In this document: piece after piece, positions 1 through 64,000 of the stretch
Layout of the letters: each line of letters starts with the position of its first letter
Numbering within the stretch: the stretch's first letter is position 1
NCBI GenBank assembly: GCA_028874175.1
Contig: JAPPLN010000001.1
Coordinates: forward strand, 88,296 to 152,295
DNA: 64,000 bases
Origin: Chloroflexota bacterium
GTDB taxonomy: Bacteria; Chloroflexota; UBA11872
Direction: 5' to 3'
Program-made: the position numbers and the translations under genes
Notes under the pieces: model-generated
What the model was told of the DNA's origin: nothing
The model's input: the letters and a program-made list of their open reading frames with translations, nothing else
Database searches by the model: none

Positions 1-64
1 GATCCCGGTCCAGCCGCTCCAGCAGCGCCTCTTCAAACGTCACCTGGATAGCTTTCATGTCCAT
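1..64 (-). CDS. Ribbon-helix-helix antitoxin-like protein, N-terminal fragment (cut by window edge)
   Basis: Reading leftward, two in-frame ATGs (at 64 and 58) open a frame that begins MKAIQVTFEEALLERLDRD and runs off the window. A short beta strand followed by an E/L/R-rich helix is the usual start of CopG/ParD/MazE-type ribbon-helix-helix DNA-binding antitoxins, which bind the promoter of their own operon as dimers. Only about 20 residues are visible, so the family call rests on this motif alone. Any partner toxin would lie outside the window. Which ATG is used cannot be decided; no strong ribosome-binding site is visible. Confidence 0.5.
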   Translation of the reverse strand, partial: MDMKAIQVTFEEALLERLDRD

Positions 65-199
65 CAGCATCCCATATCGACAATTCACATCCTCATCCTG
101 TATTGAGTTCCCACGCCTCTCCAATTCCGCCCCCACTCATCCCGACAGCCCGCCTGAATGTGTAAACCATGTATCCGGTCTGGACAGGAAAGGTGGTTG

Positions 200-258
200 A
201 AGCCTGCCCCGGACGCGATCCGGGGGACGCGATCCCGGGGTGAGGGCTCTTCCGGGCA
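200..258. repeat. Copy of the intergenic repeat ending GGTGAGGG..CTTCCGGGCA
   Basis: The segment holds GC-rich dyads (CCGGACGCGATCCGG) followed by a GGTGAGGGCTCTTCCGGGCA block. The same tail recurs near 12055-12077, 12206-12227 and, in part, at 12316-12335. It lies in the gap between the partial antitoxin gene and the stop codon of the thioredoxin-NHL gene. Otherwise positions 65-300 hold nothing that looks coding. Confidence 0.5.
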
Positions 259-300
259 AAGCGCCCCAAGAAACCACTAGGCTGTCGGCGGAGCCCCCGC

Positions 301-1773
301 CTACAGCCCACTCACCTTCACCGTCGAGACCCGGCGCTCAGCCAAGTGCACCCGCCGCACCACGTGGTTATTCGTATCCGCCACAAACAGCACCCCGTCC
401 GCCAGCGACACCCCGCCCGGCTCATGAAACCTGGCCTCCGCCAGCCCGCCGTCCGCGTCCCCGTGCTCCGTATCCCCCGCAAACGACGTAATCAGTCGTC
501 CAGCCGGATCCACCGCCTTGAGCTTGTTGTTGTACGTATCCGCGATAAACACGCCCTCCGCCCCCGCTGCCACCCCCAGCGGATGCTGCAACCGGATCGA
601 CGTCCCCTGCCCGTCCACGTCCCCAAAGTCGAATAGCCCCACGCCCGCGATCGTCCGCGCGTCGCCCCGACCGTCCAGCGGCAACGTGCGAATCGCGCTC
701 GTCTCGCTATCCGCCACCAGCAGACGGTCCCCGTGCACCGCCAGCCCGCTCGGCTGCGCCAGCTGCGCCGTGTCCAGCGGCCCGTCCTGCAAATTCTCGA
801 TCCCCGAGCCCGCGTACGGCCCAACCATCCCGTCCGCCGGATCCATCGCCCAGACCTGGTGCATCCCCGCCATGGCGATGAACAGCCGCCCGTCGTGCCA
901 GGCCAGATCCCACGGTGAGGCCAGTTCGGCTGTTGCCGCGGGGTGCGACCCCGGCGCCGGATACCCCCGAGCCCCCGTCCCCGCCACAGTCGACACCTCG
1001 CCCGATCCAAGGTCGATCCGACGAATCCGGTGGTTCTCCGTATCCGCCACATATAGGTCGTCGCCAACCACCGCCAGCCCCTGCGGATACGTAAACCGCG
1101 CCTCGGAGGCCGCCCCGTCCCGGTGCCCCTCCTCCGACGACCCGAACACTCGCCGCACCGCGCCCTCGTGGTCCGTCTCGATAATCCGGTGATGCCCCGA
1201 GTCCGCGATATACAGCGCGTCGCCGGTCGCCAGCACCTTCCCTGGAAACGCCAGCCCCGTCTCCGAGTCCGGCGCCCGCTCCATCACGTCCAGCGGCGCA
1301 TCCGTCACCACGCCATTCGGCCGGTGCTCGTTCAGGATGCGCGTCACTGCCCGGTCCAGCGCCTCGAACGGTGCCTCGCCCGAATGAAACCCGATCACGT
1401 GCCCCAGCGGGTCCACAAACACCATCGTCGGCCACGCCCGCACCCCGTACGTCTGCCAGATCTGGAAATCCCGGTCATTCACCACCGGGTGCTCCAGCCG
1501 GTGACGCCGCGCCGCGTAGCGCACATTGAAGGTCTCGCGCTCCGCCGGGAACTTCGGCGTGTGCACCCCCACCACCGCCAGCGCCGGACCATGCTTCTCT
1601 TCGAGTTTCCGCAACTGCGGAAATAGCTGCAGGCAGTTAATTCAGCAGAACGTCCAGAAGTCCAGGATCACCAGCCGGCCCTGCAGGTCCGCCATGCGAA
1701 CCGGCCGCCGCGTATTGGCCCACTCCAACCCCTCCGGAAACTCCGGCGCCGGAATCGGCGTCTGCGTCGCCAT
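301..1773 (-). CDS. Thioredoxin-like/NHL-repeat protein, probable selenoprotein (UGA-encoded Sec44)
   Basis: This gene is of the NHLRC2 type: an N-terminal thioredoxin-like domain (about residues 1-150) followed by five or six NHL beta-propeller repeats (about 150-490) with recurring YVADTENHRIRR and FIADTYNNKL blades. The ATG at 1773 has GGAGGG eight bases upstream. The frame reads ...LVILDFWTFC-TGA-INCLQLFPQLRKLEEKHG, with the TGA at 1644-1642. Homologues carry CCINC here, so the stop falls exactly on the first cysteine of the CxxC redox pair and would give Sec44-Ile-Asn-Cys47. Sequence on both sides is intact and a hairpin follows the TGA. Cytosolic thiol-redox activity is inferred; the substrate is unknown. 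If Sec is not inserted, only a 43-residue fragment is made. An automatic call would wrongly start at the TTG at 1614. The alternatives are a nonsense mutation or a sequencing error. Confidence 0.85.
1606..1623 (-). promoter_or_regulatory. Candidate bacterial SECIS hairpin just downstream of the in-frame TGA
   Basis: On the coding strand TTTCCGCAGTTGCGGAAA is a perfect dyad: a 7-bp stem (UUUCCGC/GCGGAAA) closed by the loop AGUU. The stem begins 18 nt after the UGA and the loop begins 25 nt after it. A guanine sits at the second loop position. Known bacterial SECIS elements, bound by SelB, have a short stem-loop at this distance with a G in the first two loop bases. The hairpin lies inside the coding sequence (Leu-Phe-Pro-Gln-Leu-Arg-Lys), as expected. 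Confidence 0.65.
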
Positions 1774-1869
1774 CCACCCACCCTCCAATCATCCCTCCCC
1801 AGTCTCCCACGCCCCCGAACATTCATGGCTTGTGGCCCAGGCTGCGCGCAGCCTGGGACCTCCCCAACC

Positions 1870-1953
1870 CGTTCGTCGTGAGCCGGCCTGAAGTCTGTCG
1901 AAGAGCCTGCTCCGAGCCCGTCGCGGAGCCTGCCCTGAGTTCGCCGAATGGGG
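1870..1953. repeat. Dispersed intergenic repeat (TTCG..GAGCCTGCCCTGAG family), two diverged units
   Basis: Contains GTTCGTCGTGAGCC, GTCTGTCGAAGAGCCTGC and GAGCCTGCCCTGAGTTCG. Cleaner copies at 37306-37357 and 37656-37710 read ATTCGACAAGCTCAGGGCAGGC, of which GCCTGCCCTGAG is the reverse complement. The units are short, partly palindromic and confined to gaps. Confidence 0.6.
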
Positions 1954-2299
1954 CCCGAGTAGAGCCACATCCGTCAACCCACCTGCAACCCAGCGCCGTC
2001 TGCGGTCCATTGCCCGACGCGCTAGGCACAATCCGGACAACTCCGGGGTCGTGGATCGGTGCCTGCAACGTGACGCGGTCGCTTGGCACATATCGCCTGA
2101 TCCGGGCAAACCGAGCTAACGCACGAGCCGTGACGACTATTCATTCACGCTATGAATGGTTTTCAGTCACAACATGACGCAGGATGTACTCGCTCGTCTC
2201 GTGACGCCATGCCTCGAACACCGGCTCCGTGGCCGTTCCTTCGCAGCGGCCGCGTCTCCGACCCGCCTCTTCCGGTCGCACCCCAACACCCCACCCGCC

Positions 2300-2330
2300 C
2301 CGTTCGTCGTGAGCCTGCCGAAGGAGGGGC
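2300..2330. repeat. Dispersed intergenic repeat copy (CGTTCGTCGTGAGCCTGCCGAAGG)
   Basis: A single unit of the repeat family also seen at 1870, 4100, 4180, 37306 and 37656. Confidence 0.55.
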
Positions 2331-2434
2331 CGTGCCTAACCACCGCGTCCCCATCCGTCGTAGGGGTCTTTCGAGCACGCTCGATCGAAGTGTTCGGCAT
2401 GCTCCCGTCGTTACCGACCGACCCCTATGCGATG

Positions 2435-2833
2435 TCAAGTCCCCTCTTCACCCCACGTCACCGGCGGTCCACCCTCCAAATAGGTCGTGTGCTCTGCCGT
2501 AATCGCCGCCGGAATCGGAAACACCACCATGATCTCCGAGACCGCATCCCCGGCCCCGACAAACCCATGCGGCGTTTCCGCCGGAAACACGCACACGTCC
2601 CCGGCCTGAGCGACAAACCACTCGTCCTCGATCCGCACCCGCAACTCCCCGCCCAACACCAGGATCGCCTCGTCCACGTCATGCCGATGCAACGGCGTCA
2701 CCGCCTCCGGCTTCACCTCAAAGTGCTGCATCGACACCGAGCTCGACCCCTGCGCCTCGCCAACCACCTCCCGCACCATCTGCCCCGGCCGCCACGCCCC
2801 CGCCACCTGCTCCGCAATCCGCACAATCGGCAT
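2435..2833 (-). CDS. Small cupin-fold protein
   Basis: A 132-residue single-domain cupin. The first cupin motif is visible around residue 50 (TPLHRHDVDEAILVLGGEL, giving metal ligands His, His and Glu). The second follows around residues 80-95 (GDVCVFPAETPHGF, giving His). This spacing is typical of metal-binding cupins that act as small isomerases, dioxygenases or sugar/ligand binders; the substrate cannot be told from sequence. The ATG has GAGGAG six bases upstream. It points away from the LLM oxidoreductase gene, about 95 bp distant, so a shared divergent promoter region at 2834-2928 is likely. Confidence 0.8.
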   Translation of the reverse strand: MPIVRIAEQVAGAWRPGQMVREVVGEAQGSSSVSMQHFEVKPEAVTPLHRHDVDEAILVLGGELRVRIEDEWFVAQAGDVCVFPAETPHGFVGAGDAVSEIMVVFPIPAAITAEHTTYLEGGPPVTWGEEGT

Positions 2834-2928
2834 CTCGCACTCCTCGTGTGCACCGCGTTCGTTCGCGCCCCCGCAGTATCATTCCGCCCAACCCCCACCA
2901 GCCCCCAGCCAGCCAGAGGAGCCCCCGA

Positions 2929-4092
2929 ATGCCTCTCCCCCCACGCATGAAATTCGGAATCTTCCTGGCCCCCTTCCACTGGCTCGGTGAAAACCCCACC
3001 CTCGGCCTCGAGCGCGACCTCGAAACCCTCCAGTGGCTCGACCATCTGGGCTACGACGAGGCCTGGATCGGCGAGCACCACAGCGCCGGCTGGGAAACCA
3101 TCTCGTCACCCGAGCTCTTCATCGCCACCGCCGCCGAGCGCACCCGCCACATCAAGCTCGGCACCGGTGTCATCAGCCTCCCCTACCACCACCCGCTCAT
3201 GGTCGCCAACCGCATGATCCAGCTCGACCACATGACCCGCGGCCGCGTGATGCTCGGCGTTGGGCCGGGCGCGCTGATATCCGACGCCTACATGCTGGGC
3301 ATCGAGCCCCTCACCCAGCGCCCCCGCATGGACGAGTCCCTCGGCATCATCATGCGGCTGCTGACCGAGACTGAGCCCATCACCTACCAGGCCGAGTGGT
3401 TCACCCTGCAACGCGCCATGACCCACCTGCGCCCCTACACCCAGCCCCACTTTCCTATTGCCGTCGCCGCCGCCCAGTCACCCTCCGGCATGCAGCTCGC
3501 CGGCAAACACGGCGCCGCCGTCCTATCGCTCGGCATCCGCCCCGGCAGTTCCGAAACCGTCAAGCTCGACTCCTTCTGGCAAATCGCCCTGGACGTCGCC
3601 AGAGAGCACGGCAAGACCATGAACCGCCACGACTGGCGCCTCGTCATGCCCGTCCACATCGCCGAATCCCGCCAGGAAGCCATCGAGCAGGCCCGCCAGG
3701 GCGCCGCCCGCTTCCAGCGCGACTACTTCGAAGACACCATGGGCTTTGAGAAGACCTTCGACGGTCCCGCCGAGCACCTCATCGACCACATGGTCGACAG
3801 CGGCGCCTGGTGCGTTGGCACGCCGGACGATCTGGTCGCCGCCATCCATCGGCTGGATGAATCAAGCGGCGGCTTCGGCGGCCTCCTCGTCATGGCCACC
3901 GAGTGGGGCACCCGCGAGCAGGTCCGCCACAGCTACGAACTCATCGCCCGCTACGTCATGCCCCAATTCCAGAACTCCCTCACCAGCCTCACCGCTTCCC
4001 AGGAATGGGCCGCCCGCGAACGCCACAACCTCATGGCCCTCCGCACCAAATCCCTCGACAAAGCCACCAAGGACTACCAACAAACCCGTTGA
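2929..4092 (+). CDS. LLM-class flavin-dependent oxidoreductase (luciferase-like monooxygenase)
   Basis: A 387-residue TIM-barrel enzyme of the bacterial luciferase-like family. The N-terminus (MKFGIFLAPFHW) forms the first strand. GEHHSAGWETISSPELF at about residues 60-75 and IKLGTGVISLPYHHPLMVAN at about 85-105 match the family signature for F420/FMN-dependent monooxygenases, followed by DHMTRGRVMLGVGPG. These enzymes hydroxylate or oxidise small organic substrates using reduced flavin or F420; the substrate is unknown. The ATG at 2929 is preferred because AGAGGAG lies 8 bp upstream; an internal ATG at 2947 is possible. A clear hairpin follows the gene at 4214. Confidence 0.9.
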   Translation: MPLPPRMKFGIFLAPFHWLGENPTLGLERDLETLQWLDHLGYDEAWIGEHHSAGWETISSPELFIATAAERTRHIKLGTGVISLPYHHPLMVANRMIQLDHMTRGRVMLGVGPGALISDAYMLGIEPLTQRPRMDESLGIIMRLLTETEPITYQAEWFTLQRAMTHLRPYTQPHFPIAVAAAQSPSGMQLAGKHGAAVLSLGIRPGSSETVKLDSFWQIALDVAREHGKTMNRHDWRLVMPVHIAESRQEAIEQARQGAARFQRDYFEDTMGFEKTFDGPAEHLIDHMVDSGAWCVGTPDDLVAAIHRLDESSGGFGGLLVMATEWGTREQVRHSYELIARYVMPQFQNSLTSLTASQEWAARERHNLMALRTKSLDKATKDYQQTR

Positions 4093-4099
4093 CCGAACC

Positions 4100-4150
4100 C
4101 CGTTCGTGGTGAGCCGCCCCGCAGTCTTTCGAAGGGGCGTGTCGAACCAC
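4100..4150. repeat. Dispersed intergenic repeat copy (CGTTCGTGGTGAGCC..TTTCGAAGG)
   Basis: Member of the same gap-restricted repeat family as 1870 and 2300. It begins eight bases after the LLM oxidoreductase stop codon and ends GTGTCGAACCAC, a palindromic partner of GTGGTGAGCC. Confidence 0.5.
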
Positions 4151-4179
4151 ATCCCCGCACCTTCCCGCCGTCCTCGTCA

Positions 4180-4213
4180 TCTTTCGTAGAGCCTGCCCTG
4201 AGCCTGCCGAATG
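4180..4213. repeat. Dispersed intergenic repeat copy (GAGCCTGCCCTGAGCCTGCCGAATGG)
   Basis: Direct match to the GCCTGCCCTGAG core of the repeat family. It sits immediately before the hairpin at 4214. Confidence 0.55.
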
Positions 4214-4236
4214 GAGGCCGGTTTCAAACCGGCCTC
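4214..4236. terminator. Perfect hairpin, likely bidirectional terminator
   Basis: GAGGCCGGTTT-C-AAACCGGCCTC is a perfect 11-bp inverted repeat with a one-base centre (in practice a 9-10 bp stem with a small loop), followed by TT. It lies between the LLM gene (plus) and hicA (minus), which converge on it. The short T run makes it a weak intrinsic terminator by the Escherichia coli standard. Confidence 0.5.
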
Positions 4237-4329
4237 TTCCGCTCGTGATGTACCGACCACGACGGCCTTGCCTTCGTCCGGCCCATCGGCGTCACGCGGG
4301 TCGTCGTCCTCGCCCTGGAAGGTCCTCAA

Positions 4330-4581
4330 CTAGGCGCCGAATAGCTCGCGCCGCACCTCGTCTTGCGTCACCCCCAGGTGTGCGGCAACGTCTGCCGTAA
4401 TCCCGCCCAGCGTGCCCACACGTAGAGCCCGATGCCGCGGAATAGTCACGCTGTGCGTCTCATCGCCACTGGTTCTGGTGAGCGTCATGTGGCTGCCTCG
4501 CTGCCGGAGGAGTTGATACCCATAGCGCCGACGCAACAGGGCTGCCAGGTCTTCGCCCGACAGGTCGCGGGGCAGCCTCAT
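4330..4581 (-). CDS. hicA: HicA-type mRNA interferase toxin
   Basis: An 83-residue HicA/YcfA-like protein. It begins MRLPRDLSGEDLAALLRRRYGY, then carries the catalytic block QRGSHMTLTR (His31 as the expected catalytic residue) and a second strand SVTIPRHRALRVGTLGGI, matching the double-stranded-RNA-binding fold of HicA. HicA cleaves mRNA when free of HicB. It overlaps the upstream hicB-like gene by four bases, so the two are translationally coupled. Here the order is antitoxin first, toxin second. Confidence 0.85.
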   Translation of the reverse strand: MRLPRDLSGEDLAALLRRRYGYQLLRQRGSHMTLTRTSGDETHSVTIPRHRALRVGTLGGITADVAAHLGVTQDEVRRELFGA

Positions 4582-4811
4582 ACGGCGATTGCTTCATCCT
4601 TGACAAAATGCAGCCTGACGACCTTGAGCCCGCCTCCCTCGCCGAAGTGGCAGGCCACGGCATCCTTGACCATCGCCTTCAGGTCCGCCCAATCGTCCCC
4701 CTGCGTGAAGATGCTGTAGCCAAGCGCCCGCGCGTCATACCCGCCCTCGGCGGCTTCCGTCACCTCAAAGATGATTTCCGCTGGTGCCTTCACGTCGTCT
4801 TCAGGTCGCAT
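4578..4811 (-). CDS. hicB: HicB-like antitoxin
   Basis: A HicB-type partial RNase H-like fold: IIFEVTEAAEGGYDARALGY at about residues 11-30, then IFTQGDDWADLKAMVKDAVA and a terminal VRLHFVKDEAIAV. The family masks HicA and represses the operon. The ATG at 4811 gives 77 residues, the usual size. The frame stays open to another ATG at 4886, but the extra 25 residues overlap the remains of a second toxin gene and look non-native, so the shorter form is preferred. No C-terminal DNA-binding domain is visible. Confidence 0.75.
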   Translation of the reverse strand: MRPEDDVKAPAEIIFEVTEAAEGGYDARALGYSIFTQGDDWADLKAMVKDAVACHFGEGGGLKVVRLHFVKDEAIAV

Positions 4812-4869
4812 CGGCCCGGGTGCTTTCGCTTCTTCAGTCCCAGGGACGTTGTATTCCGGAGTGTAGAAA

Positions 4870-5130
4870 CACCACCCCCGGTACACAACAGCGGCACACG
4901 TAGGCTATGTCGCCGCTCGGCTGCCGTGTCCACGACGCGACTGTCGAGATGATGGTGCGGCGGCGCGGGGTGCCCTGATCGAAGAGAATCTTCACAGACG
5001 CGCGGGAACTCTCAAGGCCTCCGCTTCGTGTTCAAGCACCGCTCGAACCTGCCAGGCTTCCACGCCAGGGAACCGAGTCGTTCAGGCGCAGGTGGAGCGT
5101 GTCGGCTTCTCGGTCCGCGTTCAGCTTCAT
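4870..5130 (-). pseudogene. Decayed toxin-antitoxin pair: DUF2283-like antitoxin and DUF5615 PIN-like toxin remnants
   Basis: An ATG at 5130 with GAGGTGAG upstream opens MKLNADREADTLHLRLNDS, the start of DUF2283 proteins. The frame then shifts: one frame stops at 5032, while the next continues with FPGVEAWQVRAVLEHEAEAL and stops at 4992. Overlapping that stop, a GTG at 4995 reads MKILFDQGTP, the hallmark start of DUF5615 PIN-like toxins. It also shifts frame, and the expected VDTAAER segment appears in another frame (DSRVVDTAAERRHSLRV) before the similarity ends near 4880. DUF2283-DUF5615 is a known neighbour pair. Both halves are broken, so this is a dead module beside the intact hicBA. Confidence 0.6.
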
Positions 5131-5481
5131 GGCTCACCTCGCCTGCTGCGATCGAAGAATAGGCTGACGTCTCGCTAGGGAACGACGCGGGTGTTTACAG
5201 CCACCTGCAGCATCGGTCGCCACGCTCGGAGACGTGACCGAAGAAGCTCTCCATCTCGGAATCGTTTGGATCCGACACTCGCAGCTCGGGTGCTGCTGGA
5301 CCCGAGGACCGTTCGCAAAGGCGCGAGCGAGGATCCTGGTTCTTGCTGCGGCAAAGAGGCGGTGGCCTCATGATGTCACGCTGCACACACTGGGCCGGAT
5401 GGTCCTGCTACGGGTTGCGCCTCGGGAACCATCGCGAGGTTCCCTATCCCTGCTAAGCGCGAGTAGCCGACCTGGATGCGG
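5131..5481. other. Gap with no recognisable gene
   Basis: About 350 bp between the toxin-antitoxin remnants and the 3' end of dnaE2. Frames on both strands are short and of random composition. No repeat, hairpin or promoter could be supported. Confidence 0.4.
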
Positions 5482-8400
5482 CTACTGCCAGTCACGGGAT
5501 GGCGGTGTGCCCAGGTAGTTGGACGACACTGGCGTACAAGTCTCGGCCATCACCTGCACCGACCCTTGCTCGTCCTGGAGTTCGCCGCTGACCATCATCA
5601 CCGGGGAATCCAGAACCGCGCGCTGATAGCGGGTGAAGACGTCCGGGCGGACGATCACGTTCACCAGCCCGGTTTCATCTTCCAGGGTCAGGAAAGTGTA
5701 TTCGTGCGCGGTTGGCGGGTGTTGGCGGTTGAGGACGATCCCGGCCACGGCGACCATGATTCCGGTGCGGGCCTGTTCGCGCAGGGAGTCCGGCACACCG
5801 CTGTCGCCCAGGCCCTGGAACTGCTGGCCGCTGCCTCGGCCGTCGTAGCTGTTGCCGGCACGATGGGCACGTTCCCCATAGCGCCCCGTGGCGATCTGCT
5901 GAGGCAGGCGCCCTCCGCCGGTTGGCTGCTTTCCAACGGTAGAGCGTTCATGTGGTCGGCGAACGGCCGCTGGGATTGAGACCCGACGGATCCGAGGCCG
6001 CGGCCGTCTGGCCGCCAGGTCGAGTAGGTCCGCGGCCCGCAGCACCCCGGCCTCGGACAGCTTCGTCCGCAGAAACTCCAGCCCCCGCCAGCGCGTGGAC
6101 AAGCCGGTGGCCGCAAAGTCCATCCGGGCTTGCACCAGCGCGTCGGTCGGGGGCAGCGTGACTGGTTCCTCCAGTTCCGCCGCCAGACCCGGCAACTCCC
6201 CGCCATGCGCCGCGGAAGCGTAAGCCTGCACCTGCCAGAGCGCCGCCCGCCGGTTCAATCCAAGGCCTCGAAAAGCTCCGGCCATGGCCAGCGATTCCAG
6301 GGCCTTGCGGGGTAACCGGGTACGGCGGCAAAAGGACTCCAGCGAGCGATATGGCCCACGGACAATCTCGCCGTCCAACTGCTCACGGCGGTTGTCTCCC
6401 AGGCTTTCCACGTACCGATAGCCCATCCGTACCGCGCCGTCCGACTCGACCGTGCACTCGAAGCGGCTGCGCTGAGCGTCCACCGGGCGCACTGTCACCC
6501 CGTGCCGCTGGGCGTCGCCAACCAGCGTGTGCGGGCTGTAGAAGCCCATCGGCTGGCTGTTAAGAATCGCGCAGGTGAACTCCGCGTGGTAATACACCTT
6601 CAGCCACGCCGAGACATATACCAGCAGCGCAAACGCGCAGGAGTGCGCCTCGGGAAACCCGTAGCCCGCGTAGCCCTCGATCTGCGCATAGATCTGCTCC
6701 GCCGTCGCTGCCGGGATGCCGTTGCGGGCCATCCCTTGCGTCAGGTCGTCCTGCAGCGCCTGGATGTGCGCCAGGGACCGCTTCCGGCTCATCGCCCGCC
6801 GCAGCGCGTCAGCCTTGGTCGCCGAAAACCCGGCCGCCACCATGGCGATCTGCAGACACTGCTCCTGGAAGATCGGCAGTCCCAGCGTGCGCTGCAGCAC
6901 CGACGCCAGCCCCGGCCACACGGGATCGGCTTCTTCCTGCCCGAGGCGACGCAGGATCCAGCGCCGGTGCATCTTGGTCGTCATCGGCCCCGGCCGGATG
7001 ATCGCCACCTGCACCACCAGGTCGTAGAAGCACCGCGGCCGCGTCTGCGGCAGCACGTGCATCTGGGCGCGGCTTTCTACTTGGAACAGGCCAATGGTGT
7101 CGGCCGCGCAGACCGCGTCGTAGACCTTCGGGTCGTCGAAGGTGAAATCCGCCAGCGCCAGCCGCCGGCCGTGCCGCTGCTCGATCAGCCGAAAGGCCCG
7201 CTGCACCAGCGTCAGCATCCCCAGCCCCAGCAGGTCAATCTTCAGCAGCCCGGCGTCCGCGCAATCGTCCTTGTCCCACTGCGCCACGCTGCGCCCCTCC
7301 ATCGTCGCCGGCTCGATCGGCACCGAGGCGTCCAGCGGACGCGACGAAATGATCATGCCCCCGGTGTGGATGCCCAGGTGCCGCGGAAAGTCCACGATCT
7401 CCCGGCTGAGCTCGAGCAGGTCGCGGCCCACGCGACTTGAGATCTCGCGCGGCACGTCGCCGCCGGCCTGGTCCGGGTTCGGCATCTCCACGCTCGGATG
7501 CCACTGCAGGCGCTGCGCCAACCGGTCCACCTGGGCCAGCGGCAGTCCCAGCGCCTTGCCCACGTCGCGGACGGCCGAGCGCCCACGAAAGCAAATCACG
7601 TTCGCCACCATCGCCGCCCGCCGCCGGCCGTAGCGCTGGTAGACGTACTGGATCACCCGCTCGCGCTCCTGGTGCTCGATGTCCAGGTCGATGTCCGGCG
7701 GTTCGTCCCGCTCCGTGGACATGAACCGCTCGAACATCAGCCCGGCCGCAATCGGATCGACCATCGAGATGCCGAGGGCGTAGCAGAGGACCGAGCCCGG
7801 CGCCGAGCCGCGGGTGTTGACCAGGATGTTGTTGCGGTGACAGAAAGCCACCAGGTCCTGCACGGTCAGGAAGTACCCTGCCAGCCCCAGGTTCTCGACG
7901 TACCGCAGTTCTTGCAGCACCCGCTCCTGCACCGTCTCGTCCAGATCGGGATACCGCCGCCGCACCCCCTCCCAGACCAACCGCTCCATGTAGCGGTACT
8001 CCGACTCGCCCTCGGGCGTGGGGTACGTCGGCAGGCCGTATTCCAGCTTGCGGCTCAGGTCGAACTCGCACATCTCCGCAATCCGCAGGGTGTTGCTGAT
8101 CGCCTCGGGCACATCGGCAAAAAGCCTCGCCATCTCCGCGGCGGACTTCAGCGCGAACTCGCGATTGGGCCGCAACCGCCGCCCCGCCGTCTCCAGCGTG
8201 ACGGTGTGCTTGATGCACACCAGCACGTCCTGCAATCGCGCGCGCGCCCGGTCGTGGTAGTGGACGTTATTGGTCGCCACCAGCGGCAGCCCCGTATGCC
8301 GCGTGACCTCCAGCAACCCGGCGCTGACCAGGTGCTCCGCCTCCAGCCGGTGATCCTGCAGTTCCAGGAAAAAGCACCCCGCCTCGAACATCTCGGCATA

Positions 8401-8850
8401 CGTCCCCGCCAGCTCAAGGGCTTGGCGGCTGTCTCCAGCCAGCGTCGCGGACGCGACCGCCCCCTGCGGGCAGCCCGAAAGCCCCACCAGCCCCCGCGTG
8501 TGCCGCGCCAGGGTGTCCGGATCCAGTTCCGCCGTTCCCTTTGGCTGATCGTGGTGCGCCGCGGTCGCCAGCCGGCAGATATTGGCGTAGCCCTCCCGGT
8601 CACGCGCCAGCAGCGTCAGGTGATGCTCTCCGGACATGCTGGCCTCCATCCCCACGATCGGCTGCAAGCCAAGCTCCCGCGCCGCATGAGAAAACCGCAC
8701 CGCGCCGTAGACCCCGTCGTGGTCGGTGATCGCCAGGGCCGTCAGCCCAAGCTCGGCGGCCCGCGCCGCCATCTCCTCGGGATGCGACGCGCCGTCCAGA
8801 AAGGAGAAGTTGCTGTGCGCGTGCAGTTCGGCGTAGGCGGGCCGAGTCAA
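5482..8850 (-). CDS. dnaE2: Error-prone DNA polymerase DnaE2
   Basis: A C-family polymerase of 1122 residues. It has an N-terminal PHP domain (ELHAHSNFSFLDG at about residue 8, ITDHDGVYG near 50), the polymerase core with RGSAPGSV and the catalytic PDIDLDIEHQERE in place of PDIDxDF, and IRPGPMTTKMHRR. Further on come IFQEQCLQIAMVAAGFS, GYGFPEAHSCAFALL and a C-terminal OB domain (FLTLEDETGLVNVIVRP). The acidic replacement of the usual last Phe fits DnaE2 rather than replicative DnaE1. The start is set at TTG 8850: ImuB's TGA overlaps it by four bases and homologous sequence begins there; the frame upstream (to 8967) is only ImuB shadow. It does mutagenic lesion bypass with ImuA and ImuB. Confidence 0.93.
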   Translation of the reverse strand: MTRPAYAELHAHSNFSFLDGASHPEEMAARAAELGLTALAITDHDGVYGAVRFSHAARELGLQPIVGMEASMSGEHHLTLLARDREGYANICRLATAAHHDQPKGTAELDPDTLARHTRGLVGLSGCPQGAVASATLAGDSRQALELAGTYAEMFEAGCFFLELQDHRLEAEHLVSAGLLEVTRHTGLPLVATNNVHYHDRARARLQDVLVCIKHTVTLETAGRRLRPNREFALKSAAEMARLFADVPEAISNTLRIAEMCEFDLSRKLEYGLPTYPTPEGESEYRYMERLVWEGVRRRYPDLDETVQERVLQELRYVENLGLAGYFLTVQDLVAFCHRNNILVNTRGSAPGSVLCYALGISMVDPIAAGLMFERFMSTERDEPPDIDLDIEHQERERVIQYVYQRYGRRRAAMVANVICFRGRSAVRDVGKALGLPLAQVDRLAQRLQWHPSVEMPNPDQAGGDVPREISSRVGRDLLELSREIVDFPRHLGIHTGGMIISSRPLDASVPIEPATMEGRSVAQWDKDDCADAGLLKIDLLGLGMLTLVQRAFRLIEQRHGRRLALADFTFDDPKVYDAVCAADTIGLFQVESRAQMHVLPQTRPRCFYDLVVQVAIIRPGPMTTKMHRRWILRRLGQEEADPVWPGLASVLQRTLGLPIFQEQCLQIAMVAAGFSATKADALRRAMSRKRSLAHIQALQDDLTQGMARNGIPAATAEQIYAQIEGYAGYGFPEAHSCAFALLVYVSAWLKVYYHAEFTCAILNSQPMGFYSPHTLVGDAQRHGVTVRPVDAQRSRFECTVESDGAVRMGYRYVESLGDNRREQLDGEIVRGPYRSLESFCRRTRLPRKALESLAMAGAFRGLGLNRRAALWQVQAYASAAHGGELPGLAAELEEPVTLPPTDALVQARMDFAATGLSTRWRGLEFLRTKLSEAGVLRAADLLDLAARRPRPRIRRVSIPAAVRRPHERSTVGKQPTGGGRLPQQIATGRYGERAHRAGNSYDGRGSGQQFQGLGDSGVPDSLREQARTGIMVAVAGIVLNRQHPPTAHEYTFLTLEDETGLVNVIVRPDVFTRYQRAVLDSPVMMVSGELQDEQGSVQVMAETCTPVSSNYLGTPPSRDWQ

Positions 8851-10403
8851 TCCAGGGCCCCCTGGGCAAACCAGCGCCCCTGGGCGCGGTCGCGGTAGAG
8901 CGCCAGCCCGCGCCCGTCGTCCAGCCGCACGTGCAGGTAGTCGCGGTCCACGGGTTCCGCCCACCACTCCGTCCGCACCCGCTGCGGCCCGTAGCGCGCG
9001 ACCACTTTCCTAGTCGTCCCATCCAGCGTCACCCGGCTGGCCCCGTCAATCCTGCTGACGTGCACCGCCCGCGGCGGCGTGAAGAGCCGCGTCAGACCGC
9101 GCGCGCCCGACAGTCCAGCCAGCCACACCGGGGAGGTTGTTGGCGCGACGCGCTGGGTGTTGGTCTCAACGTATGCGTCAACCCGTCGTGCGGCCGTCTC
9201 CAGCGTCCAGGCCCCGGGGCATATCTCCATGCGGAAGATCGCGTCGTCGCCCAGCTGCGCCCGCAGGCGGCTGATCGCGTGGTTGGCGCGCGCCACCCGC
9301 TCCGACCGGTTGCCCAGCAACGACCGCTGCGTGCCGGCTCCCGGCACCAGCTGCTCCACGTTCAGGCAGATGTGGACGACCCCGGGCCGGTGCAGTGGAA
9401 TCTCTTGTACGGCGGCCCCGGCCTGCACGTCGCCCACCCACGCCTCCAGGCGCCACCGAGCCGCGTCACGCAGGCGGGCGGCGCTGCCGGACGGCTCGGG
9501 CAGGGCCAGCGTGAACCGCTGGAACGTGCCGTCGCCCCGCTCGATCCGGCTGCCCACCTGCTGCGCCATCAGGCCCCGGCGAGCCAGCCGCGCGGCCAGG
9601 CGCTGCGCCAGGGCCTGCAGCGCAAACGTCAGCCGGTCGACGTTGTGCTCTTCCCACTCGAAGTCGATCGTTTCATTGAGGATGAGCGGTCGTGGCCGGC
9701 CCCGCGGGGGGTGTGGATCCTCGCCGCGGGCCAGCCGCCACGCCTGCGCGCCCTCGGTCCCGTAACGCGTCCGCACGGCGTTGATTGGCAGATCGGCAAA
9801 CGCGCCGATCATGCTCATGCCCAGGATCCGCAGTTGCCGGAGCGTCCGCTCGTCCAGCGGCAGCCGATCAACCGGTTGGCCGGCCAGGTACGCCCGGTCG
9901 TCGCCGGAAACCGCGGCCACGGCCGCATCCCCCGCCGTACGCGCCGCAATTTCCGCCGCCAGGCGTCCTGTCGCCAGTCCAACCTGGGCCGCCTGCCCCG
10001 TCGCCGCCTCCACGTGGCGGCGCACCCGCGCGCCCAGCGCTGCGTCCGGGCCGTACAGCGGCTCCAGGCCGGCCGCGTCGGCAAACGCCAGCCCCACCCC
10101 GGCGTCCTCCACCACCGGCGAAAACCGGTCCAGCACGTCCAGGACCGCCTCGAAGGCTTGGGCGTAGCGTGGCGGATCGTCGGGCACGTAAACGCCCTCC
10201 GGACAGCGCTGCGCCGCTTCCTTCACGGCCATCCCCGGGAGCAAGCCCGCGGCTTCGGCCGCCTCGGAAACCTCGATCAGCCGCCGCTGGTTAGCTTGCC
10301 GCGCGTAGATCGCCAGCGGCAGCGCCGACCACGACGGCTGCGTCTGCGCTTCCACCGTGGTTCGAAAGCGCGGAATCCATAGGCAGAGCGTCTTGCGGTC
10401 CAC
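8847..10403 (-). CDS. imuB: ImuB, Y-family polymerase-like translesion cofactor
   Basis: A 518-residue Y-family-like protein beginning RKTLCLWIPRF, with GMAVKEAAQRCP and DRFSPVVEDAGVGLAFADAAGL marking the palm. The catalytic carboxylates of true Y-family polymerases are missing at the usual places (LWIPRF instead of a DxD-type strand, and EDAGVGLAF rather than SxDE). This is as expected for ImuB, which lacks polymerase activity and links DnaE2 to the clamp. The C-terminal part (about 360-518) carries the typical RDYLHVRLDDGRGLALYRD ending. It lies between imuA and dnaE2, overlapping both. A 113-bp overlap with imuA is unusually long. Confidence 0.9.
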   Translation of the reverse strand: MDRKTLCLWIPRFRTTVEAQTQPSWSALPLAIYARQANQRRLIEVSEAAEAAGLLPGMAVKEAAQRCPEGVYVPDDPPRYAQAFEAVLDVLDRFSPVVEDAGVGLAFADAAGLEPLYGPDAALGARVRRHVEAATGQAAQVGLATGRLAAEIAARTAGDAAVAAVSGDDRAYLAGQPVDRLPLDERTLRQLRILGMSMIGAFADLPINAVRTRYGTEGAQAWRLARGEDPHPPRGRPRPLILNETIDFEWEEHNVDRLTFALQALAQRLAARLARRGLMAQQVGSRIERGDGTFQRFTLALPEPSGSAARLRDAARWRLEAWVGDVQAGAAVQEIPLHRPGVVHICLNVEQLVPGAGTQRSLLGNRSERVARANHAISRLRAQLGDDAIFRMEICPGAWTLETAARRVDAYVETNTQRVAPTTSPVWLAGLSGARGLTRLFTPPRAVHVSRIDGASRVTLDGTTRKVVARYGPQRVRTEWWAEPVDRDYLHVRLDDGRGLALYRDRAQGRWFAQGALD

Positions 10404-11157
10404 CGGACCTCCTCACAAACGGACAATCGATCACCAGGTGCTGCGCGCCCGTGTCGCTGCGCGACTTCAGCACCCGAACCTCCAACGTCAGCCCGAGGGG
10501 CGCCTGGGTCAGGCGACTGCGCTGCCAGCGCCAGCCCCGGCAGGCCACGCCCAGGCGCAGCGAGGCCAGGTAAGGCAGCCCGGCAACACGCTGGCTGCCC
10601 GTCGTTGTCACCGCCACCAGGCTCGCCGCCCCACGCCCCGCCAGGTCGGCCAACTGCGACCAGCGGTTGCCGCGCGGCCGGGCGCTTTCCAGGTCCAGCA
10701 GCACGGCCTCGAAGGCGTTGCTGCGCAGCAACGTTGCGGCGGCTTGCAGCGCCGTCTCGGCGTCCGGCGGCCGCACCACCACCAGCCGCGACAAATCCAG
10801 GTCCATCGACACACCAGCGGTGGGCGCGAACGTCCCCGGCAGGTCCACGTACGCCGCCAGCCCCCCGCCCTCCAGCGCAGCGCCCAGCACCCGCCACCCC
10901 AGCGTCAGCGCCCCGCTGCCCGGCGGGCCGGTCAGTTCACTCAGCCGACCCCTTGGAATCCCCTCAAACCCCGTCGCCTCATCCAGCGCCTCGATCCCGG
11001 TCGAAAACCCGGCCTCCGCTGGACTGACCCCAAACAGCCGGCCTGCGGCATGCAACCCCCAGCGCCGTTCGATTTCATGCACGGCCGTCCGCAACGCGGC
11101 GGGCCGCTCGGTGTCGGGAAGAGCCAGCGGAACACCCTGGGCAATACGGGACCCCAT
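10291..11157 (-). CDS. imuA: ImuA, RecA-like translesion cofactor
   Basis: A 288-residue RecA/SulA-like protein. FSTGIEALDEATGFEGIPRG followed by LSELTGPPGSGALTLGWR (about residues 50-85) is a RecA-type region with a P-loop of form GPPGSGALT. VDLPGTFAP and VVVRPPDAE follow, and SLRLGVACRGWRWQRSRL closes the core. ImuA regulates mutagenic bypass by ImuB and DnaE2. The ATG at 11157 is preferred over an in-frame TTG at 11169. The last 37 codons overlap the start of imuB in another frame and look unlike a conserved protein, so the true C-terminus could be shorter if there is a sequence error. Confidence 0.85.
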   Translation of the reverse strand: MGSRIAQGVPLALPDTERPAALRTAVHEIERRWGLHAAGRLFGVSPAEAGFSTGIEALDEATGFEGIPRGRLSELTGPPGSGALTLGWRVLGAALEGGGLAAYVDLPGTFAPTAGVSMDLDLSRLVVVRPPDAETALQAAATLLRSNAFEAVLLDLESARPRGNRWSQLADLAGRGAASLVAVTTTGSQRVAGLPYLASLRLGVACRGWRWQRSRLTQAPLGLTLEVRVLKSRSDTGAQHLVIDCPFVRRSGGPQDALPMDSALSNHGGSADAAVVVGAAAGDLRAAS

Positions 11158-11174
11158 GATACCAAACAAAAAGC

Positions 11175-11190
11175 GAACACACTGGAGTTC
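11175..11190. promoter_or_regulatory. Inverted repeat GAAC-N8-GTTC upstream of the imuA cassette
   Basis: GAACACACTGGAGTTC lies 18 bp upstream of the imuA ATG. Half-sites GAAC/GTTC are the building blocks of LexA boxes in several phyla, though the usual spacer is four or seven bases, not eight. A SOS operator is plausible given the cassette it precedes, but the spacing is unproven. Confidence 0.3.
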
Positions 11191-11353
11191 TCATGGCACG
11201 CCGCGGTTTCCGCTATCGACTGCGGGCAAGAAGCGCAACGAAACGGATCACCGCCGCGCGGCCGCTGACAGCCATGGCACGATCTCGCAGTCGGCGCCGA
11301 TGCCGGGTAGTTCTGAGATACGGTTGCCGCTCGATCCAATCTGGGAGCAAAAG

Positions 11354-11743
11354 ATGCGCACAAATGCCACGTTCAAGATCTTGAGTTGGGACGAGGAACC
11401 CTTCGACGAACCGGAGGACGGGCCAAAGCTCACCCGCGCGCACATCCGCAAGTCCTTCCATGGTGATCTGTCCGGCACCGGCAACCTCATGTACCTGATG
11501 ACGCACTTCGAGGATGGGAACGCCACGTTCACGGGTTTCGAGAAAGTCGTGGGCGCCCTGCACGGCCGTTCGGGCAGCTTCGTCTTTCAACACACCGGCT
11601 CCTACGACGGACAAACCGCCACCGCCGACTACGAGGTCGTCCCAGGCTCCGGCACCAACCAACTCACCGGCCTCTCCGGCACCGGCAGCTTCTCCGCCGG
11701 CCACGCCGAAGAGCACGACATGACGTTGGACTACAAGCTCTAG
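11354..11743 (+). CDS. DUF3224-family protein
   Basis: A 129-residue protein of the DUF3224 type, an allene-oxide-cyclase-like small beta barrel. It opens MRTNATFKILSWDEEPFDE, then shows GDLSGTGNLMYLMTHFEDGN and the characteristic GFEKVVGALHGRSGSFVFQH followed by GSGTNQLTGLSGTGSF. The biochemical role of this family is not established. The ATG at 11354 follows GGGAGC by seven bases. It is divergent from imuA, with about 200 bp between, and is followed by a repeat-rich gap. Confidence 0.8.
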   Translation: MRTNATFKILSWDEEPFDEPEDGPKLTRAHIRKSFHGDLSGTGNLMYLMTHFEDGNATFTGFEKVVGALHGRSGSFVFQHTGSYDGQTATADYEVVPGSGTNQLTGLSGTGSFSAGHAEEHDMTLDYKL

Positions 11744-11966
11744 CTCACTCCCCGAACTTCGCTGACCCCGGAATCCCAGGACACTCCAGGCACGCCTCTC
11801 TGCCCTGGGAGACCTCCGCGTAACACCCCTTGTCCTCGAAGGTGCGGCCGCTGTCGCCCCTTACCCTGTGTAAGGGTTGCTCATGCTCCCTCTCCGTTGA
11901 GGGAGAGGGCTGGGGTGAGGGTGGCTGCCTCGGTGAAGCAGTCAGGCCAAAGTCGAGCACCTTCTT

Positions 11967-12080
11967 CCGGGGCCGCCGCTCTTTACCCTCTCCAAGGGGA
12001 GAGGCAGAACCTGCCCCGGACTCGATCCGGGGTTCCGCCGTCCGCGGCGGAAGTCGGTGAGGGGTCTTCCGGGCACCCAC
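11967..12080. repeat. Structured direct repeat, copy 1
   Basis: Shares with 12141-12230 the order GGGGCCGCCG, ACCCTCTCC-AAGG-GGAGAGGCAGA (a 7-bp hairpin), a variable palindromic centre, then TCGGTGAGGGGTC..TCCGGGCACCCA. A further CTCTCCGTTGAGGGAGAGGG..GGGTGAGGG unit sits just upstream at 11895-11925. Confidence 0.65.
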
Positions 12081-12140
12081 CCTCGAGTGACGCAAACTCC
12101 ACGTCGGGGAAGAGCAGATTTGCTCGCTCGTCCTCTCGTC

Positions 12141-12230
12141 AAGGGGCCGCCGTTATTCACCCTCTCCGAGGGGAGAGGCAGATTCGGGCGTCTTCGGCCG
12201 AAATCGGTGAGGGGTCCTCCGGGCACCCAG
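12141..12230. repeat. Structured direct repeat, copy 2
   Basis: Second copy of the element at 11967. The hairpin CCCTCTCC-GAGG-GGAGAGG is kept, and the centre is a different palindrome (GATTCGGGCGTCTTCGGCCGAAATC). This shows paired-base replacement of the kind expected of a structured element rather than of coding sequence. Confidence 0.65.
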
Positions 12231-12456
12231 GCCCAAAGCCATCCACCTCGCCCGCCGTCCCGATCACTCTTGGGCAGCTCCGTCTCACTTCGCTCCCCTC
12301 GCTCCAGCCCCTTGGCATGAGGGATCTTCCGGGCAACCGACCCCTGGGCCACGCGTGGCTCTTGACAAACCGCGAAGGACCGCAGGCGACGGTTAGTCGC
12401 AGGACCAACCACTTCAGACGTCGGAACAGCCGGCGAAGACGCCCTGATTCGCCTGG

Positions 12457-12774
12457 CTACTGCGGCAAGTCGGGGGGCGTATCCGTGCGACGAATGCGCT
12501 GAACGACTTGGCGGCCGCCCTTTCCGATCCCACGCACGCCCCGCCCGATCCCCCGTCCCGCCAGCGCGAGGGCAGGTAGGACAATCGGGAGCAATTTAAG
12601 GAGCGTGTCTAGGGCGGTCTTCAGAAGCTCCCAAACGACCTTGACCAGGCCGGAAGCGAGCTTGAACACGGTCTTGAGCAGCTCCCAGAGGACCTTGACC
12701 AGGTTGGCCGCAAGTTTGACGACGGCATTAAGCAGCGCCCAGAGGCCCAGAACCGGAAGAATCAGCGCCTTCAT
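12457..12774 (-). CDS. Small protein of three 18-residue amphipathic helical repeats with a basic tail
   Basis: A 105-residue protein not matched to a known family. Residues about 6-60 are three tandem units of exactly 18 residues: PVLGLWALLNAVVKLAAN, LVKVLWELLKTVFKLASG and LVKVVWELLKTALDTLLK. Trp, Leu-Leu and Lys positions are conserved. Eighteen residues make five whole helical turns, so each unit presents the same face, as in lipid-binding or surfactant helices. A proline-containing hydrophobic stretch (LLPIVLPALALAG) and a Gly/Arg/Lys-rich tail (GRGIGRGVRGIGKGGRQVV) follow. The last two repeats are also alike in DNA. A membrane or lipid-droplet association is inferred. Start ATG at 12774; no clear ribosome-binding site. 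Confidence 0.6.
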   Translation of the reverse strand: MKALILPVLGLWALLNAVVKLAANLVKVLWELLKTVFKLASGLVKVVWELLKTALDTLLKLLPIVLPALALAGRGIGRGVRGIGKGGRQVVQRIRRTDTPPDLPQ

Positions 12775-13047
12775 CGTGCGGCAGCTGCGGTTCGGCGCGG
12801 GTTTCTAGCCATGCGGGTCCCACTCTCGGTGTCCGCTAGTGCCGTTCTGCTCTCGCGGTATTTGACTATGTGGAACAGGGCCCTTTCAGGACCAGCGCCG
12901 AGCACGGTCAATATCAGCCGATTCTACCCGTCAGCGGCGTGCGGATCGGATGTCAGAGAGACGCCGAGGGAGTGCCGCGAAGCGACTGCTCGCTGGCATG
13001 ATGAGCTCGCTGCACCGCTGCGGAACTGACCCGCAAGGACCCCACCC

Positions 13048-14034
13048 ATGAAGCGCATGGCCAAGCCCGCCGGCCGCGGCAACGTCGTCCTCGAAGACGC
13101 CCCTATCCCCGAGCCGGGCTACGGCCAGGTCCGCGTCAAGGCCGTCCGCAGCCTCATCAGCCGCGGCTCCGAAATCGGCTGGCGCTACGTCCGCGAGGAA
13201 GCCGTCGATCCCCAGATCATGGGCTACTCCATGGCCGGCGTCATAGACACGTTGGGCGACGGCGTGGAGCACCTCGCCGTCGGCGACCGGGTGTGCGCCG
13301 TCTCGCCGCACGCGCAGTTCGTGGTGGCCGCCGCCATTCCCGAACGCCAGGCCAAGCTGCCCGAGATCCTCCCGCTCTCGCCCGACGTCAACTGGGACCA
13401 GGCGCCCTACTGGATGCTCAGCGCCTCGGCCGTTCGCTGGACGGACATTGCCCCCTTCGAACCCGGCAACGTCATCGTCGTCCTCGGCCAGGGCCTCGTC
13501 GGCAGCCTCATCCTCCAGGTCATGCGTGCGATCGACGCCGGAACGCTCATCGCAATCGACGCCACGCCCCTGCGCTGCGAAATCGCCGCGACCTTAGGGG
13601 CCGACCACGTCGTAAACGCCGCCGCTGAAGACCCCGTCGCGGCCGTCAGAAAGATCAGCTACGGCGTCGGCGCGGACCTGGTCGTCTACGCCGTCGGCGG
13701 ACCTGCTGGCCCCACGGCTTTCAAGCAGGGCATGGACATGCTCGCCGACGGCGGCACGCTCCACCTCGTCGGCAAGTACGAGCATCAATCCCTGCCCCTC
13801 AGCTCCGAAACCATCCAGAGCCGCCGCATCGTCGGCGGCTTCTTCGGCGGCCAATGGCACGCCGGCTCCGCCCGCCGCGCCCTCGCCCTCCTCGAATCCG
13901 GCGCCATCCAACCCGACCGCATGACCACCCACCACTTCCCCTACACCCAGGCCCCCCAGGCCTACCACCTCCTTCACGACCACACCGACCAAACCCTCGG
14001 CGTCCTCCTCGACTGGGACATCGACGACAGCTAA
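13048..14034 (+). CDS. Zinc-free MDR-family alcohol dehydrogenase-like oxidoreductase
   Basis: A medium-chain dehydrogenase/reductase of 328 residues. It has a GroES-like N-terminal domain (EPGYGQVRVKAVRSLISRGSE, GVIDTLGDGVEHLAVGDRV) and a Rossmann domain with the dinucleotide motif VVLGQGLVGSLILQ at about residues 146-159, then LGADHVVN. The catalytic and structural zinc Cys/His clusters are absent: GSEIGWR replaces the usual Cys-Gly-(T/S)Asp pattern. This form is common in sugar- or cyclitol-related Zn-independent members, often annotated as threonine dehydrogenase-like. The substrate is not predictable. AAGGA lies upstream of the ATG. The gene stands alone. Confidence 0.85.
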   Translation: MKRMAKPAGRGNVVLEDAPIPEPGYGQVRVKAVRSLISRGSEIGWRYVREEAVDPQIMGYSMAGVIDTLGDGVEHLAVGDRVCAVSPHAQFVVAAAIPERQAKLPEILPLSPDVNWDQAPYWMLSASAVRWTDIAPFEPGNVIVVLGQGLVGSLILQVMRAIDAGTLIAIDATPLRCEIAATLGADHVVNAAAEDPVAAVRKISYGVGADLVVYAVGGPAGPTAFKQGMDMLADGGTLHLVGKYEHQSLPLSSETIQSRRIVGGFFGGQWHAGSARRALALLESGAIQPDRMTTHHFPYTQAPQAYHLLHDHTDQTLGVLLDWDIDDS

Positions 14035-14220
14035 CAGCCCGCAGCCTTCAAGCCGGTGCGGCGCCCGGCACGCCAACGCTGCAATCCGCATCGTCGCGTT
14101 GTTGCATCGTTCGTTACGCCGGCCGTGTCACCAGTAGCACTCGACAACAGCCATCTGGCTCGCGCGTGCAGCCGATATATCGAGCTCGTTGGGCCGCTCA
14201 GCGCTGAAGCTAGCCGGCTA

Positions 14221-14310
14221 TCACGCCTCTGGTGCCGTCCCAATCACCAGGGACGCGCCGACTGTTGTGATCAGCAGGACCAACACAATTCGGAGCGCTG
14301 ATTGCCGCAT
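14221..14310 (-). CDS. Small single-span membrane peptide, 29 residues (paralogue of 15773-15874)
   Basis: An ATG with a strong GAGGAGG upstream opens MRQSALRIVLVLLITTVGAS and ends nine residues later. The peptide has a short basic N-terminus and one hydrophobic span. It is too short for routine gene calling, but a second copy at 15773-15874 encodes the matching MRQSVRRIVVALLVTAIGAS. The differences are mostly third-position or conservative, which argues that the peptide is translated. The 5' leader is even more conserved than the coding part. Function unknown; a membrane-acting peptide or toxin-like peptide is possible. It is divergent from the membrane-protein pair at 14432. Confidence 0.6.
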   Translation of the reverse strand: MRQSALRIVLVLLITTVGASLVIGTAPEA

Positions 14311-14397
14311 GGCAATCCTCCTCGGCTCCGCCCACCGGGAGAATCGCCATTGATCCTGACTCCGGCGAGCCATGAACCGGGGCGGATCGTATATGAA
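14290..14397 (-). repeat. Duplicated leader plus small-peptide segment, copy 1
   Basis: About 108 bp closely similar to 15848-15961 and in the same orientation. Shared blocks on the minus strand include TTTCATATA, GGTTCATGG, CGCCGGAGTCAG, GGCGATTCTCC and GGAGGATTGCCATGCGGCA. Confidence 0.7.
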
Positions 14398-14405
14398 ATG
14401 ATATG

Positions 14406-14424
14406 CATGTACAATCAATACATG
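14406..14424. promoter_or_regulatory. Palindrome CATGTA-N7-TACATG, operator-like
   Basis: A perfect 6-bp inverted repeat in an AT-rich island between the divergent small peptide (minus) and the membrane-protein gene at 14432 (plus). It ends seven bases before that start codon, so a bound regulator would block the plus-strand start region. Confidence 0.35.
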
Positions 14425-14431
14425 TAGAGAT

Positions 14432-14932
14432 ATGTCGATGGACGGTGCGTCGATGACGCTCAAACGCTTCGGCCTTGGGGTCGGTGCCCTTTTCATCGTC
14501 GTGCTCGTCGTGGTGGCGGCCGTATTCGCGGCGATCTGGCTCATTCAATTCGGGTTGTTCCGCGTGTTCACCTCAACCTCGGTGACGCGGACCTACAGCA
14601 GCCAGGACGAGTTCAGAAAGAACATCGATGTTGTCGAGGGCTCAATGCAATGGAAGGTCGTCAACGCACAGGACTCGCCGTTCGATGACATGGTGTGGAT
14701 CAGCTTCAAGTACACGCTCCGCAACACCTCCGACCAGGACATCGTGGTTGGTGGTTGGTCGGACCTCATGGTGCAGTTCGTTGATGCCGACGGGTTTGCG
14801 GTCTGGCAGCCGAACACAGGGACCGACTACACCGTCCCGGCCAACAGCGAGTTCACCTTCACCCTCGTGGACAACGTAGAGAAGGCCATAGCCGACCAGA
14901 TCGCCGACATGCGGATTGACGGGCCGGACTGA
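14432..14932 (+). CDS. Membrane-anchored beta-domain protein A
   Basis: A 166-residue protein with one N-terminal transmembrane helix (LGVGALFIVVLVVVAAVFAA, about residues 14-33) and an exported domain of about 120 residues. That domain reads MQWKVVNAQD..WISFKYTLRNTSDQDIVV..FVDADGFAVW..TVPANSEFTF. The alternating beta pattern with a charged FKYTLRN strand resembles Ig-like/FxLYD-type extracytoplasmic domains, but no named family is recognised. It is clearly paralogous to the next gene, which starts on the last base of its TGA stop. Start chosen at 14432; the internal ATG at 14453 is possible. Confidence 0.7.
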   Translation: MSMDGASMTLKRFGLGVGALFIVVLVVVAAVFAAIWLIQFGLFRVFTSTSVTRTYSSQDEFRKNIDVVEGSMQWKVVNAQDSPFDDMVWISFKYTLRNTSDQDIVVGGWSDLMVQFVDADGFAVWQPNTGTDYTVPANSEFTFTLVDNVEKAIADQIADMRIDGPD

Positions 14933-15384
14933 TGCGCAAAGGCATCCTGCTGGGCATCGGGGCATGGTTGTTCATTGTGTCGGCCGTGATAATCGCGCTG
15001 GCGGCTTGGGCGCTCGGCCTAAACTCGATCACTCGCTACAGCGCGTTGCCGGACGATGAAAAAGTAAACGAAAACATTGCGGTAATCGAGGACTCCGTTG
15101 AATGGAAGCTAATATCGCGTTCCGATAACCGCGGCAATAATTCACGTGTTTCCTTCAAGTTCACGTTACGCAACCCGACCGGATCGGATATCCAGGTTAG
15201 CGCATATGGTCTACGCATTCGATTCTATGATTCTGAAGGCTTTGCCCTTTCACGCTTCAACTACGCCGACGCGTTCACCGTGCCGGCCAATGGCGAATAC
15301 ACCTACTCGGCCCCGCACGACCTGCGCGGCGGTCTCGGCGAGCAAGTGGCCTTCGTTGAAGTCCTGGGCGTAAGGTCGAAGTGA
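14932..15384 (+). CDS. Membrane-anchored beta-domain protein B (tandem paralogue)
   Basis: A 150-residue protein. N-terminal transmembrane segment about 4-28 (ILLGIGAWLFIVSAVIIALA), then the same beta domain as the preceding gene: VEWKLISRSD..VSFKFTLRNPTGSDIQV..FYDSEGFALS..TVPANGEYTY. The start shares its A with the previous TGA (TGATG), so the two are translationally coupled and may form a heteromeric surface complex (inferred). Its middle part (about 15040-15260) is noticeably AT-richer than its neighbours, which hints at different ancestry or relaxed constraint. No known family is recognised. Confidence 0.7.
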   Translation: MRKGILLGIGAWLFIVSAVIIALAAWALGLNSITRYSALPDDEKVNENIAVIEDSVEWKLISRSDNRGNNSRVSFKFTLRNPTGSDIQVSAYGLRIRFYDSEGFALSRFNYADAFTVPANGEYTYSAPHDLRGGLGEQVAFVEVLGVRSK

Positions 15385-15772
15385 TACTGCGGAAGGCCAA
15401 CGATTGCGTTACCTGGGACGCTCCGGGCTAGGCTTACGTATCGTTTGGTCCTTTCGTTTCAGATTAGCCTTCGCCCTTCCCGGCCACCGAAACCTTGGGA
15501 CATGTCAACAGACGCGTGTGTCGAGCCACCGTCGGAGGGCCGTTCGATCTTGATCCAGAGGACCTTGCGCTGGGCGTGCTTGATGTAGGCGAAACCGTAA
15601 TCTCTGGACACGGCAACGCCGGGATCGACTTCACTAATAGCGGCACTGGAAACCGCAACTAAGTCCGCGTTGACCAATCTGCGATCGACGACTCCACCGG
15701 GACGCCGCGGGGCAGGTAGGCGAGGCTCAGAAGCGGCGGTCCGCCGATCGCCGCGAGGTGAAAGTTAACTCC

Positions 15773-15874
15773 TCATGGCGGCGGTCCACTCGGAGAGACC
15801 GACTGGATCAATAGGGACGCCCCGATGGCGGTAACCAGGAGCGCGACCACAATTCGGCGTACTGACTGCCGCAT
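15773..15874 (-). CDS. Small single-span membrane peptide, 33 residues (paralogue of 14221-14310)
   Basis: GGGGAGG followed by ATTGCC and ATG starts MRQSVRRIVVALLVTAIGAS, then LLIQSV and a proline-rich end. The first 20 residues match the copy at 14221-14310 at most positions, with silent or conservative changes, and the C-termini differ. Both copies carry the same orientation and leader. Conservation of the reading frame together with the ribosome-binding site is the evidence for translation; function is unknown. Confidence 0.6.
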   Translation of the reverse strand: MRQSVRRIVVALLVTAIGASLLIQSVSPSGPPP

Positions 15875-15961
15875 GGCAATCCTCCCCGGCTCTGGCCGCC
15901 AGGAGAATCGCCGTTGATTCTGACTCCGGCGCACCATGAACCGCGAGGACCATATATGAAA
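15848..15961 (-). repeat. Duplicated leader plus small-peptide segment, copy 2
   Basis: Second copy of the element at 14290-14397. The leader similarity stops just upstream of TTTCATATA, near 15961. The AT-rich palindrome found next to copy 1 is not present here. Confidence 0.7.
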
Positions 15962-16454
15962 TGGGGAGTATCCGCAAGGTGCGCAATGCCGGCCTCCTCG
16001 CCAATGGTCGACGCGGCCGGCCCGCAGCCGCACTCAGTCCCGTGCCAGCCAGCCCGTCCCCACGACCAACCCGGCCAGCCCATTGGCGGTCCCTTCGACC
16101 GGGATCCTGACTACCGCTAGCCACCGGCCACCCCGGGCAACGCCCCGGCCTTCGAGCACGCCAACACCGCAACCCGACGGTCCCCGGGCGCTTCACCGAT
16201 CCCCAGCGAACCGGCGCCCCGCGCCGTCGTGCTCGTCCTGAATTGACTCCCGTTCTCGGCGAGTGTGCACTATCCGCAGACGTTCGCGCAACTGTTCCCG
16301 GAGCCCCTCTCGTGCCTACCCCGCCACCCCGCCTTAGCCCTCGCCGCGGCCATCCCAGCACGCCCCGGTTCGGCTCTCCGCGCGCCCCGCGGCCCGGCGC
16401 CGGGCCAGGCCAAACCGCCTGCCGCCGCATGCGTCAATTCACGTCCGGATGGGC

Positions 16455-16501
16455 CCCGCGGCGCCTCAAGAGTTTTTTGGAAAAAACTCTTACGCGCGCA
16501 A
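16455..16501. repeat. A/T hairpin repeat, copy 1
   Basis: CCCGCGGCGCCTCAAGAG opens an element whose core AAGAGTTTTTT-GG-AAAAAACTCTT (16468-16491) is a perfect 11-bp inverted repeat, followed by ACGCGCGC. The same core and flanks occur inverted at 37140-37191. Here it lies downstream of hyuB and may act as its terminator. Confidence 0.65.
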
Positions 16502-16530
16502 AGTCGCTCGTTTCCGCCCCCCGGCCGGGC

Positions 16531-18168
16531 TCAGCCCGTGACCTTCCCCGCCCGCCGGTCCCGCGCCCGCGCCGCCGCCTCGCGCCGCTCCGGCGGACCC
16601 CACCCGCCGCCGCCCGCCGTCCGGTGCTCGAACACGTCCCCCCGCCGCAGCGCCGTCGTCCCCTTCCCCGCCAGCTCGGTCCGCTCCCCGTCCCGCACCA
16701 GCACACTGCTCGAGGTCGCCCCCGGCTCCCCGCCCTGCAGTCCGTACGGCCCCCGCGTCCGGCGGTCCGAGCGCAGATTCAGCGTCGTCTGCTCCGCCAG
16801 CATCCGGTAATGCCGCTCCACCGCCAGCCCCCCGCGGAACTGCCCGTCGCCCCCGCTGTCCGGCACGAACTCGTACCGGTCGATCGCGATTGGATGCTCC
16901 GCCTCGATCACCTCCGCCGGGTTGTTCGCGAAGTTCACCACCACGCTCGACACCCCGTCCGGCCCGTCCGCGAACGGCCGTCCGCCCCACGACCCGAACA
17001 GGAACTCCAGCATCACGAACGGCTCCCCTTGCGCGTCGTACCCCGCCAGGCTCACCCCGGTGTCGCCCCCCGCCTCCGCCGCCGGCACCCGCTCCGGCAC
17101 CGCCTGCGCTAGTGCCCCCAGCACCGCGTTCGCAATCCGGAACCCCGTCAGCCCCCGCGCCGCCACCGGCGCTGGTGGCCGCGGATTCACAATCGTCCCC
17201 TCCGGCGCCGTCACCTCGATCGGCCGGAAGTGCCCTTCGTTGTTCGGAATGTCCGTCGGCATCGCGCAACGCACACAGGCATACGCCGCCGACTTGGTAA
17301 ACGGCATCGGGCAGTTGATCGACCCCCGCACCTGGCCACCCGACCCCGTGAAGTCGACCGTAATCCGGTCCCCCTCCACATGCAGGGTGACCTGGATGGG
17401 AATCGGCTCGGGATCGATCCCGTCGTCATCCAGGTAGTCCGTGAACTCGTACACCCCGTCCGGAATCTCCCGGATCGCCAGCCGCGCCCGCTCCGCCGCG
17501 TAGTCCAGCACCGCCGCGCCCAGGTCGGCCAGCCGGCGCGGCCCATGCTCCTCGGCCAGCGCCAGCAGCCCGCGCTCGCCCACGTGACCCGCCGCCAGTT
17601 GCGCCCGCAGGTCGCCCAGCACTTGATTGGGAACTCGCACGTTCCGCTCCAGCAGCCGCCACACGTGCTCCACCGGCTCCCCTTCGGCCATCAACCGCAC
17701 CGGCGGCAGGCAGATGCCTTCCTGGAACAGCTCGGTCGCGTCGCACCCGTTGCCGCCGGCCGTCTTGCCCCCGACGTCCGCGTGATGCGCAATCGTTACC
17801 ACGTGCCCGATCACCCGGCCGTTCCGAAACACCGGCTGCGCCGTGTAGATGTCCGGCAGGTGCGTGCCACCGCTGTACGGGTCGTTAAGCGCGTACACAT
17901 CGCCCGGCCGCATCTCGCCGCGAAACCGCGCCAGGAAAGCCCGCATCGCATCCGGCACCGATCCCAGGTGCAGCGGCAGCGTCAGCCCCTGCGCAATCAG
18001 CCGCCCCTCCGCGTCGCAAAGCGCGGACGACAGGTCCATCGAATTCTTCAGGTGCGTCGACCGCGCCGTCCGCACCATCGCCACCGCCATCTCGTCCACC
18101 AGCGCCGCCACCGCATGCCGGAACAGCTCCCGCTGCACCGGATCCACCGCGCGCCGCCGCGCACTCAT
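16531..18168 (-). CDS. hyuB: Hydantoinase/oxoprolinase B subunit (HyuB)
   Basis: A 545-residue HyuB-family protein. It shows the N-terminal MVRTARSTHLKNSMDLSSALCD, LNDPYSGGTHLPDI, VVTIAHHADVGGKTAGG and the C-terminal GGDGQFRGGLAVERHYR and TAGGGGWGPP. With HyuA it forms ATP-dependent enzymes that open cyclic amide rings (N-methylhydantoin, 5-oxoproline) or act as acetone/acetophenone carboxylases; the exact substrate cannot be told. The ATG overlaps the TGA of hyuA by four bases. It is the last gene of a minus-strand operon with a racemase-like gene and hyuA. No Cys/His novelty is noted and length is typical. Confidence 0.92.
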   Translation of the reverse strand: MSARRRAVDPVQRELFRHAVAALVDEMAVAMVRTARSTHLKNSMDLSSALCDAEGRLIAQGLTLPLHLGSVPDAMRAFLARFRGEMRPGDVYALNDPYSGGTHLPDIYTAQPVFRNGRVIGHVVTIAHHADVGGKTAGGNGCDATELFQEGICLPPVRLMAEGEPVEHVWRLLERNVRVPNQVLGDLRAQLAAGHVGERGLLALAEEHGPRRLADLGAAVLDYAAERARLAIREIPDGVYEFTDYLDDDGIDPEPIPIQVTLHVEGDRITVDFTGSGGQVRGSINCPMPFTKSAAYACVRCAMPTDIPNNEGHFRPIEVTAPEGTIVNPRPPAPVAARGLTGFRIANAVLGALAQAVPERVPAAEAGGDTGVSLAGYDAQGEPFVMLEFLFGSWGGRPFADGPDGVSSVVVNFANNPAEVIEAEHPIAIDRYEFVPDSGGDGQFRGGLAVERHYRMLAEQTTLNLRSDRRTRGPYGLQGGEPGATSSSVLVRDGERTELAGKGTTALRRGDVFEHRTAGGGGWGPPERREAAARARDRRAGKVTG

Positions 18169-20252
18169 CGGCTCGCCTCCAGCAGCAACGCCCCGTCGGC
18201 CTCGCGCGAGCCGCGCCAGCCGGGCGGAACCACGGTGGTCGCGTCATAGTCCTCCACGATCAGCGGACCCGGCGTCGGCCGCCGCCCCAGGTCCCCCCGG
18301 CGCACCACCGGTACGCTCCGCCAACGCCCCTGGAACCAGGCCCGGCGCTGCACTTGCTGCTCGCTCCGCTCCTGGCTTTCGCGCAAAGCGATTGGCTCGT
18401 TCTCCCGCACCGCGCTCACCCGCAGCACCGCCGCAATCACCGGGCTCGTCGGATCTCGGTGCCCATACGTCGCTTCATGCAGCGCCTCGAACCTGTCCCG
18501 GATCGTGTCAAGCGTCCGTTTCGTGACCCCGCCCTCCGGCACCGCCGCCGGAATCTCAAACGACTGCCCTCGATATCGGCACTCCGCCACGGATTCAATC
18601 TCAAGGTCGGCGCCCCGATATCCTCCCGCCGCCGCCAGCGTCATGCAGCGTTCGCGCAACGAGCCCAGCGCTTCGTCCAGCCGGCTGACTGCATCGGTCG
18701 CGCTCAGGTCGATCAGCGGCGAGTGCGTCGCCATCCAGCGCAGATCCGCGCCCAGCAGACCCGTCGCGCTGAACACTCCGGGCCCGGCGGGTACCAGGAC
18801 CCGCCGGATCCCCAGCAGGTCCGCCACCGCCGCCGCCATGCCGGGACCGCCGCCCCCGAAGGCCACCAACGTGAATGCCGCCGGGTCCACGCCACGCTCG
18901 CTGGTCACCGCCCGCAACGCGCGCGCCAGTTCCGCCGCCGCCACCTGCCGCGCGGCATCCGCCGCCCGCGCAACGTCGGTACCCATTGGTGCGGCCAGAT
19001 TCTCCGCCACGACGTGTTCCGCCCGCTCCGCGTCGATCGACATGTCCCCGCCCAGCAACGACAACGGACTGAAGTGACCCAGCACCACGCTGACGTCCGT
19101 CAGCGTTGCTTCACGTCCGCCGCGCCCGTAGCACGCCGGACCCGGGTCCGCCCCTGCGCTGTCCGGTCCCACCGACAGTCCGCCGGCCTGGTCCACCCGC
19201 GCAATGCTGCCGCCGCCCGCCCCGATTTCCGCCAGGTCGATCGTCGGCGTCCGCAGCAGGTATCCCGAGCCGCGCGTCAGCCGCGTCCCCGAGCTGATTC
19301 CGCCGCCAAGTTCGAGTTCCGGCGCAATCGTCGGCGCGCCATCCAGCACCACCGCCGCCTTGGCGGTCGTGCCGCCCATGTCGAACGCCAGCACCCGGTC
19401 CAGCCCGCGCGCACGGGCCAACTGGGCAGCCGCCAGCACCCCGGCCGTCGGCCCGGACTCCAGGCAGAAGGCCGGCAGTTCGGCCGCCTCCGCCGCCGGC
19501 ATCACGCCTCCGCTGGACTGCAACATCAGGATCGGCGCCCGCGAGCCCGCCTCCTGCAACGACTCTGCCAGCCGCCCCAGGTAATCTCCCATCACGGGCT
19601 GCAGGTACGCGTTGATGACCGTCGTGCTGGTGCGGTCGTACTCCCGGATCAGCGGCAGCACCGCCGAACTGCAAGACACCGCCGCCTCCGGCAGCCGCTC
19701 CCGCACGAGTCGCTCCACCTCGACTTCATGGCGACCGTTCACGTACGAGTTCAGCAGGCAGATCGCCACGGCCTCGACATCGGCCTGCCTCAGCACGTCC
19801 AGCGCCTCTGCCACGCTCCCCTCGTCCAGCGGCCGAACCACCGACCCGTCGGCCGCCATGCGTTCGCTCACCCCAAGCCGCAGCCGGCGTTCCACCAGCG
19901 GCTCCGGCCGTGACCAACTCAGGTCGTACAGCCGCGGATAGCGCAGCCGCCCAATTTCCAGCACATCGCGGAAGCCCTCGGTGGTAATGAGGCCAGTCCG
20001 CGGCCCGCGTCGCTCGAGAATGGCGTTGGTCGCCACCGTGCTGGCGTGCAGCAGGCTGGCGAGCGACTCGAGCGAGCCTCGGCAGCACGCCTCCAGCCCC
20101 GCCAGCACTCCAGCCTCAAAGTCGGGCGGCGTGGACAGCGTCTTGTGCCGCGTGACGGCGCCGTCGGAATCCACCGTCACCAGGTCGGTGAACGTCCCCC
20201 CAACGTCGGCGGCCGCGCGCAGGCCGCCAGGGTTCGGACGATCGGACTTCAA
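18165..20252 (-). CDS. hyuA: Hydantoinase/oxoprolinase A subunit (HyuA)
   Basis: A 695-residue ASKHA-fold protein. It has the N-terminal AADVGGTFTDLV (phosphate-1), HASTVATNAILERRG, GLITTEGFRDVLEIGR, VLAFDMGGTTAKAAVV (second phosphate motif) and ADPGPACYGRGG, all hallmarks of HyuA. The beta subunit follows with an ATGA overlap. The start is put at TTG 20252, 12 bp after the racemase-like stop and about 15 codons before the phosphate-1 motif; no ATG is available. The frame continues open into the racemase gene (to 20558), but that part is R/G-rich shadow sequence. ATP-dependent ring opening or carboxylation of a cyclic amide or ketone is inferred. Confidence 0.9.
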   Translation of the reverse strand: MKSDRPNPGGLRAAADVGGTFTDLVTVDSDGAVTRHKTLSTPPDFEAGVLAGLEACCRGSLESLASLLHASTVATNAILERRGPRTGLITTEGFRDVLEIGRLRYPRLYDLSWSRPEPLVERRLRLGVSERMAADGSVVRPLDEGSVAEALDVLRQADVEAVAICLLNSYVNGRHEVEVERLVRERLPEAAVSCSSAVLPLIREYDRTSTTVINAYLQPVMGDYLGRLAESLQEAGSRAPILMLQSSGGVMPAAEAAELPAFCLESGPTAGVLAAAQLARARGLDRVLAFDMGGTTAKAAVVLDGAPTIAPELELGGGISSGTRLTRGSGYLLRTPTIDLAEIGAGGGSIARVDQAGGLSVGPDSAGADPGPACYGRGGREATLTDVSVVLGHFSPLSLLGGDMSIDAERAEHVVAENLAAPMGTDVARAADAARQVAAAELARALRAVTSERGVDPAAFTLVAFGGGGPGMAAAVADLLGIRRVLVPAGPGVFSATGLLGADLRWMATHSPLIDLSATDAVSRLDEALGSLRERCMTLAAAGGYRGADLEIESVAECRYRGQSFEIPAAVPEGGVTKRTLDTIRDRFEALHEATYGHRDPTSPVIAAVLRVSAVRENEPIALRESQERSEQQVQRRAWFQGRWRSVPVVRRGDLGRRPTPGPLIVEDYDATTVVPPGWRGSREADGALLLEASR

Positions 20253-20263
20253 GCTGCGGGTCG

Positions 20264-20983
20264 CTACGCGAGGGCGGGCGCCGCCGCCTGTCCGGCCAGC
20301 GCGCCCAGCGTGGCCGGCATCTCCCACCCAAGCCGCCGCCCGACAGCCGCGAAGGTAGCGCTGTTGCTGCTGACCACCGGCAAACCGTACGCTGCTTCCA
20401 ACGGCCGGATGACCTCGAAGGTCGCCAGGTTGGTACACGAGAGGAAAATCGTGTCGGCCTCGGCCGGCGGCGGCTGCACGTCCACGAACTCGCGCAGTTC
20501 GTCCGATGTCACGTCGGCAATCTCTACGGCCGCGGAAACGCCCATTCCGTACGCGCACACCGTCTCGATGCCGTGCGTAGCCAGGAACTCCTCCTCGTGA
20601 TCGTTCAATTCGGCCGGATACGGCGTATACAGCGCCACCCGGCGGCTGCCCAGCGACTTCAGGGCCTCGGCCACCGCGCCGGACGTTGTAATGGCCGGTG
20701 CGTTGGCGGCCGACGAAATCAAGTCGTGCAGCGCGGCCTCGCCATCGCGTCCGTCCACAAAGCTGCTGGCCGTGCAGGCGAACGCCACAACGTCCACCAG
20801 CGCGCTCCCCACTTCGTCCGCCGCTCGCTCCGCATGCGCCAGCATCTGGCGAGAGTCGTCCACATCACACGTCGAGTTCCGCATCCGCGCCGAATGCACA
20901 GTGGCGGTGCCGGGCACCAGGCGCCAGAACTCCGGCTCCACCACCGTATTGACCGACGGAACCAGCAGCCCTACACGTTGCAT
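20264..20983 (-). CDS. Asp/Glu racemase superfamily enzyme (maleate isomerase/arylmalonate decarboxylase-like)
   Basis: A 239-residue protein. PSVNTVVEPEFWRLVP at the N-terminus is the signature start of the maleate cis-trans isomerase/AMDase branch. VVAFACTASSFVDGRDGE gives the first catalytic Cys at about residue 70 and IFLSCTNLATFEVI the second at about 185. The fold is two similar alpha/beta halves with one Cys each. Placed just upstream of hyuA and hyuB, it could racemise a hydantoin or a dicarboxylate intermediate (inferred). The ATG at 20983 has no strong ribosome-binding site visible. The gene is divergent from the Gfo/Idh/MocA gene at 21122. Confidence 0.85.
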   Translation of the reverse strand: MQRVGLLVPSVNTVVEPEFWRLVPGTATVHSARMRNSTCDVDDSRQMLAHAERAADEVGSALVDVVAFACTASSFVDGRDGEAALHDLISSAANAPAITTSGAVAEALKSLGSRRVALYTPYPAELNDHEEEFLATHGIETVCAYGMGVSAAVEIADVTSDELREFVDVQPPPAEADTIFLSCTNLATFEVIRPLEAAYGLPVVSSNSATFAAVGRRLGWEMPATLGALAGQAAAPALA

Positions 20984-21121
20984 GTCAGCGCCTCGTGGAG
21001 TCCCACGCGGATATCGTCAACGGGCGACCGCTCCAGTGTCAACGCTTGTGCCTCCCCACCAGTCGACGCCTTGTCTTGTCCGTTCTAGGCTGAGCCAGGT
21101 GGCGGGAGTAGGAGAACGCGA

Positions 21122-22207
21122 GTGACCCGTCTACGAGTGGGTGTCGTCGGCTGCGGCGCGATCGCCCAGATTCAGCACTTGCCCCATCTCCGCGAAGGGC
21201 GCGACCGCTTCGAAATCGGCGGCATCTGCGACATCGCGCCGGACCTTCTGCGCAAGGTCGGCGACGACTTCCACGTGCCGGAAGACGCGCGCTTCACCGA
21301 CGTCCACGACCTAGTGTCCTCCGACATCGACGCAGTGCTGATCTGTTCCTCCGGATCCCATGCGCCGCAGGTCCTGGCCGCGGCGGCGGCGGGCAAGCAC
21401 GTCCTGGTCGAAAAGCCGGCCTGCATCACGCTGCGCGAGGCCCGGACCATGATCGAGGCCTGCGAGGCGGCCGGCGTCGTCCTGATGGTGGCCTACCCCA
21501 AGCGCCACGAACCCAGCTACGCCTACGCCGCCCCCCGCGTGAAAGCCATGGACGACGTTCGCCTGATCCAGGTCAACCACCTGCACCCCTCCAACGACCT
21601 GCACATGGCCGAGTTCTCCTTTCATCGCGCCAACCTGCCGGATGAGGATCTGGCCCGCCTGCGCGCAGCGGACACCGCACTGGTAGCGGAGGCGTTGGGC
21701 CTCGACGATCCGGCCGCGGAGCTCGCGCGCGCCTATCAGATGGTCAACGGCAGCCTGATCCACGACATCAGCGTCCTGCACGGCATGTTCGGCGCGCCGG
21801 AGGCGGTCCTCAGCACTGAAATCTGGCGCGAAGGCAGCGGGCTAACGACCACGCTGCGCTATCCAAACGGCATACGCGCAGTGCTGACCTGGATTGACTT
21901 GCCCGACCTCTGGGCGTTCGAGGAGACCTTCGCCGTCTACGGGCGAACCGAACGCGTCATCCTCTCGTTTCCGACAGGCTTCAGCCGTGGGCTCCCGACC
22001 ACGGCGGTCGTGCAGGAACCGGACGCCGATGGCGCTCCGTCCCGTCGCGAACTCTCCTGGCACGAGAACCCGTTCAAGCGCGAGCTTGAACACTTCCACG
22101 ACTCGATCCGGTCGGGCCGCACGCCGGATACCCCCGGAACCGAGTTGATCGACCACCTGACGCTCGTGCGCGACATCGTGCGGACGTCGTTCGCCGGCGG
22201 AGGTTGA
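21122..22207 (+). CDS. Gfo/Idh/MocA-family oxidoreductase
   Basis: A 361-residue NAD(P)-dependent dehydrogenase. RVGVVGCGAIAQIQHLPHL is the Rossmann GxGxxA motif (residues about 4-22), GKHVLVEKPACI at about 90-101 carries the conserved EKP lysine, and the C-terminal dimerisation domain ends ELIDHLTLVRDIVRTS. The start is GTG 21122 with AGGAGAACGCGA just upstream. It overlaps or abuts the cupin gene that follows (stop 22207, next ATG 22210). Substrates in this family are sugars, inositols or related polyols; none can be assigned here. Confidence 0.88.
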   Translation: MTRLRVGVVGCGAIAQIQHLPHLREGRDRFEIGGICDIAPDLLRKVGDDFHVPEDARFTDVHDLVSSDIDAVLICSSGSHAPQVLAAAAAGKHVLVEKPACITLREARTMIEACEAAGVVLMVAYPKRHEPSYAYAAPRVKAMDDVRLIQVNHLHPSNDLHMAEFSFHRANLPDEDLARLRAADTALVAEALGLDDPAAELARAYQMVNGSLIHDISVLHGMFGAPEAVLSTEIWREGSGLTTTLRYPNGIRAVLTWIDLPDLWAFEETFAVYGRTERVILSFPTGFSRGLPTTAVVQEPDADGAPSRRELSWHENPFKRELEHFHDSIRSGRTPDTPGTELIDHLTLVRDIVRTSFAGGG

Positions 22208-22209
22208 GC

Positions 22210-22857
22210 ATGGCTTTCCGAGTCTTCGATTCGCGTACCGACATCCAGAACCTGATCATCCAGCCCGATATTCGCGCTCGATTTCTCCAAATGGAGCCGG
22301 GCGAGGAGAACGTCCCGCACAGCCACGACCTGGGCGCCGAAATCTTCCTGATCCTGGACGGTCAGGCCGAGTTTGTGATCGAAGGTCACACTGAAGTGCT
22401 GGGCCCCGGCCAGCTCTGCTTCGCCGACCGCGACGAGATCCACCTCGTCCGCTGCGTCGGCGACTCGACCATGACGATGTACCTCTCGGTGACCCCCCAC
22501 ATCGATCCGACGCACACCTGGTGGGACGAGAACGGTGCCAAGCTCCCGCCCCGCTACGGCGGGTCGACGACTTCCGAGCGCGCGGCGATGGATGCCGAAA
22601 CTCCGCCGCCTCCCATCACCGACCTGGCCACCGCGCACGCAGCGGCCGCCGACGCAGCGGCACAGGCCGCGCTGTCCGCCGCCGAGACTCAGCGTGCAGG
22701 AATCTCGGCCTTGGAGCAGGCCCTGGCCAAAGGCGATCAAGCGGCGGCCGAAGCTGCGGTCGACGACATGTGGGCCGCGCTCTACGGGAGCTTCAGTGCA
22801 AACCGCGACCTCGCCGCCGCCTGGAACGCATTGGCGCCCCGGGTCGGGCGACGGTGA
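22210..22857 (+). CDS. Cupin protein with Ala-rich C-terminal helical extension
   Basis: A 215-residue protein. The N-terminal cupin (about 1-100) shows VPHSHDLGAEIFLILDGQAE and GQLCFADRDEIHLVRC, with metal-ligand His, His, Glu and His visible. Residues about 135-215 form a low-complexity Ala/Asp/Gln-rich helical region (AAAADAAAQAALSAAETQ, QAAAEAAVDDMWAALYG) not usual in cupins and likely coiled coil. ATG 22210 is used; an in-frame TTG at 22204 would overlap the preceding stop. Translationally linked to the Gfo/Idh/MocA gene, so possibly a sugar-related isomerase or binding protein in the same pathway (inferred). Confidence 0.75.
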   Translation: MAFRVFDSRTDIQNLIIQPDIRARFLQMEPGEENVPHSHDLGAEIFLILDGQAEFVIEGHTEVLGPGQLCFADRDEIHLVRCVGDSTMTMYLSVTPHIDPTHTWWDENGAKLPPRYGGSTTSERAAMDAETPPPPITDLATAHAAAADAAAQAALSAAETQRAGISALEQALAKGDQAAAEAAVDDMWAALYGSFSANRDLAAAWNALAPRVGRR

Positions 22858-22880
22858 TCGTCGACTGACTGGTCGAGTAG

Positions 22881-23678
22881 CTAGTCCGTCCCCGCCGCCC
22901 AGGCGCCCAGCGCCATGTAGCCGCCGTCCACGTTGATGAACTCGCCGGTCATGAACGACGCGCCCTCGCTCGCCAGGAACACCGCCACGGCGCCGATCTC
23001 GGAGGTCTTCCCGACCCGGCCCAGCGGGTGCGAGCTTCCCCACAGGTTCAGCATTTCGTCCTCGTCGCCGAACGCGCGAGCAGCGCCGCGAGCCAGCGGG
23101 GTGTCGATCGTGCCCGGATTGATGGCCAGCACGCGAATGTTGTCCTTGGCGAAATCCAGCGCCATGTTTCGGGTGAGCGACAGGCTGCCGCCCTTGCTGG
23201 CGGCGTAGGCCGGAACCTGCGGCTGGGACTGCAGTCCCTGCACGCTGGCGATGTTGATAATCGTCCCGCCGCCACGCTCCCGCAGGTGCGGGATCGCGAA
23301 CTTGGACATCAGGAATTGGCCCTTCAGGTTGATATCGATGATGCGGTCCCAGGTGGCCTCGTCCATCTCCTCGGCGGTCATATAGGAGGCGGTTGGCTGG
23401 ATACCGGCGTTGTTGACCAGGACGTCCAGGCCGCCGTACTCGGCAACCGTTTCCTCAACCATGCGTTCGGCGTCTGCCATTGAACTGACGTCACCGATAA
23501 CCGCGCTGGCGCGCTGCCCCTTGCTTCGCAGACGGTCAACCAGGCTGCGAGCGGCCGCCTCGTTCACGTCGGCGACGCTCACGGCCGCTCCGGCGGCGGC
23601 GAACGACTCCACGATTCCGCCGCCGATGCCCATGGCCCCGCCAGTCACCAGTGCTACCTGTCCGTCCTGCTCGCTCAT
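22881..23678 (-). CDS. Short-chain dehydrogenase/reductase (SDR)
   Basis: A 265-residue classical SDR. The cofactor motif TGGAMGIGGGIV lies at about residues 13-24, NNAGIQ near 90, the catalytic Ser in IINIASVQG near 143 and the YAASKGG Tyr/Lys pair near 158-162, followed by INPGTIDTPL. NAD(P)-dependent oxidation of an alcohol or sugar is expected, and no substrate is assignable. It is convergent with the cupin gene (about 23 bp apart) and divergent from the MFS gene. Confidence 0.9.
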   Translation of the reverse strand: MSEQDGQVALVTGGAMGIGGGIVESFAAAGAAVSVADVNEAAARSLVDRLRSKGQRASAVIGDVSSMADAERMVEETVAEYGGLDVLVNNAGIQPTASYMTAEEMDEATWDRIIDINLKGQFLMSKFAIPHLRERGGGTIINIASVQGLQSQPQVPAYAASKGGSLSLTRNMALDFAKDNIRVLAINPGTIDTPLARGAARAFGDEDEMLNLWGSSHPLGRVGKTSEIGAVAVFLASEGASFMTGEFINVDGGYMALGAWAAGTD

Positions 23679-23759
23679 CGATATGGTTCCCCGCGGATAC
23701 GCCTACGACAGACTAGCGGGCGCGGCCGTCGGGCCGGCGCGTAGACTCCCGTCCAACTC

Positions 23760-25010
23760 ATGAGCACGCGCGCGGCGTCACCCGCAATCACCGAGGCCGG
23801 CCGGCGCCGCATCATCGGCGCGCTCTTTGTGGCGCGCGGCAGCATCGGCGTTGGGTATCTGGCCGGGTTCATCGTGCTCACCATCGCCGGCAAAGAGCTC
23901 AGCGGACACGCGGAACTGGCCGGATTGCCGGCCGCGATTTCGATGGTTGGTCGGGCAATCGGGCCGCCGCCGATCGCCCGCGCCATGGATGCGTTTGGGC
24001 GACGGCCGGCAATCGCCGGCAGCTACGCGCTGGGGGCCGTGGGCGCCGCGACGGCCGCGTTGGCAGTTGCGGCCGGGTTGTTCTGGCTTCTGCTAGTCGG
24101 GTCGCTACTGATGGGCGTCGCCCGGGCCGGCGGCGACATGTCGCGCTACGTCGCGGCCGAGGTGTACGAGCCGAGCCGCCGCGGTCGCGCCATTGGAATC
24201 GTCGTCTGGGGCGCCACCGCCGGCGCCTTAGGCGGGCCGCTGCTGGGTGGGTATGCGCAGGAATTGGCGGAGGCACGTGGGCTGTCGTACTTAGCCGGAC
24301 CGTGGGTGGCGGCGGCCGGGCTGCTGCTCTTTTCCGCGTTGGTGACCTGGGCGTTCGTGCGGCCCGATCCGCGTGACGTGACCGATACGACGCTCGAGGC
24401 TGCCCCGATGGACGGCGAAGCGCTTGACCTGCGGGACGTGTTGCGCGACCGACGGGTACAGCTGGGCATCTGGGCAATGCTCACTGGCCAGGGCGTCATG
24501 ACCCTGATCATGGTGGTGGTCCCATTGCATATGCACAGTTTCGCGGAGTTGGGCGAGGCCGTTCCGATAGCAATGACTGCGCATGTGGCTGGCATGTTTG
24601 CGTTGGCGCCCCTCACAGGCCGCCTGGTAGATGGGCTGGGACCCCGGCCAGTGGTGTTGCTCGGCGCGGTGCTGCTGCTGCTGGCTAGCGCGCTGGCGGG
24701 ACTGGACGCTGGCCTGGGCACGGTGCTGCCGGCCATGTTTCTGCTCGGCTATGGCTGGAATGCGTGCTTTGTGGCCGGTTCGACCATGCTGGCGCGCGGC
24801 GTACCGCTGAACGTTCGTGCCCGGGTTCAAGGGCGGGTTGAGGTCTTGATTGGAGTCGTCGGCGTGTTCAGCAGCTTTGCGTCCGGCCCACTGCTGGTGG
24901 GTGGCTCTGGCATGGGCTGGCTCGGGGCCGCGGGACTTATCTCGGCACTTCTGCTACTGGTCGCGCTCGGCTGGGAGCGAGCGGCCACTCGAGCACCGGT
25001 GGGGGCGTGA
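23760..25010 (+). CDS. Major facilitator superfamily transporter
   Basis: A 416-residue polytopic membrane protein with about twelve hydrophobic spans. It carries the MFS loop motif in the form AMDAFGRRPAIAGSYALGA (motif A, between helices 2 and 3), a duplicate GRLVDGLGPRPVVLLGAVLL in the second half (between helices 8 and 9), and VYEPSRRGRAIGIVVWGATAG. The substrate is unknown; its position among catabolic genes suggests uptake or export of an organic acid or sugar (inferred). Start ATG 23760. No operon overlap with its neighbours; the DUF4432 gene follows after about 50 bp. Confidence 0.88.
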   Translation: MSTRAASPAITEAGRRRIIGALFVARGSIGVGYLAGFIVLTIAGKELSGHAELAGLPAAISMVGRAIGPPPIARAMDAFGRRPAIAGSYALGAVGAATAALAVAAGLFWLLLVGSLLMGVARAGGDMSRYVAAEVYEPSRRGRAIGIVVWGATAGALGGPLLGGYAQELAEARGLSYLAGPWVAAAGLLLFSALVTWAFVRPDPRDVTDTTLEAAPMDGEALDLRDVLRDRRVQLGIWAMLTGQGVMTLIMVVVPLHMHSFAELGEAVPIAMTAHVAGMFALAPLTGRLVDGLGPRPVVLLGAVLLLLASALAGLDAGLGTVLPAMFLLGYGWNACFVAGSTMLARGVPLNVRARVQGRVEVLIGVVGVFSSFASGPLLVGGSGMGWLGAAGLISALLLLVALGWERAATRAPVGA

Positions 25011-25063
25011 CGGCCTCACGCCTACAATAGACGCCGCCCGCCAGTCGCCAGCCGAGAGCCGCC

Positions 25064-26146
25064 ATGCCGAATCTGTGGGGTCGCCAGGTCAGCCGCGCCG
25101 AGCTAATGGCGCGCGTGGGAGACGTTTCGCAAGTCGGCGGCGTGCGCGAATACCGCCTGGACGGCGGGGCCGGCGACGGGTTGTCGGTGGTTGACGTGAA
25201 CACAGGGTCCGGGCTGCGCTTCACGGTGATTCCCGGTCGCGCGCTTGACATCTCTGGGGCCTGGTTCAATGACATTCCGCTGGGCTTCCGTAGCGCTGCC
25301 GGCGAGATGCACGGGGCTTACTACGAACCCCAAGGCTGGGGCTGGGTGCGCAGCACAGTGCTGGGACTGCTGGTCACCGGCGGCCTGGACAACGTCGGCG
25401 ACCCGGCCGTCGACCCCGACCGCCTGTACACCGATGTGGGTTTGCACGGGCGCCTCTCAAACCTGGCCGCTTCCAACGTGCATGCCGACGGCGAATGGCG
25501 CGGCGACGAATACGAAATGTGGGTGCAGGGCCGCGTGCGGCAGGCTGCCCTCTTCGGCGAGAACCTCGAACTGAAGCGGCGCATCTCGACTTCGCTGGGA
25601 TCGACGTCGATACGGATTCACGACGAGGTGACGAACCTGGGATCCGAGCCCGAGCCGGCAATGATTCTTTTCCACTTCAATCCCGGGTATCCGCTGGTAG
25701 ACGATGGGTCGAAACTGCACGTACGCAGCCGCTCGCGACGGCCCTACGACGAGCACTCGGCCTCCTTGGAGCCCAGCTGGGACACGTACGGCCCGCCGAC
25801 GCCCGGCTGGCAGAACACGGTCTGGATCCATGACGTTGAGCCTGATGACGACGGAATGGTGCACGCGGCGTTGGTGAACCGGTCATTCGGCGATGGGATC
25901 GGCCTGGGATTCACCTACCCGAAGTCTCAATTGCCGTTCCTTAATCAGTGGAAGTTCCTGGGCGTGAGTAACTACGTCACCGGCATCGAGCCGGCCAACT
26001 GCACCGTGCTGGGGCGCGCCGTTAACCGCGCCGACGGGACCCTGCAGATTCTGGAGCCGGGCGAAACAACCGAGTTCGACATCGAGCTGTCGGTCCTGGC
26101 TGGCGCCGATGCCATCGGCGCCTTCCTCGCCAACACCGGTGAGTGA
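25064..26146 (+). CDS. DUF4432 protein, aldose-1-epimerase-like fold
   Basis: A 360-residue protein of the galactose-mutarotase-like beta-sandwich superfamily, DUF4432 branch. DGLSVVDVNTGSGLRFTVIP and GRALDISGAWFNDIPLGFRS lie near the N-terminus, GLLVTGGLDNVGDP and GLHGRLSNLAASNV in the middle, and ILFHFNPGYPLVDDGSKLHV and GIEPANCTVLGRAVNRADG near the end. His and Glu residues in these stretches match the mutarotase active-site positions. Activity on a sugar or cyclic polyol is inferred. It ends overlapping the thioesterase gene. Confidence 0.85.
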   Translation: MPNLWGRQVSRAELMARVGDVSQVGGVREYRLDGGAGDGLSVVDVNTGSGLRFTVIPGRALDISGAWFNDIPLGFRSAAGEMHGAYYEPQGWGWVRSTVLGLLVTGGLDNVGDPAVDPDRLYTDVGLHGRLSNLAASNVHADGEWRGDEYEMWVQGRVRQAALFGENLELKRRISTSLGSTSIRIHDEVTNLGSEPEPAMILFHFNPGYPLVDDGSKLHVRSRSRRPYDEHSASLEPSWDTYGPPTPGWQNTVWIHDVEPDDDGMVHAALVNRSFGDGIGLGFTYPKSQLPFLNQWKFLGVSNYVTGIEPANCTVLGRAVNRADGTLQILEPGETTEFDIELSVLAGADAIGAFLANTGE

Positions 26147-26549
26147 CGCCTGCGATCACGTCGAGACCCTGCGCGTGCGCTATTCCGACACGGACGCGCA
26201 GGGCATCGTCCACCACTCCAACTACTTCCGGTGGCTGGAAGAGGCGCGGATCGGGTGGCTGGATTCCATCGGTCAGCCCTACGGGAAACTGACCGGGCGA
26301 GGAATCTTCTTGCCGCTAACCACCTGTAGCTGCACGTTCCAGGCGCCCGTTTACGCCGGCGAGCGAGTAGACGTGCATCTCAATCTGGACGAGGTGACTC
26401 GCGCACGGGTTGGCCTCACGTACCAGATCCTGCGCGGTGAACGGGTGACCGCGACTGCTGCGTCGACACACGCGTATGTCGATGCGGCGGGCCGACCCCT
26501 GCGACTGAAACGCGACGACCCATTCTGGCTTGCCCTTCAGGAGGCGTAA
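26139..26549 (+). CDS. Hotdog-fold acyl-CoA thioesterase (YbgC/4HBT type)
   Basis: A 136-residue single hotdog domain. VRYSDTDAQGIVHHSNYFRWLEEAR at about residues 10-34 is the 4-hydroxybenzoyl-CoA thioesterase signature, with Asp as the expected catalytic residue. It hydrolyses a CoA thioester; the acyl group is unknown. GTG at 26139 (VSDACDHVE) overlaps the preceding TGA and gives the usual length; an ATG at 26109 would add ten atypical residues. Its TAA overlaps the ATG of the next gene (TAATG). Confidence 0.85.
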   Translation: MSDACDHVETLRVRYSDTDAQGIVHHSNYFRWLEEARIGWLDSIGQPYGKLTGRGIFLPLTTCSCTFQAPVYAGERVDVHLNLDEVTRARVGLTYQILRGERVTATAASTHAYVDAAGRPLRLKRDDPFWLALQEA

Positions 26550-27076
26550 TGCGTGCGATCGATGCGATGAGCGATGAGCAAGGTGCAACGGACTCCGTGC
26601 GCCGTGAAGACTCCAACGGACGGATGGACGGGCGGCCGCCCTTCTCTGTCTTCCTCTCCGGAGTCATGCAGGGATCCAATGCAGACACCTCGCTCCACGC
26701 CCAGGACTACCGTCAGCAGTTGCGCGACATCATCTCGGCAGAACACCCGGAGGCCGAGGTGGTCTGTCCCGCGGAACTGAACCCGGACTCGGTTGCCTAC
26801 GACAACGAAGCCGCGCGCCGGGCGTTCATGGGAGAACTTGATTTGGCGGCCGAGACCGACGTGCTGGTGGCCTATGCGCCCGTCGCCACGATGGGAACGG
26901 CGGTGGAGATGTACCGTGCCCATGCTGCCGGTCGGCTGGTGTTCACGGTGTCGCCGATGGCGACCAACTGGGCGATTCGGTTCCTGTCGACCCGGGTGTT
27001 CGCGGACCTGGCTGAGTTCGAGGAGTTTGTGCGCGAGGGCAAACTCGGGCGAACGGTGGCGTCGCGCGCCGGCTAG
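26549..27076 (+). CDS. Nucleoside 2-deoxyribosyltransferase-like protein
   Basis: A 175-residue protein. After a polar N-terminus of about 30 residues, PFSVFLSGVMQGS, VCPAELNPDS and DVLVAYAPVATMGTAVEMYR follow. An FLSG strand, a D-V-L-V-A-Y strand and a G-T-A-E-M helix with a conserved Glu are the pattern of the nucleoside 2-deoxyribosyltransferase/DNPH1-like fold, which breaks or transfers N-glycosidic bonds. Assignment is by pattern only. The start at 26549 overlaps the thioesterase stop; ATG 26567 would remove six residues. Linked by overlap to the thioesterase and DUF4432 genes. Confidence 0.55.
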   Translation: MRAIDAMSDEQGATDSVRREDSNGRMDGRPPFSVFLSGVMQGSNADTSLHAQDYRQQLRDIISAEHPEAEVVCPAELNPDSVAYDNEAARRAFMGELDLAAETDVLVAYAPVATMGTAVEMYRAHAAGRLVFTVSPMATNWAIRFLSTRVFADLAEFEEFVREGKLGRTVASRAG

Positions 27077-27150
27077 ATTCCCTCCGGCGGCTCCAAAGCA
27101 GGGCGCCCTTTACGTCCGCCATGCAGAACCTGTAGCTGGGAAGGGACCCG

Positions 27151-28845
27151 ATGCCGAACCCGAAGCCAAATGTCATCGTTCTGCTGACCGACGACCAGGG
27201 CTACGGCGACCTGTCGTGTCACGGCAATCCAATCCTTCGCACGCCCAACCTGGACCGGCTATACGCGGAAAGCGTCCGACTCGACGACTATCACGTCGCG
27301 CCCATGTGCACGCCAACCCGCAGCCAACTCTTGACGGGGCAGGACGCGCTACGAAACGGCGCCACATTCGTATGCATGGGCCGATCACTGCTGGATCCCG
27401 CGCTCCCCACCATGGCCGACATATTCGCGGATAATGGCTACCGAACCGGCCACTTCGGCAAGTGGCATCTGGGCGACAACTACCCCTACCGGCCACAAGA
27501 CCGAGGATTTCAGACCACGCTTCACCACCCGTCCTGGGGCATCACCTCGGCGGCCGACTTCTTTGAGAACGACTACTTCAACCCCCACGCCAGGCGCGGC
27601 GACGCCATCGAGCAACTCCAGGGGTACTGCACCGACATCTGGTTCGACGAGACGATCAGCTGGATCGACCAGGACCGCGACGCCCCGTTCTTCGCCTACC
27701 TGGCAACCAATACCCCCCACGGCCCGCACTGGGTGCCCGACCGGTACCGCCAGCCGTACCTCGACCACGTCGACTACAACGTCGCCAGTTTCTTCGGAAT
27801 GATCGCCAACATCGACGAGAACTTCGGCCGCTTGGACGCTTACCTCACCGAATCCGGACTCCGCCACAACACCATCCTGATCTTCATGGGCGACAACGGA
27901 ACCGCCACGGGCGAGAACGTCTACAACGCAGGTATGCGAGGCAAGAAGCGATCGCTCTACGAGGGTGGCCACCGGGTCCCGTTCTTCATCCGGTGGCCAT
28001 ACGGAGGACTGATGGGACCACGCCAGGTCGACCAGCCAACCCAGTGCCAGGACATTTTTCCGACGCTGATTGAACTGTGCGACCTGGAAGGGCCGGCGCC
28101 GGTGGACTTCGACGGGGTTTCGCTAACAACGATCCTTAAGGACGAGGAGCCCATCGCAGACCGGATGCTCTTTGTGCAATACGGCCACGCCGTTGACGGC
28201 CAATCGGGCGAAACGCGCCGGGGCGACGCGGCTGTGATCTGGAACACGTGGCGTCTGGTTGGCGACGAGCTCTTCGACCTCTCGCGCGATTCCGGACAGG
28301 AGACTGATGTCGCCAGCGAGTACCCGGACATTCAGGCCGCCATGCAAGCCGAGTACGACGCCTGGTGGGATCGACTAGGAGGAAACCTCGACAGCTATCA
28401 CCCCATCACGATCGGCTCCGACGTCGAGAATCCGACCCGTCTGTGCAGCTGCGACTGGGCCTACGTCTACTGCGACAACCCCGGCAACATCCGCGGCTGC
28501 GTGATGGACAGCGGCACCTGGCACCTCCAGGTCGAACATCCCGGGTCCTACAAGTGCTCGCTTTATCGCTGGCCGGAGGAATCAGACCTGCCGATTTCAG
28601 CGCCCGCCCCCGAAATGCACGGCGTTGACGGGTCGTTGCCCGAGGGCGCGGCATTGTCGGTCGCCCGGGCCTTGCTGAAGATTGGCGAATTTGAGGCGGA
28701 AGCTGAGGTCCGGCCGCAGGATCGGTGCGCAACCTTCACAGCTGACCTCAGTGCCGGTCCGACACGGCTTAAGACCTGGTGGCTTGACGCTGACGGCGCC
28801 AGGCTGGCCGGCGCGTACTACGTCTCGGTCACGCGGCTCGCCTGA
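27151..28845 (+). CDS. Sulfatase (formylglycine-dependent, arylsulfatase family)
   Basis: A 564-residue sulfatase. The N-terminal metal site PNVIVLLTDDQGYGDLS (Asp14, Asp15) is followed by the sulfatase signature CTPTRSQLLTGQ at residues 53-64, whose Cys53 must be turned into formylglycine by a separate enzyme. GHFGKWHLGDN, FGMIANIDENFGRLDAY and LIFMGDNGTATGENVYNAG (Asp/Asn ligands) complete the active site. No signal peptide is visible, so it is probably cytosolic. A C-terminal region of about 110 residues follows the usual sulfatase end. Substrate unknown; sulfated sugars fit the neighbourhood. A formylglycine-generating enzyme is not in the window. Confidence 0.92.
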   Translation: MPNPKPNVIVLLTDDQGYGDLSCHGNPILRTPNLDRLYAESVRLDDYHVAPMCTPTRSQLLTGQDALRNGATFVCMGRSLLDPALPTMADIFADNGYRTGHFGKWHLGDNYPYRPQDRGFQTTLHHPSWGITSAADFFENDYFNPHARRGDAIEQLQGYCTDIWFDETISWIDQDRDAPFFAYLATNTPHGPHWVPDRYRQPYLDHVDYNVASFFGMIANIDENFGRLDAYLTESGLRHNTILIFMGDNGTATGENVYNAGMRGKKRSLYEGGHRVPFFIRWPYGGLMGPRQVDQPTQCQDIFPTLIELCDLEGPAPVDFDGVSLTTILKDEEPIADRMLFVQYGHAVDGQSGETRRGDAAVIWNTWRLVGDELFDLSRDSGQETDVASEYPDIQAAMQAEYDAWWDRLGGNLDSYHPITIGSDVENPTRLCSCDWAYVYCDNPGNIRGCVMDSGTWHLQVEHPGSYKCSLYRWPEESDLPISAPAPEMHGVDGSLPEGAALSVARALLKIGEFEAEAEVRPQDRCATFTADLSAGPTRLKTWWLDADGARLAGAYYVSVTRLA

Positions 28846-28912
28846 ACCCGTACCTGCGGCCGCCATCTGCGTGGCTGGCCCCGGGAGCGCGGGAACGGCT
28901 TAGACTGATCGC

Positions 28913-29416
28913 ATGACCCTGCAAGCCCGCGCGCAACGATTTCCCACCCGCTCGCCGCTCGCGGCGGCGGTAGTGGTGGGCGTGTTGACCGCCGCGGCGT
29001 TTGGCCTGAGCGTGGGTGTGATTACCGGCGCCATCGACACGCCGATACTCGAGCGGGCCACGCCCGCCTATGCCATCGATTACCCCATCTGGACGATCAA
29101 CGCACTGCTGGTCGGCGCGCTGGCCGGCGTGAGCATCTTCGCCATGCGCCGGCGCCAGGACTTCGGCAGCGGTCCTATCTACGCGGGCGGGTTCCTCTCG
29201 GCCTTCGCCATTTCCTGCCCGCTCTGCAACGGGCTCCTGGTGGCTGCCTTCGGCACGGGCGCGGCCGCGAACTTCTTCGACCCGGCCCGGCCGTTCATCG
29301 GAGGCGCTACAGCCCTCTTCATGGCATTTGTGCTGATTCGCCGGGTCCAGTCGCTGAGAGCCGGCTGTATCGAGTGCCAGGCCCCGACCGAGGCTGCGTC
29401 CCAGGCCACCGGCTGA
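28913..29416 (+). CDS. Four-span membrane protein with intramembrane CPLC motif
   Basis: A 167-residue protein with four hydrophobic spans (about 18-40, 55-77, 88-116 and 122-145). The third carries SCPLCNGLLVAAFGTGAA, putting a CxxC pair inside the membrane. A further CxxC pair (GCIECQ) lies in the short cytosolic C-terminus. Paired thiols in and next to a membrane helix suggest metal or disulfide chemistry, but no named family is recognised. It starts 67 bp after the sulfatase; ATG 28913. Convergent with the acetyltransferase that follows. Confidence 0.6.
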   Translation: MTLQARAQRFPTRSPLAAAVVVGVLTAAAFGLSVGVITGAIDTPILERATPAYAIDYPIWTINALLVGALAGVSIFAMRRRQDFGSGPIYAGGFLSAFAISCPLCNGLLVAAFGTGAAANFFDPARPFIGGATALFMAFVLIRRVQSLRAGCIECQAPTEAASQATG

Positions 29417-29426
29417 GGCTTAGCGC

Positions 29427-30542
29427 CTAGTACCGGTCAGGCCAATAGCAATACGCGTCAAGACGCGGGAAGAGGACGTCCAGGAGTTCGAGGTCACGCT
29501 CGGCCAGGCGTACGCCGTGGATCTCGCGTAGTTCCTCCGCTGATCGGTAGCCGAAGAGAAGCTCGCACAGATCGCCGGCCGCCAGCCGAATCTTCCGCGC
29601 TGGCGCTTCGCCCCCAAGCGCCAGGTCGCCCGAGCCCAACTCCGTCTCGATCGTGAGACGCCCGGGGCGACCTGGACCGAGCGCTTCGGCCTGCTCGCGT
29701 GCGTAGGGCTGTAGCGCCTCAAGCACAGCGCCCGGCAGGCTCAGCCGAACCATCTGCGCGCGGCTGATCGGACGCTCCGTCGTCATGCTCACGTCGAGAT
29801 TCTGCAGATACCGACCGACGCGGCCGGTTGGATACACGTGAAAGTCCAAACTTCCCATCCGGTGTCGGATCGCTTCCTCCGCCATGGCCCGAATCAAGGA
29901 TCCCGCCACAGCGCTACTGGTCGCCTGCGCGTCCACAATGTCAAGCCGCTCCGCGTCGCCCTCGATTTGATCGCCGATGCAGTAGCCGACGATCCGGCCG
30001 TCGTCGCTCAGCGCGACCTGCACCCACGCATCCAGCCGGCCGAAATAGAGACCCTGGCGGGGACCGAGCCAGCGCTCGGGCTCTCGCACCCGCACGCCGG
30101 TCATCCCGGCCGTTTCGCGGTTGTACAGGCGAGCGATCGCGGGTCGATCCGCGGGCTCGCCTGCGCGAATCCGGTGACTCCCCGGCACCGCCTCGGCGCG
30201 CCGCGTCGAAATGCTAAACCTGAACTCCGGCATCACGGTGGCGTACGCCCAGCGGTGATACACGTCCGCCACGCCGCCATACAGCATGGAGAGCGGCACG
30301 CCGCGTCGCTCGGCCCGCTCCAGCACGGTCTCCAGCATGAATCGCATGTGCCCCCGCATCTGGTGCGCGTCGTCCGTGTGCACGCCCACCACCCCGGCGC
30401 TTTCCAGCGTCACGCCGCGCAGTCGGTGCGGAACCGTGAAGGTCTGCATCCAGCTGACCAGCTCGCCGTCGACCTCTACGCGCACCTGTTCCCACGGCAG
30501 CCCGAGTTCGTGCGGAAGAAACTTGATGATGCGGTCGTACAC
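29427..30542 (-). CDS. Eis-like GNAT N-acetyltransferase with SCP2-type C-terminal domain
   Basis: A 371-residue protein of the enhanced-intracellular-survival (Eis)-like group: a first GNAT domain (LESAGVVGVHTDDAHQMRGH, with the acetyl-CoA loop near RGHMRFMLETVL), a second degenerate GNAT (about 140-260) and an SCP2-like C-terminal domain with terminal FPRLDAYCYWPDRY. Family members acetylate amines, including aminoglycosides in some species. Start GTG 30542 (VYDRIIKFLPHELG), four bases after the gltX stop; a longer frame running into gltX to 30635 is not native. Co-transcription with gltX is likely. Confidence 0.8.
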   Translation of the reverse strand: MYDRIIKFLPHELGLPWEQVRVEVDGELVSWMQTFTVPHRLRGVTLESAGVVGVHTDDAHQMRGHMRFMLETVLERAERRGVPLSMLYGGVADVYHRWAYATVMPEFRFSISTRRAEAVPGSHRIRAGEPADRPAIARLYNRETAGMTGVRVREPERWLGPRQGLYFGRLDAWVQVALSDDGRIVGYCIGDQIEGDAERLDIVDAQATSSAVAGSLIRAMAEEAIRHRMGSLDFHVYPTGRVGRYLQNLDVSMTTERPISRAQMVRLSLPGAVLEALQPYAREQAEALGPGRPGRLTIETELGSGDLALGGEAPARKIRLAAGDLCELLFGYRSAEELREIHGVRLAERDLELLDVLFPRLDAYCYWPDRY

Positions 30543-30546
30543 GGAC

Positions 30547-32016
30547 TCAGGCGGTGGCGAGCTTTGCCAGACCGGCCAGCGCGCGCTGCAAGCGCTCACG
30601 GCAGCGCTGGCGGCCCAGGACCTCCATCGTGGCAAACAGCGGCGGAGTGGCCTTCCGCCCCGTCACTGCAATGCGAGTGGGCATGAACAGGTCGCCGGCT
30701 TTCCAGCCCAGGTCGCTGGCGAGTGCGCGCATACGAGCTTCCAGCGTTGGGTCGTCAAACGGCTCGGTCGCATCAACCAGTCCCGCCACCAATTCGAGAG
30801 CCCGTGCCGTCTCGGCCGCCGAGTGCCGCCTGTACCTGACCTGCCGCATGTCAGGTACAAGATCGTCGTCGAAGAAGAAATCCATCAGCTCGGCCGTCCG
30901 ATTGAGGTGCGACAGACGCTCGTACTCCAGTTCGAGCGCCGACCTGAAATAGCCACGCTGATCCGGCCTTAGCTCCAGTCCCCCTGCCGACGCGTAGGTC
31001 CACGCGCGCTTCGCCAGATCGTCGAGATCTAGCCGCCGAATCCACACGCCGTTGAAGTGATCCAGCCGCTGCGGGTCAAACACGGCATCGGCGCGGTTAA
31101 CCCGCTCCAGTCGGAATTCCCGCACCAACTCCTCCAGGCTGAAAATCTCGCGCTCGTCGCCGGGCGCCCAGCCGAGGAATATCAGGAAGTTGACCAGCGC
31201 TTCCGGGAGGTAGCCCTGCGTTCGGTATTCCCCGACCCACTGCGCGCCGTCCCGGCTTGAGAATTTCTGGCGACGTCGGTTGACCACCAACGGCAGATGC
31301 GCGAAGGCGGGTGGTGTCCAGCCCAGCGCTTCGTACAAGAGCACCTGCCGGAAAGTATTGGACACGTGATCTTTCCCCCGGACCACGTGGCTGATCCGCA
31401 TGTGCTCGTCATCGACCACGACCGCCATGTTGTAAAGCGCCGATCCGTCGCCGCGCGCAATCACGAAGTCGTCGACTTCGTCGGGACCTGCGCGGATCGT
31501 TCCCAGGACGATGTCGTCGAACCGAACTGGCTTCGGGTCGGCCCGAAACCGCACGGCTGGAACGACGCCGGCGGCCTTGCGCTCGGCGATCTCGGCGGCC
31601 GTGAAATTGCGGCCCATGCCGGAATAGCGCTGCGGCTGGCCCTCCGCCCGCTGCTGCTCCCGTTCGGCGGCCCGCTCCTCGGCCGTCGTGTAGTCGTAAT
31701 AGGCTCGCTCGGTAGCCAGCAGTTGCTGCACGGCTTCCCCGTGGATGTCCTGCCGCTCACTCTGCCGATAGGGCCCGAACGGTCCGCCGACGTTCGGGCC
31801 TTCGTCCCAATCCAGGCCCAGCCAGCGCAACCCCTCGTAGATCCCCTCTTCGTGGGACGCGTCGCTGCGCTGGGCGTCGGTGTCCTCAACCCGCAGGATG
31901 AACGCGCCGCCCAAGCGGCGGGCCATCAGGTAGTTGCATAGCGCCGTGCGGGCGTTGCCCACGTGCAGATCGCCCGTGGGACTCGGCGCCATGCGTACAC
32001 GGATTGGCTGAGTCAT
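30547..32016 (-). CDS. gltX: Glutamyl-tRNA synthetase
   Basis: A 489-residue class Ib synthetase that charges tRNA(Glu). The HIGH-type motif is PSPTGDLHVGNARTAL at about residues 10-25, followed by LRVEDTDAQRS and SHVVRGKDHVSNTFRQ. The KMSKS-equivalent reads RRQKFSSRDGA near residue 250, so the usual K(L/I)SKR lysine is Ser. The C-terminal anticodon-binding helices are present. Start ATG 32016; a further 34 upstream codons (to 32118) are open but not conserved. The class motifs otherwise look intact. It is followed closely by the Eis-like gene. Confidence 0.92.
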   Translation of the reverse strand: MTQPIRVRMAPSPTGDLHVGNARTALCNYLMARRLGGAFILRVEDTDAQRSDASHEEGIYEGLRWLGLDWDEGPNVGGPFGPYRQSERQDIHGEAVQQLLATERAYYDYTTAEERAAEREQQRAEGQPQRYSGMGRNFTAAEIAERKAAGVVPAVRFRADPKPVRFDDIVLGTIRAGPDEVDDFVIARGDGSALYNMAVVVDDEHMRISHVVRGKDHVSNTFRQVLLYEALGWTPPAFAHLPLVVNRRRQKFSSRDGAQWVGEYRTQGYLPEALVNFLIFLGWAPGDEREIFSLEELVREFRLERVNRADAVFDPQRLDHFNGVWIRRLDLDDLAKRAWTYASAGGLELRPDQRGYFRSALELEYERLSHLNRTAELMDFFFDDDLVPDMRQVRYRRHSAAETARALELVAGLVDATEPFDDPTLEARMRALASDLGWKAGDLFMPTRIAVTGRKATPPLFATMEVLGRQRCRERLQRALAGLAKLATA

Positions 32017-32065
32017 GGCGCGCAGTATCTCACCGGGACCTGCCGTATTCCCCGCGATCGACCGT

Positions 32066-32908
32066 TCAGCCCTCGTAGTACCCGATGATCGTGTCCATCG
32101 CGGCCGAGAGTTCGGCAACCCAGGCTTCCGGGGCCGCGCTGCTGGGACTCACCTCTGGCGTAATCCAACCGCTATAGCCCACACGCCGCAGCGTCTGCAT
32201 CACCACCGGCCAGTCCACGTCCCCGTGCAGCAACTGCGTGAATCCCAGCCATCCACCAGGTCTGAGCGTGAAGTCCTTGACGTGAACTCGGGCGATCCGG
32301 TCCGCGCCCAGCGCCTCAATCCAGTGCTGTGGACGTCCAAACTGCATCACGTTGCCGACGTCGAAGTAGACGCGAAGGCACCGACTGTCAAAGCCGTCCA
32401 CAAACTCCAGCATGTCGCGCGGGCTCAGGATCAGCGCATTCCATACGTTCTCCACCGCCAGCGTCACCCCAGCCTCTTCGGCCTGGGGCAGCAGTGCCTC
32501 GGTGGCCGCGCGCGCGGCGTCCCAGACCTCGGTGAACGGTTGGTCATCCGTGACCACGCCCGGGATGTACAGCAGCGTGTCCACGCCCAGATCCGCCGCC
32601 AGGTCGATGCTGCTCCGCACCAGCGCCTGCCCCTCCGTGCGAGTTGCTTGGTCCAGCGACGACGCGGAGTACTGCCACGGCAGTCCGGCGTTCAGACTGA
32701 AGATCGGCGGTCCGTCGGTCGCCAGGCGCCGCAGTTCGCGTCGTTCGGCGTTCGTGGCTCGCAACGAGAACGGCCCGTCCGCCGGCAGGGTCAACTCCAC
32801 ACCCTCGAAGCCACCGAGACCGGCAAGGCGAAAGATCTCCGGAACCGGCGTCTCGCCGCCCAGGCAGCCATCGCGCAGGCCTTTGTGCAAACGGGGTGTT
32901 GAATTCAT
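32066..32908 (-). CDS. TIM-barrel sugar phosphate isomerase/epimerase (AP-endonuclease-2 fold)
   Basis: A 280-residue xylose-isomerase-like TIM barrel. FEGVELTLPADGPF lies near residue 35, VTLAVENVWN near 145 (Glu metal ligand), VYFDVGNVMQFG near 180 (Asp, His-position Gln), ARVHVKDFTL near 210 and WITPEVSPSS near 255 (Glu). These are the metal-ligand strands of the family, which isomerises or epimerises small sugars or inositols. Substrate unknown. It lies 49 bp upstream of gltX in the same direction and is followed upstream by a methyltransferase. Confidence 0.85.
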   Translation of the reverse strand: MNSTPRLHKGLRDGCLGGETPVPEIFRLAGLGGFEGVELTLPADGPFSLRATNAERRELRRLATDGPPIFSLNAGLPWQYSASSLDQATRTEGQALVRSSIDLAADLGVDTLLYIPGVVTDDQPFTEVWDAARAATEALLPQAEEAGVTLAVENVWNALILSPRDMLEFVDGFDSRCLRVYFDVGNVMQFGRPQHWIEALGADRIARVHVKDFTLRPGGWLGFTQLLHGDVDWPVVMQTLRRVGYSGWITPEVSPSSAAPEAWVAELSAAMDTIIGYYEG

Positions 32909-32983
32909 CGGTAGGTCTGGCAGACACCCGCAGTCCGGGTTAAGCGTGTTTCAACTGCCAACAACACTTGTGCGATTCCGAGT

Positions 32984-33805
32984 CTACGGCTTGTACGCGA
33001 TGACCTCGCCAAAGGCGATCGCGCCGACCGAGCCGGGATTGTCCCGCCACTCGTCGATCCGGGCCTGCCAGTCATCGAGTTGCTCCTGGGACGCCAACCC
33101 GAATTGCACGATGGCCGCCGTGACCTTGGGGGAGTAGAACCAGTCGTTGATGAAGCCGTGGAAGAAGGCCACGTCCTCAGTCGATCCGAAGAAGTCGAAG
33201 GAGCCGGACGCCCGAATGTCGGTGAATCCGGCCGCCATGAGATTGGCCTTGAGCTCAAGCCCCATTTCCGGATGGCCGCCGTTGCCGGCCAGGAGCCTGG
33301 CGAACGTTTCCCAGGCTTCGGCCGTGTCCTCGTCGCCGGGATGCAGGAACGAGGAGGAGATGATCGACTCGCGACTGGCGATGAGGCCGCCAGGCTTGAG
33401 GACGCGCTTTACCTCGGCCAGGGTGGCCTGGGTGTCGGGTACGTGCATCAGCACGGCGTGGCAGTGGGCGACGTCGAATGAGTGGTCATCGAACGGCAGG
33501 TCGGTGACGTCGCCGACGTGGAAGGTCGCGTTGGCGTGGCCACCAGCCTCGGCGGCGGCATTGGCCATTGCAATCTGCGAGGCTTCCATGTCGATGCCGT
33601 GCACTTCACCAGGATCGACGACCTGCGCCAGGCCGACCGAGATGGTTCCGGGCCCACAGCCAAAGTCGAGCACGCGCTGGCCGGGCTTGAGGTGAGGCAC
33701 CAGATGTGCGGCATGCGTGTGCACGCTGCGACGAGCGAGCATCTGCTGAAAGTCGTCGCTGTAGCCCATGGTGTAGGTGGGTTCTTGTGATGCCTGGTCC
33801 GACAT
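32984..33805 (-). CDS. Class I SAM-dependent methyltransferase
   Basis: A 273-residue methyltransferase. RVLDFGCGPGTISVGLA is motif I (about residues 44-60), followed by EVHGIDMEASQIAMA (motif post-I, Asp-like ligand), DLPFDDHSFDVAHCHAVLMH (motif II) and EVKRVLKPGGLIASRE (motif III). This pattern resembles the UbiE/Coq5-type small-molecule methyltransferases, but no particular substrate is indicated. The ATG at 33805 has no strong Shine-Dalgarno. It is separated by about 75 bp from the TIM-barrel gene downstream. Confidence 0.85.
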   Translation of the reverse strand: MSDQASQEPTYTMGYSDDFQQMLARRSVHTHAAHLVPHLKPGQRVLDFGCGPGTISVGLAQVVDPGEVHGIDMEASQIAMANAAAEAGGHANATFHVGDVTDLPFDDHSFDVAHCHAVLMHVPDTQATLAEVKRVLKPGGLIASRESIISSSFLHPGDEDTAEAWETFARLLAGNGGHPEMGLELKANLMAAGFTDIRASGSFDFFGSTEDVAFFHGFINDWFYSPKVTAAIVQFGLASQEQLDDWQARIDEWRDNPGSVGAIAFGEVIAYKP

Positions 33806-33935
33806 TGCCGCCCGCTTTGTTCATTCATGCCACGCGCGCTTCCATCGTAGGCCACGTCACCCACGCCCAGAGAGGCGCCAGTCCGCTCGCAACGGCCGCG
33901 CTCGTCGATCAGTCGATCGCCTGCCTGCGAGCCGC

Positions 33936-34961
33936 CTAACGAAAACGCGGCACGTCGACGAATTCGTGTCGACGGGCCGAGGCGTAGGCGGCTTCGGTGC
34001 AGGCGACGCCGGCCCAGCCGTCAAGGCCGTCGGCGCAGGGCGGACGCCCGGTCGCCACGGCGTCGGCAAAGTCCAGCAGCAGGGCCGCGTTCATATCCGA
34101 AGAGAACCCGGATTCCTGGTAGGGGATGCCGGGATCGGCGGACGTGACCCGAATGACGTGATCGGTGATGTCGAACTCTATGACGCCGCCGTCACAGACG
34201 ATTCGGCCGCTCACGTCGCCCCACTTGCGCCAGGTCGTCGGGCGGTTCCAGCTGGGATCGCAGGTGCCTATCACACCGGAGTCGAACACCTCGATCAGGG
34301 CGCCGGTGTCCTCGACCGGAATGTCGCGCGCCAGGGTGTCGGCCTCGCAGTAGATCTGCCGGACTTCGCCTCCGATGAACCAGCGCATCAGGTCGGTGGC
34401 GTGCACGATGTGGTCGCGAATGGCGCCGCCGCCTGAGCGCGCCGGATCAATAAACCAGCCGATTGGCTGGGCGCGCAGGACGTTGGTCAGGGACATGGCG
34501 CGAATCGGGCCCAGGTCGCCGCTGTCGAGACGACGCTTGGCCTCCCAGACCTGGGGTGCGTGGCGGACGGGATAGGCGGTGGCGAGGGTGACGCCATGGT
34601 CTGCGCAGCCGCGAACCATAGCCGTGGCCTGGTCAAGGGATATAGCCAGGGGTTTCTCACAAAGGACGTGCTTCCCGGCCTCGGCGGCGGCGAGCGTCAG
34701 ATCGTGATGTTCGGCGTTGGCGGCGCAAATGCTGACAGCGTCAATATCGTCCGCCTGGATTGCGTCGGCGTGATTGGCGTGCACGCGCACCGAGTCCCCG
34801 CCACTGTCGGCCAGGAGCCGCTCGGCCACGACGCGTTCGTCGGGATCCGGTTCGGAAATCGCGACCAGTTCGATCTCGGGCAGCCGCAGCATGGCCCGCA
34901 GATACGAGTACTGATGCCCGTGGTCGAAGCTGACGGCGGCCATGCGCACGGGCTTGTTCAT
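33936..34961 (-). CDS. Gfo/Idh/MocA-family oxidoreductase
   Basis: A 341-residue dehydrogenase. VRMAAVSFDHGHQYSYLRAML is a Rossmann start in which the usual GxGxxG is replaced by SFDHGH. AGKHVLCEKPLAISLDQA carries the EKP lysine, RSGGGAIRDHIVHATDLMRW holds the catalytic Asp/His-type positions, and FSSDMNAALLLDFADAVATG marks the C-terminal domain. The degenerate glycine motif suggests altered cofactor binding. It overlaps the preceding gene by four bases. The family acts on sugars and polyols. Confidence 0.85.
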   Translation of the reverse strand: MNKPVRMAAVSFDHGHQYSYLRAMLRLPEIELVAISEPDPDERVVAERLLADSGGDSVRVHANHADAIQADDIDAVSICAANAEHHDLTLAAAEAGKHVLCEKPLAISLDQATAMVRGCADHGVTLATAYPVRHAPQVWEAKRRLDSGDLGPIRAMSLTNVLRAQPIGWFIDPARSGGGAIRDHIVHATDLMRWFIGGEVRQIYCEADTLARDIPVEDTGALIEVFDSGVIGTCDPSWNRPTTWRKWGDVSGRIVCDGGVIEFDITDHVIRVTSADPGIPYQESGFSSDMNAALLLDFADAVATGRPPCADGLDGWAGVACTEAAYASARRHEFVDVPRFR

Positions 34962-35758
34962 AGCGCGATCGCTCGCTTGGACTCACAAGCCCGTAGCAGC
35001 GCGGCGTAGGCCGCGTGGGCGTCGGCCAGAGTCGGGGCAAGCGCGGGCGGCGGCCCCGTACCGTCGCCGCGACAGAGACTGGCGACAAACTGCGCGTAGG
35101 GCTCGTCTTGCGTAGCAGGCAGCCCGGTTTCCACACCGCTCTTGATTACACGGTTGATGGATCGGCGCGAGTCGAATTCGCGGACGCCACCGCGGCCAAG
35201 GGCTTCGTAGCTGAGGAGTCCCGCACCCGGCGGCGCTCCGGCTATGGCTTCGACGTAGGCGATGGAGTCGTCGCGAAAGCGTCCGACACCGTAGATCGCC
35301 GAGAAGCCGGGGCCGCGCGGTTCGAGGCGGGCCGCGATGCGCCGCAGGCCGCCGCCGAGCGCGATGAGCCCAAGCACGGCCCGCCAGGCGGCCGGGCCAA
35401 GCCCGGGCGCATCCGCGACCACGACGGACTTCGACATGGTTCGGCGACCCAGCGAGTCCAGGTCGGCCGCGAGGGCGACAACCGGTCCCGCCAGCAGGTC
35501 AGGCCACGCCGCCAACGAACGGGCATCAGGAGCACCCGCAACCGGAGCGCCGGCAACGATAAGCGCATCGGACGCCAGCAGCCGCTCGCGTAGGTCATCC
35601 GGCAGGTCATCTGGGTCGGCCAGGTCCACGGCCACGCCCTCGGCCAGGCTTGCCTTGTCGGTCAACCAGTCCACGCGATCCGTGCCAAGCACCTGCTCGT
35701 AGGCGGCACGGCGCACCTGATCCGTGGGGCCTGGAACAATCAGGGCACGGGTAATCAC
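34958..35758 (-). CDS. Short Gfo/Idh/MocA-like protein lacking the usual nucleotide-binding start
   Basis: A 266-residue protein. It begins VITRALIVPGPTDQVRRAAYEQ and holds a short Rossmann-like half (DALIVAGAPVAGAPDARSLA, LAGPVVALAADLD). It ends with the typical family C-terminus (YAQFVASLCRGDG, DAHAAYAALLRACESKRAI). There is no GxGxxG at the start and no EKP motif, so it is probably not an independent dehydrogenase. Start GTG 35758, whose TG overlaps the Nudix stop; its own end overlaps the next full-length Gfo/Idh/MocA gene (ATGA). It may be a non-catalytic partner of that enzyme (inferred). Confidence 0.6.
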   Translation of the reverse strand: MITRALIVPGPTDQVRRAAYEQVLGTDRVDWLTDKASLAEGVAVDLADPDDLPDDLRERLLASDALIVAGAPVAGAPDARSLAAWPDLLAGPVVALAADLDSLGRRTMSKSVVVADAPGLGPAAWRAVLGLIALGGGLRRIAARLEPRGPGFSAIYGVGRFRDDSIAYVEAIAGAPPGAGLLSYEALGRGGVREFDSRRSINRVIKSGVETGLPATQDEPYAQFVASLCRGDGTGPPPALAPTLADAHAAYAALLRACESKRAIAL

Positions 35759-36300
35759 TCGGGCAGCAAGCCTCGCTGCGAGGCGATCAGCACCGTACTG
35801 ATCATCCCGGCGTGGTCGTATTGATCGTCCAGGATCTGCTCGCGCAGCTCGCGAAGCGGAACGCGGACGACTTCCAGGATCTCCGACTCGTCCAGCGAAG
35901 CCTCGCCCTGGGACAGGTTGCGCCCAATGAACATGTGCATGCGGAATCCGCTGAGGGCGGGCACCGGCACGAAGGAGCCGAGGGATTCCAGGTCGCCGAT
36001 GCGCAGTCCGGTCTCTTCCTCGAACTCCCGGTGCGCGCAGGCGGCGGGCGTTTCGTCGCGATCCACGTGGCCGGCCGGGAGTTCCAGCATGACCTGGCCG
36101 GTGGGATGGCGGTACTGCCGCACGCAGATGGCCTGGTTCTCCTCGTCTAGTCCCAGGACCGTGACCGCGCCGCCTGACAGTTTCAGGTAGGTGTAGTCCA
36201 TCTCGCGGCCGTCTTCGCGGGCACGCAGGCGGTCGATCACCACGGGAAAGCGACCTCGCCAGGCCAGCTTCGACGCGATGACGTCCCACTCGAGATTCAT
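35755..36300 (-). CDS. Nudix hydrolase (ADP-ribose pyrophosphatase-like)
   Basis: A 181-residue Nudix enzyme. GHVDRDETPAACAHREFEEE, followed by TGL, fits the GX5EX7REUXEEXGU box at about residues 74-96. The preceding YRHPTGQVMLELPAG is typical of the ADP-ribose pyrophosphatase branch, which cleaves ADP-ribose and related nucleoside diphosphate sugars. Start ATG 36300 (MNLEWDVIASKL); a longer frame to 36453 is not conserved. The next gene starts within its stop codon (GTGA), giving a coupled run Nudix - short Gfo - full Gfo. Confidence 0.9.
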   Translation of the reverse strand: MNLEWDVIASKLAWRGRFPVVIDRLRAREDGREMDYTYLKLSGGAVTVLGLDEENQAICVRQYRHPTGQVMLELPAGHVDRDETPAACAHREFEEETGLRIGDLESLGSFVPVPALSGFRMHMFIGRNLSQGEASLDESEILEVVRVPLRELREQILDDQYDHAGMISTVLIASQRGLLPE

Positions 36301-36338
36301 TGGATTCTCCGAGGCGGCGGCCAGACGACCAGCAGAGG

Positions 36339-37097
36339 TTACGGCAGTGCCCAGGGCACGGGCGCGATGTGGGGCCGGATGAGGTCGGGCAGTTCCGCTA
36401 TGGAGGCGATTACCGGCACGGGAGCGTCGGCGGGCACGGAGGGGTTGACCCACACGGCGTCGATTTCGGCGTTCAGCGCCCCGTTGACATCCGCGTCCAG
36501 GCTGTCGCCGATGTGGAGGACACAGCGACGGTCGGCTTGCGCGATGGCCAGGCCGCGTTCAAAGAAGAGGCGGTCTGGCTTCTCGGCGCCAATGTCCGCG
36601 CTGACCACCTGGGCGGCGAAGAACCGTTCCAGGTCAAGCAGGGCCAGCAGGCGGCCGAGCCAGCCTTCCCAGTTGGAGGCGGCAACGACGCGCAAGCCCA
36701 TCCGGTTGAGCGCTCGCAGGGCCTCCACGGCGCCTGGCATGGGTTGGTAGGCCTCGAACGAGCTGAAGCGCTGATAAAGAGCGCGGCTGAAGTCGTGAGG
36801 GTCCGGGAGTCCCAGGGCTTCACCCAACCGGGCGTAGTGGGTGTGCCAGTAGCGGGAGGAGGCCGAGGTGGTGATGGAGTGGCCGCGAGAGCGGCTGGCC
36901 GTCACGTCCCGGCGCCAGATGTCCGTGGCCCGCTGCTCAAAGTTGTCCGGCGGGTGCCTAACGCCGAAGTCGGCGGCAATGGCCAGGACGGTGTCCAGGA
37001 AGGGCGGGTGGATGTGAACGACGGTTTCGCCAATGTCGACGAAGACGGTCTGGTACGGGCCGCCGAGGGAGCGAGGGGACTGAGTATTTCGATTCAT
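36339..37097 (-). CDS. HAD-superfamily hydrolase
   Basis: A 252-residue HAD phosphatase-like protein. Motif I is VFVDIGETVVHI (D-x-G-x-T form) at about residues 18-29, motif II RVVAASNWEGW near 132, motif III around the EKPDRLFFERG lysine near 170 and motif IV CVLHIGDSLDADVNGA near 191-206. A cap domain separates motifs I and II. It dephosphorylates a small phosphorylated metabolite; the substrate is unknown. Start ATG 37097; the frame continues upstream over an inverted-repeat element and is not native there. It lies 38 bp upstream of the Nudix gene, same direction. Confidence 0.85.
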   Translation of the reverse strand: MNRNTQSPRSLGGPYQTVFVDIGETVVHIHPPFLDTVLAIAADFGVRHPPDNFEQRATDIWRRDVTASRSRGHSITTSASSRYWHTHYARLGEALGLPDPHDFSRALYQRFSSFEAYQPMPGAVEALRALNRMGLRVVAASNWEGWLGRLLALLDLERFFAAQVVSADIGAEKPDRLFFERGLAIAQADRRCVLHIGDSLDADVNGALNAEIDAVWVNPSVPADAPVPVIASIAELPDLIRPHIAPVPWALP

Positions 37098-37139
37098 AAG
37101 ACGATTATCGGGGTTGCGGGTGCATGGGTGGAACGAAGG

Positions 37140-37191
37140 GCCTCGCGCGCAATAAGAGTTTTTTCCAAAAAACTCTTGAGGGCGCGGGGCG
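37140..37191. repeat. A/T hairpin repeat, copy 2 (inverted relative to copy 1)
   Basis: Core AAGAGTTTTTT-CC-AAAAAACTCTT at 37154-37177, with GCGCGC on one side and GAGGGCGCGGGGC on the other. Reverse-complemented, it matches the copy near 16468 including its flanks. It lies 57 bp upstream of the HAD start codon, so here it cannot be a simple terminator for that gene. Confidence 0.65.
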
Positions 37192-37305
37192 TCGAAATCG
37201 GCGCGAAATCGGGGGTGCGGTGCGCGGCGTCTGGCGTGGGGAAAGTTCGCGCAAGAGCGGGTGGATTTCGGCTGGCGGACAAAGCCACCGGATGAACCTC
37301 GGGGC

Positions 37306-37357
37306 AGGCCCATTCGACAGGCTCAGGGCAGGCCCATTCGACAAGCTGAGGGCAGGC
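37306..37357. repeat. Tandem intergenic repeat ATTCGAC(A)GGCTCAGGGCAGGCC
   Basis: Two head-to-tail units, CATTCGACAGGCTCAGGGCA and CATTCGACAAGCTGAGGGCA. Members of the family at 1870, 2300, 4100, 4180 and 37656. Confidence 0.7.
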
Positions 37358-37447
37358 GGCGGGGCGGTCGGCCACCCGACGGCGCGACCGGTCCGGCGCC
37401 TGGCTGACGGGGTTCGGGAAATGGGGTTGCGTGCTCATGGAGTCTAT

Positions 37448-37466
37448 GGTACTCTATCTGAGTACC
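37448..37466. promoter_or_regulatory. Palindrome GGTACTC-N5-GAGTACC
   Basis: A perfect 7-bp inverted repeat in the gap between the HAD and sialidase-like genes, which both point left. It is operator-like in size, but no gene starts next to it on the plus strand and it lies about 350 bp upstream of the HAD start. Role unknown. Confidence 0.3.
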
Positions 37467-37655
37467 GATGGCAAGTGACAAGTGAATTGCCGCGGCACCG
37501 GTTCCGTACCCGACACGGGGCCGGCGTTCGCTGAGAGTCTGCTGGGCCGTGAGCGAATAGCTCGGTAGGGGCGCCGTCTCAGGTTTGCCTTGCTGCCCGG
37601 AAGACCCGTGGTATGTGCTGAGTATGGGATGGGGCACGGGCGGAAGGCGAGATTC

Positions 37656-37710
37656 CCCATTCGACAAGCTCAGGGCAGGCTCTTCGACAGGCTCAGGGCA
37701 GGCTCTCGGG
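37656..37710. repeat. Tandem intergenic repeat ATTCGACAAGCTCAGGGCAGGC
   Basis: Two units, ATTCGACAAGCTCAGGGCAG and TTCGACAGGCTCAGGGCAGG, ending 28 bp before the 3' end of the sialidase-like gene. The best-preserved copies of this family in the window. Confidence 0.7.
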
Positions 37711-37737
37711 GGACCTCGGGACGACAGGGTGCTGTGG

Positions 37738-38922
37738 CTAGTCCGCCAGGCCGCCTTGGTGGAGGTTCATGGCGAGGGAGCGGAAGTTGGGGATGCGGTG
37801 GATGGTGCAGAGGTCGGCGTCGTGCTGGTTGGCGGCGTCGCGGCTGGTGCGGGAGAGGATGACGAGGTCGGGGCCGTCGATGACGGCGCTGGGGTACATG
37901 AAGCTGCGCTGGACGCTTTGGGGCCAGCGGGCGACGCAGCCGGCGGGGAACCAGTTGAGGCAGTCGATGCCGTAGTGGAGAAAGAGCCAGCGGCGCTCGT
38001 TGCCGGGGCCGCCGGTGTAGCCGGTCTCGCGCATGCGGTGGCCCCAGCCGAGGAGGTCCTGCGAGTTGGTGACGAGGTTGCTGAGCATCCAGTACATGCG
38101 GTTGGGCCGGTCGTGGAGGATGAAGAACTTGCACTGGCCGCCGGGCCAGGATGCGAACTGGGTGAAGCTGAGCTTGTTGGCTTGCTCGTCGTAGTCGAGG
38201 ACGGCGGCGACGTTGGCGGTGGTTTTTTCGTCGATGATGGCGCGGGCGAAGACGCGGATGCGGCCGGCGACCTCGACCGTGTTGGGTTCCAGCCAGACGA
38301 ATGGGCGCGACCAGCCGAGGTGGATGTGGGGGCGGTCGTGCTGGGGGTAGAGCTCCCTCGTCAGGACGGCCGGGACTGCGGGCGGCGGGACGATGTTGGA
38401 TAGCGTCCAGGCGGCGGGGTCGAACGCTGACTTGGCGCGGTCCCAGCGGACCATGACCTTGCCCTTGTAGTCGACGCCGGACGAGTCGCGGTCCATGGCC
38501 CAATAGAGCGCGTCGGGCCGGATTAGCTGCGCCGTGGAGATGTTCCAGAGCGGCCCCTCGATAACGGTCCGCGGCTCGGTCCAGGTCTCGCCGCGGTCGT
38601 GGCTGGTGACGATCTGGAAGTCGCGGTGCGTCTGCTCCTGCACGAACATCAAGAGCCGGCCGTCGACGACGAAGGGGCTTCCTTCCTCGTAGGGCAGGGT
38701 CGGCAGGTCGACCCAGGTTGCGCCGCCGTCGGTGCTGCGGACGATGCGCAGGGAACGGCCGAGATTGGTGTCCCGGCGGCCCCACTCGGGCGCCGCAATG
38801 AGCAGGGTGCCGTCGTCCAGGCGGGCAAGGTTGGGGTCGTGGAAGAAGTAGTGGCCGGGGTCGGGGACGCGGGCGGCGATGGTGAAGTTTTGGGCGAGGG
38901 GGGTGATGTTGGGGTTGGGCAT
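37738..38922 (-). CDS. BNR/Asp-box sialidase-like glycosidase or sugar-binding propeller
   Basis: A 394-residue protein of the sialidase/neuraminidase superfamily. Asp-box motifs S-x-D-x-G-x-T-W are visible as STDGGATW near residue 62 and SHDRGETW near 107. It starts ARVPDPGHYFFHDPNLARLD (an Arg-Phe-Asp-type active-site strand) and includes LIRPDALYWAMDRDSSGVDY, YPQHDRPHIHLGWSRPFVWL and VILSRTSRDAANQHDAD. No signal peptide was seen. Hydrolysis of glycosides is possible, but many family members only bind sugars. It stands alone and ends beside the repeat at 37656. Confidence 0.75.
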   Translation of the reverse strand: MPNPNITPLAQNFTIAARVPDPGHYFFHDPNLARLDDGTLLIAAPEWGRRDTNLGRSLRIVRSTDGGATWVDLPTLPYEEGSPFVVDGRLLMFVQEQTHRDFQIVTSHDRGETWTEPRTVIEGPLWNISTAQLIRPDALYWAMDRDSSGVDYKGKVMVRWDRAKSAFDPAAWTLSNIVPPPAVPAVLTRELYPQHDRPHIHLGWSRPFVWLEPNTVEVAGRIRVFARAIIDEKTTANVAAVLDYDEQANKLSFTQFASWPGGQCKFFILHDRPNRMYWMLSNLVTNSQDLLGWGHRMRETGYTGGPGNERRWLFLHYGIDCLNWFPAGCVARWPQSVQRSFMYPSAVIDGPDLVILSRTSRDAANQHDADLCTIHRIPNFRSLAMNLHQGGLAD

Positions 38923-39069
38923 TGGGGGAGTTCAACCGATGGGTGGCAAGACTCGAGCCTCAGGCGGGTTCGGCTGGGACTCTGCGGCCTGACGACTCAT
39001 TGTGCAGGGCTGGCGTGGCGTCGGCGTTGGGCTTGCATTCCGCTGTGCCCCTCGGGCTACGCTCCTCTC

Positions 39070-39318
39070 ATGGCCACCCTGAACATTCGGAATATCCCGG
39101 ACGATCTGTATGAGCGTCTTCTGCGGTATGCCCGTGCGAGCAACCGCAGCGTGAGCGAGGTTGTGGTTAGGGCCCTGGAGCGGGAGTTGGAGCGGATGGA
39201 GTGGCAGGAGCGGCTGGCTCGGCGACCGAAGACGGATCTGGGAATCGACGCGGCGACGTTGATTGCCGAGGAACGGAGGCGGCGCGACGCAGAGCTCGGG
39301 GGAGCCGAAGGTGGGTGA
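39070..39318 (+). CDS. FitA/VapB-type ribbon-helix-helix antitoxin, no toxin beside it
   Basis: An 82-residue protein. MATLNIRNIPDDLYERLLRY opens a ribbon-helix-helix fold of the FitA type (strand TLNIRNIP, helix DDLYERLLRYARASNRSVSEV), followed by an acidic/basic tail (LERELERMEWQERLA). Such antitoxins normally precede a PIN-domain VapC toxin, but the next gene (39361, minus) is unrelated, so this is a lone copy. Start ATG 39070. The flanking spacing is short and the C-terminal tail is variable. Confidence 0.75.
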   Translation: MATLNIRNIPDDLYERLLRYARASNRSVSEVVVRALERELERMEWQERLARRPKTDLGIDAATLIAEERRRRDAELGGAEGG

Positions 39319-39360
39319 CCCGGGACTTACGCCGAGGCCACCAGGGCGACGCGAATGACG

Positions 39361-40506
39361 TCAGGCCGTGGGTTCGATGCTGGCGCGGGTTTCGGCGAGG
39401 ACGAGGTCGACGACCTGTAGCAGCGCTTCGTCGTGGGAGTCGCCTTCGAGGCGGCGGAGGCGGTAGAGGTCGACCTGGCGGTCGGCGCCGGTGCCCTCGG
39501 CGATGATGGTGAGGGCGTGGCGCAGCTCGGGTTCGCAGTCGAGGGCGCGGGCATCGTCGGCGAGGGTGTCCACGAGTTCTTCGGTGAAGTCGATGATGTC
39601 CTTGCGTCCGCCGCCGCGTTCGTCGCCGAAGAAGGCGAGGACGCCGTAGCGCTGGGCGAGCCAGCGGTTCTCGGCAATGATCTCGGTGGGCGGCTCGGGG
39701 GCTAGCTGGCCGGCCTGGTCCTGGCGGAGCAGGTAGCGGACGAGGGACGCGTAGAGGGCGACGATGCACATGGCGTCGTCGATGCGGGTGCAGATGTCGC
39801 AGATGCGCATTTCGATGGTGGGGAACTTGCCGGAGGGGCGGATGTCCCACCAGAGCTCGCTGGCGTCGCCAATGAAGTCCATGCGCTGGTAGTCGGCCAC
39901 GAGCCGGTCAAACTCGGCGCGAGAGCGCAAGGGGCCGGGAAGGCTGGTGCGGGGAAGGTTGCCCAACAGGTTGAGCCGGTAGGACTTGTAGCCGGTTTCG
40001 CGGCCTTCGACGAAGGGCGACGTGGCAGATAGCGCGTGAAGGATGGGCAGATAGCGGCGGATGGCCGTCATGACGCGAATGCGCGAGTCGGGGTCACCAA
40101 ACCCCGCATGAATGTGCATGCCGCCGATCAGAAAGCGCCGGACGCTGTCCTGGTAGGTGACGGTAAAGCGCTCGTAGCGTTCGCGCGGCGTGGGGGCCTG
40201 TTCCCGCCAGTCGGCGAACGGGTGGGTTGAGGCGGCCATGACGGCGGCGCCGTAGGTCTCGGCGGCGCGAATGACCACCCTGCGAGTTTCCAGCAGCGCG
40301 GTGCGGACTTCGGCGACGGATTCGCAGACGCGGGAATTGGATTCGATCTGGGTGCGCAGGAACTCCCTGACGAACTTGTGCGGGCCGCCGTTCGTCTCGC
40401 AGTGCTCAAAGATGCGCAGGTCGGGGTCGGCCAGAAGGTCGCGGGAGTCGGGGTCGACGAGGAAGAATTCCTCCTCGATGCCAAGCTTGATCGTCAAGTC
40501 GTTCAC
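39361..40506 (-). CDS. Carboxylate-amine ligase, YbdK-type glutamate-cysteine ligase 2
   Basis: A 381-residue member of the GCS2/YbdK family. LGIEEEFFLVDPDSRDLLAD lies at about residues 8-27, HKFVREFLRTQIESNSRVC near 45, RFLIGGMHIHAGFGDPDSR near 115 and PTIEMRICDICTRIDDAM near 230. These are the ATP/Mg-binding and substrate segments. Members form gamma-glutamyl amides with weak activity; the true substrate is often unclear. Start GTG 40506 (VNDLTIKLG); upstream codons to 40596 are not conserved. A stand-alone gene. Confidence 0.85.
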   Translation of the reverse strand: MNDLTIKLGIEEEFFLVDPDSRDLLADPDLRIFEHCETNGGPHKFVREFLRTQIESNSRVCESVAEVRTALLETRRVVIRAAETYGAAVMAASTHPFADWREQAPTPRERYERFTVTYQDSVRRFLIGGMHIHAGFGDPDSRIRVMTAIRRYLPILHALSATSPFVEGRETGYKSYRLNLLGNLPRTSLPGPLRSRAEFDRLVADYQRMDFIGDASELWWDIRPSGKFPTIEMRICDICTRIDDAMCIVALYASLVRYLLRQDQAGQLAPEPPTEIIAENRWLAQRYGVLAFFGDERGGGRKDIIDFTEELVDTLADDARALDCEPELRHALTIIAEGTGADRQVDLYRLRRLEGDSHDEALLQVVDLVLAETRASIEPTA

Positions 40507-40709
40507 GTAGCGTCTCCGACCTGCCCAGCCACCAGCACACCGGCCTATATCGTAATGTTCACGGCAACGACGAGAGTATGCACGGCGTGGCACCAACGTG
40601 GCCCGGGTGCCGGCGGCGAAGAGTAGCTCCCTCGTCGACAGGCGGCCGCAGCGATCCCGGATTGCGGAGGCGGGCGCCAGGCTGCCGGCTCGCCGGTCGC
40701 GTCGCCGGG

Positions 40710-41870
40710 TTAGCTTGGGGGCAGGTCTCGGGGCGTTGTACTGGTTGCGCGCGGCCGCGGCGTGAGTGTTGCCTGGAGGTCCAGCGGCTGCCCCATGCGC
40801 CGGACCGAGAGCGTGATCGTCTCGCCCACGGGCGCGCCGTCGATGGCGTGCGACAGGTTGAAGTCGCGGGTCAACGCCTGGCCGTTGACGGCCACGATCA
40901 CGTCGGCTGGTCTCACGCCCGCCGCCTGCGCGGTGGTGTCCGGCATGACCGCGCTGACCGCCACGGCGTAGGGGTAGGGCGTTCCGGCGAAGCTGTCCAG
41001 TTCGGGGTCGATCAACTGGTAGCGCACGCCCAGGAGGCCGCGCGCCACCGTTCCCGTGGATTCGAGCTCCGGCAGGCGGCGAATGATGTCGGCGATGGGC
41101 AGGGCGAAGCCAATGTCGTTGGCGTTGGACTGCACGGCGGTGTTGATGCCGATGACGCGGCCGTCGGCGGTGACTAACGGGCCGCCGCTGTTGCCCTGGT
41201 TGACTGCGGCGTCGGTCTGGATGAGGCCGCGCAGCGGAATGGCCATGGGGCCGCTGTCGGTGTTGACGGTTCGCGGGATGAGGCGATCAAGGCCGCTGAC
41301 GATGCCGGAGGTGGCGGTGTTGCGGAAATTGCGCGGGCTGCCGATGGCCAGCACGGGTTCGCCAACGCGCAGGTCGGCATTGTCGGCCAGCTCAAGTGCC
41401 GGGAAGGGACCGCCTTCGGCCTGCAACACGGCCACGTCGCCCCAGACATCGCGCCCGAGAACTTTCGCGGGGATTCGCTGGCCGTCCGAGAGGGTTATCC
41501 GGACGTCCCCCGACTCTTCCTCGGGAAGCACGTGCGCGTTGGTGAGGATGCGCCCGTCGGCGTTGTAGAAGAAGCCCGTGCCGATGCCCGAGCCTCGGTT
41601 GAGCGCGCCTCGCCGGACTTCGACCGTCACCACCGCCGGCATGAGTGTTTCCAGCAGGCCCGCGTAGGAGGTCGGGGAGCCGGCAACGACCGGTGCGGCG
41701 GCTGGTGCGGCAGGCGGCGCTGCTTGTGGCGCCGGCGGCGCCGCCACACGCCCGGCGACGTAGCCGCTGATGGCCCCGCCGCCGGTCCCCAGCACCACCG
41801 TAAGCGCCAGCAGGCCAACGACCCAGCGCGAGACGCCTGTCGATTGCTGCGGCGGTGAAGATCTAGACAC
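40710..41870 (-). CDS. HtrA/DegP-type serine protease with PDZ domain
   Basis: A 386-residue S1C protease. An N-terminal transmembrane anchor (about 17-40, WVVGLLALTVVLGTGGGAIS) and an A/P-rich linker (43-66) precede the trypsin-like domain with the triad His113 (LTNAHVL), Asp145 (WGDVAVLQ) and Ser228 (NQGNSGGPL). Then comes one PDZ domain (about 285-375, AAGVRPADVIVAVNGQAL). It degrades or refolds damaged exported proteins, anchored outside the membrane. It lacks the second PDZ of DegP and is nearer DegS-like proteases. A divergent gene with its own promoter region. Confidence 0.93.
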   Translation of the reverse strand: MSRSSPPQQSTGVSRWVVGLLALTVVLGTGGGAISGYVAGRVAAPPAPQAAPPAAPAAAPVVAGSPTSYAGLLETLMPAVVTVEVRRGALNRGSGIGTGFFYNADGRILTNAHVLPEEESGDVRITLSDGQRIPAKVLGRDVWGDVAVLQAEGGPFPALELADNADLRVGEPVLAIGSPRNFRNTATSGIVSGLDRLIPRTVNTDSGPMAIPLRGLIQTDAAVNQGNSGGPLVTADGRVIGINTAVQSNANDIGFALPIADIIRRLPELESTGTVARGLLGVRYQLIDPELDSFAGTPYPYAVAVSAVMPDTTAQAAGVRPADVIVAVNGQALTRDFNLSHAIDGAPVGETITLSVRRMGQPLDLQATLTPRPRATSTTPRDLPPS

Positions 41871-42003
41871 AGGCGGCGCAACCGGATCTCGACTACTTGA
41901 GTATAGGCACGGCCCGCGGGCCTTCTGTGCGAATCACTACGATGCCGGTGCCGGCCGACGGTCGTGGCTAGACTGACCGCGACCGACGTTACGGGGAGGC
42001 GCC

Positions 42004-42873
42004 GTGCAAAACATCCGGCTGGCGTTGGCGCAGATTCGGCCCGCCCTGGGGGATCTGGATCACAACCTGGCGCTGCACCTGGACTACATCGAGCGAGCGA
42101 CGACGGCTGGCGCCGACGTTGTGGTGTTTCCCGAGCAGTCGCTGACGGGTTACTTCCTCAGCGACCTGGTGCCCGACGTGGCGCTGCCGCGGGACGACCC
42201 GAGACTCGATCCGCTACGGGAGGCGAGCCAGCGGATTGACGTGATCTTCGGGTTCGTGGAGGAGACCACGGACCATCGGTTTCTGCCGGCGGCCGGTTAT
42301 CTGCACAAGGGCGCGTTCGTTCACGTTCACCACAAGGTCTACCTGGTGACCTACGGCCTCTTTGACGAGGCGCGCGACCTGGCGGGCGGCGGGGCGGTGC
42401 GGGCATTCGACACACGATTCGGGCGCAAATCCATGTTGATCTGTGAAGACCTGTGGCATCCCACCACGGCCAGCATTGCGGCGGCCGACGGCGCGGACGT
42501 GATTTACGGGTTGTCCAGCAGCCCGGGCCGCGGGGTGGCGGGCGGCACGCACGAATTGGGCTCGGCCGAAACCTGGCGCGCCATGAACCGGCTCTACGCG
42601 AGCCTGCACGTCTGTTACGTCGTGCACTGCAATCGGGTCGGTTTCGAGGACGGGGTGAACTTCTGGGGTGGGTCCGAGGTCATCGGTCCGGACGGCGAGC
42701 TGCTGGCACGGGCGCCCGACTTTGAGGAGGCTCTCGTGTTCGCCACGCTGGCCGACGCGCCCCTGCGGCGGCAACGCACGCGCCTGCCGCTGCGCCGCGA
42801 CGAAGACGTGACGCTCAACGGGCGGGAGTTCGCCCGCATCGCGGCCCAGCGGCATTGGCAGGATGACGGCTGA
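42004..42873 (+). CDS. Nitrilase-family amidase, probable glutaminase subunit of NAD synthesis
   Basis: A 289-residue carbon-nitrogen hydrolase with the Glu-Lys-Cys triad: Glu44 (FPEQSLTG), Lys111 (HVHHKVYLV) and Cys147 (LICEDLWHP). In fused glutamine-dependent NAD synthetases this nitrilase domain supplies ammonia to the NadE domain. Here it is a separate gene whose end overlaps nadE by eleven bases in another frame, supporting a two-subunit enzyme. Start GTG 42004, no strong Shine-Dalgarno. Confidence 0.8.
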   Translation: MQNIRLALAQIRPALGDLDHNLALHLDYIERATTAGADVVVFPEQSLTGYFLSDLVPDVALPRDDPRLDPLREASQRIDVIFGFVEETTDHRFLPAAGYLHKGAFVHVHHKVYLVTYGLFDEARDLAGGGAVRAFDTRFGRKSMLICEDLWHPTTASIAAADGADVIYGLSSSPGRGVAGGTHELGSAETWRAMNRLYASLHVCYVVHCNRVGFEDGVNFWGGSEVIGPDGELLARAPDFEEALVFATLADAPLRRQRTRLPLRRDEDVTLNGREFARIAAQRHWQDDG

Positions 42874-43720
42874 GGTTGACCTGCGCGGACGGGCGCAGCG
42901 CGGACTGGATCTTGAGCCCGGCCTGACCTGCCGAGTCCTGGAAGCGTTTATCCGGGATGAAATCGAGAAGTTCGATATACACCGCGCGGTGGTGGCGTTG
43001 TCGGGCGGGATCGACTCGGCGGTGAGCTGCGCGCTGGCCGCCCGGGCCTTCGGCCCCGAGCGGGTGCTGGCGGTGCTGATGCCGTACCGCACCAGCAATC
43101 CGGCCAGTCGCGCCGACGCGGAGACGCTGGTGGAGCAGCTGGGGATTCCGTCCACGCTGATAGAAATCTCAGCGGCGGTTGACGGGTTGCTCGGCGAACT
43201 GGACGAAGATCCCAGCCCGTTGCGGCGCGGCAACATCATGTCGCGGGCGCGCATGATCGCGCTCTACGACCAGTCCGAAGCGTTCGGCGGCCTGGTGGTC
43301 GGCACGAGCAACAAGACGGAATTGCTGCTCGGCTACGGGACCCAGTTCGGGGACATGGCCAGCGCGGTGAACCCGATCGGCGACCTGTATAAGACGCAGG
43401 TGCGCGCGCTGGCGACGGCGCTGGACGTACCCGTCGCCATTCGAGACAAGGCGCCGAGCGCCGACCTGTGGGTTGGGCAGTCCGATGAAGATGAGCTCGG
43501 CTTTGACTACGAGACGGCCGACCAGGTGCTGTATCTCTTGATAGACGAGATGTACTCCACCGCCGATCTCATCGCCGACGGGTTCCACGCCGACCTGGTG
43601 TACGAATTGCAGCGCCGGGTCGTGCGCTCGCAATTCAAACGGCGGCTGCCACTCATCGCCAAGCTCTCGAACCGTACGATTGACCGCGACTTCCGCTACC
43701 CGCGCGATTGGGGACGCTAA
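42863..43720 (+). CDS. nadE: NAD+ synthase
   Basis: A 285-residue N-type ATP pyrophosphatase. The P-loop VVALSGGIDSAVSC (SGGIDS at residues 47-52) is followed by VVGTSNKTELLLGYGTQFGDM, the NAD synthase signature, and ADLWVGQSDEDELGFDYETA. It converts nicotinate adenine dinucleotide plus ammonia (or glutamine through a partner) to NAD. The neighbouring nitrilase-type gene probably supplies the ammonia. It is followed after three bases by a TIM-barrel isomerase gene. Confidence 0.93.
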   Translation: MTAEVDLRGRAQRGLDLEPGLTCRVLEAFIRDEIEKFDIHRAVVALSGGIDSAVSCALAARAFGPERVLAVLMPYRTSNPASRADAETLVEQLGIPSTLIEISAAVDGLLGELDEDPSPLRRGNIMSRARMIALYDQSEAFGGLVVGTSNKTELLLGYGTQFGDMASAVNPIGDLYKTQVRALATALDVPVAIRDKAPSADLWVGQSDEDELGFDYETADQVLYLLIDEMYSTADLIADGFHADLVYELQRRVVRSQFKRRLPLIAKLSNRTIDRDFRYPRDWGR

Positions 43721-43723
43721 CTG

Positions 43724-44581
43724 ATGCCTGTCTACAGCCTGGCCACTTCCTTGTGGCCCAACGGCGTGCCCTTTGACCAGGTCATCGCCGAACTCGCCGA
43801 CGCCGGATTCACCCAGTGCGAACTCGTCGCGACCAAGGACCTGGCCGACGACCGTACGGCCGGCGAGCGCCGCCGCATCCTGAACCTGCACGGCGTCTGG
43901 GCCCGCACGATTCACTCCGACCTGAGCGTCGATCTGGCGGCGCTTGACGATGACGTGCGAACCCAGGCCATCGCCGCCGTGGCTGCCTGCTTTGAACCGT
44001 ATGCCGAACTGGGCGGCTTTGCCGTGATCGTGCATCCCAGCCGTGGCGACAGTCCCGAGCAGCAACTGGAGCCCAGGGTCGACGCCTTTCGGCGCTCGCT
44101 CGATACCCTCACTGCCCTGGCCGAGAATCTGGGCATTCGGCTGGCTTGCGAGAACCTGCAGCACAAGGGCGAGCCGCGTCCGCTCTGCCGCATGGAAGAC
44201 CTGCGGCGAGTGATCGACGAATACCCGCCCACGGTCGGCATTTGCCTCGACACCGGCCATGCCAACAACAACGGACTGGATCCGGCTGACGAGGCACGCA
44301 TTGCGGGTGACCGGCTCATTGCCCTGCACCTACAAGACACCGATGCCTTGGAAGACCGGCACTGGCCGCCGGGGCTTGGCAACATCAACTGGCGTCGCGT
44401 CAGCGCGGCCCTCACCGAGGTCGGATTCGACGGTGCCTGGACGTTCGAAGTGAAAACCGGCGCGTCCGGTCCGGCAGCTACCGCGGCGCTCGTGCGGCGG
44501 ATCGCCGACGCGTGGGCGGAAGGACGGGCGCCCTCAGAACTCCCACTGACGGAGACCGCCGCCGGCTTCGACGCGCTCTAG
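43724..44581 (+). CDS. TIM-barrel sugar phosphate isomerase/epimerase
   Basis: A 285-residue xylose-isomerase-like TIM barrel of the AP-endonuclease-2 family. FTQCELVATKDLADD lies near residue 28, IVHPSRGDSPEQQ near 105, RLACENLQHKGEPRPLC near 145 (Glu and Cys/His ligand region), VGICLDTGHANNN near 170 (Asp, His), ALHLQDTDALEDRHWPP near 205 and WTFEVKTG near 240 (Glu). Metal-dependent sugar isomerisation is likely, and no substrate is fixed. Its end overlaps the next, opposite gene by 48 bp. Confidence 0.82.
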   Translation: MPVYSLATSLWPNGVPFDQVIAELADAGFTQCELVATKDLADDRTAGERRRILNLHGVWARTIHSDLSVDLAALDDDVRTQAIAAVAACFEPYAELGGFAVIVHPSRGDSPEQQLEPRVDAFRRSLDTLTALAENLGIRLACENLQHKGEPRPLCRMEDLRRVIDEYPPTVGICLDTGHANNNGLDPADEARIAGDRLIALHLQDTDALEDRHWPPGLGNINWRRVSAALTEVGFDGAWTFEVKTGASGPAATAALVRRIADAWAEGRAPSELPLTETAAGFDAL

Positions 44582-45100
44582 CAGCGTCCGAGCCTGGTGG
44601 ATGCGGTCCGGCGGCTCACCGCGGGTGTGCCGAAGGTAGGCCTGCAGGTCGGCGGCCGCTTCCCGGTGCCGGCCCAGCAGGCGATACACCCGGGCCCGGT
44701 CAACCAGCAGGCTGCGGTCGTTAGCGTCCAGCTCGATCGCCCGGGTCAAGTCCAGCAGCGCAAATTCGGGGTTGCTGCGCAGGTGTGCCGACGCCCGTAG
44801 CTGATAGCGGCTGGCCGTGGAGACGGGTAGCAGCGCGTAAACCGCGGCGCCTCCGGCAGTCACCAACCCCAGCCCAACGATCGGATAGGCGAATGGAAGC
44901 CGTTCGGCACTCAGCAGAACGCCAATGGCCACCAGCAAAGCGAAGACTGCCGCCAGCAGCGCGTAGTACCGCATGCGAGGCGACCGACCATGCAAGAGAT
45001 CTTTACCGCAGTTACTACAGCGGGCGACAGCCCCATACTGTCGCGTCCAGCACCGTGGACACTGCAACTCTTGCGCCACTCCCCGGCGGCCACTGCTCAA
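44534..45100 (-). CDS. Zinc-ribbon, two-span membrane protein with TPR-like C-terminus
   Basis: A 188-residue protein. Two CxxC pairs at the N-terminus (CPRC, CSNC; about residues 14-32) form a zinc ribbon. Two transmembrane spans (about 45-62 and 68-92) follow, then a helical region of about 90 residues with a TPR-like pattern (AHLRSNPEFALLDLTRAIEL, RARVYRLLGRHREAAADLQA). Probably a membrane-anchored adaptor. It is convergent with the TIM-barrel gene and overlaps it by 48 bp. No named family is recognised. Confidence 0.7.
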   Translation of the reverse strand: MSSGRRGVAQELQCPRCWTRQYGAVARCSNCGKDLLHGRSPRMRYYALLAAVFALLVAIGVLLSAERLPFAYPIVGLGLVTAGGAAVYALLPVSTASRYQLRASAHLRSNPEFALLDLTRAIELDANDRSLLVDRARVYRLLGRHREAAADLQAYLRHTRGEPPDRIHQARTLLERVEAGGGLRQWEF

Positions 45101-45221
45101 CCCGACTCAGGCCAACCCAGGCGCGCCTTACAGATGTTAACAAGATGACATAACGCACGCAAGACTGTGAGGAAGCGCGACACACCGCCAGCCACCCTTG
45201 ATGTCGCGTCAGACGGCGGCG

Positions 45222-45248
45222 TTCCGCCTCCGAAGGTCTCGTTATACT
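45222..45248 (+). promoter_or_regulatory. Possible promoter for argS
   Basis: TTCCGC and TATACT separated by 15 bases, about 60 bp upstream of the argS ATG. The -10 element is good, the -35 element is weak and the spacing is short. Confidence 0.25.
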
Positions 45249-45307
45249 CCCAAAGCATCCCGCGCGTACCTGCACGGCACGACCCACGCACTCGCGGGCC
45301 AACCACC

Positions 45308-46957
<1,650 letters not shown>

Positions 46958-46964
46958 CCCGCCG

Positions 46965-48059
46965 CTACGCCAGCGTCGCCAGGTTGGGCGTTGGCCAGGT
47001 GGCCACGCCGCCCTCCGCCAGCCGTACCCGCACGAAGCGGGTGGCGATGCCCGAACTCAGACGGCCCACGTCCGGCGCGTCACCCAGCACCATCCCCTCG
47101 GTCCCCGCGCCGGGGCCGCTGGCAAGGTGCACGGGTAAACCGTGGGCGGGTCGCTGGGCAAGACCCTTGGCAGCCGTCGCCGCCAGCAGGATCTCGGACT
47201 GACCGGGTCGCCGCGCGCCAATCACGGCGCCGCTGGTGCCTTCGGCGGCCCGGAACATGTCCTGCAAGGCGTGCGGCATCCGCGCCGCACCTACGCCGGC
47301 GGTCAACACGATTGTCTGCGGCGGTCGCCCGTAGCTTCCTTCCGGAGGCGACAGACCGGCGATGGTTGGGGCGAGCCCCAGGCCCGCTGCCATCTCCGAA
47401 TCAGCTGAGGGAGCGACAATGCCGACCGAGCGTGTCTCCAGGGCACGGCGCATCCACTCGGCGCGTAGCGGGTCCGGCGTGACCAGGATGCTCGGCTCAG
47501 GATCCTCGGCCCTCGAATCGGGGCGCTCGCCGGATTCCACGAACCGAAACGGCCCGTAGGCGCGGCCGCCGCCGCCCAGCGCTCCGGCCACCGCTACGCC
47601 GTCACCCTCCACCACGATTCCATCGTCGGGGTCAGCGCTCACTACCTCGCCGCCCACGCGGCAATAGAGCGCCGCGTCCCGCACCTCGCGCACGAAGACT
47701 GCAACGCCGGTTTGTGCGTTGACTTCGGTCAGCATCCCGCGCGTGGGCGCCAGCCAGTGACGGCTTGTGCGCAAGAGTCCCGGCGTCCCCGCTAGCAGCG
47801 TCTCCGCGTCGACCGTAACGCCAAGCTCGACCGCCAACAGGTCGTGGATTTCGTCCGGCTGGACCTGGAGCAGGCGCGGGAGATCGACGACAACCACGCC
47901 ACTCCTGATACGCCCCCGACACCAGATCTGACCCGGGACGACGCTGTCGCCAACGTCGACCAGGATCCGCCCGGGAAACGGCAGGGGGTGCCGGCGGCGC
48001 AGCCGCCCCACAAACACGCTGCGCGGTAGTGTCTGGCGGCTCAGCGGCTCAGGCGGCAT
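46965..48059 (-). CDS. Conserved-type protein linked to the MutL-like gene, barrel-sandwich domain
   Basis: A 364-residue protein. Its first half contains two short stretches of lipoyl/biotinyl-like beta-hairpin character (FPGRILVDVGDSVVPGQIWC, VEGDGVAVAGALGGGGRAYG). The second half reads like a nucleotide- or ligand-binding alpha/beta domain (IVLTAGVGAARMPHALQDMF, GIVAPSADSEMAAGLG). No named family can be assigned. It starts at ATG 48059 inside the 3' end of the MutL-like gene (11-bp overlap), so the two form one operon and presumably one complex (inferred). Confidence 0.6.
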   Translation of the reverse strand: MPPEPLSRQTLPRSVFVGRLRRRHPLPFPGRILVDVGDSVVPGQIWCRGRIRSGVVVVDLPRLLQVQPDEIHDLLAVELGVTVDAETLLAGTPGLLRTSRHWLAPTRGMLTEVNAQTGVAVFVREVRDAALYCRVGGEVVSADPDDGIVVEGDGVAVAGALGGGGRAYGPFRFVESGERPDSRAEDPEPSILVTPDPLRAEWMRRALETRSVGIVAPSADSEMAAGLGLAPTIAGLSPPEGSYGRPPQTIVLTAGVGAARMPHALQDMFRAAEGTSGAVIGARRPGQSEILLAATAAKGLAQRPAHGLPVHLASGPGAGTEGMVLGDAPDVGRLSSGIATRFVRVRLAEGGVATWPTPNLATLA

Positions 48060-49824
48060 GTGCAGCCTCCTGACGTCGCGGACGCGCGGCGGGATAGGCG
48101 TTGAGGGCGCGGTGCCATTGTCCGACCCAGGCCTGCCGGGCATTCGGAGCATCCGGCCACACCAGCGGGCGACCGCGCGCATCGATCACAAGGCCAATGC
48201 TGCCCGCCACGATGGGCGCGCGCAGGTGGACCGGGCGGCCATAGCCGAGCCCGGCGTCGAACTCGGGCGCTGGCCAGATACGCACTTCGGCCTCAACGTC
48301 CGCTTCCCACTGGATCACGTCCATCGAGCCCGCGGTCACCTCCCGCTCGATCGCCGCGGTGCCGGCCGGATGGACTTCCACACCAACCGCCGCATTGCCG
48401 AGGGAGGCGTCGCCTCGCAATGCCACGCAGGCTCCCAGCCGTACGAGTGAGGACTCCACAGCGGCCGATTGCCCGACCTGACGCAGGCTTCCGCTCATTC
48501 CCAGCGCGTTCGAGGCGTCCAGCGCCAGTTGCGTCACGCCCGCGGTCTCCAGGCTGTTGATCAGCACCAGCGCCGCCTGCACGGGCCGCGCCAGGGTCTG
48601 GGTGATGTCGCCGGTGATCACGGCCAGATCAACCTCCGGCGGTTGGTCATGGCCGCGGCCGGACCCGCGTAGGGCATCGCGCGCCGCGGCGGTCCAGATG
48701 GCGTGAGCCAACTGCAATTCCGCAGGGGTGGCAGGCAATGCGGTGGGATGCGCCGTTCGCTCCAGTACGAAGACTTGCAGGGCCTCCGGCAGCGGTTCGT
48801 CGGTCGTCCAACGCGCCACCCGGTCGACGGGTGTGTGCAGCCCGAGATGGAACGGCCGCCCGTGCGGGCGTTCGGATCCAAGCCGTGTTACGACTGAAGC
48901 CTCACCATGCACGGTGACGGCGGTGACGTTGCCGTAGTCATAGGAAATCACCGCGCAGTCGAGCTCCTGGCCCGCGCTTAGTTCCTGTGCGGCCGCGTCC
49001 AACGCTGCGGCGCGCGAGACCTGGGGCGCCCGACTGACGACAGGCGGGACAAGGCGGTCTGCCGACGTTCCGCGCTGTACAGCACGGGCCGCATCCTGTA
49101 GCGCGGCCAGCGGGGTACCCATGTCCATCGGCTCGCTTGGTGAGCCCCCGTACACCTGGAAGACCGTCGTAGGCAGCGCGCCCTGCAAGAGTTCGCACGC
49201 CGCAGGATCGGGCAGACCGCCGTAGAGCACGACCACGCGCGGCAAGTAGCCGGACTCGTGACCGGCCAGCCCGCCCACCAGCAAGTCCGCGACGTACGCC
49301 AGGCTCTCGCCGGTGTCATCGTCGGTGAGTGCCACAACGACGGTGTCAGGCGTGCGTGACGCCATCACGTCCAGCGCGGCCGGCCCGTCCACGCGGTCCC
49401 GGAAGGCACGTCCGGAGGTCGTGGCGTGGCCGATTTGCTCGAACCCCGCCTCGGTGATCGTGCGGGTTAGTTCCTCCTGATCGCGCTGCACCAGGTTGCC
49501 TATGAGGAATGCCGTCGGTCCGCCGACGACGTGGTCGCCGGTTACGGCGGCGATGATGGGCGCGCGCTCCGTCAGCGGGCCATCGTAAGGCGGCGCTGGA
49601 AAGGCGAAGCTGCCCGCACGCGCAGCCGTGTCGGCCAGTGCGCCCTCGAAGGCCGGCGTGAGGTCGAAGTGTGGCGAATCCAGGGTGGACGGCACTGAGC
49701 CGACGGCCAGGATTCGGTAGCCGCCCGGGCCGCGTGCATAGATGCCGGCACGGACCCAGGGCCCCAGGTCCACCACCAACAGGCGCTCGGGCGAGTCGGG
49801 TTTCACACGCATCGCGGCAGGCAT
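48049..49824 (-). CDS. Glutamate-mutase MutL-like ASKHA-fold protein
   Basis: A 591-residue protein with the N-terminal phosphate strand LLVVDLGPWVRAGI (about residues 15-28) and CAVISYDYGNVTAVTVHGEA near 290. A second lobe of MutL type follows (LAVITGDITQTLARP, ALVLINSLETAGVTQLALDA near 420-445). Annotated relatives are called glutamate mutase MutL, though glutamate mutase itself is not in this window. The sequence resembles a sugar kinase/HSP70-type ATPase fold. The linked downstream gene shares transcription by overlap. Start ATG 49824. Biochemical role unknown. Confidence 0.65.
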   Translation of the reverse strand: MPAAMRVKPDSPERLLVVDLGPWVRAGIYARGPGGYRILAVGSVPSTLDSPHFDLTPAFEGALADTAARAGSFAFPAPPYDGPLTERAPIIAAVTGDHVVGGPTAFLIGNLVQRDQEELTRTITEAGFEQIGHATTSGRAFRDRVDGPAALDVMASRTPDTVVVALTDDDTGESLAYVADLLVGGLAGHESGYLPRVVVLYGGLPDPAACELLQGALPTTVFQVYGGSPSEPMDMGTPLAALQDAARAVQRGTSADRLVPPVVSRAPQVSRAAALDAAAQELSAGQELDCAVISYDYGNVTAVTVHGEASVVTRLGSERPHGRPFHLGLHTPVDRVARWTTDEPLPEALQVFVLERTAHPTALPATPAELQLAHAIWTAAARDALRGSGRGHDQPPEVDLAVITGDITQTLARPVQAALVLINSLETAGVTQLALDASNALGMSGSLRQVGQSAAVESSLVRLGACVALRGDASLGNAAVGVEVHPAGTAAIEREVTAGSMDVIQWEADVEAEVRIWPAPEFDAGLGYGRPVHLRAPIVAGSIGLVIDARGRPLVWPDAPNARQAWVGQWHRALNAYPAARPRRQEAAHAA

Positions 49825-49904
49825 CGCATACTCGCCTCAGTATGAAGGAGACTTGAGGAGCGCGCGCAGTTCGGCCGGCCAACCGCCACTCGTTGATCTG
49901 ATCT

Positions 49905-50624
49905 ATGAAATCCATCTCGTTCCAATGGACGCCCGGCGTGGAAAGCTGGGAAGCCGAGACGGTCGTCTCCACGATCGCGCACCTGCAGGAAGTTGCTCTG
50001 GTCTTGGGCCAGCGCGCTGGGTTCAGCGTGGAGCGGGGGCAACTGCGGCCGTTCGGGACCTGGGTGATCCCGCAGCTTCCCCGCGGATCCCCCTACTGGA
50101 GCACGCTCTGGTATGTGGAACAAAGCCTCGACAAGGCAAACGGCCAGATTGTCGGGCCTCGGTTCATTCGCACGCTCGAGCAGGAACCCTGGCAGCAGGC
50201 AGGGCCGCATTACGACGTGGCCATCCTGGACCATGATCTGCGCGACGATCCCGAGCACAACATCTCGCCGCAGAGCGATCCGCACGTCTTCGCCAGTTGC
50301 CGGCCGGACCTGGCCGCGGTGCTGTCCGTGCACCGTCTGCGCGCCATCACCCAGGCCTCGCAGCGGCAGACGTCATTGCGGCGGCTGGCCATCAACGCCT
50401 TTGGCCAGGTGCTGGAATTACCCGCCGCGGACCGTCAGACCAACGTGGAAATGGCTCTTGGCAGGTTGAGCTGCCTCAACCGCTGCGCGCTGCGCTTCGC
50501 AGCCGACATCGACCGGTTGCTGGCCTTTGCCCGAGAGGAACACGAAACCCGCACGATTTTCTGTGCCGAATGCACCGCTGATCTGCTGAACCACGTGATT
50601 CGGACGCACTTTCACCCGAACTAG
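49905..50624 (+). CDS. Archaemetzincin-like protein without the HExxH zinc motif, terminal CxxC
   Basis: A 239-residue protein of uncertain family. Layout and phrases such as VGPRFIRTLEQEPW, YDVAILDHDLRDD and a late helix LRRLAINAFGQVLELP resemble archaemetzincin-type metallopeptidases. At the position of HExxHxxGxxHC only AINAFGQVLELP is seen, so the zinc ligands are missing. The C-terminus adds RTIFCAECTADLLNHVIRTH with one CxxC pair. Probably catalytically dead or a different use of the fold; the comparison is from memory, not a search. Start ATG 49905, divergent from the MutL-like gene. Confidence 0.45.
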   Translation: MKSISFQWTPGVESWEAETVVSTIAHLQEVALVLGQRAGFSVERGQLRPFGTWVIPQLPRGSPYWSTLWYVEQSLDKANGQIVGPRFIRTLEQEPWQQAGPHYDVAILDHDLRDDPEHNISPQSDPHVFASCRPDLAAVLSVHRLRAITQASQRQTSLRRLAINAFGQVLELPAADRQTNVEMALGRLSCLNRCALRFAADIDRLLAFAREEHETRTIFCAECTADLLNHVIRTHFHPN

Positions 50625-50761
50625 GCGTTGCGTTGACGCGGATGTCTGTCGTCCAGGGATCCAGGGCGGGTGGATCGGGACGAGCCAAGTCGTCAAGTGA
50701 GGTGGAGGTGAGTCCGGTGTTGCACCGGTGAAGCTCGCGTAACAGCTTGGCCAGGCTGCCG

Positions 50762-50790
50762 TTGCGAGTCGTGGGGTATATTTACATAAT
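50762..50790 (+). promoter_or_regulatory. Sigma-70-type promoter for the secreted GH gene
   Basis: TTGCGA (50762-50767), a 17-base spacer and CATAAT (50785-50790), lying 29 bp upstream of the ATG at 50820. Both boxes are close to consensus with ideal spacing, in an AT-rich patch (TATATTTACATAATTG) unusual for this genome. Confidence 0.55.
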
Positions 50791-50819
50791 TGTTGCCTGC
50801 TATCGCTTTGGGAGTCGAG

Positions 50820-52775
50820 ATGCGCAAGCTGGTCCTTGGCTTGGTCGTTGCGATGGTCGTGTTTGCCCTGGCTGCGCCGGTCCACGCCCTCGAATGTGAC
50901 GGCATCTGGCTGAACGACGGCTGCCTGTTCACCAAAACCGGCGGCGATACGCCCAATGTGCCCGATGACGGCTATGCCGTGACCAATGTCGGCGGCGTGC
51001 CGATGTGGGATTTCGTGCGCGACAAGGACCTCCAGGCGCTCGGCTACCCGATCAGCGGGCGTTGGGTTGAAGGCCCCTTCACGCTGCAGGCCTTCCAGAA
51101 GGTGATCCTGCAATGGGATTCCATCAACCGACGCATGAACTGGTACAACACGCTCGACGCGCTGGCCAACCAGTATCCGCAGATCAAACTCCCCAATGTC
51201 CCGCCGCACCAGGTTCTGCCCGAGGATGCAGGTGTGACGGACTTCTCGGTGATCGTCCAGAACCACCTGGCGCTGCTTAACGCGAATCCGAAAATCAAGG
51301 CCGAGTTTCTGGCTGAGCCCAACTGGCTGAATCTCTACGGACTGCCCATCCGCTACGAAGAACGGGAAGTCAACGGGAATCCGCAGGGCCTGCAATTGCT
51401 GCGTGCCCAGCGGATCGTGTTCGAGGTCTGGAACGTGCCCGCACCGGGGACCGCGCTGGGCGCGGTGGGCCGCCAGAACGTGCCGGACAAGGTAAAGAAA
51501 CTGAGCAACGTCATCATTCCAGACGCGGCCAAGGCGCCTGTTCTGGCCGACCAGGCCGGTGGCGCCGCGCCGGCCGCGCCGACCGCTGCGCCGAGACCTG
51601 CCGTGACGGCCGCCCCAACTCCCGCCCCAACTCCCGTTCCTCCCCCTGAGCCGACGGTTAGCACGAGGCCATCGCCCGTAAGTTCGATTCCCGGTCCGCG
51701 CATCCTGCCGCGCGGGCTGACTGGCTACGGAATCCAGGGCGAATTCCGCCGTCCCAACGACGGGCAGCTGGCGGACCTGGTGAAGGATGCGGGCTTGAAT
51801 TGGATGAAGCAGCAGATTCCCTGGCAGGAAGTGGAGAACCGGCCCGGCGTGTTCAACTGGGGACCCACGGATCGCCTGGTGAACACCATGCGAGGCAAAG
51901 GGCTGAACATTCTGTTGAGTGTTGTGAAGGCCCCGGATTTCTATAAGGCCGAGCAGAGCAAGGTCGGCACGACCCACGGCCGGCCGGCCGACCCGGTCAA
52001 GCTGCGCGACTTCCTGCGTGAAATGGCGGCGCGCTATAAGGGCCGCGTTCAGGCCTACGAGATTTGGAATGAAGAAAACCTCGAAATCGAATGGGGCACG
52101 TTCTCGGACGCCTCGTATGGGCAGTTCGTGGAATTGCTGAAGAACGGCTACCTGGGTGTGAAGGAGTCAGACCCCGGCGCGATCGTGATCCTCGGCGCGC
52201 CTACTCCGACCGGCGTCGTGGACAATTCGATCGCCATAGATGACGTGCTCTACCTGCAGCGTGTCTTCGACCACAACAACGGCGAGGTCTTCAAATACTT
52301 CGAAGCACTCGGTGTGCACCCGAACGGCGGACCGAACGCCCCCGACGACCAACTTGGCGCCGCGAGTCACAGCAACGCCAACTGCAACAGCGGCTGGTCA
52401 ACACACCCCAGCTTCTTCTTCGACCGCTACAAAGAGCTGTACAACATGATGGTGGCTCGAGGACATCCGGAGAAGACCGTGTGGTTCACGGAGTTCGGCT
52501 GGGCCACCATTGACGGCCCGGGCGCGCCACCGGCGCCAGCGTCCGGCTTCGAGTATGCGGCCTGCAATTCCGAGGCCAATCAGGCAGCCTTCTTCGTTCG
52601 ATCGTTCGCCAAGGTCCGGGCCGAAAGTCCCTACGTCACCCACATGATCGTCTGGAACCTGAACTTCCAGCAGGTCGTGCCGAACACGGATGAGAAGTGG
52701 GCCTTCGGAATCGTGCGCTCGGATCTGTCGCCGCGGCCCGCCTATAACGCGATCAAGGCGATGCCCAAGCCGTAG
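50820..52775 (+). CDS. Secreted glycoside hydrolase-like protein, clan GH-A (GH39/GH5-like)
   Basis: A 651-residue exported protein. A signal peptide (MRKLVLGLVVAMVVFALAA, cleavage after APVHA) is followed by an N-terminal domain of about 200 residues with a GYPISGRWVEGPFTLQAFQK repeat known from Chloroflexota surface proteins. An A/P/T-rich linker (about 243-295) precedes a TIM-barrel catalytic domain: ILPRGLTGYGIQGEF, WMKQQIPWQEVENRPGVFNW, YEIWNEENLEIEW (probable acid/base Glu, near 420) and VWFTEFGWAT (probable nucleophile Glu, near 560). Start ATG 50820 has GGGAG upstream; the ATG at 50790 is inside the promoter. A clear promoter and terminator flank it. Substrate not known. Confidence 0.85.
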   Translation: MRKLVLGLVVAMVVFALAAPVHALECDGIWLNDGCLFTKTGGDTPNVPDDGYAVTNVGGVPMWDFVRDKDLQALGYPISGRWVEGPFTLQAFQKVILQWDSINRRMNWYNTLDALANQYPQIKLPNVPPHQVLPEDAGVTDFSVIVQNHLALLNANPKIKAEFLAEPNWLNLYGLPIRYEEREVNGNPQGLQLLRAQRIVFEVWNVPAPGTALGAVGRQNVPDKVKKLSNVIIPDAAKAPVLADQAGGAAPAAPTAAPRPAVTAAPTPAPTPVPPPEPTVSTRPSPVSSIPGPRILPRGLTGYGIQGEFRRPNDGQLADLVKDAGLNWMKQQIPWQEVENRPGVFNWGPTDRLVNTMRGKGLNILLSVVKAPDFYKAEQSKVGTTHGRPADPVKLRDFLREMAARYKGRVQAYEIWNEENLEIEWGTFSDASYGQFVELLKNGYLGVKESDPGAIVILGAPTPTGVVDNSIAIDDVLYLQRVFDHNNGEVFKYFEALGVHPNGGPNAPDDQLGAASHSNANCNSGWSTHPSFFFDRYKELYNMMVARGHPEKTVWFTEFGWATIDGPGAPPAPASGFEYAACNSEANQAAFFVRSFAKVRAESPYVTHMIVWNLNFQQVVPNTDEKWAFGIVRSDLSPRPAYNAIKAMPKP

Positions 52776-52786
52776 GCGTACGGTTC

Positions 52787-52827
52787 AAGGGACCAGGCCC
52801 GGGCGAACGTCCCGGGCTTGGTCTCTT
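52787..52827. terminator. Strong hairpin terminator after the GH gene
   Basis: AAGGGACCAGGCCCGGG-CGAACGT-CCCGGGCTTGGTCTCTT forms a 17-bp stem (two G-U pairs) with a seven-base loop, starting 12 bp after the GH stop codon. It also separates the GH gene from rsmI. Confidence 0.75.
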
Positions 52828-52870
52828 GCCGTGTGGGCCCGGAACCAGTAGCGCTGCGTAGACTCGCCAC

Positions 52871-53716
52871 ATGGGCACGCTGTACATGGTCGCCACGCCG
52901 ATCGGCAACTTGGAAGACCTGAGCTTTCGGGCGGCTCGTGTGCTTCGCTCGGTGGATGTCGTCGTTGCCGAGGACGTGCAACGCGCCCGCAAGCTGCTGG
53001 GGCACGTGGGTTGTAACCCGAAGGTGATCACCTACCGCGAAGACAGCCCGGAGAGCCGTGAGGACGCCATTGTCGAGCGGCTGCGAGCCGGGGACGTGGC
53101 GCTGATTGTGGACGCCGGAACGCCCGGCGTCTCAGATCCCGGCCCGGATCTACTGGCGCGCGTGCGAGCCGAAGGGCTGCCAATCGTTCCGGTCCCCGGG
53201 CCTTCGGCGCTGACGACGGCGCTTTCCGTGGTGTCGTTCGCCCGTCAGCCGGTGGCGTTCCTGGCGTTCTTGCCGGAGCGGCGGGTTCGGCGGGAGCGCC
53301 TGGTGCGGCGGGCCGCCGACACGGCCCGGACGCTGGTGATTTACCTGCCGCCGCACGGCGCGGCGGAGCGCCTGGCCGAACTGGAATCGTGGTTGGGCGA
53401 TGTGCCGTCGGCGCTGTGCCGCGAGTTGACGAAGCTGCACGAGGAGATCCTGGAGTCCACGCTGGCGGACATTGCGAACCATGTGGCGGTCGTTGGCGCG
53501 CGCGGCGAGCTGACGGTGGTGATCGACGTCGGCGGCGTGGCCGAATCGCCCGCGGTCGACCGAGCGACGGTGGAGGAGCAGCTGCGAAGCCACCTGGAGG
53601 CCGGAATGCGTCCGGCGAAGGCGGCCGGCGCCGTGGCGCGGGCGCTGGAACTGCCGCGGGAAGACGTCTACCGAATCGCGCGGGAGTTGCGCGAACCGCC
53701 GGTCGGCAGCGCGTAG
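52871..53716 (+). CDS. rsmI: 16S rRNA (cytidine-1402 2'-O)-methyltransferase
   Basis: A 281-residue RsmI-family enzyme. MGTLYMVATPIGNLEDLSFR at the N-terminus, VVVAEDVQRARKLL, VDAGTPGVSDPGPDLL near 80 and VPVPGPSALTTALSVV near 100 are the tetrapyrrole-methylase-fold signatures of RsmI, which 2'-O-methylates C1402 in the decoding centre of 16S rRNA. LCRELTKLHEEI is the usual C-terminal block. It heads a tight seven-gene run; metG starts 37 bp later. Confidence 0.93.
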   Translation: MGTLYMVATPIGNLEDLSFRAARVLRSVDVVVAEDVQRARKLLGHVGCNPKVITYREDSPESREDAIVERLRAGDVALIVDAGTPGVSDPGPDLLARVRAEGLPIVPVPGPSALTTALSVVSFARQPVAFLAFLPERRVRRERLVRRAADTARTLVIYLPPHGAAERLAELESWLGDVPSALCRELTKLHEEILESTLADIANHVAVVGARGELTVVIDVGGVAESPAVDRATVEEQLRSHLEAGMRPAKAAGAVARALELPREDVYRIARELREPPVGSA

Positions 53717-53753
53717 AATCGCGCACTGCACGCCCGCCCCAACCGATCGCGCT

Positions 53754-55277
53754 GTGTCCCGCTACTACCTGACCACGTCCATCCCCTATCCCAGCGGCGA
53801 GCCGCACGTGGGTCACTCATTCGAGATGATCACGGCGGACGCCATGGCCCGCTATCGCCGGCTCCGGGGCCAGGACGTTTTCTTCCTGGGCGGGCTGGAC
53901 GAGAACAGCCAGCGGGTCAGCCGTTCGGCCCGCGAGGAGGGGATCGACCCCCAGACGTATGTCGACCAGGCCGCCGTGCGCTTCCGGACCGCGTGGGATT
54001 TGGTGGGCGTGGAATTTGACGACTTCGTCCGTACGACCGAACCGCGGCATTTGCAGACGGTGCAGGCGTTCTACAACCGCGTGTACGAGAACGGCGACAT
54101 TTACAAAGGGCGGTACGAGGGCTGGTATTGCGTGCGCTGCGAGGCCTTCTACGGTGACGAGGAGCTTGTCGACAACTGCTGCCCAACCCATCGCGTGCCG
54201 CCGGAGTGGTTGGAAGAGGACAACTACTTTTTCGCCCTGTCGCGCTACCAGGAGCCGCTGCTGGAGCTCTATGAGCAGCGCCCGGACTTCGTCTGGCCCG
54301 AATCGCGGCGGAACGAGATGTTGGGATTCCTGCGCCAGGGCCTGAAGGACTTCAGCATCTCGCGAGCCACCGGTGGGTGGGGACTGCCTTTGCCGAACGA
54401 TCCCACCCACGTGATCTACGTCTGGTTCGACGCGCTGATCAACTACATCACCGGGATTGGCTTCGGTCAGCCCGGAGGTGACGACCTCTTCGAGCAGCGC
54501 TGGCCGGCCGATGTCCACGTCGTCGGCAAGGACATCGTCCGCTTTCACGCGATCTACTGGCCGGCCATGCTCATGGCGGCGGGGATCGAGATTCCTCGGC
54601 AGGTCTGCGTGCATGGGTGGGTGAACTTCGCTGGCGAGGAGTTGAGCCAGAGCGGCGGCCACGTGGTCCGGCCGGCCGAGGTCGTCGAACGGTTCGGCTC
54701 AGACGCGTTGCGCTATTTCCTGCTGCGTGAGGTCGCCTACGAGCGCGACGGCGACTTCACCTGGGAGGGCATGGCGCGCCGCTACCAGCACGATCTGGGC
54801 AACGACCTCGGCAACCTGGTGCTGCGCAGCACGTCCATGTTGCACCGCTACTTCGGCGGGGTCGTGCCTGAACCCGTCGACCTGACGACACAGGAATCAG
54901 AGCTGCGTGGCGCGGAGCAAACGACGTGGGAAGTGGCCGGGCAGCAGTTTGAGAACTGGCGCTTCCACCTGGCCCTGGCCGCCGTGTGGCGCTACATCAC
55001 CGCGGTCAATCAGTACATCGAACGGACGGAGCCCTGGCGCCTGGCGCGCGACGACGACCAGCGCCCGCGCTTGCAAACGGTGCTGGCCACGCTGATGGAC
55101 GCGCTGCCGCGGATTGCGACGATGATCCGTCCGGCGATGCCGGAAACGGCCGATCGGATCGAGGCGCAACTGGGAATCGCGGGACGGTCGGCGGTCTGGG
55201 GGGACGACGCCAGCGCCATCCGGGCTGGTCAGGATGTCCCCGGCGGTCCGCCGCTGTTCCCCCGCCTGGACGGATAG
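53754..55277 (+). CDS. metG: Methionyl-tRNA synthetase with a degenerate KMSKS motif
   Basis: A 507-residue class I synthetase charging tRNA(Met). The N-terminus shows YYLTTSIPYPSGEPHVGHSF (HIGH box PHVGH) and FFLGGLDENSQRVSRSA. A one-knuckle zinc site (YCVRCEAFYG..CCPTH) lies at about 124-145, followed by YVWFDALINYITGIGF and WPADVHVVGKDIVRFHAIYW. The KMSKS position reads GEELSQSGGHVV near 297-308, so both lysines are lost (Glu and Gln). The rest of the fold is normal. Start GTG 53754; the rsmI stop is 37 bp upstream. Confidence 0.9.
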   Translation: MSRYYLTTSIPYPSGEPHVGHSFEMITADAMARYRRLRGQDVFFLGGLDENSQRVSRSAREEGIDPQTYVDQAAVRFRTAWDLVGVEFDDFVRTTEPRHLQTVQAFYNRVYENGDIYKGRYEGWYCVRCEAFYGDEELVDNCCPTHRVPPEWLEEDNYFFALSRYQEPLLELYEQRPDFVWPESRRNEMLGFLRQGLKDFSISRATGGWGLPLPNDPTHVIYVWFDALINYITGIGFGQPGGDDLFEQRWPADVHVVGKDIVRFHAIYWPAMLMAAGIEIPRQVCVHGWVNFAGEELSQSGGHVVRPAEVVERFGSDALRYFLLREVAYERDGDFTWEGMARRYQHDLGNDLGNLVLRSTSMLHRYFGGVVPEPVDLTTQESELRGAEQTTWEVAGQQFENWRFHLALAAVWRYITAVNQYIERTEPWRLARDDDQRPRLQTVLATLMDALPRIATMIRPAMPETADRIEAQLGIAGRSAVWGDDASAIRAGQDVPGGPPLFPRLDG

Positions 55278-55282
55278 CCGGG

Positions 55283-56053
55283 CTGTTCGACAGTCACGCG
55301 CATCTGGCCGATCCGGGGTTTGCCGACGACCTCGACGCCGTGCGCCAGCGTGCCGCAACCAGTGGCGTGGACGAGGTGCTGGTGGTAGCGACGGACCTGC
55401 CGACGAGCGCGCGGGCGATCGCGATGAGCCATGACGTTGACGGCTGGTACGCCACGGTCGGCGTTCATCCGCATGACTGCGACGGCTTCGACATGTCGAC
55501 GGTTGCGGCGCTCCGCGAGCTGGCCGGCAACAGTTGCGTGCGGGCCATTGGCGAAAGCGGCCTGGATTTCTACCGCGACCATCAGCCGCCTGCGCTCCAG
55601 GAGCGCGCGTTCCGCGCCCACTGCCGGCTGGCCGCCGATCTGGACCTGCCGATCGTGGTCCATCAGCGCGACAGCCTGGACGTGGTGGAACGCGTGCTGC
55701 GGGAGGAGCTGGGGGCCGCCGGCGGGGTGATGCACAGCTTTACGGGACCGCCAGCCTCGGTGCCGCGATTCGTGGCCCTGGGCATGCACATCTCGATCTC
55801 CGGGATCGTCACGTTCAAGCGGGCGGACGAGGTGCGGGCGACGGCGGCGGCGGTTCCCGAGGATCGGCTGCTGATCGAGACCGACGCGCCGTACCTGGCG
55901 CCCACGCCGATGCGTGGGCGCCGCAACGAGCCGGCCTACCTGGTGCATACCGCCGCCGTGGTCGCCTCGGTGCGAAATGTCTCGGTATCCTCGCTGCGCG
56001 CAACCACGACGCGAAACGCACGAGAGCTTTTTCGGTGCGCTCCCACGCCGTGA
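55283..56053 (+). CDS. tatD: TatD-family metal-dependent deoxyribonuclease/hydrolase
   Basis: A 256-residue TatD-type TIM-barrel hydrolase. LFDSHAHLADPGFADDLD gives the HxH metal pair, VGVHPHDCDGFD lies near 68, AIGESGLDFYRDH near 88 (Glu), IVVHQRDSLDVVE near 123 (His), MHSFTGPP near 148 (His) and LLIETDAPYLAPTP near 197 (Asp). No ATG, GTG or TTG is in frame after the metG stop; CTG 55283 just before FDSHAHL is used, with ATA 55274 the other choice. The end overlaps the prenyl-synthase GTG (GTGA). Confidence 0.88.
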   Translation: MFDSHAHLADPGFADDLDAVRQRAATSGVDEVLVVATDLPTSARAIAMSHDVDGWYATVGVHPHDCDGFDMSTVAALRELAGNSCVRAIGESGLDFYRDHQPPALQERAFRAHCRLAADLDLPIVVHQRDSLDVVERVLREELGAAGGVMHSFTGPPASVPRFVALGMHISISGIVTFKRADEVRATAAAVPEDRLLIETDAPYLAPTPMRGRRNEPAYLVHTAAVVASVRNVSVSSLRATTTRNARELFRCAPTP

Positions 56054-57045
56054 CGGGTCGGCGGCCGCCGCGCGACCTCTCGCAGATACTGGCCCCGGTA
56101 CAGATGGGGCAAGCACAAGTCGAGGCGGAGTTGGACCGCTGCGTGGCGGACAGCCAACTCCCGCTGCTACAGACTGTGCTTGCCTCGGTCCTGGGTGGCC
56201 GCGGGAAGCGCCTGCGCCCCGCCATCGCGCTCCTGATCGGGCAGGCCTATGGCGTTGATCAGGCTGAGGTCGTGCTGCTCGCGGCGGGCACCGAGGTTCT
56301 GCACAGCGCCACGCTGGTTCACGACGACATCGTGGATGAAGCCGACTCGCGACGCGGGCAGCCATCGGTTCACGCGGCCTGGTCGGCCAAGGTCGCCGTC
56401 CTGGCGGGCGACTATCTCTTCGCCAGCGCGGCCGACCTGGTGGCCCGGCTGAACCGTCCCAGGATCGTGCGGCAGTTCGCCGACACGATTCATGCGATGT
56501 CGCGCAGCGAGTTTGTGTTCCCGAGTTTCAACGGCGACCCGGAGGCCACGCGGCGGCAGTACCTGGAGAAAATCAGCGGCAAGACCGCGGCCCTGATTGC
56601 CCTGGCCTGCGACGCGACCGGCGTGCTCGCCGACGCGCCGGACGACGAGGCGCGGGCGCTGCACGACTTCGGGTGGTCGCTGGGCATGGCCTTTCAAGTC
56701 ACGGACGACGTGCTGGACATTGCGGGCGTATCCCAGGAGACCGGCAAGCCGGTGGGCGGCGATCTGCGGGCCGGGTTGCTGACCCTGCCGGTAGTCGAAT
56801 ACTTGGATGCGGCCGACCGGCCAACGCCGGTGATGCGGCGGCTGGCCGAGGGCGAAGGCCTGTCGGAGGCCGAGTCCGAGGAGGCCATCGCCACATTGCG
56901 GGATTCGGGCGCCGTGGACGCGGCGCGCGCGGCCGCCGAGGGGTTTGCCGACCAGGCGCGCTCGGCCCTGGGGCGCCTGCCGGCCCATCCGGGATTCGAT
57001 GCCCTGGCCGATCTCGTCACGTACGCGACGGATCGGCATTCCTAG
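56050..57045 (+). CDS. Polyprenyl synthetase (trans-isoprenyl diphosphate synthase)
   Basis: A 331-residue all-trans prenyl diphosphate synthase. GRGKRLRPAIA lies at residues 50-60, LVHDDIVDEAD (first Asp-rich motif, DDIVD at 92-96) and FQVTDDVLDIAG (second Asp-rich motif, DDVLD at 219-223) are intact. Chain length cannot be read safely, but a medium/long-chain product for menaquinone is likely given menG next door. Start GTG 56050 overlaps the TatD stop. The next gene begins 17 bp later. Confidence 0.9.
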   Translation: MTGRRPPRDLSQILAPVQMGQAQVEAELDRCVADSQLPLLQTVLASVLGGRGKRLRPAIALLIGQAYGVDQAEVVLLAAGTEVLHSATLVHDDIVDEADSRRGQPSVHAAWSAKVAVLAGDYLFASAADLVARLNRPRIVRQFADTIHAMSRSEFVFPSFNGDPEATRRQYLEKISGKTAALIALACDATGVLADAPDDEARALHDFGWSLGMAFQVTDDVLDIAGVSQETGKPVGGDLRAGLLTLPVVEYLDAADRPTPVMRRLAEGEGLSEAESEEAIATLRDSGAVDAARAAAEGFADQARSALGRLPAHPGFDALADLVTYATDRHS

Positions 57046-57062
57046 GTCCGCCGGCGGCCGCC

Positions 57063-57767
57063 GTGCCTGAGCGCAAGGCCGCGTGGGTGCGGCCGATGTT
57101 CGAGGCCATCGCGCCTCGCTATGACCTGCTCAACTTCCTGATCAGCTTCGGAATGCATCACGGATGGCGTCGCCGTGCCGTGCGCGAGACGCTGCGGCAT
57201 GAGCCGCGCGTGGTGCTGGACACGGGAACGGGGACGGGCGACCTGGCGCTGGCGATGCTGCGCGGAGGCGGCGGGCCGGAGGTCATCGGCCTCGACTTCG
57301 CGGGAGGCATGCTCAGGATCGCGAGGCGGCGCGCCGAGGCGGCCCGGGCCGGCGAGCGGGCGCGGTTCGTGATGGCCGATGCGCTGCACCCGCCGCTGGC
57401 GGATGGTTCCGTGGACGCGGTGGTGAGCGGATTCCTGCTGCGGAATGTCGATGGGCTGCCGGAGGTCTTTGCGGCCATGGCGCGGGTGCTGCGGCCCGGC
57501 GGTCGGCTGGTGATCCTGGAAATGACGCCCATGCGCCGCCGGCTGCTGCGCCCGTTCTTTCGCCTGTACTTCAATCGCTGGGTCCCGCTGCTGGGACGTC
57601 TGGTGAGTCGCCATGCCAGCGCCTATACGTGGCTGCCGCAGTCCGTGGACGAATTCATCAGTGCGGAGGCGCTGGCCGGCCTGATTGCGGCGGCCGGGTT
57701 CTCGGACGTGCGTGTGCGTCGACTTGGGCTTGGCAGCGTGGCCTTGCACACGGCGACCCGGGCCTAG
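57063..57767 (+). CDS. menG: Demethylmenaquinone methyltransferase (UbiE/MenG family)
   Basis: A 234-residue class I SAM methyltransferase of the UbiE/MenG type: FEAIAPRYDLLNFLISFGMH at about residues 14-33, VVLDTGTGTGDLALAML (motif I) and FLLRNVDGLPEVFAAMARVL carrying the RNV motif of the family. It methylates demethylmenaquinone (or demethoxyubiquinol) at the ring carbon. Beside the prenyl synthase this fits menaquinone formation. Start GTG 57063, no ATG near. The next gene starts two bases after its TAG. Confidence 0.88.
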   Translation: MPERKAAWVRPMFEAIAPRYDLLNFLISFGMHHGWRRRAVRETLRHEPRVVLDTGTGTGDLALAMLRGGGGPEVIGLDFAGGMLRIARRRAEAARAGERARFVMADALHPPLADGSVDAVVSGFLLRNVDGLPEVFAAMARVLRPGGRLVILEMTPMRRRLLRPFFRLYFNRWVPLLGRLVSRHASAYTWLPQSVDEFISAEALAGLIAAAGFSDVRVRRLGLGSVALHTATRA

Positions 57768-57769
57768 CT

Positions 57770-58807
57770 GTGGACGCCGTCCGGCGCGTGTCACCGGTCC
57801 ACGAGTGGAATCGACTGGCGGCCGGGTTCCCGGGCGCCAACCTTCTGCAGTCCGGCGCCTGGGGAGACTTGAAGTCGCGCTACGGCTGGCGGGCCGTGCG
57901 GCTGGCCCTGGGCGACACCGATGCCCCCGGCGGCGGCGTGCAGGTGTTGATCCGAACGCGTCGAGTGCCGCCGCTGGGACCTTCGGTCGGTCTGGCGTAC
58001 GTTCCGCGGGGGCCGCTGGCGGAGTCGGACGCGGGCGCCGAGGCGCTCATCGAGGCGTCGATCGACGAAGCGCGGCGCCACGGGGCTTCGCTGCTGCGGG
58101 TTGAACCGATATGTTCCGCCCACGCGGCGCTGCTGGAGTCGCGGGGCTTTCGCAGGACCGAAGCCTTCGTACAGATTCCGCGGACGGGCATCGTGGACCT
58201 GGCCGGCGATGACGCGGAACTGCTGGCATCGTTCAAGTCCAAGATGCGATACAACATCCGGCTGGCGGCACGGCGCGGGGTCGGTATTGAGCAAGATGCC
58301 GGCGAGCCCGCCCTTGACGACTTCTACGAAATGACCAGGGCCACGGCGGCACGCCAGGGATTCGCGGTGCATGCGAAGTCCTACTACCGAGACGTGGCGC
58401 ATACGTTTGGCGATGACGCCGCGCTTTTTGTGGCGAGATTTGAGGGTCGGCCGCTGGCCGCGCTGATGAGCTTGGCGTTCGGTCCGGAGGCGGTGTATCT
58501 GTACGGCGCGTCGTCCGACGCCGAACGCGGCCGGATGGCGCCGCACGCCCTGCAATGGGCGGCCATGCAGTGGGCGCGCACACGCGGCTGCCGGCGCTAT
58601 GACCTGTGGGGAATGGCCGATCCGAACGATCCGGACGACCCGATGGCCGGCGTGCATCGCTTCAAGCTGGGCTTCAACCCGCGGCTGGTGGAGTATCCCG
58701 GTACGTACGACCTGCCCCTCCAGCGCTTTCGGGCCTGGGCGCTCACCTCCGGCGCGCTGCGCGCGCGCGCGGCACTGCAGCGCTGGCGCGGACGGCCGCA
58801 GAACTGA
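57770..58807 (+). CDS. FemX/FemAB-type peptidyltransferase
   Basis: A 345-residue protein of the lipid II-dependent FemX/FemAB family with paired GNAT-like domains. ANLLQSGAWGDLKSRYGWRA lies near residue 20, LLRVEPICSAHAALLESRGF near 105, LLASFKSKMRYNIRLAARRG near 150 and GMADPNDPDDPMAGVHRFKL near 285. The family adds an amino acid from aminoacyl-tRNA onto the peptidoglycan stem peptide. No transmembrane part is visible. Start GTG 57770 (VDAVRRVSPVHEWN). It sits directly before murE, consistent with cell-wall peptide building. Confidence 0.85.
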   Translation: MDAVRRVSPVHEWNRLAAGFPGANLLQSGAWGDLKSRYGWRAVRLALGDTDAPGGGVQVLIRTRRVPPLGPSVGLAYVPRGPLAESDAGAEALIEASIDEARRHGASLLRVEPICSAHAALLESRGFRRTEAFVQIPRTGIVDLAGDDAELLASFKSKMRYNIRLAARRGVGIEQDAGEPALDDFYEMTRATAARQGFAVHAKSYYRDVAHTFGDDAALFVARFEGRPLAALMSLAFGPEAVYLYGASSDAERGRMAPHALQWAAMQWARTRGCRRYDLWGMADPNDPDDPMAGVHRFKLGFNPRLVEYPGTYDLPLQRFRAWALTSGALRARAALQRWRGRPQN

Positions 58808-58818
58808 GGCGAGTCACG

Positions 58819-60318
58819 GTGAATGTGACGTTCGAGTCGTTGCTCGCGGATCTGCCGGGGGTGGAGCTGGTGCATACCGCCGGCGCACCAATCCGCGATA
58901 TTGCTCACGATTCACGGGACGTGAAACCAGGAAGTTGTTTTGTTTGCCGGCGAGGTCTACGGGTCGACGGCCACGACTATGTGCCCGCCGCTCTGGCCGC
59001 GGGAGCCGCGGCAGTCGTGGCGGAACGTCCGGTTGAGATACCTGCTGACGTTGGCTTGGCGATCGTGCCGGACGGTCGCGTGGCGCTGGCCAGCCTGGCG
59101 CGGCGATTTTGGGGCGAGCCGGACCGCCGGCTGGGGCTGGTTGGGGTAACCGGCACGGACGGCAAGACCAGCACCTCACGACTCATTGCCTGGATGCTGG
59201 GCGCATATGGGCCCGGGGTCGGCGAGCTGACGACCGTCAACACGCGGGCTGGCGGGGTTGACCTTGAAAAAGCTGGGCGGCTAACGACCCCGGAGGCTCC
59301 GGTCGTGGCGCGGCTGTTGGCCCAAATGGCGGGGGGCGGGGATGCCTGGGCCGTCGTGGAGGTGGCGTCGCACGCCCTGGAACTGGCGCGCGTGGACGGC
59401 TTTGCCTTCGACCGGGCCGTGATCACCAACGTGACCCATGAGCATCTCGATCTGCACGGCTCGCTGGAGGCCTATCGCGCGGCCAAGCGTCGGTTGCTTG
59501 ACCTGCTGGCACAGGGTCCGGACGACGGGCGGGGCAAGGCTGCGGTACTCAATGCCGACGATCAGGTGACGTCTGGCTTCGCCGTCGGGTGCCCGGTTGA
59601 CGTCGTGACCTTCGGGAAAACCAATCCGGCCGACGTATCGGCACGCCGCGCTGGCGTCACGCCTGACGGCCTGGTGGTCGCCGGCTCATCGCCGTGGGGC
59701 AATTGGGAAGCGCGGACGCGCCTGCGCGGGCGTTGGAACGTCGCAAACGTGGCCGCTGCCGTGGCTTGCGTCGGCAGCATCACGAGCGACGTGTCGGCCG
59801 GCGTGGAGCGGCTTGCGTCGTTCGCTCCCGTGAAGGGTCGGATGGAGACCATTGCGGCAGGTCAGCCGTTCCAGGTGATTGTGGACTTCGCGCACACGCC
59901 CGCCGCGCTGGCTGCTTGTCTGGCGGAGGTCCGGACGTACACCCACGGCCGGGTGCTGGCCGTGTTTGGCAGCGCTGGGGACCAGGACGAGGAGAAGCGC
60001 CCGATGCTGGGCCGCGCCGCGGCGGAGGGCGCGGACGTGGCGATCGTCACCAACGAGGATCCGCGACGGGAACGCCCAGAGGACATTGCGCGGGCCGTGA
60101 TCGCGGGGAGCACCGGCGGCGGTGCGCGCTTTGAGACCGTTCACGACCGGCGCGAGGCCATCGCTCGGGCGTTCGAACTGGCTCGCGCGGGCGACGCCGT
60201 GGTGCTGGCCGGCAAGGGCCATGAGCAGTCGATTCAGTTCGCCGACCACGAAGAGCCGTGGGACGAAGCCGGAGCCGCGCGCGATGCGCTGGCCGATCTG
60301 GGTTACGGCGGAGGCTGA
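58819..60318 (+). CDS. murE: UDP-N-acetylmuramoyl-tripeptide synthetase (MurE)
   Basis: A 499-residue Mur ligase adding the third residue to the peptidoglycan stem. DSRDVKPGSCFVCRRGLRVD is the N-terminal UDP-MurNAc-binding block, GVTGTDGKTSTSRL (residues 110-123) the ATP P-loop, and TTPEAPVVARLL the next segment. VITNVTHEHLDLHGSLEAY and VLAGKGHEQSIQF follow. The third-residue selectivity loop reads NEDPRRERP rather than DNPR, so the amino acid (meso-diaminopimelate, lysine or ornithine) is not fixed. Start GTG 58819. It is convergent with the Fe-S carrier gene. Confidence 0.92.
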   Translation: MNVTFESLLADLPGVELVHTAGAPIRDIAHDSRDVKPGSCFVCRRGLRVDGHDYVPAALAAGAAAVVAERPVEIPADVGLAIVPDGRVALASLARRFWGEPDRRLGLVGVTGTDGKTSTSRLIAWMLGAYGPGVGELTTVNTRAGGVDLEKAGRLTTPEAPVVARLLAQMAGGGDAWAVVEVASHALELARVDGFAFDRAVITNVTHEHLDLHGSLEAYRAAKRRLLDLLAQGPDDGRGKAAVLNADDQVTSGFAVGCPVDVVTFGKTNPADVSARRAGVTPDGLVVAGSSPWGNWEARTRLRGRWNVANVAAAVACVGSITSDVSAGVERLASFAPVKGRMETIAAGQPFQVIVDFAHTPAALAACLAEVRTYTHGRVLAVFGSAGDQDEEKRPMLGRAAAEGADVAIVTNEDPRRERPEDIARAVIAGSTGGGARFETVHDRREAIARAFELARAGDAVVLAGKGHEQSIQFADHEEPWDEAGAARDALADLGYGGG

Positions 60319-60331
60319 GAGAAGCCGCCGG

Positions 60332-60799
60332 TCAGGCGGTGCAGCCCCCCGGCTTTACACCACCGCCGTTGGTGTTGAAGGAGCTGCCGCAGCCGCAGGT
60401 CTGCTCTGCGCTCGGGTTCCTGACCGTGAAACCGCGGCCCATCATGCTGTCGATGAAGTCGATTTCGGCCCCGACCATCATGTGGGCGCTGGAGCTGTCC
60501 AGGAAGATGTCCACGCCGCGCGATTCCAACACGATGTCGGTGGGCTCGGGGGCGCGGGCGATGGCCATGGCGTACTGGTTGCCGGCGCAGCCGCCGCCCA
60601 TCACGGCTACCTTGAGAGCTCCGTAGGGCTCTCCCTTGCCCTCCAGAATCCCGCGAAAGGCGCGGGCGGCGCGTTGGGTCAGCGACACCGCGGCGGCCGG
60701 TTCGGGAGCTGGCGGCGCAGCCATTGGCAGCGACATCCGCTCGGCCGGTGGCTGGTCCTGAGGCAGGCCAATGCGTTCGCCCGTTTCTACCGCGCTCAT
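60332..60799 (-). CDS. A-type iron-sulfur carrier (HesB/IscA/ErpA family)
   Basis: A 155-residue protein. A proline/alanine-rich lead of about 38 residues precedes the HesB domain (about 39-142). The three iron-sulfur ligands Cys71 (MGGGCAGNQY), Cys135 and Cys137 (CGCGSS) keep the canonical 64-residue and one-residue spacing. It receives or delivers Fe-S clusters. Start ATG 60799. The unusual lead and Gly-rich end are lineage additions. It is convergent with murE (13 bp) and divergent from the DHH gene. Confidence 0.88.
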   Translation of the reverse strand: MSAVETGERIGLPQDQPPAERMSLPMAAPPAPEPAAAVSLTQRAARAFRGILEGKGEPYGALKVAVMGGGCAGNQYAMAIARAPEPTDIVLESRGVDIFLDSSSAHMMVGAEIDFIDSMMGRGFTVRNPSAEQTCGCGSSFNTNGGGVKPGGCTA

Positions 60800-60990
60800 G
60801 CGATCCCCCAGCGACTGTTGGACACAGATTTCCGTTCGCTCCCCTGAACCTAGCACGCGAAGACCATCTGCTGGTAACGGGACCCCCGCATGGCCCACTG
60901 CGCCGATAAGATGGGCGCAGACTGCGCTTCGACGCCCAAGGACACTCAGCCATCCACGACGCATCCTGTCAGCCTGACGCACGCGGCGCG

Positions 60991-61974
60991 GTGGTGGCTC
61001 AGATTCGGCGGGCCAGGCGTCCGCTGATCGTCTCGCATCGGAACCCAGACCCCGACAGCCTTGGATCGGCCCTTGGGCTGGCGGCGATTCTTGAGGCGTG
61101 GGGCGCGTCGCCCGTGTTGGCGGTCAATCAGCCCGAGAACATCGACGCGGTGATGGCCTCGATCCCGGGAACCTCGCGGTTCCGGGCCTTGACCGCTGAC
61201 TTGCTGGCGCCGCCGCCGGAGGGACGACCGTTTGACGTCCTCTTTTCTGTCGACACGGCCAGCATCGATCTGTTGAGCGCCGACGAACGGGTCCGATCGG
61301 CGTTGCGCGCGATTCGTCCGATCGTGAACATTGACCACCACGTCACCAACGAGCAATACGGCGACGTGAACTACGTGGTCTCGGACGCCGCCGCCGCGGC
61401 GGAAGTGATCTGGATGCTGTTGAGCACGCTGGGCGGCGGCATTTCGCGCGAAGGCGCGATCGCGCTTCAGGCCGGGCTGGTGGCCGACACGCTGGGGTTC
61501 CAGACCAAGGAGACCGGACCGCGTACGCTGCGGGCGGCTGCCGCGCTGCAAGCGCTGGGCGGCGTCACGTCGGACATCCCCCGCAGGGTGCTCAACGTGC
61601 GAACCTTCGAAGCGTCCCGACTGCTGGGCGCGGCGCTGGCCGCGGCGGTGCGGTCGGAGGATGGACGGGTGGTCTGGACGCAGGTCAGCGCCCGCATGGC
61701 GGCGGACGTGGGCGCTCGCATTGCCGACTCGCAGGGCATTCCAAACGCCTTGCAAGACGTCGCGGATGCGGAGGCGGTGGCCGTGTTCTACGAAGCGGAC
61801 GCTTCGCGCACGCGTGTGAGCCTGCGATCACGGGGCCCACGGATCGACGGCGTCGCCGCGGCGTTCGGCGGTGGCGGCCATGCGCTGGCGGCGGGCGCCA
61901 CCGTGACCGAGCCGCTCGACGTCGCGACCGAGCAGGTACTGGCGCGCTTGGGCGAGGCACTCAACGGACAATAG
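60991..61974 (+). CDS. nrnA: DHH-family phosphoesterase, NrnA-like
   Basis: A 327-residue DHH/DHHA1 protein. LIVSHRNPDPDSLGSALGLA (first motif, near residue 13), LFSVDTASIDLL (Asp), VNIDHHVTNEQYG (the DHH motif near 112), LVADTLGFQTKET and the C-terminal GGGGHALAAGATV (DHHA1) are all present. Such enzymes degrade nanoRNA (oligoribonucleotides) and 3'-phosphoadenosine 5'-phosphate. Start GTG 60991 or GTG 60994; no clear ribosome-binding site. Followed by a lipoprotein. Confidence 0.88.
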   Translation: MVAQIRRARRPLIVSHRNPDPDSLGSALGLAAILEAWGASPVLAVNQPENIDAVMASIPGTSRFRALTADLLAPPPEGRPFDVLFSVDTASIDLLSADERVRSALRAIRPIVNIDHHVTNEQYGDVNYVVSDAAAAAEVIWMLLSTLGGGISREGAIALQAGLVADTLGFQTKETGPRTLRAAAALQALGGVTSDIPRRVLNVRTFEASRLLGAALAAAVRSEDGRVVWTQVSARMAADVGARIADSQGIPNALQDVADAEAVAVFYEADASRTRVSLRSRGPRIDGVAAAFGGGGHALAAGATVTEPLDVATEQVLARLGEALNGQ

Positions 61975-62129
61975 ATTCGCGGGTCACGTAACGTCGGGAC
62001 GGTCAATTGCGGTTTCATAGTGACCAAAGGCTCGGGACCTGTCGTTGTTAGACTCGGCGCACGCTAGACGAGCGTCGTGGCTGCTTGGTTGAGTCCGAGC
62101 CAGATGCTCGATAAAGGCTGCGGCGACTG

Positions 62130-62981
62130 TTGATGACCACCCTGCAACGCTGCGCTACACGAGCGAGGTCCCGCGCCAGGACTTCGATTCGCTGCATGGG
62201 CCTGTGGCTCGTTCTCGCTGCGATGGCCGCGTGCAATGGTGATGTCGCCGAGACACCCAGTGTGATGGTGCCCACGCGGCCGCCACCCGCCGCCGAGATC
62301 CCGGCGCCAATCGTCGCGGGGACACCGATGACGACGACAGTACCCGTGGCGGCCGCGCCGCGCGCTTCCGCAACGCTCACGCCGACCGCGCTGGCGGTGC
62401 CCGCTACCACACCCACGCTGCCCGCCGCAACGCCCGCCGCCACTGCGCCACCGACGCAGTCGCCTACGGCAAGCGGTACGGTGGTGCCGCCTTCACCAAG
62501 TCCGTCGCCAACCGCTCCGCCGGCTGAATCTCCGTCGCCGCCCCCCGACCCAACCACTGCGCCCGCCACGGCATCGCCGACAGCGACCCAGGCGCCGGTG
62601 GCGCCGCCCTCGCCGAGTCCCTCGCCGGCGCCCACCCCGCTGCGCGCGAACATCGGTCGCATCGCCACCGCCCTCACCGTGGATGGTCTCCAGCGGCCCC
62701 AGGACTTGTCAGACGTATTTGGGCTTGACGATCGCATCTACATCAGCGTTGAGTTCCGCGATGTACGCCAGGGCGCTCGGCTCGGTTTCCGCTGGAGTTC
62801 CGGCAATTGCGGCGGCGAATACGAGACAGGCCCGCAGCGGCCGCTGCGCCGCGGCTACTTTGCGTTCTACGTGGACGAGACGAACTGCGTCGGCAAGCAC
62901 GCCGTTGAAATCACGGTGGACGGCGCCGTGGCGGCTGAGACCTCATTCATGGTGGTGGACCAGCCAAGCGTTGCGCGTTAG
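62130..62981 (+). CDS. Proline/threonine-rich lipoprotein with C-terminal beta domain
   Basis: A 283-residue protein. A basic start and LWLVLAAMAAC give a lipobox with Cys35. Residues about 40-180 are a low-complexity P/T/A/S spacer (repeats such as PSPSPSPTAPP), and about 180-283 a compact domain (NIGRIATALTVDGLQRPQDL, RLGFRWSSGNCGGEYETG, GYFAFYVDETNCVGKHAVEI) with two Cys that could pair. It is likely held on the outer face of the membrane, its domain pushed out by the spacer. No named family is recognised. Start ATG 62130 or 62133, then ATG 62196 would also keep the lipobox. Confidence 0.7.
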   Translation: MMTTLQRCATRARSRARTSIRCMGLWLVLAAMAACNGDVAETPSVMVPTRPPPAAEIPAPIVAGTPMTTTVPVAAAPRASATLTPTALAVPATTPTLPAATPAATAPPTQSPTASGTVVPPSPSPSPTAPPAESPSPPPDPTTAPATASPTATQAPVAPPSPSPSPAPTPLRANIGRIATALTVDGLQRPQDLSDVFGLDDRIYISVEFRDVRQGARLGFRWSSGNCGGEYETGPQRPLRRGYFAFYVDETNCVGKHAVEITVDGAVAAETSFMVVDQPSVAR

Positions 62982-63048
62982 TGATTGACCGCATGCTTGC
63001 CGCCGTGGTTTGCTGCGGCCCGACCTTCCTGCCACTGCGAGCCGACCC

Positions 63049-64000
63049 GTGAAAATCACTGAAGTCACGGCCGAGCTGTACGCCAAGCCGTACGACACGC
63101 CAATCAGCAACGGCAAATACACCTACACCGCCTCCAAGAACGTGGCCGTGCGGATTTCAACGGACGATGGTTTGGAGGGCTTTGGGATTTGCGGCGCGGG
63201 CGGTATAGCGGCCACAGCGCAGGGTGACGCCACCATCGCCACCGTCAACGACATGCGGCAGGCCCTGATTGGCGAGGACCCGCGCAATGTCGAGCGGATC
63301 TGGGACTCCCTCTACCAGCCCAAGATCTTTGGCCGCAAGGGGCTGACGACCAGGGCCATTTCGGCCATCGACATCGCACTCTGGGACATCGTCGCCAAGT
63401 CCTTTGAGTGCCCCCTTTACCAGGTGCTCGGTGGCTTCACCGACGAGGTCCGCGCCTACATTGCCGGTGGCTACTACGCCGAGGGTAAGGGCCTGGCCGA
63501 GTTGCAGGACGAGATGCTGGGCTACGTGGAGCAGGGCGCTAACGCCGTCAAGATGAAAGTCGGCGCGGTCCCGCTGCGTGAAGACGAGGTCCGCATTCGC
63601 GCCGTCCGTGACGCCATCGGTCCCGATGTCGACCTGCTCGTGGACGCCAACAACGCCTACGTGCAGGCCGACGCCGTTCGCATGGCCCGCATCCTTGAGG
63701 AATACGACGCCTTCTGGTTCGAGGAGCCGGTCTCACCCGACAACATGCGCGGCAGTGCCGCGACAGCCCGATCGTCAACGGTTCCGGTCGCCGCCGGCGA
63801 GAACGAATACACCCGCTGGGGATTCCGCGAACTCCTCGAGACTGGCGCTGTGGACATCCTCAATCCCGACGCGATGGTGCTGGGCGGGATCACCGAATAC
63901 CGCAAGGTCGCCGCGCTTGCGGCGGCCTACGAGATTCCGATCGCGCCGCACGGCCTGCAGGAAATCCACATCCACCTCTTGGCGGCCTTCCCTATGCCGC
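63049..64000 (+). CDS. Mandelate racemase/muconate lactonising enzyme family protein (cut by window edge)
   Basis: An enolase-superfamily gene running off the right edge after 317 codons. It opens MKITEVTAELYAKPYDTPI from GTG 63049. AVKMKVGAVPLREDEVRIRA carries the KxK catalytic pair, DLLVDANNAYVQADAVRMAR the first metal Asp, AFWFEEPVSPDN the Glu, and PVAAGENEYTRWGFRELLET the next Glu. NPDAMVLGGITEYRKVAALA and PIAPHGLQEIHIH (catalytic His-type) follow. It abstracts a proton next to a carboxylate of a sugar acid or similar substrate. The last portion of the barrel lies outside the window. Confidence 0.9.
   Translation, partial: MKITEVTAELYAKPYDTPISNGKYTYTASKNVAVRISTDDGLEGFGICGAGGIAATAQGDATIATVNDMRQALIGEDPRNVERIWDSLYQPKIFGRKGLTTRAISAIDIALWDIVAKSFECPLYQVLGGFTDEVRAYIAGGYYAEGKGLAELQDEMLGYVEQGANAVKMKVGAVPLREDEVRIRAVRDAIGPDVDLLVDANNAYVQADAVRMARILEEYDAFWFEEPVSPDNMRGSAATARSSTVPVAAGENEYTRWGFRELLETGAVDILNPDAMVLGGITEYRKVAALAAAYEIPIAPHGLQEIHIHLLAAFPMP

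Follow-up and report, generated by a model that had tools for sequence, protein, structure and literature searches.

The window, meaning the whole 64-kb stretch of DNA analysed here, contains at 12457-12774 a short ATG-initiated frame, referred to below as gene X. Its product consists of three consecutive 18-residue units, a hydrophobic stretch with two prolines and a basic tail. The features of the gene and of its DUF3224 neighbour are collected in Table 1.

Table 1. Gene X, its internal parts and the neighbouring DUF3224 gene (positions in the window)
Feature	Position	Strand	Remarks
DUF3224 gene	11354..11743	+	PF11528, E 2.9e-41; convergent (tail to tail) with X
Gene X, cationic amphipathic repeat protein	12457..12774	-	105 aa + stop, ATG start; five orthologues, dN/dS, stop-free frame
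Residues 73-105, Gly/Arg basic tail and conserved terminal DTxPDxP segment	12460..12558	-	six-row alignment
Hydrophobic stretch, residues 58-72	12559..12603	-	Pro63 and Pro67, both invariant in six orthologues
Unit 2, residues 40-57	12604..12657	-	Trp48; 11 of 18 residues common with unit 1
Unit 1, residues 22-39	12658..12711	-	Trp30; 11 of 18 residues common with unit 2
Unit 0, residues 4-21	12712..12765	-	Trp12; most hydrophobic unit, mean hydrophobicity 0.69; lag-18 self-alignment
54-nt DNA tandem repeat, two copies	12615..12722		12615-12668 and 12669-12722, 78% identical

When residues 1-75 of X were aligned with themselves, the similarity at lag 18 reached z = 7.2, which not one of 2000 shuffles attained; the five orthologues likewise all peaked at lag 18 (z 5.9-6.5). 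As a control, 3354 windows of 75 residues from the open frames of the 64-kb window were scored at lags 11-30. The X stretch at lag 18 took the top five rows, two of them being other reading frames of the X DNA, and the best value elsewhere was z = 4.4. The protein of 18-residue units that had been proposed for this place by an earlier, sequence-only reading was thereby confirmed. The three repeats which that reading called exact are exact in length, at 18 residues each, but their sequences differ: 8 of 18 residues are common to units 0 and 1, 11 to units 1 and 2 and only 4 to units 0 and 2. The claims that two of the repeats are duplicated in the DNA and that a basic Gly/Arg tail follows them are both correct, the first for the pair of 54-nt blocks and the second for residues 73-96. 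Across the six orthologues (the window copy and five others) X has a net charge of +11 to +12, and the hydrophobic moment within residues 73-105 rises to 0.87.

Conservation of gene X and age of its repeat

Orthologues of X were found in 5 of the 12 other genomes of the genus, at 77-89% identity and without gaps over all 105 residues; at one locus (L062) the frame continues for four more codons before the stop. A scan of genome contigs returned 398 pattern-matching stretches, five of which encode relatives, and these are the same five loci, all in Chloroflexi MAGs. The dN/dS values were 0.145-0.245 for the window X against each orthologue and 0.127-0.358 for all 15 pairs.

The sequence-only reading had named a chance frame over a tandem repeat, with no homologue anywhere, as the case in which its proposal would fall. 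We consider it extremely improbable that X is such a chance reading, or that the gene lies on the opposite strand. One opposite-strand frame does share the wobble columns of X and contains no stop in four of the six orthologues, with one stop each in the window and in L061. Yet X is the only one of the six frames that is stop-free in all six sequences, and its changed codons are silent in 61% of cases vs. 8-42% in the other five frames (42% in the opposite-strand runner-up and 8-14% in the remaining four). Amino acid replacements are also more conservative, with an average of +0.53 BLOSUM in the X frame vs. -0.71 in the runner-up, and in each of the five comparisons the observed identity of X lay above all 2000 random-mutation simulations with an equal number of changes. 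The six-frame test rejects an opposite-strand gene, and the case of a chance frame without homologues is excluded by the five orthologues, the low dN/dS and the best-preserved frame. X is a real, conserved gene under purifying selection.

The duplicated DNA had also been taken as a sign of recent expansion, and this did not hold. Within each of the six orthologues, the 54-nt block of unit 1 is 72-78% identical to that of unit 2, while a comparison of the window with its orthologues gives 78-89% identity for the same two units. Recent expansion was rejected because the identity of unit 1 to unit 2 within genomes is no higher than the identity between species. A comparison of repeat number among homologues showed that all six orthologues have three units of the same length. 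Given this constancy and the divergence of the units within each genome, the duplication is most likely older than the split of these species.

Helix geometry and relation to known proteins

The hydrophobic moment of residues 4-63 is maximal at 100 degrees, where it amounts to 0.43 as compared to 0.19 for shuffled sequences (sd 0.05; 0 of 2000 as high). AlphaFold2, run with the six-row alignment, predicted a single helix over residues 5-98, with pLDDT of 87-91 for residues 11-50 and 54-67 after residue 60, and a pTM of 0.32; a Foldseek search of this model against the PDB gave no match. The amphipathic helical repeat of 3.6-residue period that had been read from the sequence is supported. We infer that this period is more suited to a helix that lies flat on a surface than to a coiled coil, for which a 3.5-residue period would apply.

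On the wheel of residues 1-70, the charged residues and Asn (Lys/Glu/Asn/Asp) fall at 60-140 degrees and form a polar stripe ~80 degrees wide, in which Lys20 and Lys38 lie at 100 degrees, Glu31 and Glu49 at 120 degrees and Lys also at 60-80 degrees. Trp 12, 30 and 48 stand at 20 degrees, at the edge of the stripe, and by the same angle formula Leu 14 and 15 and their repeats are found at 220 and 320 degrees. The proposal that Trp, Leu-Leu and Lys recur on one face thus fails. Positions of the stripe are invariant across the six orthologues in 16 of 17 cases vs. 26 of 43 elsewhere (Fisher p 0.012), which is to be read as support and not as proof, since the sector was picked from the same sequence. 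At 14 of the 18 variable positions only hydrophobic residues are exchanged. Among 19-residue stretches, hydrophobicity is highest for those centred around residues 10-13 (1.94-2.04) and 64-67 (1.73). Residues 1-18 and about 55-72 are sufficiently hydrophobic to span a membrane; in units 1 and 2 the hydrophobicity is lower (0.77-1.25) and the moment strong.

The remark that no family comes to mind was borne out by the profile searches. X had no match to Pfam and NCBIfam profiles at E up to 10, and the six orthologues together gave one weak Pfam match (E 0.62). PADLOC models returned 0 families for X and 0 for the DUF3224 protein, and weak matches in PHROGs to phage tail tape measure proteins (best E 0.021) were not significant. 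Searches of phages and of plasmids with X gave no match, and none of 13 pattern-matching stretches in viral contigs was a relative. On these grounds a phage or plasmid origin of X was rejected. Nothing convincing was found among PDB sequences (best E 0.041). Literature searches on 18-residue amphipathic repeats and on apolipoprotein-like bacterial repeats yielded no relevant paper, although we do not claim that the family is unpublished.

Passages of PMC8000854 dealing with helix classes assign to class A a polar side with an acidic centre and basic edges, define class L by a central cluster of positive residues on that side, and describe the class L helix 18L without an acidic residue. Measured against these passages, X shares with the class A helices of apoA-I and of the designed peptide 18A the 18-residue unit, the 100-degree period, the Trp and the broad hydrophobic side. 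It differs from them in the narrow stripe of ~80 degrees and the strongly positive net charge, and the class A charge layout is not present in X because Lys, instead of acidic residues, occupies the stripe centre. The apolipoprotein-like design suggested earlier therefore stands for the geometry and not for the arrangement of charges. The central cluster of positive residues on the polar side is a likeness to 18L, from which X departs by keeping one conserved Glu per unit in units 1 and 2. Leaderless and circular bacteriocins of saposin-like fold have cationic amphipathic helices with Trp, as X does; unlike them, X has 105 residues, an 18-residue internal repeat and a model of one long helix (of low confidence after residue 60), whereas leaderless bacteriocins appear in passages of PMC6072434 as compact helical bundles. 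The neighbouring gene product is a clear member of the DUF3224 family (PF11528), with PDB relatives 2q03 and 2ooj, to which X is unrelated.

Joint inheritance with DUF3224 and the genomic site

In a search of the class (41 genomes), X turned up in 6 of the 13 members of the genus and not in any of the 28 others. A search of the phylum (400 genomes) gave full-length matches in the same six, and partial ones in 24 more with E from 2.3e-4 to 0.09. The best partial match (L066), the one of these 24 that was inspected, falls within a frame of 637 aa that we read as an ABC transporter containing membrane segments, and it was therefore taken as a composition match.

The presence of X coincides throughout the genus with that of full-length DUF3224. 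Both genes occur in G000, G001, G005, G006, G008 and G011, and both are absent from G002, G003, G004, G007, G009, G010 and G012. By arithmetic, such a perfect match of 6 among 13 has a chance of 1 in 1716 if the labels are independent, an assumption that linkage and kinship violate. The distance between DUF3224 and X is ~0.1 kb in G001, G005 and G011, compared with 0.3 kb in G008, 0.7 kb in the window and 6.2 kb in G006. A tree built from the rpoB of 12 of the 13 genomes (G003 yielded none, and four rows were partial) requires five changes to account for the distribution of the pair, and supported branches force no fewer than four of these; the near-sisters G001 and G007 differ in its presence. 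Three genomes of the order outside the genus have DUF3224, and no X was found near it there; DUF3224 therefore does not need X. The joint inheritance may reflect physical linkage alone. A literature search on DUF3224 gave no paper and nothing on the role of the family. The paired presence and absence of the two genes makes a functional link directly testable and gives DUF3224 a setting.

The site itself could be compared between the carrier G011 and the non-carrier G007, in which both flanks align around ~1.28 kb (L100 10042-11324) and 124 bp of other sequence, respectively. The 1.28-kb segment of G011 holds just DUF3224 and X. Gaps in MAGs could hide genes, but the site in G007 is assembled through. 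To the left of the difference lies a small gene that we take to be DUF2283-like and to the right an N6/N4 DNA methylase; an IS1595-type transposase and another methylase are found nearby in G007. No convincing terminal repeats or target duplications were detected at the ends of the cassette. In G006, genes for a HerA-type ATPase, a 442-aa protein without a Pfam family and a DNA methylase lie between DUF3224 and X (L096 1943-6626) and may represent a defence module that entered the same hotspot. Directly before DUF3224 in this genome, a fragmented stretch (L096 135-495) resembling the start of an MDR dehydrogenase suggests repeated rearrangement at the site.

Candidate role at the membrane

Our preferred reading, which we hold tentatively and at slightly under an even chance, is that X is a peripheral, in-plane membrane helix with a polyanion-binding tail, serving DUF3224 in a two-gene accessory cassette. 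Residues about 4-60 would form one nearly straight amphipathic helix in the plane of the lipid surface, with the broad hydrophobic side sunk into lipid and the invariant, narrow Lys/Glu/Asn stripe directed towards the headgroups. Trp would act as an anchor at the stripe edge once per five turns, the Pro-containing stretch of residues 58-72 would insert deeper, and the Gly/Arg tail of residues 73-96 would hold anionic headgroups or another polyanion. As one half of a small accessory cassette, the other half being DUF3224, X would probably anchor or serve its partner at the membrane. The observations establish the gene, its repeat, its conservation, its shared inheritance with DUF3224 and the presence or absence of the pair at one site. 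From composition, periodicity and conservation we infer the membrane part of this reading, and from the shared gain and loss of the two genes their partnership; the topology of X, its contact with DUF3224 and its purpose are conjectured. Taken further, X and DUF3224 might make up an undescribed two-gene accessory system of Chloroflexi, in which the cationic helix acts at the membrane for DUF3224 (as an anchor, a sensor or a self-permeabilising effector) and the cassette moves in and out of a hotspot carrying DNA-modification genes; this wider proposal is possible but rather unlikely as a whole. If its membrane role is as we suppose, X offers a clear natural case of a protein that arose through duplication of an 18-residue membrane-helix unit, with six orthologues to hand.

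The two most hydrophobic 19-residue stretches would also suit an integral protein that spans the membrane with residues about 3-19 and 57-73; the two repeats with Lys, situated between these segments, would then run along the membrane, and the basic tail would remain inside. We regard this topology as fairly unlikely, given that units 1 and 2 are less hydrophobic and have a strong moment, that the 18-residue period includes unit 0, and that no hairpin appears in the AlphaFold2 model, though the six-row alignment is thin. That X is instead a soluble helical protein, its hydrophobic side shielded through self-assembly or in a complex with another protein such as DUF3224, seems quite unlikely to us. 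Amphipathic helices are able to form bundles, and on this point the sequence alone does not discriminate, but most of the helix of X is taken up by its hydrophobic side, its period of 3.6 residues (100 degrees) is not the 3.5 of a common coiled coil, and the PDB searches gave no similar chain.

The high positive charge and the amphipathic, Trp-bearing repeats would also be expected of a membrane-permeabilising peptide, which could be secreted in the manner of leaderless bacteriocins or turn against the producing cell as a toxin or abortive effector, its protective or controlling partner being DUF3224. Such a role would agree with a patchy two-gene cassette in a region of DNA methylases and with the HerA-type ATPase between the genes in G006. 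This defence or toxin reading draws on neighbours, charge and patchiness only and is weakened by the slow evolution of X and by the absence of a PADLOC match for either protein. Moreover, the genes converge and form no operon, no exporter was identified beside them, and the single long helix of the model differs from the compact bundles described for leaderless bacteriocins in the passages of PMC6072434 mentioned above. We judge it unlikely, and we retain a peripheral helix serving DUF3224 as the preferred reading.

Some further observations concern the surroundings of the cassette. In the window and in G008 it stands beside a gene pair that we presume to be ImuA/ImuB-like on the basis of RecA and IMS matches. 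In the remaining four carriers, the best ImuB matches are on different contigs. The ImuB-like polymerase-family gene of the window overlaps the RecA-like (ImuA-like) gene (8847-11169); for most of the remaining genomes of the genus, the ImuB match maps to another place and is longer or has a split frame. No sigma-70-type promoter or terminator was found in 12000-13200. Between DUF3224 and X, at 11879-12340, the window contains repeated elements of 47-, 40- and 21-nt families, 85-95% alike and of the kind 'CCCTCTCC...GGGGAGAGG'; a stricter pattern for these elements had no occurrence in the window, and several relatives have similar pieces upstream of the MDR gene. At 14432-15384 the window encodes two small proteins side by side, each with a hydrophobic stretch at the N-terminus and without a Pfam family; in several of the relatives, related copies follow the MDR gene.
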